DNA from: a virus | DNA: 33,445 nucleotides | Direction: 5' to 3' (one strand) | IMG/VR virus record: IMGVR_UViG_3300043570_002385 | Location: 1-33,445 of that record | Shown: positions 1-33,445 of the stretch, piece after piece | How positions within the stretch are numbered: position 1 is the stretch's first letter | Layout: every line of letters starts with the position of its first letter | Position numbers and translations under genes: made by a program | Notes under the pieces: model-generated | Told to the model about the DNA's origin: nothing | What the model saw: only the letters and a program-made list of their open reading frames with translations | The model's database searches: none

Positions 1-3000
1 GTGAAAGCAAATGATTAAACTCATCCTGAGCATCTTTTGCAAGAGTACCAAAGTTATCCATTCCGTTAATCAGAGTATCTAGCATTGCTGGGTCGGTGAT
101 GGCTGCACGTATTGCTTCTGCGCTCATTCCACCATCCTGCATCATCTTTACAACTTCTGGAATTCTCTTTTGATTATCTGCAGTCTTCTGCAAATCCTTT
201 TGTCCAGCAACTGCTCCGTTGATCTGGTTTCTAATTCTTGCCTGCTTAGTTAGAGCAGCATTTGTTTCTAGTTCTGCTTTTGTTACCTTACCTGTAGCAA
301 TAAGAGTCTTATAGTTTTCATCTGCAAGCATTGTCTGAATATCTAGTTCATCAAAACCAAGAGCAAGCAGTTTTCCTCTTGCTGCAATTTCCTGCTTTGC
401 CAGAGTTACAGATTGAAGTTGTGCCTTATTGTAATCTCCAATAATAGCCTTCTTATATCCCTGCTCCATATCTCTACCCTTTTGGGTGAGAACAGTATCT
501 CCTGCCTTAAACTTTTGATACTTTGTAACCATCTTGCCAGTTTCAGGATCTACCTGAGTATACTTTTGCTTACCTTTTTTCTTTTTTACATCTGCAGCAG
601 TTGCTGTATAAGCAAACTTCTTTAAGTCTTTTGTGTCAAGGCCAGCAAGGTAGTCTGTAAACTGGCTAGTCTGGCCCATTTGAATTAACTGTTGTTCAAG
701 ACCCTTAAACTTGTTTCCAATAGCCTTACTTCCAGTTGCTGCAATTGCTCTTTGAAGTTCTTTAAATCCACCTGCTGCATCGATAGCAGAGTTACGAACA
801 TTTCTAAGACGCTTATTTAATTCATCGTAAGTTGTGTCTCTTTCTGTTGTAGTCGTTGTAGTTGTACTTGTTGCACCTTTTACTGGAATGGTTGGATCTA
901 AAAGATATGCTAAAGAATCTACTGTTCGTTCTGGAGCGGCTTTGGACAAGTACTTGGTAATATATGTTGCTAGTTTTTCTTGATAATCTGCATCTGTCTC
1001 TTTTGCTCCCTCCAGCCATAAAAGAGTTTTTGCTTGATTTTCTGCTTCAAGTTTTAGGATTTCAGGTTTCATTTGTGTTTGAGATGCATAGGCTCCTGCT
1101 AACTTTGTTAAATAATCTGCTTGCTGCTCTACATCTAACTTATCAAATTTTGCTTTTTGTTCTTCGTTATTCATCAGTTCTTCGATTGCTGCCTTAGAAG
1201 TTCCAGCAACTTTTACTTCTTCTTTTAGATCAAACTTTTTGCCCTTTTTCTTTAGTTCGTCTTTTCTTGTTTCAATGGCTGCCATTTCTTCCTGTAATTT
1301 TTCAACACCTGGTAAGCCAATCGCACTAACAAGAACTTGCATATCAATTGCAGTTCCATCTAAAGATTTAAGGTTAGCAAGAGTTTCCATAATTGCATCA
1401 AACTGCGTTGGATCTTTTTTAGTTAATAAGATCTCTTGAATCATCTGTGTTGCTGCTTTTTTATTTGTAAAGCCTTCAAACATCGCAAATAATTCTTTAG
1501 TCTTTCCTAGACCATTTTGTTTAATGCTTGTATTAATTGCTAAATCTAGTTCATTTAGTTTTCCACTAAAGAGTTTCATCCATGCGTTTGCTTCGTCTGG
1601 ACCAATTGCTTTACTTCCTACTAGCATTTCCATTTTTGCTTGGAAGGTTTGGGCTGCTCTTTCTGTACCTAGACCATTCTTTTTATAGGTCATTGACTTT
1701 TCATTGTAAATACCTCTTTCAGCGCCAGATTGCAATAGCGCTGTATTTTTCAAGAATTTTTCTGCTTCTTTTTCTTGTGCTGTACCCTTATATGCTTCAG
1801 TTACGGTTCCTCTAGATGCATCAAAATATGCATCCTCACGAGTTGATTGTGGCCCAAAACCAGTATCACTAAAGAACTTTTGAAAGTCAATTTCTGTTTG
1901 AGCAATATTCATTAAAATTGCTTGGCTAGTTTTTTCTTGGTTAGCAGCATTATCTTCATTGAGTTTAGTAAGTTTTCCTTCTAACTCTAGTTTTTTCTGT
2001 AAGTTTGTTGTTGAAGCAATTTCAATTTCAAGTTTTTTCTTTTGAACTTCAAATTCATTTTCAACTTGATCAGCAATCATTGTGGCAAGTTCTAGGTTGT
2101 TTACATTATATGCAGCAAGCATTGCAATGTCTTTTCTTAAAGATTCACCCTTTGCTTTTTTGGCGTCTATAGTCTTAAGTTGTTTTTCACTTCGTTGTCT
2201 TGCTGTAGCAACAAGAAGCAGTCTTGTCTTTAGTGGTTTATCTTTTAGGTCTTCACCGTCTGGACCAATAAGAGTTCTTAGTTTTCCAGTGACCTGCATT
2301 TCAATGCTTTGATCTTTTAATGAAAGTGCAAGTGATGCTGCAATTGATTCTGCCTCGTCTTTATCAATTACCCCGTCAGCAATTTGAGCAGCCAGTTTAA
2401 GTGATAGGTCACTAGTTGCTTGCTCAATTCCCATTTTCTTAACAGTTTCTTTGAATACCTTTTTTGTATCTTTTCCTTGTTGGTCTTTCATATACTTGTT
2501 TCCAAATGTAGTGTCCATCTTAATAGAGTCACTGTACTTGTTATATTGAGTTGTTCTTCTACGACGATCCATTATTTGAGACGCTCCGACTTTGCCAGTC
2601 AATTCGCCCAACTTAACCATGCCTTCTCTTGTTGCTGAGGTAGATATTGCAAACTTTGCTGCTTCTTTAGCCATCTTATTAAAGTGCTGATTTAGCATGT
2701 ATGCTCCTGCACCTACAGCCATAATTCCTGCTGCAGCCCAACCTACTGGACCCATACCTGCAAGCATAGGTGCAAACTGAGCAACTGTTGCTGCTGTTCC
2801 AAGTGCTGCAGTTACCTGTGGTGGCGCTCCCATGGCTCCTGCTGCCATCGTTGCCATACCTAGTGCGCCAGTGGCTTTACCAGAATACTTACCAACCTTT
2901 TCTCTACGCATGCCACGCTTCTTCTTTTTGATTTGCTTTTCAGTCATGGTTGTTGGTTGCTTCTTGCCATTTTCATCTAATTCTGGATCAAATAGTAAGT

Positions 3001-6000
3001 GTCCCTTCTTGTCCATGGTGTACCCTGGGTTTTCTGCAGTACCGTCACCGTATGCTTCGGCTAGTGCTTGTTGTTCAGTGTATCTCTTTTTACCTGTTTG
3101 GCTAAGGTCGCTGCCTGCTGCAAGAGCAGCATTTTGCTTTGCAAGTTCTCCATTCATTTGCTCTCTTAAAAACTTTTCTCGTTCTTGCTGTGCAACTATT
3201 TCTTCTTGAGACATTGCTGTGTCTATTGTAGAGCCATGAAGGTCTCCAGTAGTTCCTACGATTGCATCGTTTAATGATGCTGTTGTTATTACACTGTCTA
3301 GATTTTCTGTTTGTGCTGGAATAATATCTCCAGTCACTGTTGCAATCTCATCTGTTTGGTCTGCAACTAGTACTGTTGAGTCTGCTGTATCTTCTGTACC
3401 CTCAACAATTCGTTTTAGTCCATCGCCTTGCTCTTGTGTTCCTTGAGCAATTACTTTCCGTGCTTTCTTAACCTTTGCTGGAGTTTTTGCTGGATCTTGA
3501 ATTATTTGTTCTGCACTACCATTACCACCTTCTAATTCGGCTGCTGCTTGTGCTGCTTCGGCTGCTTTTATTCTGGCTTGTGCTGCTCTAATTTCTGCTT
3601 CATCTGCCAGTTTCTTAAGGTCTCTAGCATTCTCAGCAGTGTGCATGTTCTTGCCACCTTCACGGGCTGCAACCTCTTCCCATTTTGCTGCTTCGGTTCT
3701 AACTTTTGCTGCTGCTGCTTCTGCATCAGATGCTTCTTTTTCTAATTGTTTTGCTTTTTGTCTAGCAGCCTTTATTGCAGACATATCAGACATTAATGCT
3801 TTAGGATCAATATCTACTGTTACTGATGTATCGGTTGATTCGCTTGATGTTGGAACTGGTACCTTTTTAGATCCAAACTTATCCCTGTAATGTCTATCGA
3901 TAGACTTCTGAATTTGTCTTTGCTCTGGATCATTTTTCATAGCATCATACTTTGCTTGATTTGCAGTATCTACCTTTGGAATTGCTGCTTCTGCAAGTTG
4001 ATCTGCTTGAGACTTTACCTCTTTTGTTTTTCTTTCAAGACCAATTCTTAGTCCTTCTCCAATGTTAACTCCAAGTCTTTCAGTTCTCTTTGATGGTGAC
4101 TGTGTTTCTGAAATTCTTTCTGCTTCTGTTAAATCATCAGATACTGTTTTAGAGAATCTTCCAACTCCTTCTTGGTTTCTTCTTTCTGTGCCACCTGCTT
4201 GGAATGTTGATCTTCCTTCATCATATTTTGGATTTTTAGCACTATACGCTACACCATCAGAGTTTTTTTCTCCTCTTGATACAGCGTCTGCATTAGCAAT
4301 ATCTCTTTGTTCTTTAGTCATGTGGAGTCTTATTCCTGTAACAACCTCTCTTGCCTTTGCAAGAACTTGACCAAGTTCAGTATCTATACCAGCAACTTGA
4401 GTACGCACAGTCTGTTCAATAGATTGGAAATCTGCATCTGTAAATGTTTTACCTGGGTTGTTCTGCTTCCATTGCTGAACTGCTGATAGTAGTCGACTAT
4501 CATACTCTTGAATTGCTCCAGATAATCTTTCAAAGTTTCCTCCACCAATTCTAACTGTGTCTGCCCACTTAGTAACACCAGAGTCTTGAAAATCTTCAAG
4601 GAAAGCATCAACTGTTGCAACCGTGTTACCTTTAACACCTTTGAAATTTTGTATCTCTGGAGCACCATCGGCCATGGCTTTGTTTACTTGGCCTTGAAGA
4701 GCATACCCAAAACCACTAACTGGAGATGCTGTAGGCATTGGAACATTCGTTCCATTTTTTGCATTACTTGCATCAATTGCTCTTTGAATATTTAAAAGGT
4801 CTGATTGTGTTTTTTCATGTGTGATAGTTACTGTTTTAGACAATTGATCAATTGGTACAGAGTCAGATGTTTCACCATGTGAAAACTGTCTTCCTAGTTG
4901 CTGCTTTGCTCTTGGATTGTAAAACTGGTGGACGCTTGCATCTGGTCCTGCAGTTCCTTCTTTTTTAGTTGCAGCCTTAACAGCAGCAACAGTTAATGTC
5001 TTTCCCTTTTCTCTTGCTGCGGTAGCAACAGTAGTAAATATATCCTTTACGCTTGCTACAAGAGATCTTCTTATTTCCTCAAGAGATGCTGAACTAGCAT
5101 CTGTTACTGTTCTTCCAGTTGCTTTTGCATATGCAAGCAAATTTTCTGCAGAGGCCTTGTTAATAAATTCTAATTGTTTTGCCATTTCATCAGCAACTCC
5201 TGGTTGCGATGGAGTAATTCTTGATGTTTGTTGAACAAAGGAGTCTTGGTCAGCAGTGAGAGATCTTCTACCTTTTATAAAACCTGGAAGATCATCTCCC
5301 ATTATAGCCTTTAGTAGTGGCCCATATTTCTTTGACTGTGCAGTTGGAACAATTGTTTCTCCTGGTGCAACTAGTGCAAGTATGCTGTCTCCTGCAGACT
5401 CATTGCCTGGAACTTTTCCATCTGCAAACTTTGGTAAGCCAGATACTGCACCCTTTGGTCCAGGAACAGTGTTAAATAATGCTGGAGAACCAGAAGCAAG
5501 CGCTCTAGCCTGTGATGCTGCATTTAGATATGCTGCAGCGAGTGCATCTACCGATGTCTTTTCTACATTGAATGTTGAAATTAAGTCTTTATGAGATAAA
5601 TGAAGTGCATGAGTTTGTGCAAGGTTTTCTGTTTCTGCTTGAGTTAGATAATCAAAACCGCCACCGAGAACATTATTTTGTCCATTAAGTTTTGCAACTC
5701 CACTACGAAGCATTGCAAAGAACTTGATAAGGTTTGCAACACCGTTAGCAACAAGACCAACTGTCATCAATACAACTGGAGCAATTCCTCCAATTACTCC
5801 AACAAATCCAACTACAAACTTTTTTGTTCCATCGCTAAGATTGTTAAACTTTTCTAGCATTTTTGCGGCAAATTGAACAACTGGTGTTACTGCTTCTAGG
5901 AATGCTTTTCCAATAGGGATAAGTTGTAGTTTAACATTTTCAAGTTGCTTTTGGAACTTTACTCCAACAGCATTTTCTACCTTGCCTAATTCTCGTTCAG

Positions 6001-7471
6001 ATAAGATCGCAAGTTCTTCAACTGATGCTCCTGCAAGTCCAAGTGCTCTTGCTGCCTGTGAAGAATCTTTTGTTATGTTTTGGAATAATGCTGATAAACG
6101 AGCAAACTGGAACTTACCAAACATCTGCTCAATTGCTCTTGCACGGTTAAGCGGATCTAGTGTGTCAAGTGCTCTTGCAAATCCCACTACGGTTGCTTTT
6201 AGATCTCCAGCATTGGCATCAACAAGACCCTTAATATTAATTCCAAGTCCCGCTAAAAATTCACTTGCTTTCTTGGATGGATTAATCATGGATGCAAGAC
6301 CAGACTTGAGTGCGTTAGCGCCTTCTGATGCGTTGATTCCACCTTCCTTCATTGCAGTCATAAAGAATGCAAGATCTTCTACAGATCCTCCAAGTTGCTT
6401 TACAACTGGACCAGCCTTTGGAATTGCAATTGTTAAATCTTCAATAGATAGAACTGTTTGGTTTTCAACTGCGTTAAGGTAGTTAATTTTACTTGCAAGT
6501 TGGTCTGCAGAAACACCAAAAGCATTCTGAAGGGATATAGTTGTTTCTAGTGCCTGGGCTTGTTCTACTTGACCAAGGACAGCAAGTCTTGTTGCTTGCG
6601 TAACTTGTGCCTGTAGTTCTGCACCCTGAAGACCCATTGCAGCAGCAGATGCTGCCATTTCCATTGTATCTTTTGCAGCAATTCCAAACTTTGTAAATTC
6701 TTTTGCAAGTAACTGAATTTCTGCTACTGCTTTATCGGTATCACCAATACCTGTGGTCATGTCTCCATAAACTCTTGTAAATTTTACAGTTGCCATTTCC
6801 ATTTCTCGAAACACCTTGGCTGCTGTAGAACCAAGAATTGTAAGAGGAATAGTCAAACCAACCATCAACTGGCGACCAGCCCACTGAGTATTCTTACCAA
6901 AGTTTAGGAGTTGAGTTGATCCTTGCTTTAATAGTTGATTTAAGAATTGCTGTCTTTGAGCAGCCATCTGAGTTCTTGTGGCATAGTCAGCATACTGACC
7001 ATTGACCATTTTAAGATGCTTTGGAACAACCTGAAGAACTTTTACAAACTCTCCGTTGGCATTTGTTAGTTGAACATATTGTGTTTGTAGAGTTTTAACT
7101 CTATCTTTCATTGCCCTCTTTAGGACATCTTTTTCTTGTGCAAAAACATTTTTTAAGGTTTTGCTGTTCATTGTTGCTGCAGCAGCCGTGTACCTAAAGT
7201 ACTGACCCATGCTCAACTTATTCTTTTCTAGGGAATCAGTGAACGCTGTGGTGCTTGAGGCAATGGTTTTCTGTGATGCTACAAACTTTCCAGTAGCATT
7301 GATCGACTGCATGAGTTGTGAATTTAAACCCTTTTGTGCGTTTGCAGCAGCGACATTGCCTTCTGTTAAGGCTTGGTTGAATCTACTAAGTCCAGCCTGA
7401 AGCCTTCTTAGTTGAGCGAGAGCATCACTAGTGTCAAAATGTATACCAATATTAGCATTTACATCAGACAC
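1..7471 (-). CDS. Tail tape measure protein (TP901 type), partial: C-terminus cut off by the window edge
   Basis: Sets tail length and takes part in DNA delivery. The frame stays open from the left edge to a GTG start at 7471 (protein begins VSDVNANIGIHF), giving at least 2490 residues; AGGGG lies about 11 nt upstream and no in-frame ATG is nearby. Read from the DNA: a TP901-like core at roughly residues 260-490 with the alanine/methionine-rich segment EMAASAAAMGLQ and GGINASEGANALKSG; a hydrophobic segment near 548-583; the tape-measure motif APGETIVPT near 700; a long Ala/Gln/Glu-rich, probably helical region around 1220-1530; a second Gly/Ala-rich hydrophobic segment near 1530-1590; then a charged helical tail. 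It follows the two tail assembly chaperones, the usual place for this gene. The size alone points to a very long tail. Small open frames inside it on both strands are shadows. Confidence 0.95.
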   Translation of the reverse strand, partial: MSDVNANIGIHFDTSDALAQLRRLQAGLSRFNQALTEGNVAAANAQKGLNSQLMQSINATGKFVASQKTIASSTTAFTDSLEKNKLSMGQYFRYTAAAATMNSKTLKNVFAQEKDVLKRAMKDRVKTLQTQYVQLTNANGEFVKVLQVVPKHLKMVNGQYADYATRTQMAAQRQQFLNQLLKQGSTQLLNFGKNTQWAGRQLMVGLTIPLTILGSTAAKVFREMEMATVKFTRVYGDMTTGIGDTDKAVAEIQLLAKEFTKFGIAAKDTMEMAASAAAMGLQGAELQAQVTQATRLAVLGQVEQAQALETTISLQNAFGVSADQLASKINYLNAVENQTVLSIEDLTIAIPKAGPVVKQLGGSVEDLAFFMTAMKEGGINASEGANALKSGLASMINPSKKASEFLAGLGINIKGLVDANAGDLKATVVGFARALDTLDPLNRARAIEQMFGKFQFARLSALFQNITKDSSQAARALGLAGASVEELAILSERELGKVENAVGVKFQKQLENVKLQLIPIGKAFLEAVTPVVQFAAKMLEKFNNLSDGTKKFVVGFVGVIGGIAPVVLMTVGLVANGVANLIKFFAMLRSGVAKLNGQNNVLGGGFDYLTQAETENLAQTHALHLSHKDLISTFNVEKTSVDALAAAYLNAASQARALASGSPALFNTVPGPKGAVSGLPKFADGKVPGNESAGDSILALVAPGETIVPTAQSKKYGPLLKAIMGDDLPGFIKGRRSLTADQDSFVQQTSRITPSQPGVADEMAKQLEFINKASAENLLAYAKATGRTVTDASSASLEEIRRSLVASVKDIFTTVATAAREKGKTLTVAAVKAATKKEGTAGPDASVHQFYNPRAKQQLGRQFSHGETSDSVPIDQLSKTVTITHEKTQSDLLNIQRAIDASNAKNGTNVPMPTASPVSGFGYALQGQVNKAMADGAPEIQNFKGVKGNTVATVDAFLEDFQDSGVTKWADTVRIGGGNFERLSGAIQEYDSRLLSAVQQWKQNNPGKTFTDADFQSIEQTVRTQVAGIDTELGQVLAKAREVVTGIRLHMTKEQRDIANADAVSRGEKNSDGVAYSAKNPKYDEGRSTFQAGGTERRNQEGVGRFSKTVSDDLTEAERISETQSPSKRTERLGVNIGEGLRIGLERKTKEVKSQADQLAEAAIPKVDTANQAKYDAMKNDPEQRQIQKSIDRHYRDKFGSKKVPVPTSSESTDTSVTVDIDPKALMSDMSAIKAARQKAKQLEKEASDAEAAAAKVRTEAAKWEEVAAREGGKNMHTAENARDLKKLADEAEIRAAQARIKAAEAAQAAAELEGGNGSAEQIIQDPAKTPAKVKKARKVIAQGTQEQGDGLKRIVEGTEDTADSTVLVADQTDEIATVTGDIIPAQTENLDSVITTASLNDAIVGTTGDLHGSTIDTAMSQEEIVAQQEREKFLREQMNGELAKQNAALAAGSDLSQTGKKRYTEQQALAEAYGDGTAENPGYTMDKKGHLLFDPELDENGKKQPTTMTEKQIKKKKRGMRREKVGKYSGKATGALGMATMAAGAMGAPPQVTAALGTAATVAQFAPMLAGMGPVGWAAAGIMAVGAGAYMLNQHFNKMAKEAAKFAISTSATREGMVKLGELTGKVGASQIMDRRRRTTQYNKYSDSIKMDTTFGNKYMKDQQGKDTKKVFKETVKKMGIEQATSDLSLKLAAQIADGVIDKDEAESIAASLALSLKDQSIEMQVTGKLRTLIGPDGEDLKDKPLKTRLLLVATARQRSEKQLKTIDAKKAKGESLRKDIAMLAAYNVNNLELATMIADQVENEFEVQKKKLEIEIASTTNLQKKLELEGKLTKLNEDNAANQEKTSQAILMNIAQTEIDFQKFFSDTGFGPQSTREDAYFDASRGTVTEAYKGTAQEKEAEKFLKNTALLQSGAERGIYNEKSMTYKKNGLGTERAAQTFQAKMEMLVGSKAIGPDEANAWMKLFSGKLNELDLAINTSIKQNGLGKTKELFAMFEGFTNKKAATQMIQEILLTKKDPTQFDAIMETLANLKSLDGTAIDMQVLVSAIGLPGVEKLQEEMAAIETRKDELKKKGKKFDLKEEVKVAGTSKAAIEELMNNEEQKAKFDKLDVEQQADYLTKLAGAYASQTQMKPEILKLEAENQAKTLLWLEGAKETDADYQEKLATYITKYLSKAAPERTVDSLAYLLDPTIPVKGATSTTTTTTTERDTTYDELNKRLRNVRNSAIDAAGGFKELQRAIAATGSKAIGNKFKGLEQQLIQMGQTSQFTDYLAGLDTKDLKKFAYTATAADVKKKKGKQKYTQVDPETGKMVTKYQKFKAGDTVLTQKGRDMEQGYKKAIIGDYNKAQLQSVTLAKQEIAARGKLLALGFDELDIQTMLADENYKTLIATGKVTKAELETNAALTKQARIRNQINGAVAGQKDLQKTADNQKRIPEVVKMMQDGGMSAEAIRAAITDPAMLDTLINGMDNFGTLAKDAQDEFNHLLS

Positions 7472-7499
7472 TATTCATGACACCCCTATTCATTTTTTA

Positions 7500-7811
7500 T
7501 TATTTTGATGCAAGCAATGCTGTAGGATCTGTAAGTTGAATACCAGATGCTGCATCGATTACTGCGTATACTGTTGGCAAGTCGATATTATCTTCTAGTG
7601 CCTCACGAGTAACTTCTTCCTTTACATATTGTTTAAATGCAATTTCTACACAGTCTAGAAGAACATTCATCGACTCATCGTTATTGTCTGATACGTCTGA
7701 AAGTTCTTGGAATCTCTTCATAAAAGGCTTAAGCAAAGAAATCTTTAGCGGTCTAACATCGATAGTTGTACCATCAATAAGAGTGATCTTCTTTGTTGTT
7801 TGTTCTGACAT
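7500..7811 (-). CDS. Tail assembly chaperone, short (G-like) form
   Basis: 103-residue protein beginning MSEQTTKKITLIDGTT. The ATG at 7811 is preferred over an upstream TTG at 7823 because GGAGG sits 5 nt before it and overlaps the longer form. Its whole length aligns with the N-terminal ~105 residues of the neighbouring 227-aa protein: LIDGTTIDVRPLKI against LVDGTELEISPLKI, and KQYV...IDLPTVYAVIDAASGI against KQYM...IDLKNIYRLLDYAAGI. Lying directly before the tape measure gene, it fits the G protein of the phage G/GT chaperone pair, which keeps the tape measure soluble and recruits tail tube subunits. Here it is a free-standing gene with its own promoter and ribosome binding site. Role inferred from position and paralogy. 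Confidence 0.8.
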   Translation of the reverse strand: MSEQTTKKITLIDGTTIDVRPLKISLLKPFMKRFQELSDVSDNNDESMNVLLDCVEIAFKQYVKEEVTREALEDNIDLPTVYAVIDAASGIQLTDPTALLASK

Positions 7812-7838
7812 TCTTTCCTCCAATAGGTTTGTTAATTA

Positions 7839-7847
7839 ATTATACCA
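7839..7847 (-). promoter_or_regulatory. Extended -10 promoter for the short chaperone gene
   Basis: On the minus strand this reads TGG followed by TATAAT (7844-7839), a full extended -10. The start site would fall near 7832, leaving a leader of about 20 nt that carries the GGAGG at 7817-7821. No convincing -35 box. Confidence 0.65.
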
Positions 7848-7863
7848 TAGCGACAGGCTTATT

Positions 7864-8547
7864 TTAGTCTATTTTTTCGTAGTCTAAGCCCATACCAATA
7901 CCAAATCCAGCGCTACTTGCATTTTGACCTTGAAGAGCAAGGATGTCTCTTGAGTCGTTTGCTTGTCCACGACTAAATACCCTGGCTTTCATATCTTCCC
8001 AAGCATTGCTCTTATTAGCATTTTTATCTAAGTCTACACCCTGCATTGCTGCCATGAATTTTTTTGTAGAATAGTCTTCTTCTCTTTTTATATTTAGTAT
8101 TGCAGTTATCTCTTGCATTGATAAAGATCTCTCTAGTTCATCAAAGTCTTTCCAAATCCCCAGCAAAAAAACTTCTGATTCTAGTTTTGCCAAATCAAGA
8201 TCTTCCCAGGTTGCTCCAGACTTAACTGCCTGATCCTTTACTCCTTCATCAGACTTCTCATCTACTTTAATTCCTGCAGCATAGTCTAGCAATCTGTAAA
8301 TGTTTTTTAAATCTATTGCGTCTTCAAAGTCTTCAATTGATCTTGAGATCTTTGGCATATACTGTTTCATGCAGTTCATTCCGCAAATGGCAAGAGCAGA
8401 TATAGCCTCAATGTCGCCCTTTGCTGATCTTACACCTTCAAAGTCATCCATGAACTTTCTTAGATACTTAATCTTAAGAGGAGATATTTCTAACTCAGTT
8501 CCGTCAACTAAATAAATAATTCCAGTTTTGTATATTTCTGTAGCCAT
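7864..8547 (-). CDS. Tail assembly chaperone, long (GT-like) form
   Basis: 227 residues from ATG 8547 (MATEIYKTGIIYLVDGTE). A TTG start at 8577 would lie inside a terminator hairpin upstream of the promoter, so it is rejected. Residues 1 to ~105 are homologous to the 103-aa neighbour. Residues ~125-190 hold the segment WKDFDELERSLSMQEI...KREEDY...KKFMAAMQGVDLD, typical in style of the T half of actinophage tail assembly chaperones; the end is glycine-rich. In most long-tailed phages G and GT come from one gene by a programmed frameshift. Here the long form is a continuous gene followed by a separate short paralogue. The ATG is 6 nt after a TATACT box with no Shine-Dalgarno, so translation is probably leaderless. 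Role inferred from position, paralogy and motif. Confidence 0.8.
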   Translation of the reverse strand: MATEIYKTGIIYLVDGTELEISPLKIKYLRKFMDDFEGVRSAKGDIEAISALAICGMNCMKQYMPKISRSIEDFEDAIDLKNIYRLLDYAAGIKVDEKSDEGVKDQAVKSGATWEDLDLAKLESEVFLLGIWKDFDELERSLSMQEITAILNIKREEDYSTKKFMAAMQGVDLDKNANKSNAWEDMKARVFSRGQANDSRDILALQGQNASSAGFGIGMGLDYEKID

Positions 8548-8553
8548 TATATA

Positions 8554-8562
8554 AGTATACCA
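8554..8562 (-). promoter_or_regulatory. Extended -10 promoter giving a leaderless mRNA (long chaperone)
   Basis: Minus strand reads TGG-TATACT, then 6 nt (TATATA), then ATG. Transcription would start at or next to the A of the ATG. It abuts the U-rich end of the terminator of the upstream gene. Confidence 0.7.
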
Positions 8563-8595
8563 AACAGAAAGGCCCAACCCCGAAGGATTGAGCCT
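8562..8595 (-). terminator. Rho-independent terminator after the major tail protein gene
   Basis: Minus-strand RNA forms an 11-bp stem (8585-8595 with 8570-8580) closed by a UUCG tetraloop (8581-8584), followed by a U-rich run (UUUCUGUUU). Two of the pairs are G-U and would be C-A mismatches on the other strand, so it works in the minus direction. It lies 18 nt after the stop codon of the major tail protein gene. Confidence 0.85.
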
Positions 8596-8613
8596 CTCAT
8601 ATATTTAGTTGTA

Positions 8614-9231
8614 TTATGCTGCGCCGACTGTGCGGTCTACGATCTTACCGTATGATCCGTTGTCGTTTGGAAGAAGACGGAATGATACTTCGAACATTGT
8701 CGCTTCGTCACGCTTTGCTGATACTGATACGCTCTCAATTGAAAGTGCACGGTATGCAACGTAGACACGCTCGATATTCTCGGTTGCGTCTCCAGTTCCT
8801 GGTCCAACTGCAATCAAACCACGCTCTACTGGAACATCGCCAATATCGCCTGCTGAAAGATTAAGTGTTGGGTTGCTTGAAACTACTGACAAATCTGCAT
8901 CCTTGCCTGCAAGGGCAAATAGAAGATTCTCTAGTGTTGATTCTGCGAATGTAGTATTTAGGTTTACTTGCATGCCTTGCTTAAATAACTTAGCAACGTC
9001 AAGTACCTGGTCTACTGCTACTTCGCCGAAATCTGGTTGGAATTGGATTTCCAAACCATTCATTGTATATCCAACGTTACGGAAGTCTGCATCACCTTGG
9101 AGAGTATCCTTGTATGATGTTCCTGCCACGAACGCTGGTCGATCTGCGTCTGCAAGTGCGCCTGCTTCGTATGTGAAGAGTGCTGCTGCTCCAACGATAA
9201 TATCGTTAGAACTACCACGTGTATATGCCAT
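8614..9231 (-). CDS. Major tail (tube) protein
   Basis: 205 residues starting MAYTRGSSNDIIVGAAALF. The ATG at 9231 is chosen over an upstream GTG at 9240 because AGAGGTG (9238-9244) is well placed before it. The sequence is rich in Ala, Val, Gly and Asp with alternating beta-type segments, as in tail tube proteins, and it sits between the tail-completion genes and the chaperone and tape measure genes, the standard place. It has its own extended -10 promoter, a strong ribosome binding site and a strong terminator just after its stop codon, which suits a protein made in very many copies. No motif proves the role; the call rests on length, composition and gene order. Confidence 0.85.
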   Translation of the reverse strand: MAYTRGSSNDIIVGAAALFTYEAGALADADRPAFVAGTSYKDTLQGDADFRNVGYTMNGLEIQFQPDFGEVAVDQVLDVAKLFKQGMQVNLNTTFAESTLENLLFALAGKDADLSVVSSNPTLNLSAGDIGDVPVERGLIAVGPGTGDATENIERVYVAYRALSIESVSVSAKRDEATMFEVSFRLLPNDNGSYGKIVDRTVGAA

Positions 9232-9283
9232 GTATTTCACCTCTTTTTTCTTTGTAGATTAAAGGGCTTGTTTCCTCATGATA

Positions 9284-9292
9284 ATTATATCA
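9284..9292 (-). promoter_or_regulatory. Extended -10 promoter for the major tail protein gene, inside a palindrome
   Basis: Minus strand reads TGA-TATAAT (TATAAT at 9284-9289). The box lies inside an inverted repeat, ATGATA-N4-TATCAT (9278-9293). The start site near 9277 leaves a leader of about 45 nt with a strong Shine-Dalgarno. Confidence 0.65.
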
Positions 9293-9300
9293 TCCCTTTT

Positions 9301-9852
9301 TTAGGGGGCTATAGACTCAATAATGTCTTGCATCTGGTGATAGTCGTAGTCGATAATTATCTTGTTACCGCCATAGGTTCGGGCTGTTCCAAAATCTACA
9401 ATATCCCTAACCTCTTCTAGTTGATATATCTTGAAGTTGTGGAAGTAGAATTTGCAAGTCATCCCACCGATAGGAGCATGGTTTCTGGCCCATACATTTA
9501 TATCTTCAGCAGTTTCATCTCCACGGTCCATAAGCCTTAGCACTGATTCTTGAACTTTGATCATGCTTTCAGTTACATCATTTTGGGTAGCATAAAAATA
9601 GTACAAAAGTTGTTCACATTTAATGTGTGGGAAAGGAGATCTTCTCATCCTAATTAGTCTGTCATATACAGCAACCACTCCTTGATAAGACGCTCTCTCT
9701 TGATTAATAACTACCCATTGCTCAGTTAAATCATCAAGTGTGTTTGGAAGAGTGGGGAAAAATGGTATTGCAATCTCTGTATTGTTAAATATTTTTTCTT
9801 GAAGGTATGTGTTTACCCATAGTCCTGGTGTGTTTAGTGTTGATGTTGACAT
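9301..9852 (-). CDS. Probable tail terminator / tail-completion protein
   Basis: 183 residues beginning MSTSTLNTPGLWVNTYLQEK. Its ATG overlaps the stop of the previous gene (TAATG), implying translational coupling. It is the last gene of a tight connector cluster and directly precedes the major tail protein gene, where long-tailed phages usually keep the tail terminator. The mixed alpha/beta composition and size fit, but no diagnostic motif is seen. A minor neck protein is the alternative. Confidence 0.55.
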   Translation of the reverse strand: MSTSTLNTPGLWVNTYLQEKIFNNTEIAIPFFPTLPNTLDDLTEQWVVINQERASYQGVVAVYDRLIRMRRSPFPHIKCEQLLYYFYATQNDVTESMIKVQESVLRLMDRGDETAEDINVWARNHAPIGGMTCKFYFHNFKIYQLEEVRDIVDFGTARTYGGNKIIIDYDYHQMQDIIESIAP

Positions 9853-10526
9853 TATGATACCATCCCCGCACTTGCTACCCAGCGAGATCCAACAGACATT
9901 CCTGTTGGTCTGCCACCTCTTTTACCAGCAGCCAAGTTCTTCTTATAAACTGTTGGATTAGCAAAGTGTTTATCAATACCGCTTGATCTTAAAAATGCTT
10001 GAGTAAAATATCTGCCGAAGAACATATCCCAAACATTTTCAAATTGTCCTTGTGTATTTCCTCCAGGGTTTTGAACAACAACTGGTCTCTTTGTATATAC
10101 AACTTGTCCACCAACCTCAAACCTTAAAGTCTCTCCATTAATTGGCTTAATAACAACTGGCTGACCAAGTTCCATAACCTTTGCCTTGTTTTCAAAAGGA
10201 ACTCTTGATCCATCCTGAATAGTTTTTGATTGTTTAAAGTCTGACATAAATGATAAACCAAGGTTGCTTATAGTAAACTTAATGTCAAATAGTCTTGCTG
10301 ATGAACTTCCTGATTGACCCCACTCATAAACATGATGAAGTGTGTCGTAGCCTACTCTTGCATTTGCATCAATAAATTGCGATGCTTGTTCTGCTACCAC
10401 TGGTCCAAGATTTTTAAAAAAGGCAGACTTGCCAACTTGAACACCATCAACAAATCCTAGAGAGTACTCCATAATGTTGTCCATCTCTTTACGAAACTTC
10501 TTGCTATCCATTCTTACTTTAATCAT
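9852..10526 (-). CDS. Probable head-tail joining / neck protein
   Basis: 224 residues starting MIKVRMDSKKFRKEMDNIMEY. The start overlaps the preceding stop by 4 nt (ATGA) and its own stop overlaps the next start (TAATG). The basic start and basic, glycine-rich C-terminal third (AAGKRGGRPTGMSVGSR) recall HK97 gp10-like tail-completion proteins, which are similarly placed between head closure and tail terminator genes. The assignment is by gene order and general character; no catalytic motif is visible. Confidence 0.5.
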   Translation of the reverse strand: MIKVRMDSKKFRKEMDNIMEYSLGFVDGVQVGKSAFFKNLGPVVAEQASQFIDANARVGYDTLHHVYEWGQSGSSSARLFDIKFTISNLGLSFMSDFKQSKTIQDGSRVPFENKAKVMELGQPVVIKPINGETLRFEVGGQVVYTKRPVVVQNPGGNTQGQFENVWDMFFGRYFTQAFLRSSGIDKHFANPTVYKKNLAAGKRGGRPTGMSVGSRWVASAGMVS

Positions 10527-10969
10527 ACATCTACCGCCTGATTCTCAGATCTGCGTACGACAAGGTTATAATATTCAATACCGCCAAATGGTCCTACGAA
10601 TGGCTCTTGTGTTGCAATTTCAAAGATTGTCGACTTGCCTGCTCTTGGTCCTGCTGTTTCTGTGTATATATGATTACAGTTTTTGTCACGAATATTTGTC
10701 AAAATAATGTTTGTCATTGAGTGAGGAGTATCTAAACTTGATATTCTAATGTCGGTCTTTACTCTTCCAATGAGAGATGTTTTCTGTGTAATGTTGACAT
10801 TTGGAGTTATTTCTTCTTTGCCTGCGCCACCAACAGAATTAAAATTACCAGCAATAGTTTTATCTAGAACCCAAGTCTTTTTAACATTTCCATAAACCCC
10901 TTGATCAACAATTGGGTAGTAGACATCTGCTTGCATTGGGAATATAAAGTCTGGCTCTTCGCATATCAT
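10523..10969 (-). CDS. Probable head closure (stopper) protein
   Basis: 148 residues starting MICEEPDFIFPMQADVYYP. Its ATG overlaps the upstream stop (TAATG) and its stop overlaps the next ATG by 4 nt. Length, predicted beta-rich character and place as second gene of the connector cluster fit a head closure protein, which seals the portal and adaptor after DNA packaging. No diagnostic motif, so the role is inferred from gene order. Confidence 0.5.
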   Translation of the reverse strand: MICEEPDFIFPMQADVYYPIVDQGVYGNVKKTWVLDKTIAGNFNSVGGAGKEEITPNVNITQKTSLIGRVKTDIRISSLDTPHSMTNIILTNIRDKNCNHIYTETAGPRAGKSTIFEIATQEPFVGPFGGIEYYNLVVRRSENQAVDV

Positions 10970-11886
10970 TAAATTATCCCTGGCTTGGTAATAGTCTTAA
11001 CATACTTCTCCAGTATCTTATCTACCAAGAAGTTACCAGTACCATCAAACATTGTTTTATCAAACTGAATTCTAAACTGATCTGTATTGTATGCAGTTAC
11101 ATATCTCTTGTAGTAGTCTAACTTTCCACACTTAAGATCTTCAATTAAAAGTTTTGAAGCATATTCGATATCTGCAGGAACAGTTAAATATCCTTGGTCA
11201 ACAACGATTGTGTAGTCATAGTTTTTAGGAAATCCTGTTCCATCATAACCATAGTATCCAAGATCTCCTCTTCCAGAAATAAGGTTTGGTCCTGTTGATT
11301 CAGATCTGTTTAGTTGTCCAGAATAAACTTTTTGTATTGCAGTCTTGTCTGATGTTATTACATAATCATATTTATTTTCTTCTGGAGTCGATCTGTCATA
11401 GACTAGTTCGTTATTCTCATATATCTTAAATACTCTGTAAGCCTTGTCCCATAAAGAGAAGTAGTCTGAGCCATTTCCTGTGCCAACAACTGTTACCTTT
11501 TTGTTATAAAATCCTTCTGCTACAAATGTGTCAATGATTGATCTTGCAACTAATTCTAATGTTGTATATTCAGCAATCTCAGATGCTGTTGTTCCTAGTG
11601 TGTTTGGATCTACATATGGTCTGATTAGTTCGTAGAACTCTTCGTAGATTAAAACTTCTGTCCCGCTAACAATTTTAAAAAGTTCAACTCTGTAATTATT
11701 GTCATATCTTCCAGGAAGAGAAATTTCTAAGTCATCTCCTGTAGATGAATCTAAAAAATCTATATCTTGTACTGAAAGATCCGCCATATCTGTAACCCTT
11801 GCATAGATGTCTACATTGTTATACCCTGCTGGGACAACAAAGTTAACTGCAATTGTTTCGTATGGCGGAACCCTCAATATCTCCAT
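10969..11886 (-). CDS. Probable head-tail adaptor with an N-terminal beta domain
   Basis: 305 residues starting MEILRVPPYETIAVNFVVP. The first ~90 residues look like an Ig-like beta domain (ARVTDMADLS...YRVELFKI). Residues ~115-305 hold helical stretches (ELVARSIIDTFVAEGFY, EYASKLLIEDLKCGKLDYYKRYV) of the kind found in head-tail adaptors of the gp6/gp15 type. It starts 3 nt after the stop of the acidic protein gene, with no strong Shine-Dalgarno, so translation is probably coupled. It is longer than a usual adaptor (100-180 residues) because of the N-terminal domain. Role inferred from gene order. Confidence 0.5.
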   Translation of the reverse strand: MEILRVPPYETIAVNFVVPAGYNNVDIYARVTDMADLSVQDIDFLDSSTGDDLEISLPGRYDNNYRVELFKIVSGTEVLIYEEFYELIRPYVDPNTLGTTASEIAEYTTLELVARSIIDTFVAEGFYNKKVTVVGTGNGSDYFSLWDKAYRVFKIYENNELVYDRSTPEENKYDYVITSDKTAIQKVYSGQLNRSESTGPNLISGRGDLGYYGYDGTGFPKNYDYTIVVDQGYLTVPADIEYASKLLIEDLKCGKLDYYKRYVTAYNTDQFRIQFDKTMFDGTGNFLVDKILEKYVKTITKPGII

Positions 11887-11889
11887 GAA

Positions 11890-12324
11890 TTACTTACCGA
11901 ATTCCTTGGCAACTTCTTCTGGTGCTGCGATGCGGATATGTGATCTTGTCAACCACTTTTCTGCAGCAGCCTTTTCAACAATATTATATCCACGGTAGAC
12001 CTTGCCTACTTCTGACCATGTAACATTCTTTGTTGAGTAAAGAGCAACTGTTTCTTTCTTTTCTTCTGACTTTGCGCTTTTCTTTCTTGGGGCAGCCTTG
12101 ACTGCTGTAGTAGCACCAATGACTCCGTTTGCTACTGATCCAAGTGCCTGAACTTCTTCAGGTGCTTCGTATGCAGGTGTTTCAACGACTGCCTGAGCAG
12201 GCTCTTCTACAACTGGAGTTTCTTCAATATGTTCTTCAACTGTTTCTTCAACAACTGGTGCTTCGTAAACTGGTGCTTCAAATACTGCTTCTTCTTCAAT
12301 TGGATTATTATTCATATTTTCCAT
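11890..12324 (-). CDS. Acidic Glu/Pro/Val-rich protein of unknown function next to the capsid gene
   Basis: 144 residues starting MENMNNNPIEEEAVFEAP. Residues ~8-60 are low-complexity and acidic, built from irregular repeats of EAPVYEAPVVEE and EETPVVEEP. Residues ~75-95 are lysine-rich (APRKKSAKSEEKKE). The last ~50 residues look folded (VTWSEVGKVYRGYNIVEKAAAEKWL). A good Shine-Dalgarno (AAGGAGG) sits 4 nt before the ATG, and the gene has its own extended -10 promoter behind the capsid terminator. The place just after the major capsid gene suggests a head-associated or connector protein; the function is not recognisable from sequence. Confidence 0.75.
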   Translation of the reverse strand: MENMNNNPIEEEAVFEAPVYEAPVVEETVEEHIEETPVVEEPAQAVVETPAYEAPEEVQALGSVANGVIGATTAVKAAPRKKSAKSEEKKETVALYSTKNVTWSEVGKVYRGYNIVEKAAAEKWLTRSHIRIAAPEEVAKEFGK

Positions 12325-12341
12325 GATTCCTCCTTGTTAGT

Positions 12342-12350
12342 ATTATATCA
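12342..12350 (-). promoter_or_regulatory. Extended -10 promoter for the connector gene cluster
   Basis: Minus strand reads TGA-TATAAT (TATAAT at 12342-12347), about 18 nt before the ATG of the acidic protein. It would restart transcription right after the capsid terminator and probably feeds the overlapping genes down to 9301. Confidence 0.65.
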
Positions 12351-12364
12351 TTATAAATTTATAA

Positions 12365-12394
12365 GGGGAGCAGGAGAACTAACTCCCACTCCCC
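12365..12394 (-). terminator. Hairpin terminator after the major capsid gene
   Basis: A 12-bp stem (12383-12394 with 12365-12376, two G-U pairs in minus-strand RNA) around a 6-nt loop, 21 nt after the capsid stop codon, followed by UUAUAAAUUU. The U tract is imperfect, so read-through is likely to be partial. Confidence 0.75.
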
Positions 12395-12415
12395 CTAAAT
12401 TTTACTGTTTACAGA

Positions 12416-13564
12416 TTATGCGTCTGAAGCAGCGTCAGCGAATGCGATAGCATCTTGTTCTTCCCATTGAATACCGAAGCGAACGAAGACTGTATATTCT
12501 ACAGTGTCCTTCTTTGGCTTGTATTCACGGTTAACAGTGATATCACGCTGGAAGCCCCATACACGGTTCTGTGGGAATGTCAAGTCGACATATCCTGCAG
12601 GGTAGTAAGGAACTTCTTGTACGTCGATTCCTAGGACACGAGTTGTACGTGCTCCACCGAATGTCTGTGCTCCACCGTCAAGGTATGCCTGACGATTTGT
12701 TGGAGTACCGCCAGCCTGAGAAGCGAACGCTTCTGCGACTGCGTCTGCTAGAGTACCGTTGTTCTTAACGATTCCCTGGAATGCATCTGTACCAGCATAG
12801 AACTTCAAGTTAGACTTGATAGCACGATACTTGCGTGGCATTGCAAGAATGATGTTCTGCATTACATCTGTTGTCCAGGCGTTATTAGCGACTGTTACAA
12901 CTGATTCATGAGCATCTCCGTCTGTCTTTACACGGTTTACGAATCCTTCCATAATTCCTAGGAATGCATCGTTACCTGAACCTACACCATTAATGGCGAG
13001 ATCTTCGATATCATTACCAAAAGCATTTGTCATCAAACGGACAATGTGATCTTCTAGTGCTGCACCTTCGATATTATCTTCTAGTGATTCTGATGAAACT
13101 TCCCAGTCAAGACGAATCTTCTTTGTAGTCAATTCAACCTTTGAGAATGTTGCACCTGCGTTTGTGTAATCGCCAACTGCTTGCGCTGCTGCACGAATTA
13201 CACGCTCTCCGACGTTTACCTTTTCGAGTTCCATTGTATTGGCTCTCATAGTAACACGACGGCCATCTTTGGCGAGGATTGTAGCATCCCACACGTAGTC
13301 AATAAAACGACGTGCTTGCTCTGGGCGGAGAATTCCGCTGCCAGCCTCACCTGAAGGATTTACTGCGTTTGGACCATCTGTAACTCCTGATAGTGCTGTT
13401 GGGATATTCCCCAAGACACCACCGTCAGTGTAATTACCTGGTACGTTTGAACCTGCATCTGATCCAGATGCGAATGCGCCCTGACCCTGATAGAGTCCTG
13501 GTGCAGTTCCGCCTAGGTTACCTGAAGTACCTGGCTGGTTCTTTTCTATATTTTGTTCCGACAT
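12416..13564 (-). CDS. Major capsid protein (HK97 fold)
   Basis: 382 residues, forming the icosahedral shell. Residues ~1-75 are a flexible Gly/Asn/Ser/Pro-rich arm (GTSGNLGGTAPGLYQGQG). From ~80 the sequence matches the usual course of capsid proteins: ILRPEQARRFIDYVWD, an E-loop-like stretch with TKKIRLDWEVSSESLEDN, the helix EDHIVRLMTNAFGNDIEDL, and a C-terminal beta segment ending VRFGIQWEEQDAIAF. A strong GGAGG (13572-13576) lies 7 nt before the ATG. It follows the protease and scaffold gene and is followed by a terminator, both usual for a highly expressed capsid gene. Whether the arm is removed by the protease cannot be seen here. Confidence 0.9.
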   Translation of the reverse strand: MSEQNIEKNQPGTSGNLGGTAPGLYQGQGAFASGSDAGSNVPGNYTDGGVLGNIPTALSGVTDGPNAVNPSGEAGSGILRPEQARRFIDYVWDATILAKDGRRVTMRANTMELEKVNVGERVIRAAAQAVGDYTNAGATFSKVELTTKKIRLDWEVSSESLEDNIEGAALEDHIVRLMTNAFGNDIEDLAINGVGSGNDAFLGIMEGFVNRVKTDGDAHESVVTVANNAWTTDVMQNIILAMPRKYRAIKSNLKFYAGTDAFQGIVKNNGTLADAVAEAFASQAGGTPTNRQAYLDGGAQTFGGARTTRVLGIDVQEVPYYPAGYVDLTFPQNRVWGFQRDITVNREYKPKKDTVEYTVFVRFGIQWEEQDAIAFADAASDA

Positions 13565-13585
13565 ATTGTCACCTCCTGTGATTTT

Positions 13586-14179
13586 CTAACTTAATAGATC
13601 GGCTGTTTTGAGGAAACTACCGCCCCATAGGGATTTTTCAACCGTTTCAGGTTGATTCTGTACTATCTCGCCGAGATCGCCAGACTTTCGAAAAGCAGTG
13701 TCGGCTTCCACAGCGTCAACTCTCTTTCCAAACTTATCAAATTCATTCTTTGCTGCAGCAATATCTTTTGCTACTTCTGTGAATGACTCTTTTACTACTT
13801 CAACGTCAACCTTTGAAGACTTAAGCATTTCTACTTCTGCCTGCAAAGACTTAACTGTTAATACTAGATCGCTAAAGGCTTTTTCAAGACCGTCATTTGT
13901 TTCTGTGACTGAATCCTGAATTACTTCATCTGACTTTGGAGCCATAGGCTTTTTCTTAGCCTCTGCCTCTTCATCGGCTGGAGTTTCTGCAGCATCTTCT
14001 TCAGTATCTTCTTCATCAGCGACTGGTGCTTTCGCAGCCTTCTCTGTTTCAGTTTCTTCTACTGCAGTTTCTACTGCATCTGCTTTCACATCTGCCTCTG
14101 GAGCGACCTCTGACTTTGCTACTTCTACTGATGCTTCTGTTTCAATAACTTCTGCAACTGCTTCTGTTTTTTCTGTCAT
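13586..14179 (-). CDS. Nested scaffold protein from an in-frame internal start
   Basis: An internal ATG at 14179, in frame with the protease gene, is preceded by a perfect AAGGAGGT (14187-14194) with 7-nt spacing, the strongest Shine-Dalgarno in this gene. It would make a separate 197-residue protein (MTEKTEAVAEVIETEAS...) that holds only the acidic, coiled-coil scaffold part. Lambda C/Nu3 is the classic case of a scaffold nested in the 3' end of a protease gene, and the domain boundary here falls where that model expects. No protein data are available, so separate expression is an inference from the ribosome binding site. Confidence 0.7.
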   Translation of the reverse strand: MTEKTEAVAEVIETEASVEVAKSEVAPEADVKADAVETAVEETETEKAAKAPVADEEDTEEDAAETPADEEAEAKKKPMAPKSDEVIQDSVTETNDGLEKAFSDLVLTVKSLQAEVEMLKSSKVDVEVVKESFTEVAKDIAAAKNEFDKFGKRVDAVEADTAFRKSGDLGEIVQNQPETVEKSLWGGSFLKTADLLS

Positions 14180-14965
14180 AGGTTGTACCTCCTTGTTAAT
14201 CTTAGAAGTATTAATGCCTTTAGCACTATCAACTAAGAATTTTATCATTGTTGTTTTTTCACTATCCGTTTTTTCAACGAACCCTATATTTTTCATTGGC
14301 TCTCCAGAGATTGGGCTATTCTCGGATTCATTTTCTGATACAGTAACAATTCCAGACTCTGTATCCCAAAAAACATTTTCAATCACTGTGTTGTCACCCT
14401 TTACCATATCGACTCCATCAACTTTTTCTACGGAAATAATATTTGCAAACTGATTTGCTGGGGAATCTACAAGACTCAACTCAACTAAATCGTATTCTTT
14501 AATAATTCTAATTTGTGTATCTGACTTCTCATCGTAACCGTCGTCCCACTTATTCATTCTTCCGCCAATTGAAAAACCAGTAAGAGTTCCGTCTAGAACT
14601 TTTTCCCAAGTATCTTGTGCACCCTTTGAAACATATGCAGATACAAATACTCCATTATAGAATTTCTTTGTTTCTGGATCAAAGTACTTCTCTGCTTTAA
14701 AATTAACCATCTTACCAACTGCTAATGGTTGGTGCATTTCTCTAATGTTGCCTCTGAATTTTGCAAACGCATTCATTGATGCTTCTGCTGTAACAATATC
14801 CATCTGCTTGTCTAGGTTGTCAAGGGATGCAAAACCTGATACGGTTCTACGTTCTTTATCCACCTTACTGAAAGGCAGAGAAAACCTTAGATTGTCACCT
14901 TCGGAATTCCAGTTGGCTTTAGAGATAGTCATGGTAGTATATATTATATGCCCCTTTTTAAGCAT
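13586..14965 (-). CDS. Prohead protease with C-terminal scaffold domain
   Basis: 459 residues. Residues ~25-180 are a prohead protease of the S78/XkdF type: VSGFASLDNLDKQMDIV, REMHQP with the likely catalytic His78, the core GTLTGFSIGG, and VELSLVDSPAN with the likely nucleophile Ser164. From ~263 onward comes an acidic Ala/Glu/Val-rich helical segment and a predicted coiled coil (SLQAEVEMLKSSKVDVEVV), typical of scaffolds. It lies between portal and capsid, where it would drive and then clear procapsid assembly. It starts 7 nt after the portal stop. A second in-frame ATG at 14932 (MTISKANWNSEGDN) is an equally plausible start, as the family match begins after it. An internal start makes the scaffold alone. 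Confidence 0.88.
   Translation of the reverse strand: MLKKGHIIYTTMTISKANWNSEGDNLRFSLPFSKVDKERRTVSGFASLDNLDKQMDIVTAEASMNAFAKFRGNIREMHQPLAVGKMVNFKAEKYFDPETKKFYNGVFVSAYVSKGAQDTWEKVLDGTLTGFSIGGRMNKWDDGYDEKSDTQIRIIKEYDLVELSLVDSPANQFANIISVEKVDGVDMVKGDNTVIENVFWDTESGIVTVSENESENSPISGEPMKNIGFVEKTDSEKTTMIKFLVDSAKGINTSKINKEVQPMTEKTEAVAEVIETEASVEVAKSEVAPEADVKADAVETAVEETETEKAAKAPVADEEDTEEDAAETPADEEAEAKKKPMAPKSDEVIQDSVTETNDGLEKAFSDLVLTVKSLQAEVEMLKSSKVDVEVVKESFTEVAKDIAAAKNEFDKFGKRVDAVEADTAFRKSGDLGEIVQNQPETVEKSLWGGSFLKTADLLS
14187..14194 (-). promoter_or_regulatory. Internal ribosome binding site for the nested scaffold
   Basis: AAGGAGGT on the minus strand, 7 nt before the in-frame ATG at 14179, inside the protease gene. 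Nothing comparable precedes the start of the full-length protein. Confidence 0.75.
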
Positions 14966-14972
14966 ATCTCAA

Positions 14973-16559
14973 TTATTGAGATGATCGCCCTTCGCCTTTT
15001 GGATTTCTTCCAGCGATAGTAGCAGAACCATCTGATTGATTGTTGGTTCTTTCGGCGTCTCTTTCACGATCTGCTGGATTATTTGTAGCCTCTGGCTTTG
15101 CAACAACTGGATCATCACCACCATCTCTTTGTGGCATTCCAAGAATAGTTCTTGCCTCATTAGGAACCATAATTTGATTCTTAACATAGCGCTCAAGGAT
15201 CTGAGACTGAGCAATTTCATCAGTAAGTGTAAGTTCGTTGAACTTGAAATCTAGAATATCTGTCTTTTCACGAATGATCTTATTGATCATCTTGTTTAAC
15301 TTATCCTGTGCTGGTCTTGAAACTTGCTCCTTAAATGTTCTATCCTGTGCCAATGCTGCTGCAATGTTTGATGAATCTCCCCCGCCAAGTTTAGACAATG
15401 GAACTTGGTGAGCAACCAAAATGTCGTCACGGTTTTGCTTACGGTATTCTTTAAATGAGCCTTCCTGAATTCCATTCTCAATTGGTTCCATCTTAAACTC
15501 AACCTTGTTACCATCTGAATCTCCTGGCAATGGGATGTAAAGAGTTCTGTGGTTTTGTCCCTTTAGGCCTGTCTGCAAGAATCTAAACATCTTGTCTTCT
15601 GCTTCTGCTGATAACTTTGCACCCTTAAGAGTTACAACGTATCTTGGAACAGCCTTGTTGCTAAAGAAATCAATGTTGTACTGTGATGCAAGTGCGTCAC
15701 CGTAAAGAGAGTTTATTGCTGCCAAGATGTCAGGTACTCCATAGAAAGTGTTTAGTGGAGAGTATGACTTAAAGTGAATAATCTCGTTTGGTCTTGGATC
15801 TGTCCCTAGAGGGTTTGGATTAGACGCTCCAAAATTACGGAAGTAGACAACCTTGTTTCCAATTACTTGAACGAACCCATCACGAAGTCTTCTGATTCTA
15901 ATTGTTGTTGAAGGTATATGACCAACATATCCAATCTCTCCCTTAACAGTTCTTCCAACTTCTAGGTATGCATTACCAGTAGACTGAAGGTCTGTAAAAA
16001 TTTTCTCCATAGTTGATGTAAATGAATCTTCTGTGTTTAAGGATTCTAGCCAATCTCTAACTTCAATCTTTGCTCTTTCAATTCTTTTTCTTGCTCTTCC
16101 GATTGCATCGTTGTCTGAAGATGACTCCAACTTTAACATTGTTCTTGCTGAAACCTCAAAGTCATAGCCAAGTCCAACAATGTTTTCTACCTTTGCATCA
16201 ATAGCAGCATGATTAGCAAATGATGTATCATAATAACTTGCTAGTTCATAAAGATTCCATGGTGGTGTAATAACATCAAACAAACCATAACCATTTCTGT
16301 AAATAGTTCCTGGATTAATTTCTTTTGATCTTGCACCGTTGATACCAGTGCTCTCTGCCCTAGATGAATCAATGTATCCTTGTGTTACTTCTGTCTTTGA
16401 TATTCTGCTTGCTCTTCGCTTAAAGTTATTTTCTAGTCCCTCGAAAAATTTTAGATCATCCCACGACTTATTGAATGGGTCTTGCTTAATAAAAGTATCA
16501 TCTTCTGGTGCAAGTTCATCGATTCTTGCTGGGATTCTATATTCTGAATTATCTGACAT
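14973..16559 (-). CDS. Portal protein
   Basis: 528 residues, the dodecameric gate through which DNA enters and leaves the head. The core at roughly residues 95-450 follows the PBSX/HK97 portal pattern: FANHAAIDAKVENIVGLGYDF, LQSTGNAYLEVGR, IIHFKSYSPLNTFYGVPDI followed by an AINSLYGDALASQYN helix, FFSNKAVPRYVVTL, and later DDILVAHQVPLSKLGG. The last ~60 residues are hydrophilic and disordered in character. Its ATG overlaps the stop of the upstream small gene (TAATG), so the two are translationally coupled, and the protease gene follows 7 nt after its stop. Length is normal for the family. Confidence 0.92.
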   Translation of the reverse strand: MSDNSEYRIPARIDELAPEDDTFIKQDPFNKSWDDLKFFEGLENNFKRRASRISKTEVTQGYIDSSRAESTGINGARSKEINPGTIYRNGYGLFDVITPPWNLYELASYYDTSFANHAAIDAKVENIVGLGYDFEVSARTMLKLESSSDNDAIGRARKRIERAKIEVRDWLESLNTEDSFTSTMEKIFTDLQSTGNAYLEVGRTVKGEIGYVGHIPSTTIRIRRLRDGFVQVIGNKVVYFRNFGASNPNPLGTDPRPNEIIHFKSYSPLNTFYGVPDILAAINSLYGDALASQYNIDFFSNKAVPRYVVTLKGAKLSAEAEDKMFRFLQTGLKGQNHRTLYIPLPGDSDGNKVEFKMEPIENGIQEGSFKEYRKQNRDDILVAHQVPLSKLGGGDSSNIAAALAQDRTFKEQVSRPAQDKLNKMINKIIREKTDILDFKFNELTLTDEIAQSQILERYVKNQIMVPNEARTILGMPQRDGGDDPVVAKPEATNNPADRERDAERTNNQSDGSATIAGRNPKGEGRSSQ

Positions 16560-16963
16560 TAGTCATCACTTCCATACTTTGCAATAGTGTCCTTGGCTGC
16601 TTGTACTGCTCCAAGGTCGTTCATTGAAGGAATTAGTCCTTCTGCTAGTCTTTGCTTCTGCTCAGAGTATTCTTCTTCTGAGATTCTAGTTAGTCCTGGT
16701 ACAAAGATGCATTCGCCATCTCCTTCATCCCCGTAATATTTTGCAGCATCACGAAGTTTTGCAATCTGTGAGATGTCACCACGCATTGATTCTATGTTTA
16801 AAACAGATCCAGTTCCGTCTGTAAACCACTTTCCACTAGCCTTTTTGTATACATACAGGCCCCATTCGTAGTGCTTCTCAATAACTTTTACACGGGATTC
16901 GCCAACTTGACCCTTCATCTTGGGCAATTGCTTACTCTTTTTTTTAGGATTTTCTACATTCAT
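16559..16963 (-). CDS. Small basic protein coupled to the portal gene, function unknown
   Basis: 134 residues from ATG 16963 (MNVENPKKKSKQLPKMKGQ). An ATG at 16969 is also in frame, but it lies only 1 nt after the -10 box, while 16963 is 7 nt after it, where a leaderless message would begin; there is no Shine-Dalgarno for either. The N-terminus is lysine-rich. The middle (HYEWGLYVYKKASGKWF, GSVLNIESMRGD) looks like a small beta domain, and the C-terminus is helical and acidic. It overlaps the portal start by one base. I do not recognise a family; a portal-associated or packaging-related protein is a guess from coupling. Confidence 0.7.
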   Translation of the reverse strand: MNVENPKKKSKQLPKMKGQVGESRVKVIEKHYEWGLYVYKKASGKWFTDGTGSVLNIESMRGDISQIAKLRDAAKYYGDEGDGECIFVPGLTRISEEEYSEQKQRLAEGLIPSMNDLGAVQAAKDTIAKYGSDD

Positions 16964-16970
16964 AACCATA

Positions 16971-16979
16971 AGTATACCA
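16971..16979 (-). promoter_or_regulatory. Extended -10 promoter giving a leaderless mRNA (portal unit)
   Basis: Minus strand reads TGG-TATACT (TATACT at 16971-16976), then 7 nt to the ATG at 16963. It probably drives the small gene, portal, protease/scaffold and capsid down to the terminator at 12365-12394. Confidence 0.65.
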
Positions 16980-16981
16980 TA

Positions 16982-19900
16982 TTATACTGGTGTCGATGTA
17001 CTTTGTTGCCAAGAAATAGCCTGATAAAAGTTGTACTCATATCCCTTTAGGGCAACCTTTTTGTCAGTATCAATGATTATCTTATTAGTTCCAGTATAAC
17101 TCTTATAGATTGTGTCTGGGTCAACTCCGTAGAAACTCTTTGACGATAGGACCAGCATTCCTCCCCAGCGATATGCGGGTGTCCAAAACTTCCAATCAAG
17201 CGTTTCTGATCCTGCATACTTAACTCTAAACCACTTTCTAAATGATGTTTGTTGTGTTTCTTGAAGACTGGTTGACTGATAGTAAGAAAGAACATTAAAT
17301 GTTAGTGGTCCAGTTATTCTTATTGCCCCAGAAACATTATTAAAGTTTAATATTCTTGAGAAAGATATTCCTAAGAATGCCCATTCTTTAACAGTAAGTA
17401 CTGGATCTTTAACTACCTTACCATTAAGGTAAAATAAAATACCATTTTCATACTGTCCAGTTCTTGCATTAATTGCATAGATTGTTCCTCTTTTACCGTC
17501 AGAACTGTTTGCAACAATAAAGAATTTTAGATATTGATCTTTTGATTCTACCTCAAATATTGGTGTTGGGCTATATGGAAAAAAGTCTTGGTCAAGACGA
17601 ACTGCTGCTTGCATTGCTATGACGCTATATTTATCTGAAAGACCTTGGTTTACAGGAATAGATAATCCACGATTTACTGCTGAGTTAAAATTACCACGAA
17701 GAGTTATTCCGCTGTTTCTTGTTAAGAATAAGTAAGGGCTACTCTTTTTATATATTGTAAAAGGATTTTTAGATTTGTAATTATAGTAGTATCCCGATTT
17801 TCTATAAGGATATATTGGTGTTCCAAATCTTGTACCGACTGGGTTTGGAGATGAGTCATTAAACGCTTGAGAAGAATACTCTAAAGTTTTTATCTTAATA
17901 TTGTGAGTTAGAATTCCATCAACTTCAAACTCTAGTCTTGTTACCATTGCAATTTTTGAAGTATCTTCTTTTGGTGGATAAATAACCATGCTGTCTACAA
18001 CCTCATACTTTGTTCTCATCCAGTCTGACTCTGGAGAAACAACTCCGTCAGTTGATGCTGGAACAAATTTTGTAAAATATAGATCTGAAGTATTTATCCC
18101 AGAAGAAACGTACTCAAAGTTGATGTAAGATTTTACAAATGAAGATGATGTGTCAAACTTGTAGGTCTTAGATACTTTATTCTTTAAATCTTCGTAGTCA
18201 TTATATCCAGTAAAAAGTTGATTACCTAGTGCATCATAATTTCTTTGTATTGGAAAAGAGTATTCTCCAGAAAGAGAGGGAATGGTCACTTCGTCGCTTT
18301 GTCCAGGGTTAATAACAGTTGGCACACCATACCTCCAGGATACTGGGGTTGCTGGAACTTCCAGATATCTGGATGGTGCTGGATAGTCGATATTGAACTG
18401 AATAAAATCTAGATCGTAGTAATCTTCGCCATTAGCATCTTTGACGTATTCTGACAAATAGGACAAAGGAAGATAGTCTTTCCAAGATGACTTAACAGCA
18501 ATATCAAAATAATAGTTACCAAAATATTTTTTAACAATCAGCGTATAACTTGCTATGTGATTCATCATTTTGTATGCTGGGTATTCGGTTGGAGTTCCAC
18601 CATCTAAAACGTATTGCCAAAAACTTGGATCACTTCCTGTATATTCTCCAGCGTCAACATCTAGATTTGAATAGTATAAATCAAAAACATCTTCATACCC
18701 TAAAAAAGAGCCCTTTGAGTTAAACAGTGTTTTTATTGACTCAAGGTTGGCTGCATTACAAAGTCCAACCCTGTAAATTTTTCCATGAAAACTTTTTGTA
18801 AAATCTTTTGTTCCTCCAACGTATAACTTTAGTGAAGATCTATTTCCAAAGAAAGATAAGCAATTTTTGCCAAAGAAGTCTGCAAACTTTTCTATATTCA
18901 TTCCAACAGTAAAGGATTCCCCAACCTGAACATCTTGTAAAGAATATATCGTTTCTAGTTGTCCATTATAAAATAGATTATATTTTACATTTGAACCATG
19001 CATAACAATTGAAAAATAGTTTGAAGTATTTTCTTGCTCAATATGAATAATTGTTTCATCTAAAGATGGAAGCACTGTTGGCTTTATGATAATGTAAAAT
19101 GCTTTTAGGTCTTCTTGTAATATATTAAAACCATCAAACTTTAAGTATCCGTTATTGGACCATGAGTTTGAAGGTTTTAGTGTAAAGAAGTTGTCGTCTT
19201 CTGTTTGAAATTGAGAAGAGAAAACTATGTCTGTTAAAGATTTTGATGTTGCATTATTTATAACAAGTTCTGGAACTTTGTAGTCAGGAACGGAAAGTTT
19301 GTTATTTTTAACGACTAGGTTATTTAAAACACCTTGATTCCATTTTCCTAGATCTGGATAAGTGTAATTATTTGTATAGTCTGCATATTGATAGTCAATA
19401 AAGACGGAAGATCCACTGTATGATGTATTGATGTTTTCTGGGAAATCCACACCTTGACCATAAACAAACCTTCTCTTTGCCACCACAGGGGGAACTTTAT
19501 ACGAGTATATTGCGACAGCATCAATTTCTACTGGAGAAACATCTTCGTAAGAATAGAAGCACAAGGCCTCTCCGTCTTCTGATTCTGGAAAAACTAAACT
19601 AGAAGAATCAAAAACAATTGAGCAAACCTCTTCTCCATTAAGCAACAAACTTGCGCCTTTGGTTCCGTACACAATATCTATTAGCATAGGCTTTCCCCAC
19701 TCGCCAACATAGTGTGTTGCAATGTTATTATTAATTTTTAGAATAAAGGATGTGCCATCAACCCAAAGACCATCATCGGATGTTGGCTTGCCAAATATTT
19801 TTCTAGGAACAGTTGAATCGCTAGTAACTCTTAGCCACATCTCAAACGTATAGTCTTTATGCTTTCCACTCTCGTGCAAAAACCCTTTTGCGGGGATTAC

Positions 19901-20698
19901 CAAACATGGCTCTCCGCCATTATCAACTAGTTTTGTTATTCCACTTGCTCCATAAACTAAAGGTATTCCAGTGTTCTTTGCAACAAGAGATCCGTTGCTT
20001 ACAATATAATATCCATAATCACTTGTCAGTCCATAGGAGTCTGCTGCTACTCCATACTTCCCCGCCAAAAGTGGTACTGGTACTTTTGAAACACCCAAAG
20101 AGGTAGAGTTAAATTCTTCTGACCATTGCCCAAGACTTAGACCATTTAAACTAAAGTTATACTCATTTTCAAAATCATCTGTAAAGAAGTAGTTTATCTT
20201 AATAACAATTCTCATAGTAGTATTTTGATCTGGAACATCAAAAGTTTCTGATATAAATGTCCACTCTCTGCTTACTGGAGATGAAAAAGATTTTAGGTGC
20301 TGGATTGTCTGTCCAGAAGAAGTATCATAATATTCATAGCCAATCTGAATTCCAGAAATTGCTGCTGTGTCTGAATAGAAATATGTTCCGATAGAAAATG
20401 TTTTTAGATCATGATTCATGTCCGAAAAATTAATAATATCATCGGTTACACAAACAATCTCACTAAATGCTTCATTGCCAATTCTTGCATTAAGTATGTT
20501 TGTTATACTAGTTGGAAATGGAGAGGTTTTTAGAAATGCTCTTTCCGCTAGGGCGCCATCTGTTTTCTGCCAGTTAGCAGAAGATCTTTGACTCTCTGTA
20601 ATTAAAGAAAGGTAGTCTGCCTTATCATCTAATGCCCACAAAGCAATTGGGTGTTCTGAAAACACTTTTTCTGCATACAGGTTTGATGAAGTAGACAT
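16982..20698 (-). CDS. Large tail protein with LamG-like (concanavalin A-like) domains
   Basis: 1238 residues. It opens with YAEKVFSEHPIALWALDD, a pattern common at the start of large LamG-type minor tail proteins of actinophages. At least three concanavalin A-like regions can be made out: ~265-400 (YTFEMWLRVTSD, LLLNGEEVCSI), ~490-660 (FTVGMNIEKF, LKLYVGGTKDF), and ~1030-1160 (IAMQAAVRLDQDFF, GILFYLNGKVV). Such domains usually bind carbohydrate or help assemble the fibre. Aromatic and Asp/Asn/Ser-rich throughout, with no signal peptide. It lies upstream of the head genes with its own promoter. Likely a receptor-binding or distal tail component; the substrate cannot be read. Confidence 0.75.
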   Translation of the reverse strand: MSTSSNLYAEKVFSEHPIALWALDDKADYLSLITESQRSSANWQKTDGALAERAFLKTSPFPTSITNILNARIGNEAFSEIVCVTDDIINFSDMNHDLKTFSIGTYFYSDTAAISGIQIGYEYYDTSSGQTIQHLKSFSSPVSREWTFISETFDVPDQNTTMRIVIKINYFFTDDFENEYNFSLNGLSLGQWSEEFNSTSLGVSKVPVPLLAGKYGVAADSYGLTSDYGYYIVSNGSLVAKNTGIPLVYGASGITKLVDNGGEPCLVIPAKGFLHESGKHKDYTFEMWLRVTSDSTVPRKIFGKPTSDDGLWVDGTSFILKINNNIATHYVGEWGKPMLIDIVYGTKGASLLLNGEEVCSIVFDSSSLVFPESEDGEALCFYSYEDVSPVEIDAVAIYSYKVPPVVAKRRFVYGQGVDFPENINTSYSGSSVFIDYQYADYTNNYTYPDLGKWNQGVLNNLVVKNNKLSVPDYKVPELVINNATSKSLTDIVFSSQFQTEDDNFFTLKPSNSWSNNGYLKFDGFNILQEDLKAFYIIIKPTVLPSLDETIIHIEQENTSNYFSIVMHGSNVKYNLFYNGQLETIYSLQDVQVGESFTVGMNIEKFADFFGKNCLSFFGNRSSLKLYVGGTKDFTKSFHGKIYRVGLCNAANLESIKTLFNSKGSFLGYEDVFDLYYSNLDVDAGEYTGSDPSFWQYVLDGGTPTEYPAYKMMNHIASYTLIVKKYFGNYYFDIAVKSSWKDYLPLSYLSEYVKDANGEDYYDLDFIQFNIDYPAPSRYLEVPATPVSWRYGVPTVINPGQSDEVTIPSLSGEYSFPIQRNYDALGNQLFTGYNDYEDLKNKVSKTYKFDTSSSFVKSYINFEYVSSGINTSDLYFTKFVPASTDGVVSPESDWMRTKYEVVDSMVIYPPKEDTSKIAMVTRLEFEVDGILTHNIKIKTLEYSSQAFNDSSPNPVGTRFGTPIYPYRKSGYYYNYKSKNPFTIYKKSSPYLFLTRNSGITLRGNFNSAVNRGLSIPVNQGLSDKYSVIAMQAAVRLDQDFFPYSPTPIFEVESKDQYLKFFIVANSSDGKRGTIYAINARTGQYENGILFYLNGKVVKDPVLTVKEWAFLGISFSRILNFNNVSGAIRITGPLTFNVLSYYQSTSLQETQQTSFRKWFRVKYAGSETLDWKFWTPAYRWGGMLVLSSKSFYGVDPDTIYKSYTGTNKIIIDTDKKVALKGYEYNFYQAISWQQSTSTPV

Positions 20699-20707
20699 TG
20701 TAAGTCT

Positions 20708-20716
20708 ATTTTACCA
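20708..20716 (-). promoter_or_regulatory. Extended -10 promoter for the LamG-like tail protein gene
   Basis: Minus strand reads TGG-TAAAAT (TAAAAT at 20708-20713), then 9 nt to the ATG at 20698. No Shine-Dalgarno, so the leader would be only about 2-3 nt. Confidence 0.55.
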
Positions 20717-20723
20717 CAGAACG

Positions 20724-22757
20724 CTACTTGTTTATTTTAATTTCACAGTAGTCTGTAGTGCAATATGCTTCACCTTGAGCCTCAAGATTATCTATACCGT
20801 CATAAATTGCAGCAAAATCAATATGTTTTAATTTGCCAATATAAGACTCGTATTGCTCTTCAGTAATGCCTGTGTATGGTTGCTGTGGGTAAACAGTGTT
20901 TCCCATTGGAAGGAATGAAACAGCCTTTAGTTGTCCCTCATACATATTGAGTGCTGGGACAATATGCTTAGACTCTGTTTCTTTATCAAATGATAATGTT
21001 ACAGAAACCCCATTGTCAGACCAGTATTTCTGAGCAGTTGCTGCAAGTGCAATCTTTTCAAATAATGTAACATCTTTTTCAGATCTTGGGTGACCTGACT
21101 TAATTGGGAAGTAAACTACTGATGTATTTGCTGATACTACGTCATCTTCAATTGTGTACCCTGCTGCTTTGAACAAGTGCATCATTGGATCTGTGTTTCC
21201 AAATCGAACTGCACGAAGGAAGAACTCTCCTCCAGGACCCCAGTGAACTCCAGGAGTTGCACCAGAAAGAATTGAAACAGATCCTGATGGCTTGACTGTT
21301 GTTACACGAATTGATTCACGAACACAAAGCCATTCTGAATACTGGTGATCGTAGTGACGAATCTTGTTGTATCCTTCATCCATCCACTCACGAACAATTG
21401 GCAAACCCTTTTGATCTGCAAATGATGCAATACCTGTTAGAGATGTACCAATGCGACGATTGCGTTGCATGATACCGTTTGTTTGTGGCCAGTGTGTTGG
21501 AACAAGTGTTACAGTCTTTCCATAAAGATATGCAAACTTCAGGGTACGCAGGAAGTCTTCCTTGGATTCATGACGATTTAAGTGCACTTCTACAAGTGTA
21601 CATAGTTCGTATGATTCCAATGGCTGCTCCGCACATGGGTTAAATCCCATCACACGATAATCCTTACCGTCTGGCGCATCCTTTAGTCGTCCATAATTAC
21701 GAGCAACATCAAGCCAGATAAAACCTGGTTCTCCATTTTCCGTAATTAAATCTACATAGTCTTCGTACTTTGTTCCTACTTCTGCTGAAATAGAATTATT
21801 AGACATCCAGGCCCAACCTGGATTTTCTGGATCAAATGAGTTACGCTCTGGGAATAGTTCTGAGTTCTTTAGATTCATAAATGTTTCATCCCCTGCATTT
21901 CCCAAAGCAAGTGTTGCTGAGCGTCGAACATTTCCTGATACCACACAGGTACCAATAAGGTTTACAAGGTCTACAATAGCACGAGAGTCTAGTGTTTCAC
22001 CTGCTCTGGAGCCGATTACACGGTCTATCTGCTCATGCAACTTGATAAGAGGTGCAGGTCCTGATGCAACGCCCCCAAAGCCCTTGATAGGCGCTCCTAG
22101 GGGTCTAATTAAATCATAGTTAAATTTCTGAATACTTTGGTTTGCTCTAAGGTATGAGTTGATTAGAAGTCGTACTGACTCTACCCATCCTTCACGAGTG
22201 TCTGGGATTTCGAACACCTGTTCGGGTTCTGTTGGAGCATAGATTGAGAAATTCTTATCCTGTCCTACTGTGTCAAACCCTACACCAATACCAAGCATCA
22301 ATGCATCCATAACCCAGGCAAACAGGGCTCCTGGATCATTCTTATCAAGGTCTTTTGTAGATACCATTGCACAGTTTTGTAGTGCTGCAGAGTTCTTCTT
22401 CTCCATAGTCATAGGAGTTCCAAATGCCCACATGCCTCGTCCTGGTGGTGTCCACTTCAATTCAAACATTCTTTGGAAGGCTTCTTGTGCAGACTTCTGA
22501 GCCTTGTAGTCATTCCATGGCAAACGGTTTTCTTTAGCATGATTCTTCTGTACTGAATACATACCCTCGATTACACGACGACAAACCTCATGCCATCTTT
22601 CCTTAGTTCCATCTTCCTTCATACGAGAATATGTACGAATAAAAGTAATTTCTCCAAGTGAGTTTTCTGCTGCATCCTTAAACCCAAATGGGCTTTCTTG
22701 GCTCTTGTATTTTTCTACGAAGTCCTCTGGAAGTTTAAAACTAAAAAAATCTGACAT
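20724..22757 (-). CDS. nrdJ: Adenosylcobalamin-dependent (class II) ribonucleotide reductase, monomeric RTPR type
   Basis: 677 residues. It reduces ribonucleotides (triphosphates in the RTPR branch) to deoxyribonucleotides for phage DNA synthesis, with a radical started from coenzyme B12. Key residues are all present: Cys129 (QNCAM) and Cys386 (ELCTL) as the active-site redox pair; Asn373, Cys375 and Glu377 in NPCAE, with Cys375 as the thiyl radical; and C-terminal Cys666 and Cys671 (CTTDYC), the CX4C pair that passes electrons from thioredoxin. LGIGVGFDTV and VKPSGSVSILSG are also typical. AAGGAC lies 7 nt before the ATG, with an extended -10 upstream. Slightly shorter than the Lactobacillus enzyme (about 740). 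No B12 riboswitch is seen. Its place between tail genes is unusual. Confidence 0.95.
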   Translation of the reverse strand: MSDFFSFKLPEDFVEKYKSQESPFGFKDAAENSLGEITFIRTYSRMKEDGTKERWHEVCRRVIEGMYSVQKNHAKENRLPWNDYKAQKSAQEAFQRMFELKWTPPGRGMWAFGTPMTMEKKNSAALQNCAMVSTKDLDKNDPGALFAWVMDALMLGIGVGFDTVGQDKNFSIYAPTEPEQVFEIPDTREGWVESVRLLINSYLRANQSIQKFNYDLIRPLGAPIKGFGGVASGPAPLIKLHEQIDRVIGSRAGETLDSRAIVDLVNLIGTCVVSGNVRRSATLALGNAGDETFMNLKNSELFPERNSFDPENPGWAWMSNNSISAEVGTKYEDYVDLITENGEPGFIWLDVARNYGRLKDAPDGKDYRVMGFNPCAEQPLESYELCTLVEVHLNRHESKEDFLRTLKFAYLYGKTVTLVPTHWPQTNGIMQRNRRIGTSLTGIASFADQKGLPIVREWMDEGYNKIRHYDHQYSEWLCVRESIRVTTVKPSGSVSILSGATPGVHWGPGGEFFLRAVRFGNTDPMMHLFKAAGYTIEDDVVSANTSVVYFPIKSGHPRSEKDVTLFEKIALAATAQKYWSDNGVSVTLSFDKETESKHIVPALNMYEGQLKAVSFLPMGNTVYPQQPYTGITEEQYESYIGKLKHIDFAAIYDGIDNLEAQGEAYCTTDYCEIKINK

Positions 22758-22791
22758 TTGTATCGTCCTTTCAAAAACGGATTAAGTGTTA

Positions 22792-22800
22792 AGTATAGCA
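22792..22800 (-). promoter_or_regulatory. Extended -10 promoter for the ribonucleotide reductase gene
   Basis: Minus strand reads TGC-TATACT (TATACT at 22792-22797). The leader of about 28 nt carries AAGGAC. The repeat AAGTGTTA occurs on the plus strand at 22784-22791 and again at 22830-22837, on both sides of the promoter. Upstream, an 8-bp inverted repeat (AGAGTTTT / AAAACTCT, 22799-22823) could be a weak terminator of the preceding gene or an operator. Confidence 0.6.
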
Positions 22801-22867
22801 GAGTTTTCAAAAAAGCAAAACTCTACCTAAAGTGTTAGTTGATAGTTATTGTTTTTTGTAAATAGTC

Positions 22868-23611
22868 TTACTTAAAGACTTTTCTGTGCCAGTGTTTTAG
22901 TCTATATCCATTTTGAAACATTGATCTTACAACTCTGCGCTGTAGATTTGTTTTTTCTGGATCCCATTCTTTGTCTAATTCCATAGACCAATCTTCACGC
23001 TTAAATGGAAACACCTGCGCTAACGGAGTTCCTTGCTTTATAACTCCCTTGAAATTTTTCTTAACAAAGAATGATAGATGTCCATCTGAAAAGAATTCAT
23101 CAGTATCAATAATTGCTTCTACTGCTTGCAATGGTGATGGAGGTTGGTGCATAGGTTGCATAAATAGTGTACTATATCCTGGTGGAGTCTTTACCATCCA
23201 TGTAGGGTGAATTCTAAAAACTTGATTAACATAAATACCTGCATCCATTGGGAACCTTGATATTTGCTCTGAAGAGTGGTGTGCAATTAATTCTTGTTGG
23301 AATCTTTGCATTTCTCCTGGCAATTGTACCTCAAATTTACCATCTGTTGTATCTACGTAAATGTCTACTGGCACTTTTAATATATACCCTACAGACATGG
23401 CATCAAAGAATGCTTGACACTTTTTTACAGTTAACTTGAATGATCCATTTTGCGGAGTGTCTTCGTCTGGTCCAGAAATGCTTGGCTGATCTTTATACCA
23501 CTGAGGAACATTTTTTGTACCTGGTTCTGGCAATGGAAAAACATCAACTAGATGTGGGTATGCTTGCAAAAATGTAATCTTGTTAGAGTTACTGGTATTA
23601 TCTTTTTTCAT
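22868..23611 (-). CDS. Protein of unknown function, possibly DUF6065-like
   Basis: 247 residues starting MKKDNTSNSNKITFLQAYP. No signal peptide, membrane segment or repeat. Notable segments are VFPLPEPGTKNVPQWYKD, FRIHPTWMVKTPPGYSTLFMQPMHQPP, and GVIKQGTPLAQVFPFKRE near the C-terminus. These suggest a compact, cupin-like beta fold, and the pattern reminds me of the DUF6065 family seen in phages; this is from memory and uncertain. It ends VVRSMFQNGYRLKHWHRKVFK-like basic. The ATG is 6 nt after a TATACT box with no Shine-Dalgarno, so leaderless. It lies between the Hint-domain protein and the ribonucleotide reductase. No function is assigned. Confidence 0.65.
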   Translation of the reverse strand: MKKDNTSNSNKITFLQAYPHLVDVFPLPEPGTKNVPQWYKDQPSISGPDEDTPQNGSFKLTVKKCQAFFDAMSVGYILKVPVDIYVDTTDGKFEVQLPGEMQRFQQELIAHHSSEQISRFPMDAGIYVNQVFRIHPTWMVKTPPGYSTLFMQPMHQPPSPLQAVEAIIDTDEFFSDGHLSFFVKKNFKGVIKQGTPLAQVFPFKREDWSMELDKEWDPEKTNLQRRVVRSMFQNGYRLKHWHRKVFK

Positions 23612-23617
23612 AATACA

Positions 23618-23626
23618 AGTATACCA
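23618..23626 (-). promoter_or_regulatory. Extended -10 promoter giving a leaderless mRNA (247-aa protein)
   Basis: Minus strand reads TGG-TATACT (TATACT at 23618-23623), then exactly 6 nt to the ATG at 23611. No Shine-Dalgarno. Confidence 0.7.
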
Positions 23627-23648
23627 CTAATGGAAAACTCTTGCAGTT

Positions 23649-25043
23649 TTAGACCTTGGAGTTGTGTACAACCATGTTACCAGCGATGATTGTATCTACA
23701 GGGAATGCATTAAACTTAAACACATTTCTTGTTTCTGTGATATATTCTACGCTTGTTACAGGTGTTTCTACCATGCCGTTGTCTGTTGCTTCAAAGATAA
23801 AGTCTGTTGTCAATACCTTTTCTGCTTCAAGGAAGATATGAGTGTTGTCTCTCTTAATGAGAACCTTTTCTCCCTCAGTGAATCTCTTGCCCTTGTCGCC
23901 GTTAAAGAATAGCGTCTGCTCTTTAACTGATGGCTCGATAGCAATAATTTCTGAAGGAACTCTTTCAATTCCGTCTAGGACTGCTGGATATACTGTTGAT
24001 GCTGATGGGTCAACTGACTCATCTAGCAAACCATTCCAGTTAATAGACCAGATCTTATCTCCGACAACAATATCTTTTGCTGCCTTAGATTCGACAGAAT
24101 CAGTAGAACCGATAACTTGAATTTGTGTATCTTCATCGATACAGAATCTAAGTGGTACGAATGAGTATGAAGGGCTAAATGGGCTGAACGGTGTAAATGC
24201 GTACGGTACAAACGAGTACGGTGCAAATGAGTAAGGTACGAATGAGTACGGTGCAAAAGAGTACGGTACGAATGAGTACACTGGTGTAAATGAATACGGT
24301 GCAAATGAGTATGGCACGAATGAATAAACTGGTGTAAATGAATACACTGGAGTAAACGCATATGGTGTAAACGCATAAGGTGTAAATGAATACACTGGCG
24401 TAAATGAATAGGGTGTAAATGAGAATGTTGTAATAGAGCCAGATGTTGCTGTGGCTGAATTACCATTAGCATTTGTTGCATAAACGCTGTATGTTTGTGC
24501 TGTTCCACCTTCTTGGTTTACAGAAGCAGATGTTCCTCCAATTGTTGCACCCTTGCCATCTGAAGATGACCAGGTATATGAAGTAATTGCTGATCCACCA
24601 TTTGCTGGGGCTGACCAAGAAATGCTGTCTGTGGTTGTTCCTGCTGTATTAGGAGAAGCAGATGGAGTAGGTGATGATACCGACAAGCCAGTAGGTGTTG
24701 CTGGAACAGTTGTAACTGTTACTGAAGGAGAGGCTGAAGATGCAGGAGAAGTTCCCGCAGCATTAGTTGCTCTTACTGTAAATGTTGGTGTTGCAGTTGA
24801 TGCAATACCAGTTACAGTGATTGGAGACGATGCTCCAGTTCCTGTCTGTCCTGTGCTTGCTGTTACAGTATAAGAAGTGGCAGCAGGTGAAAGTGCTGGT
24901 AAAGTAAATGAAACAGTAACTGCACCATTATCATATGCTCGTCCTGTTCCAACATTCGTTGCTGAAACAATTGTTGGTGCTAACGGCTCCAAGAAGTCAT
25001 TTGACGCTTGTGCCTTTTTACCGATCTTTTTTCCTACTGCCAT
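23649..25043 (-). CDS. Virion protein with FN3-like domains, aromatic pentad repeats and a C-terminal Hint (intein-like) domain
   Basis: 464 residues in three parts. Residues ~20-206: two FN3-like beta domains rich in Thr, Ser and Ala (SFTLPALSPAATSYTV; ISWSAPANGGSAITSYTW), common on tail fibres. Residues 207-297: 16 copies of a Tyr-Ser-Phe-x-Pro unit. Residues 301-461: a Hint domain with Cys301 at its start (CIDEDTQI), DIVVGDKIWSI, an F-block (FPVDTIIAGN) and the end VVHN at 458-461, followed by only Ser-Lys-Val. Cys1, the terminal His-Asn and a Ser at +1 are what protein splicing or cleavage needs, but the block-B TxxH reads TEGE (389-392), so the usual His is Glu392. AGGAGA lies before the ATG. 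Part of the fibre cluster. Probably a self-processing fibre; splicing activity is unproven. Confidence 0.8.
   Translation of the reverse strand: MAVGKKIGKKAQASNDFLEPLAPTIVSATNVGTGRAYDNGAVTVSFTLPALSPAATSYTVTASTGQTGTGASSPITVTGIASTATPTFTVRATNAAGTSPASSASPSVTVTTVPATPTGLSVSSPTPSASPNTAGTTTDSISWSAPANGGSAITSYTWSSSDGKGATIGGTSASVNQEGGTAQTYSVYATNANGNSATATSGSITTFSFTPYSFTPVYSFTPYAFTPYAFTPVYSFTPVYSFVPYSFAPYSFTPVYSFVPYSFAPYSFVPYSFAPYSFVPYAFTPFSPFSPSYSFVPLRFCIDEDTQIQVIGSTDSVESKAAKDIVVGDKIWSINWNGLLDESVDPSASTVYPAVLDGIERVPSEIIAIEPSVKEQTLFFNGDKGKRFTEGEKVLIKRDNTHIFLEAEKVLTTDFIFEATDNGMVETPVTSVEYITETRNVFKFNAFPVDTIIAGNMVVHNSKV
23652..24143 (-). other. Hint / bacterial intein-like domain
   Basis: Codes for Cys301 to Val464. 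Intein blocks A, F and G are recognisable and block B is degenerate (Glu in place of His). There is no room for a homing endonuclease; at about 160 residues it has the size of a mini-intein or BIL domain. Unlike a normal intein it leaves only three residues after the splice junction. Confidence 0.75.
24153..24425 (-). repeat. Tandem aromatic repeats coding for Tyr-Ser-Phe-x-Pro
   Basis: Sixteen tandem 15- or 18-bp units coding for [YF][SA]F[TVA]P with an optional extra Val. The copies differ at synonymous and first-position bases, and one spot has decayed to FSPFSPS. The repetition also keeps an unrelated frame open (24023-24508, His-rich), which is a by-product. Confidence 0.85.
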
Positions 25044-25075
25044 TTTAATCTCCTAATTTCTTATTGAATTTTGTA

Positions 25076-26629
25076 TTACGCTGTCAAGTCGCCGTAGACA
25101 ACCCAAGTATTTGCTGCTCTCTTAAAGAGAGTACAAGATGACCAAGTTGTACGAAGTTTCAAGCCAGGTGTTGCGTTAACAGTTACTCCGCCTGCTCCTG
25201 CAATTGTAACCTGTCCAGTTGATGTCTGAAGGATATCAATGGATGTTCCAATTGGGAAGTCTACAGTTGAATCTGTTGGGATTGTAACTGTCATTGCTGA
25301 AGCAGATCCCATTTCAATTAGATCATCTCTTTCAGTTAGTGATGAAAGTGTGTATGATGCTGACTTCTGGCTAATTGGTGTTAAAGAATCTACTTTTAGT
25401 CCAAGACTTGTTGTTACTGATGCTGCAAAGTTTGCGTCGTCTCCAAGTGCTGCTGCCAACTCATCAAGTGTATTCATTGCTGCTGGTGCACCAGATATAA
25501 GTGCACTTACCTGTGATGTTGCGTCTGCAATTGCTTCAGACTTTGCTGTTGCGATTGCTGTGCTTGTTGCTGTTGATACTGGCTTATTAGCATCAGAAGT
25601 ATTATCAACATTTCCAAGTCCTAGTGAAGTCTTTGTTACTGCTGCAACTTCTGACTTAAGTGCTAGAAGTGATGTATCTGCAATACCGTGAACATTTGTG
25701 GTATCGTCATTATGTGTTGATACCGCTGCATCTGCATAAGCCTTTGTTGAAAGAAGTGATGTGTCTGCAATACCATGAACATTTGTTGTATCGTCGTTAT
25801 GTGCTGTAACTGCTGCAGCAATATCTGTTGCAACTGTTGCAGTTAGTGCAAGTGCTGCTGTATCTACAATACCATGAACACCTGTGGTGTCATTGTTGTG
25901 TGTTGTGATAGAAGCATCTGAGTAAGACTCTGAGGCTGTTGCTGCTGCTGCGATGGCTTCTGATTTACCAGTTGCTACCTTGTTTGTTGCGTCAGTTGCT
26001 GCTGCTGTGATTGCTTCTGACTTTGCAGTTGCTACTGTTGTTGCAGTTGCAAGAACTGATGTATCAGCAATACCATGAACATTTGTTGTGTCTGAATTGT
26101 GTGTTCCAATTTTTGTATCTGTATCTGCTGCTGCTAGGACAACTGCTGCTGCCTGTGCTGCTGTACTATCTGCAGTTGAAATTACTTGTGCTGCAGATGC
26201 TGCTGCTGCAATTGCTTCTGTCTTAGCAGTTGCTACATGTGCTGTAGTTGCTAAAAGTGAAGTGTCAGCAATGCCGTGTACTGCCTGAGTAAGTTGTCTA
26301 TGTGTGCTTACTGCTGTTGTCGTGAAAGTGTTTGCTTCATCTACTGATGTGTTAATTGATGCTTCAATTGCAGTACCAAAGTTGGCGTCATCGCCAATGG
26401 CTGCTGCTAGTTCATTAAGAGTGTTGAGTAGATCTGGGGCACCGTCTACAAGAGCAGCAATTTCGGCTGCAGAAGCATAATATGTCAGAGCAGACCAAGT
26501 GTTTACTCCATCACCAATCTTGAACTTATTTGTTCCGCTTTCGAATCCAATTTCTCCTGCTGCTAGAATTGGGTTTGCAGTAGTCCACTGATTTGCAGTT
26601 CCTCTGCGCTGTTGCATTCTTGTTGCCAT
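25076..26629 (-). CDS. Tail fibre with tropism-determinant-type N-terminus and VHGI repeats
   Basis: 517 residues. The N-terminus (MATRMQQRRGTANQW, ILAAGEIGFE, KIGDGVNTWSAL) is the short adapter found at the start of many phage fibres and related to the Mtd N-terminal domain. The shaft holds Ala-rich helical segments alternating with five copies of a VHGIADTS-type unit, two copies of GAPxxxNTLxELAAAxGDDANF (residues 60-88 and further on), and the classic LGNVDNTSDANKPVS fibre motif. The last ~90 residues form a beta-rich tip (TVTIPTDSTVDFPIG, WVVYGDLTA). AAGGAG lies 9 nt before the ATG, under its own extended -10 promoter. Expected to trimerise and bind the host surface. Confidence 0.85.
   Translation of the reverse strand: MATRMQQRRGTANQWTTANPILAAGEIGFESGTNKFKIGDGVNTWSALTYYASAAEIAALVDGAPDLLNTLNELAAAIGDDANFGTAIEASINTSVDEANTFTTTAVSTHRQLTQAVHGIADTSLLATTAHVATAKTEAIAAAASAAQVISTADSTAAQAAAVVLAAADTDTKIGTHNSDTTNVHGIADTSVLATATTVATAKSEAITAAATDATNKVATGKSEAIAAAATASESYSDASITTHNNDTTGVHGIVDTAALALTATVATDIAAAVTAHNDDTTNVHGIADTSLLSTKAYADAAVSTHNDDTTNVHGIADTSLLALKSEVAAVTKTSLGLGNVDNTSDANKPVSTATSTAIATAKSEAIADATSQVSALISGAPAAMNTLDELAAALGDDANFAASVTTSLGLKVDSLTPISQKSASYTLSSLTERDDLIEMGSASAMTVTIPTDSTVDFPIGTSIDILQTSTGQVTIAGAGGVTVNATPGLKLRTTWSSCTLFKRAANTWVVYGDLTA
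25670..26310 (-). repeat. Degenerate repeats in the fibre shaft (VHGI units)
   Basis: Five copies, near 25675, 25755, 25860, 26055 and 26260, of a unit coding for HNxDTTxVHGIxDT (the rightmost copy diverges in its first half), separated by Ala/Thr-rich stretches. Several are nearly identical at the DNA level, so recombination between copies could change shaft length. Confidence 0.75.
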
Positions 26630-26670
26630 ATTTTATTTCTCCTTATGGGGGCTGCCCAATTACTTATCTT

Positions 26671-26679
26671 ATTATAACA
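26671..26679 (-). promoter_or_regulatory. Extended -10 promoter for the 517-aa fibre gene
   Basis: Minus strand reads TGT-TATAAT (TATAAT at 26671-26676), about 40 nt before the ATG and just after the stop of the upstream gene. The leader carries AAGGAG and a short GGGC/GCCC-rich self-complementary spot. Confidence 0.6.
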
Positions 26680-26686
26680 TCAATTT

Positions 26687-27142
26687 TTAATTGAAATTAT
26701 CTACTACACTACCGCCATCAAACACTACTGTCCAGTTTGTTGTTTCTGGTCCACCAGCATCTAAACCTACACCCAATGGGCTGTTGAATGATCCACCTTC
26801 ATAGAACTGAGATACTATGAAACCAGTTCCATCAATTGCGGTATCGTGAATATGTTGTGGTAAGTTATTTGTATCATCAATAGTTGCCTGGGTGTACCAA
26901 GAACCATTATAATAGAAGTTAACTCTGTTTGTTACAGTGTCTAACCACTGCATACCATTTGTAGGTGAAGAGGGAGCAGTTGAACTGACAGTTATGCTTG
27001 ATGCTACTGAGTCTACATACGCCTTAGTTGCTGCGTGGGCACCAATAGTAGGAGTTCCTACTTCTACTGCCCCGCCGAATGTACCGCCGTTTGTAACGAC
27101 TAAGCCATTCTTGACCTTGAAGTCTTTATTCTCTGTTGTCAT
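26687..27142 (-). CDS. Small fibre-related protein sharing an N-terminal adapter with the 795-aa fibre
   Basis: 151 residues starting MTTENKDFKVKNGLVVTNG. The first ~16 residues match the start of the 795-aa fibre (NKNFKVKNGLVV), suggesting attachment to the same site on the virion. GAHAATKAYVDSVASS is a widespread fibre motif, and SPTNGMQWLDTVTNRVNFYYNGSWY is a common fibre-tip adapter. The protein ends abruptly at GGSVVDNFN. The 148-aa neighbour has the same VVDNFN just before its C-terminal beta domain, so this one looks as if it lost that domain. GGGAG lies 6 nt before the ATG. No promoter of its own is seen; it is probably co-transcribed with the 795-aa gene. Confidence 0.7.
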   Translation of the reverse strand: MTTENKDFKVKNGLVVTNGGTFGGAVEVGTPTIGAHAATKAYVDSVASSITVSSTAPSSPTNGMQWLDTVTNRVNFYYNGSWYTQATIDDTNNLPQHIHDTAIDGTGFIVSQFYEGGSFNSPLGVGLDAGGPETTNWTVVFDGGSVVDNFN

Positions 27143-27172
27143 TTATTGCTCCCTTTTCCCCACAAATTTTTA

Positions 27173-29560
27173 TTACTTAAGAAGTGTTCCAGTTACTTTG
27201 ATTGTTGAATCATTTACTGGATCTACTCTTACTTCAACATTTGCACCAGATACTCGTGCCGTAATGCTTCCTCTTGATCCATTAGTTCCAACGATTGCAT
27301 ATTCTGTGATTGCAATATTGTCTGATGAGTCTAGTGTAAGAAGTATTTCAGAAACTTCATTATCTGTTGCATTGTCAATCTTAACCATCAATTTTGCTGA
27401 ACGATAGTCAGCCTTTGGCCATGAATATGCAGTTACTACAACTGATCCAAGTGAGGATGATGTTGCTGCAATTTGCTTAGCCTCAGAATTTACATTTATT
27501 TCTGTAAATGCTGTTGTTCCGTCAAGTACATCATCAAGTGCTGCTTGGGCTGTAGCCTCTGCTGCTGCTTGGGCATCGTCTGCTGATCCTGCTGCATCGT
27601 ATGCTGCAGAAGTTGCAGAAAGTGCTGCAGTGTTGAAGTCTGAGATATCTGCTGCATCAAGACCAGTTACAGAAATAACAGGTCCAAGAATTGCAATGTT
27701 ATCGCCTGCTGTTAATGTATCTTGCTTTCCTGCTGCAATGCTTTGAAGGCTATTGATTGCCTCTGGGTCATTATCTAGTGCTGCAGCCAATTCTTGAAGT
27801 GTGTCAAGAAGTGCTGGTGCTGAGCCTACAAGTGCTGCTACTGCATCATCTGCATGCTGCTCTGCTGCTGCTTGGGCAAGCCCAATTTCTGTGCTTGTCT
27901 TGTATGCTGACCAAACCTTTGTTGATGCGCCTGAAGCATCATCAATAAGAGCATCTGCATAATTCTTTGCATCTTGCTCTGCTGTATCTGCGTAATCTTC
28001 GAGATTACCTACTGCAGTAGTAAGAGCATTTGACGCAGTTAATTCTGCTGCCGATTGTGCAGCATTTGCCTTTGTTGTAGCATCTGATGCTGCTGCTGAT
28101 ACTGCATCTGAGTACGCTGTTGCTGCAGAACCTGCTGCATCGTAGTTGATTGCAAGGCCATCTGCGTAGTCTTGTGCTGCTTCTAGTGCGCCACCTGCTG
28201 CGCCAATCATATCGTATGCTGCTGCTGTTGCATCAAGTGCTCTTTGGTTTGTGAAGTATAGGTTTGAGCCCTCTTCAATATCATCTGTGTCAAGAAGATT
28301 GATCTGATCACCAATTGTTCCACCTACAGCATCAATTGCTCGCTGGTTTGTGAAATAAAGGTTTGTTCCTTCTTCAATGTCTGTTGTGCTTATGTTATTT
28401 ACCGCAGATGTAATAGCAGAGTTTCTATCTGCTACTTCTTGGGTAATCGCTGCACCAATTGCTGTGTTACGGTTTGTAACCTCTGTATCAATAGCACTTG
28501 AAATTGCAGAGTTGCGGTCTGCTACTTCTTGTGTAATTTTTCCATCTGTAGCAAGGTTTGACGCTGCTTCTGCTGCGTTGGCCTTAGATGTAGCATCAAG
28601 TGCAGCGGTTGCTTCTGCTGCTGCTTGTGCAGCATTTGCCTTAGATGTAGCATCTGCTGAGGCAGTAGCCTCTGCTGCTGTTTGTGCTGCTGACGCATAT
28701 CCCTGTGCTGCTGTGTCAAGATCAGAAATTTCTGAGTCAACATATGATGTAGCAGCCTTTGTTCCAACAAGAGTTGTAAGGTTTGTAATTGTATCTGGTG
28801 CATCACCAAGTGCTTGTGCCAACTCGTCAAGAGTATTTAGAAGTTCTGGTGCTCCATTAACAAGTGCTGAAACTGCAGAGTCTGTATAGCCCTCTGCTGC
28901 AGAGATTGCTTGTGCTTTTGCTGTAGAAATATCTCCAGTTACTGTTGTGTAAAGTGCTGTATTTGCATTTGATGCAGTTAGTTCCGCTGCTGCTTGGGCT
29001 GCGTTAGCCTTTGAAGTAGCGTCTGCTGAGGCGGTAGCCTCTGCTGCAGACTGTGCAGCGTTAGCCTTTGCGGTAGCATCTGCTGATGCTGTAGAAATAG
29101 CATCTGATTCAGCCTGATCTGCATAAGCCTTTAGTGAAAGATCAAGTGATCCAATTTCGTCATCTGTGTATGAGTTTGCTGAAGCCTCTGCTGCATCTGC
29201 TTTAGATGTTGCATCTGTTGCTGCTGCAGAAATTGCCTGAGACTTTGCTGTTGAAATATCTGATGTTACTGTGGTGTACAAAGATGTATCTGCTGCTGTA
29301 GCAAAATCCTGTGCTGCAGTCTGTGCTGCTGCTGCAGCGCCTGACGCATCGAATACGCCTGACTTAATATTTAGTTCACCAGCAACAACTTCCATCTGTG
29401 TTGATTCAACAGATGTTACAAGTGTTTCTCCACCAATTAAATCAATGATGTATTGGTCTGATGCTGTTTCTGAAAGAACCTGATTACCATTAACGGTTGC
29501 TGTTGTTCCTTCGACTACTAGGCCATTTTTGACCTTAAAGTTTTTATTTACTGTTGCCAT
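27173..29560 (-). CDS. Long tail fibre, alanine-rich helical shaft
   Basis: 795 residues starting MATVNKNFKVKNGLVVEG. Most of it is a very Ala-rich, heptad-like shaft (ADATAKANAAQSAAEATAS, QDYADGLAINYDAAGSAA) expected to form trimeric coiled coil. Inserted units are two copies of IEEGxNLYFTNQRAxDA and two of GAPxLLxTLxELAxAL, both familiar from cyanophage and T4-like fibres. The last ~90 residues (YRSAKLMVKIDNAT, ITEYAIVGTNGSRGSI) are a beta domain shared with the 148-aa protein. AAGGAG lies 9 nt before the ATG and 14 nt separate it from the upstream gene, with which it is probably co-transcribed. Confidence 0.85.
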   Translation of the reverse strand: MATVNKNFKVKNGLVVEGTTATVNGNQVLSETASDQYIIDLIGGETLVTSVESTQMEVVAGELNIKSGVFDASGAAAAAQTAAQDFATAADTSLYTTVTSDISTAKSQAISAAATDATSKADAAEASANSYTDDEIGSLDLSLKAYADQAESDAISTASADATAKANAAQSAAEATASADATSKANAAQAAAELTASNANTALYTTVTGDISTAKAQAISAAEGYTDSAVSALVNGAPELLNTLDELAQALGDAPDTITNLTTLVGTKAATSYVDSEISDLDTAAQGYASAAQTAAEATASADATSKANAAQAAAEATAALDATSKANAAEAASNLATDGKITQEVADRNSAISSAIDTEVTNRNTAIGAAITQEVADRNSAITSAVNNISTTDIEEGTNLYFTNQRAIDAVGGTIGDQINLLDTDDIEEGSNLYFTNQRALDATAAAYDMIGAAGGALEAAQDYADGLAINYDAAGSAATAYSDAVSAAASDATTKANAAQSAAELTASNALTTAVGNLEDYADTAEQDAKNYADALIDDASGASTKVWSAYKTSTEIGLAQAAAEQHADDAVAALVGSAPALLDTLQELAAALDNDPEAINSLQSIAAGKQDTLTAGDNIAILGPVISVTGLDAADISDFNTAALSATSAAYDAAGSADDAQAAAEATAQAALDDVLDGTTAFTEINVNSEAKQIAATSSSLGSVVVTAYSWPKADYRSAKLMVKIDNATDNEVSEILLTLDSSDNIAITEYAIVGTNGSRGSITARVSGANVEVRVDPVNDSTIKVTGTLLK

Positions 29561-29573
29561 TTTTTATATCTCC

Positions 29574-30020
29574 TTAAGCCTTTAATCCAATTCGTGCGTA
29601 ACGAACTGTTATAGGTATTTGACCGCCTACTGGAGTGACTGTTAGGGCCACGGTATTTCCAGTGCGTGAGACATTAATGGTGCCAATATTCCCATCATTG
29701 TCGATTGTTCCGTATTCGGTTACATTTACTCCTGCACCGTCAACAAGAACAGTTAATTCTGTTGCATAAAACTTGTTATCCCCTTGTGAGACCTTTGAGA
29801 TTGACACAAGGTATTTGACCATTCGAAACTCAGTTGCATTAAAGTTGTCAACAACGGTTGTGTTTTCAATTCCATTGATTGTAACTTCGTTATTACCTGA
29901 TGTACCCAAATCTGTTGCTTGGGATGAAAGGGTATCGATTAGATCTACGTAATCTTCCTGGGTAGGACGATCACCAGTTTGAAACTTTAACTTAACATTC
30001 GGAATTGTGAGTTTGGCCAT
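29574..30020 (-). CDS. Small fibre or baseplate protein with a shared C-terminal beta domain
   Basis: 148 residues starting MAKLTIPNVKLKFQTGDRPT. Residues ~55-148 align with the end of the 795-aa fibre: VVDNFN...FRMVKYLVSIS, ELTVLVDGAGVNVTEYGTI, GNIGTINVSRTGNTVALTVTP. This domain is common at the end of cyanophage-type fibres. The short N-terminal part is different and may be the attachment segment. The ATG lies 6 nt after a TATAAT box with no Shine-Dalgarno, hence a leaderless message. Probably a capping or connecting piece of the fibre; the exact position in the virion is unknown. Confidence 0.7.
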   Translation of the reverse strand: MAKLTIPNVKLKFQTGDRPTQEDYVDLIDTLSSQATDLGTSGNNEVTINGIENTTVVDNFNATEFRMVKYLVSISKVSQGDNKFYATELTVLVDGAGVNVTEYGTIDNDGNIGTINVSRTGNTVALTVTPVGGQIPITVRYARIGLKA

Positions 30021-30026
30021 GCTGTA

Positions 30027-30035
30027 ATTATAACA
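30027..30035 (-). promoter_or_regulatory. Extended -10 promoter giving a leaderless mRNA (148-aa protein and fibre)
   Basis: Minus strand reads TGT-TATAAT (TATAAT at 30027-30032), then exactly 6 nt (TACAGC) and ATG. No Shine-Dalgarno. Confidence 0.75.
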
Positions 30036-30053
30036 TGCTTTTTAATAGGATTA

Positions 30054-30251
30054 TTAGAGAATGTAGTTGCTGTAGCCAATTACCTGAAGTGGAATTCCTG
30101 GGGTATTACCAAGACCTAGCGCTTGAATTTGTATTGCTGTGAACTTAACTCTAAAAGGAAGTATCTCTTTTAGTCTTACTTTTGGATAGTCTACTAAAAA
30201 AATTTGTTCTGTATTGTTGCTTAGTTCATCAAGAATTAATGCTGTGGCCAT
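30054..30251 (-). CDS. Small protein of unknown function coupled to the 138-aa protein
   Basis: 65 residues starting MATALILDELSNNTEQIFLV. Its ATG overlaps the stop of the upstream gene (TAATG), which supports translation. Mostly hydrophobic and beta-type (YPKVRLKEILPFRVKFTAIQ) with no membrane segment or signal peptide. Small coupled proteins of this kind are often baseplate or fibre accessories; no family is recognised. Confidence 0.6.
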   Translation of the reverse strand: MATALILDELSNNTEQIFLVDYPKVRLKEILPFRVKFTAIQIQALGLGNTPGIPLQVIGYSNYIL

Positions 30252-30667
30252 TAATCCGTTACATCTTCAAGGATCTTCATGCTGCCCTGACAAACTGTCC
30301 AGACTCTTGTTGGGTCGCTAACTTGAATATCAAAGATGTCTCCTGTCTGCAATACATTGGATTCTTCTGCTGTAAGCCAAACTGTAAATTCTCCAACAAG
30401 GTCATCTTCATCTGCAACTGGATGCAAAGCCATTATTGTAGTTGCATTATCAGTGATGACTCCTTTGTCTGCTGCAAGGGTTGGTCTTTTAATCTTCATA
30501 GAAATATCCCACTCAGATCCAGGACCCTTTAAAATCAAAGGCTGCTTAGCATCATCTGTTACATAAACCTTAAACCCAGAGGTGTCTCCACGAACCACAG
30601 TCCAAATAACTGTTGGTGGCTTATTGCCTATATCATATGTTTTTTGAGATCCTCTTAAAGTTGCCAT
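30251..30667 (-). CDS. Probable baseplate-type protein, function uncertain
   Basis: 138 residues starting MATLRGSQKTYDIGNKPPTVIW. The pattern (IWTVVRGDTSGFKVYVTDD, DISMKIKRPT, LVGEFTVWLTAEESNVL, GDIFDIQVSDPTRVWT) resembles the Ig-like N-terminal domain of phage upper baseplate proteins, which describe a field with a W-x-V-x-x-G-D start. This is a resemblance, not a proven match. The ATG lies 6 nt after a TATAAT box without Shine-Dalgarno (leaderless). It precedes the 65-aa gene and the fibre cluster, which fits a baseplate or fibre-attachment role. Confidence 0.6.
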   Translation of the reverse strand: MATLRGSQKTYDIGNKPPTVIWTVVRGDTSGFKVYVTDDAKQPLILKGPGSEWDISMKIKRPTLAADKGVITDNATTIMALHPVADEDDLVGEFTVWLTAEESNVLQTGDIFDIQVSDPTRVWTVCQGSMKILEDVTD

Positions 30668-30673
30668 TGTTTT

Positions 30674-30682
30674 ATTATATCA
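30674..30682 (-). promoter_or_regulatory. Extended -10 promoter giving a leaderless mRNA (138-aa protein)
   Basis: Minus strand reads TGA-TATAAT (TATAAT at 30674-30679), then exactly 6 nt (AAAACA) and ATG. No Shine-Dalgarno. Confidence 0.75.
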
Positions 30683-30685
30683 CAA

Positions 30686-31711
30686 TTATAGGTTTAGTTT
30701 GGCTTCTCGCCATTCTCTATAGATAGATCCTTGACCCTCTCCAGTAGGAGTGTTCCAGGAAAAAGGACTTCCCTCTGGATGATCATCTACCCCAAGATAC
30801 TTAAACCTTACATCCTGCTTCTGTAATCTTTCACGGTATATGTAATTACTAAATGTACTACCAGGAGTTCCAATAAAATCATTTGCATATGTAAGTATTA
30901 ATGAAGAGACTAGGCCATAAGCAATCTCTGATGTATTTGGAAGTAGGGCATACTCTTTTGAAAAATTATCGACAATAATGTCATCTAATATAATTACATT
31001 CTTTCCCTTTACCATTTCGTTTTCTACTTCGTCAGTTAGAAGAACTATTTTCTTTTCAGACAATGCACTAATTGCATCATCAAACTCTTGTTCTGAAACA
31101 GAAAAGTTTACTTTATGGTCTGTAAGTCTTAGATGTATTGCATTAAAATCTCCCAGGTAATCTGCAACCATTTTTGCAAAGTCTGTATATTCTTTTTTAA
31201 ATTTAATTGAGTTAATAGCATTATCAACCTCTTTGGTTCTTCCAAAAAAGAATCTTCCGTATGCTGCTAAATTGTATGAACGAAGATCGTAGTCTTTGTC
31301 TTTTTCCATTTCTAGTTTTGTTCTATTAACTGCAAACTTTTTTTCATTTTCTGCATCGGAAACCTTAAAGTACATCTCGTGTAGGGGTAGGGCATCAATA
31401 ACAATATAACCTTCTTGTGGTTCTTGTATATTTGGATTGATCATTGTGTGGCCCAGAGATTCTGGATAGTCTATCAACTCTAAAATACTTGGAATATCTT
31501 CTGACATAAGAGCAGCCCTTTTGCCCATTGGCACACCAGAACTGATTGAGGGAATATCTATTGGCCATAGAAGGTCGTTTGTTACATTGTAGACTGTTAA
31601 CTTTTTTCCTGTTGCTTGAGCAAGTCCAAAAGCAATCTCTAGACTAAAAACCTGATTAAACATTCCTCCTCTATGGAGTTTATAAAATATAGAACCTTTG
31701 TCTTCAGCCAT
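30686..31711 (-). CDS. Glycosyltransferase of the fucosyltransferase type (GT-B, NodZ/O-FucT-like)
   Basis: 341 residues. Three features match GDP-fucose-using transferases: a glycine-rich start, GGMFNQ at 15-20, before a helix; HLRLTD at 193-198, corresponding to the HxRxxD nucleotide-sugar motif of alpha-1,6- and protein O-fucosyltransferases; and FIGTPGSTFS near 279-288, the C-terminal donor-binding motif. No membrane segment, so cytoplasmic. Its start overlaps the epimerase gene by 8 nt, so the two are made together. As that enzyme should yield GDP-L-galactose (6-hydroxy-L-fucose), the donor here may be GDP-L-galactose rather than GDP-fucose. The acceptor could be a virion protein or a host glycan; the sequence does not tell. 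Confidence 0.75.
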   Translation of the reverse strand: MAEDKGSIFYKLHRGGMFNQVFSLEIAFGLAQATGKKLTVYNVTNDLLWPIDIPSISSGVPMGKRAALMSEDIPSILELIDYPESLGHTMINPNIQEPQEGYIVIDALPLHEMYFKVSDAENEKKFAVNRTKLEMEKDKDYDLRSYNLAAYGRFFFGRTKEVDNAINSIKFKKEYTDFAKMVADYLGDFNAIHLRLTDHKVNFSVSEQEFDDAISALSEKKIVLLTDEVENEMVKGKNVIILDDIIVDNFSKEYALLPNTSEIAYGLVSSLILTYANDFIGTPGSTFSNYIYRERLQKQDVRFKYLGVDDHPEGSPFSWNTPTGEGQGSIYREWREAKLNL

Positions 31712-32729
31712 TAATTTCTTCTTTTATCCAGTTATACGTTTTTTCAATTCCATCCTTAAGAGACATCGAATAATCCCAATCTAGTCTTTCTCTGACCAAG
31801 TCGTTATTAGAATTTCTGCCTCTAACTCCTAAAGGACCAGGAATATGCATCTTGCTTAAAACCCTACCCTCAACACCACAAGCAATATCTACCAACTGAT
31901 TAATAGTAACCATTTCTTCAGACCCAATATTGACTGGTCCAGTAAAGTCTGACTCCATAAGCCTTCTTGTTGCTTCTATGCATTCATCTATATACAGGAA
32001 TGACCGAGTTTGTTCTCCATCCCCCCAAATTTCTATAAATCCATCTGACTGAATAACTTTTCTACATATTGCTGCTGGTGCTTTTTCTTTTCCACCATCC
32101 CAAGTTCCTTCTGGTCCATAAATATTGTGGTATCTAGCAATGGCTACAGGAATCTTGTTGTTTCTGTTAAAGGCCAAGAACATTCTTTCACTAAACAGTT
32201 TCTCCCAGCCATACTCGCTATCAGGATCTGCAGGGTATGCATCAGATTCCTTAAGTCCAGGATTGTTGACATCTAATTGCTTATAGTCAGGATACATGCA
32301 GGCAGAACTTGAATAGAATATCTTGGTTTTGTTTATATCATATTTTTCATTAAGCCTGGACTGTGCTCTTAAAAGATTAAGGTTTATCAGAGCAGAGTTT
32401 TCCATAATCTGAGAATCGTTGTCCCCAGTAAAGATATATCCAGCACCCCCCATGTCAGCAGCAAACTGGTATATCTCATCAAAGGAAGTTATCATTCTGT
32501 ATGGAATGTTGTGATAAAAGTTTCCCTGGTATCCTTTAAACTGAATTACTTTTTCAACATTGTCGTATACTGATAAATCTCTTTCAATAAATTCATCTGC
32601 TTCTGATTCTGAAAAGTCTGGGTGCTTTAAGTCAACACCTCTAACCCAGTATCCTTCTGACTTTAATCTTTTTACCATGTGGCTTCCAATGAATCCACCA
32701 GCACCAAGGACCAATGCTGTTTTTTGCAT
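31704..32729 (-). CDS. GDP-mannose 3,5-epimerase
   Basis: 341 residues from ATG 32729 (MQKTALVLGAGGFIGSH). A TTG at 32759 would add ten residues before the Rossmann fold and is rejected; the ATG also overlaps the preceding stop (TAATG). An extended short-chain dehydrogenase: NAD loop GAGGFIG (9-15), SSACMYP with Cys144, Tyr173 and Lys177 in YGWEK, and GGKEKAPAAI with Lys216. From memory these align within one position with Cys145, Tyr174, Lys178 and Lys217 of the plant enzyme, and the flanks (RYHNIYGPEGTW, IWGDGEQTRSFLYIDEC, PVNIGSEEMVTINQL) are very similar. The expected reaction is GDP-D-mannose to GDP-L-galactose (with some GDP-L-gulose). Partner of the downstream glycosyltransferase. Confidence 0.9.
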   Translation of the reverse strand: MQKTALVLGAGGFIGSHMVKRLKSEGYWVRGVDLKHPDFSESEADEFIERDLSVYDNVEKVIQFKGYQGNFYHNIPYRMITSFDEIYQFAADMGGAGYIFTGDNDSQIMENSALINLNLLRAQSRLNEKYDINKTKIFYSSSACMYPDYKQLDVNNPGLKESDAYPADPDSEYGWEKLFSERMFLAFNRNNKIPVAIARYHNIYGPEGTWDGGKEKAPAAICRKVIQSDGFIEIWGDGEQTRSFLYIDECIEATRRLMESDFTGPVNIGSEEMVTINQLVDIACGVEGRVLSKMHIPGPLGVRGRNSNNDLVRERLDWDYSMSLKDGIEKTYNWIKEEING

Positions 32730-33241
32730 TATGCCAAACCGCTCTTTAATGCTCCCCAAGTACCGTTGCCTTTTGCTTCAACGATAATAATTCCTGTACT
32801 AGATGCATGTGCAACAACTCCAACTGCACCACCGTATTGCTGATTTGATAAGCCACCACTTTCTCCAACATAAAGAACATCTCCATTGGCAAAACCAGAA
32901 GTATTTATGTTGTCCATAACTCCTGCAACAACTGCAATTCCATCAGAGCCGTTAGGGACAGGAGTTTTTAATAGTCCAAGAATTGGATCTTGGGTTGAAG
33001 GCAAGGCTTTTGCAATTGTAGTTTTTGTAGTATATCCAGTTGCATAAACTGGTGTTCCTGCAGGTAAATTTTCACCACTATTATTTAATATTCCAAGTTG
33101 AAACTGAGATAAACCAAGTGGTGGCAATATAACCATTAATCTATTTACGAGTGATTCAATATCCTCGTGGACATTTACTGGGTCATTTGCAAGCGGGTAT
33201 GGTAATTTAAACAGTGCGTCATTAGTATTTCCAGTGGCCAT
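32729..33241 (-). CDS. Small structural protein, probably capsid decoration or fibre component
   Basis: 170 residues starting MATGNTNDALFKLPYPLAND. The central part (ENLPAGTPVYATGY, GIAVVAGVMDNINTSGFANGDVLYVGESGG, YGGAVGVVAHAS) has the short beta-strand and turn pattern of capsid decoration and fibre-collar proteins of cyanophages and related phages. First gene of the cluster with the epimerase and glycosyltransferase, whose start overlaps its stop. The ATG is 9 nt after the -10 and has no Shine-Dalgarno. It may be the acceptor for the sugar made by the next two genes; that is a guess from the coupling. Confidence 0.65.
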   Translation of the reverse strand: MATGNTNDALFKLPYPLANDPVNVHEDIESLVNRLMVILPPLGLSQFQLGILNNSGENLPAGTPVYATGYTTKTTIAKALPSTQDPILGLLKTPVPNGSDGIAVVAGVMDNINTSGFANGDVLYVGESGGLSNQQYGGAVGVVAHASSTGIIIVEAKGNGTWGALKSGLA

Positions 33242-33250
33242 AGTGTATTA

Positions 33251-33259
33251 ATTATACCA
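33251..33259 (-). promoter_or_regulatory. Extended -10 promoter for the sugar cassette (minus strand)
   Basis: Minus strand reads TGG-TATAAT (TATAAT at 33251-33256), then 9 nt to the ATG. No Shine-Dalgarno and no clear -35. Only 10 bp separate it from the -35 of the divergent plus-strand promoter. Confidence 0.65.
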
Positions 33260-33269
33260 CCATCTAAAC

Positions 33270-33299
33270 TTGACTTTTGTTAAAATTTTGTGTTATACT
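33270..33299 (+). promoter_or_regulatory. Divergent sigma70-type promoter, plus strand
   Basis: TTGACT at 33270-33275, an 18-nt spacer and TATACT at 33294-33299, with TGT before the -10 (extended). It is the only promoter here with an obvious -35. It drives the gene at 33347. Confidence 0.8.
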
Positions 33300-33323
33300 A
33301 GGTGTAGACACCTACCAAGGTGT
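33300..33323 (+). promoter_or_regulatory. Operator-like repeats over the plus-strand start site
   Basis: AGGTGT-AG-ACACCT (33300-33313), a perfect 6-bp inverted repeat with a 2-nt centre, followed after ACCA by another AGGTGT (33318-33323). The start site would fall at about 33306, inside the repeat. It fits a repressor site; the ACACCT could instead pair with either AGGTGT as a leader hairpin. Confidence 0.55.
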
Positions 33324-33346
33324 TATTGTTTTCTAAGGAGGAAACT

Positions 33347-33445
33347 ATGATTAAATTTATCGAAAGAAACAAAGAGATCATTAGCACACTCAGTATCGTA
33401 GCATTAGTAACTGTTTTGTCGAACGGAGCCAATGCTGATTCAGGT
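33347..33445 (+). CDS. Exported or membrane protein, partial: only the N-terminus is in the window
   Basis: Opens with MIKFIERNKEIISTLSIVALV, then VLSNGANADSG before the window ends (33 residues). AAGGAGG (33335-33341) is 5 nt before the ATG. It has a basic N-region, a hydrophobic stretch (~12-24) and ANA followed by Asp, a good signal peptidase I site (cleavage after Ala30). It is the only plus-strand gene here, under its own regulated-looking promoter. In a phage, a secreted protein could be a lysin, a superinfection-exclusion protein or a surface factor; the rest of the gene is needed to decide. Confidence 0.75.
   Translation, partial: MIKFIERNKEIISTLSIVALVTVLSNGANADSG

Follow-up and report, generated by a model that had tools for sequence, protein, structure and literature searches.

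The ACACCT/AGGTGT pair at the divergent junction near the end of the window (the whole stretch of viral DNA analysed, 33,445 nucleotides) is, judged by compensatory changes, G-U pairs, variable loops and folding in related phages, a predicted RNA stem-loop rather than a DNA dyad. We propose that it belongs to the leader of a lysin mRNA, at a divergent junction of an actinobacteriophage, and that as a hairpin close to the 5' end it controls how long the message lives or how well it is translated; we give this reading a probability of approximately 50%. The weak guess of an operator with which the analysis began gives way to an RNA element that would mark the lysis gene across one set of actinobacteriophages from metagenomes.

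Genes and promoters of the junction

Relatives were fetched with the 170-aa protein encoded on one side of the junction and with three lysins, the best 80 being taken of 230, at least 594, 285 and at least 600 matches. The resulting 313 loci gave 287 leader rows, one per locus, of which 276 had an SLT motif and 11 an NlpC motif; the 26 loci without a row were the window's own (L001), those with no lysin motif, and those with a start less than 115 nt from the locus end. A Shine-Dalgarno sequence was present in 285 of the 287 rows, and the two rows without one (L009 and L210) were left out of the counts. Because some contigs occur under several locus ids, counts were made on distinct sequences (138 78-mers and 151 118-mers).

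On the plus strand, positions 33347-33445 encode the first 33 aa of a candidate lysin of the lysozyme-like (SLT_3) type that looks secreted; the window ends inside this gene. Its N-terminus looks like a signal peptide by eye, in agreement with the earlier description of this gene as one for a secreted protein. The near-identical locus L002 supplied a full relative of 187 aa, again with a signal-peptide-like N-terminus by eye, which carries an SLT-type domain (Pfam SLT_3, E 3.7e-16; SLT, E 1.3e-5) and had a weak match by sequence to lysozyme C in the PDB (E 1.5e-4). Among named phages, the full lysin matched 22 records (17 Prochlorococcus and 5 Streptomyces; best row 30% identity, E 2e-17) and query P0002 had no match; PHROGs held no family for the lysin or for the 170-aa protein. 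In 11 loci, the gene at the same position had an NlpC/P60 motif in place of SLT, and the domain was found with E 2.9e-16 in L040, the locus tested among them. In these loci (L039, L040, L046, L047, L050, L051, L060, L062, L065, L066 and L067) the NlpC/P60-type gene sits upstream of the homologue of the 170-aa protein (P0001), replacing the lysozyme-like lysin with an unrelated protein; it starts with TTG or GTG and has a similar hairpin leader. Because its relatives carry SLT_3 or NlpC/P60 domains, the plus-strand gene is predicted to encode a cell-wall hydrolase, most likely a lysin.

The first gene of the minus-strand operon (32729-33241) encodes the 170-aa protein, an uncertain structural protein whose match to Phage_cement_2 (E 0.0023) was below cut-off strength and which matched two records of named phages, weakly (34%), in the tail fibre of one cyanophage. 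It is followed by a NAD-dependent epimerase (E 6.7e-36) and then by a protein with a weak match to O-FucT (E 0.00035, below cut-off strength). The sugar cassette that had been proposed on this strand was consistent with these two genes, but its first gene is of uncertain kind; the epimerase and weakly O-FucT-like genes (30686-32759, minus strand) form a possible glycosylation cassette adjoining the lysin junction. Farther along the minus strand are tail-fibre-like proteins, ribonucleotide reductase, portal, head protease and head protein, the ribonucleotide reductase gene (20724-22757; PHROG 367, E 1.2e-142) lying amid structural genes. The junction divides the lysin gene from the minus-strand operon and so is a module boundary, as the original prediction suggested it might be, though an ordinary one as boundaries go.

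The portal (14973-16559, minus strand) had 48-49% identity (maximum 48.7%) over 95% of its length to those of LukeCage-type Streptomyces phages, a likeness that refers to the portal only. WhiB was found above the curated cut-off in 12 of 13 large related records, which were chosen by hand, and among 14 control genomes in Corynebacterium only. On the basis of WhiB and the portal, the window phage and its relatives are assigned to the actinobacteriophages. A search for the host through the lysin in genome contigs gave 49 stretches that fit the pattern and no relatives. The G+C content of the window is 39%.

The 105 bp between the two genes (33242-33346) read as had been described, with two divergent promoters. 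On the minus strand, an extended -10 promoter, TGGTATAAT (TGG-TATAAT, 33259-33251), was read directly 9 nt before the ATG (33241-33239); it is absent from the promoter-scan list, the scan requiring two hexamers. The lysin promoter was found by the scan, with a -35 box TTGACT (33270-33275) and an extended -10 box TGTTATACT (33291-33299; TG at 33291-33292, TATACT at 33294-33299) separated by an 18-bp spacer, and 10 of 12 positions matching the consensus. Only the plus-strand promoter has a -35, and 10 bp separate its first base (33270) from the TG of the minus promoter (33259), both as first noted. From the spacing rule alone, transcription of the lysin gene is predicted to start at 33306-33307, 7-8 nt past the -10. 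The repeat AGGTGT-AG-ACACCT-ACCA-AGGTGT at 33300-33323 was likewise present over and after this start: the first AGGTGT, the proposed operator half-site (33300-33305), lies upstream of the predicted start, and ACACCT (33308-33313) and the second AGGTGT (33318-33323), both read directly, lie past it.

In the relatives, TGn preceded the -10 of the lysin promoter in 149 of 151 distinct sequences (counted by script among the best 80 relatives per search), and the two exceptions carry TATACT or a like box twice, the script having picked the second. In 126 of the 151, a -35 that matches TTGACA at 5 or more of its 6 positions was present with a spacer of 17-18 bp. The lysin promoters of L022, L026, L028, L030 and L163 have TTGAC approximately 28 bp before the -10, not 18, and in this group the promoter may need no -35 besides its extended -10. 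The minus promoter was compared in the 54 of the best 80 P0001 loci whose match starts at residue 1, and all 54 have TGn-TATAMT 6-9 nt before the ATG of the 170-aa gene. Both -10 boxes were located in 49 of these 54 relatives, with 25 to 73 bp between them. Competition between the two promoters, which the original prediction offered as an alternative to repression, is possible at the window, but because this gap varies so widely it is not the conserved feature of the junction.

No Shine-Dalgarno sequence was seen by reading before the 170-aa gene, and the minus promoter, with its -10 ending 9 nt before the ATG in the window, is likely of the leaderless or near-leaderless type. The minus strand of the window holds 11 copies of TGnTATAMT compared to 1.12 expected, and the plus strand two, one of them the lysin promoter. 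In six of the 11 an ATG follows 6-9 nt past the -10, with starts at 33241, 30667, 30020, 23611, 16963 and 8547 (the last two being the analyst's choice of start); judged by -10 spacing, the ATG of these six genes would lie at, or within approximately 3 nt of, the transcription start. In the other five the listed gene start is 15-43 nt away. Apart from the junction, the TG-extended -10 boxes stand at 8547-8562, 16963-16979, 23611-23626, 30020-30035 and 30667-30682 on the minus strand, 6-7 nt before an ATG. It was the recurrence of TATAATTA close to the starts of genes that suggested leaderless messages, and leaderless expression looks common in the window phage by this sequence pattern. Further genes of the window are led by a Shine-Dalgarno sequence, so that the lysin is not alone in this. 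A T4-like late promoter, TATAAATA, was also considered on the minus strand and rejected, with 58 occurrences at up to one mismatch compared to 48 expected and as many in 13 of 100 shuffles.

The hairpin of the lysin leader

The ACACCT/AGGTGT pair of the repeat is predicted by folding and covariation to form a 7-bp RNA stem, SL1 (GACACCU-ACCA-AGGUGUU, 33307-33324, plus strand), at the 5' end of the lysin mRNA. Among the best 80 relatives per search, a stem of at least 6 pairs was present between the -10 and the Shine-Dalgarno sequence in all 138 distinct leaders, the stem search requiring a CC/GG core. Covariation was counted by a script anchored on this core, because the MAFFT alignment (A1) had put AACCCT-type stems out of register. 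The arms differ from group to group: GACACCT/AGGTGTT in the window, and AACCCT/AGGGTT, ATGGCACC/GGTGTCAT, ATGAGACC/GGTCTCAT, ATGCTACC/GGTAGCAT and AAGACC/GGTCTT elsewhere. Pair 1 from the core is invariant. Pair 2 was C-G in 112 leaders, A-T in 17, G-C in 8 and T-A in 1, and thus paired in all 138. Pairs 3, 4, 5 and 6 were formed in 122, 135, 87 and 64 of the 138 leaders, respectively (unpaired in 16 at pair 3, 51 at pair 5 and 74 at pair 6), and double, compensatory changes also occurred at pairs 3, 4 and 5. When the 29 distinct arm combinations were taken together, 113 of 116 cells were paired at pairs 1-4; 5000 shuffles gave 96.3 on average and never more than 105. The stem is thus kept as a paired structure. 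Moreover, 91 of the 138 stems contain a G-U pair, and the loops vary from 4 to 9 nt and fall into ACCA-like, GNRA and A-rich classes; in the MNI/MNV group all 17 loops are GNRA, 15 of them GAAA.

Of 60 distinct SL1 segments, 59 folded better than mononucleotide shuffles at p 0.05. The window's own leader folded only modestly better than its shuffles (z -2.06; 7 of 200 as good). The median minimum free energy was -11.75 in 56 distinct lysin leaders compared to -2.7 in 101 other Shine-Dalgarno leaders from the same loci (P 5e-20, with lysins that are relatives of one another).

R1, a covariance model for leaders of the window type, matched 22 of the 26 records on which it was run, with one strong match each (E 3e-23 to 4.1e-4) at the lysin leader. 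By position arithmetic, 20 of the 22 strong matches fall exactly on the lysin start codon, and those in G025 and G026 are within a few residues of it, the listed protein match there beginning inside the protein. Four further matches were weaker than E 0.02, two of which are, by position, a second copy of TTTCTAAGGAGG inside the lysin gene; the remaining two, G011:31484-31548 in the record of L029 (E 0.036) and G021:90999-91052 in the record of L104 (E 0.085), are away from the lysin. The model had no match in four of the 26 records, those holding L040, L050 and L060 (NlpC-type) and L048. As far as these sequences go, the predicted stem is specific to the lysin and sits between its promoter and its Shine-Dalgarno sequence.

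Rfam gave no match in the window at gathering score, and at E up to 10 a single match in 33200-33445, on the other strand (E 6.3). We take the RNA leader to be a genuine element; no description of a hairpin in a lysin leader was found in the titles and abstract openings of open-licence papers.

Control of the lysin message

If lysin transcription starts at approximately 33306, SL1 of the window would begin 0-1 nt from the 5' end. There it would most likely set the lysin yield per message, mainly through pairing of the 5' end: a paired 5' end would be a poor substrate for pyrophosphohydrolase and for 5'-end-dependent RNases, and the message would live longer. A weaker stem, SL2 (GUUUUCU-AAGG-AGGAAAC, 33328-33345, folding at -5.0 kcal/mol), which holds part of the Shine-Dalgarno sequence AAGGAGG (33335-33341, read directly), would perhaps moderate ribosome loading. 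By spacing only, the stem starts less than 7 nt past the -10 in 42 of the 138 leaders, 7-8 nt past it in 45 and at least 10 nt past it in 51, and these last 51 would leave approximately three or more unpaired 5' bases. Bacillus RppH favours single-stranded 5' ends, needing at least two unpaired 5' nucleotides and preferring at least three, according to the portion of the report drawn on here (PMC3997798). In the 5' UTR of Mycolicibacterium smegmatis esxB, a double stem-loop did not make the message more stable, and the most protein was obtained once both hairpins had been removed, in those parts of the study used here (PMC11728522). By this analogy, the esxB data together with the leaders that would have at least three unpaired 5' bases argue against simple stabilisation, and the 51 late-starting stems in particular weaken the standing of a stabilising hairpin.

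The same 51 stems and the esxB leader data make translation damping the main rival to message stabilisation. SL1 and SL2 together would restrict ribosome loading on the lysin message and prevent premature lysis, as in T4 gene e, a gene of the same kind that is controlled in this way in the account consulted (PMC3014915); the esxB result, read by analogy, favours such damping. The SL2 helix takes up the final AGG of AAGGAGG, these bases having an unpaired probability of 0-0.1 in window-type leaders, but AAGG stays in its loop. Accessibility of the Shine-Dalgarno sequence was not lower in lysin leaders (mean 0.75) than in 101 other genes (0.66; P 0.11), and in the window it was less open after the upstream sequence was shuffled (mean 0.36 compared to 0.77 for the native one). 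At most 5% of shuffles folded as well as SL2 in 7 of its 26 distinct versions, including that of the window, and more than 5% in the other 19. Compensation in SL2 was seen in few leaders, for example L096 and L060, and the stem is lost in two groups, L213 and L266. Moreover, the T4 mechanism depends on longer early transcripts, and none is evident at the lysin. SL2 as a sequestering hairpin is weakened by the shuffle test and the accessibility comparison, and the case is not rested on it. Damping is possible, but on balance we consider it doubtful.

The original prediction was that a repressor over the plus start would switch the secreted-protein gene while leaving the sugar cassette on; in this reading a repressor of phage or host would bind the AGGTGT dyad and switch the lysin gene. 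The dyad, a perfect 6-6 repeat, lies over the start site, has a third half-site beside it and is kept in the seven nearest loci. It is weak evidence by itself, and the question turns on the relatives. When up to two mismatches were allowed, 1.19 such dyads were expected per window and one was found, which is exact. Three 6-6 dyads with spacers of 0-6 were counted in 33242-33346, and order-1 simulations of the same 105 bp (5000 runs) gave at least one in 28% and at least two in 10%. Only the closest relatives of the window, L002 to L008, share the first AGGTGT (4 of the 138 distinct leaders), and the dyad is not conserved at the promoter in the relatives at large; as this half-site lies upstream of the predicted start it would not be transcribed, and it is probably incidental. 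Further copies, which had been suggested as a check, were not seen: the dyad is single in the window, and the 109-kb relative G002 holds one exact dyad, no second exact or one-mismatch copy, and one other match with two mismatches. The seven nearest records, six of which are fragments of less than 20 kb, have one exact dyad each, and beyond those, one two-mismatch match was found in each of two records. The hairpin also varies in the manner of RNA, in the sequence of its stem, the length of its loop and its content of G-U pairs. An operator on the DNA is therefore unlikely; control of the lysin message at the RNA level is the more likely function of the repeat.

An RNA-binding protein of phage or host that times lysin synthesis by binding SL1 would account for the one strong copy per matching record, at the lysin, and for loops that fall into classes. 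Loop and stem sequences differ among groups, however, so that the protein would have to read shape or co-vary with its target, which makes this reading improbable. A role as intrinsic terminator or attenuator where the lysin transcript begins is more improbable still: the scan lists SL1 as terminator-like and UUUUUCGUUU lies past the stem in some groups, but the tail is UUAUUGUUUUCU in window-type leaders and UCAUUCGUUUCU or similar in much of the MINFM group, and no U run after the stem is conserved among groups.

The reading preferred here, of a leader whose hairpin sets message life or translation, could be carried further, and only speculatively. In such a view the RNA leader would be specific to the lysin, widespread among actinobacteriophages from metagenomes, and a lysis timer that sets several leaderless genes of the late region against a structured, Shine-Dalgarno-led lysin message, a late change in the state of ribosomes or of decay freeing lysis; we regard this extension as rather unlikely. 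Phages whose enzyme is unrelated (NlpC/P60 compared to SLT_3) have a similar hairpin. The leader could reveal how the dose or timing of lysis is controlled in phages of Actinobacteria, and it could serve as a signature for locating actinobacteriophage lysins.

Comparison with known systems

Stabilising stem-loops at the 5' end of a message are known from the ompA and papA leaders and from the T7 gene 10 leader. The lysin leader is like these in having a hairpin at or near the predicted 5' end, a U-rich stretch and a Shine-Dalgarno sequence. It differs in that part of the lysin leaders would have at least three unpaired 5' bases; moreover, structures in M. smegmatis are not stabilising in general, as far as the sections of PMC11728522 used here go.

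On the other side of the junction, the window's minus-strand genes share the arrangement of -10 box and start codon of the leaderless 'TA-led' genes, which are frequent in Actinobacteria and have a -10 box approximately 10-12 bp before the start codon according to the passages of PMC3160421 relied on here. The phage genes differ in carrying a TG-extended TATAAT in AT-rich DNA (39% G+C).

For T4 gene e, the source, in the part drawn on, describes a lysozyme Shine-Dalgarno sequence that is buried in a helix of the longer early transcripts and freed in late ones (PMC3014915). The lysin leader resembles it in placing RNA structure ahead of a lysozyme-type lysis gene. In contrast to T4, the main conserved stem lies upstream of the Shine-Dalgarno sequence, in the lysin gene's own predicted transcript.
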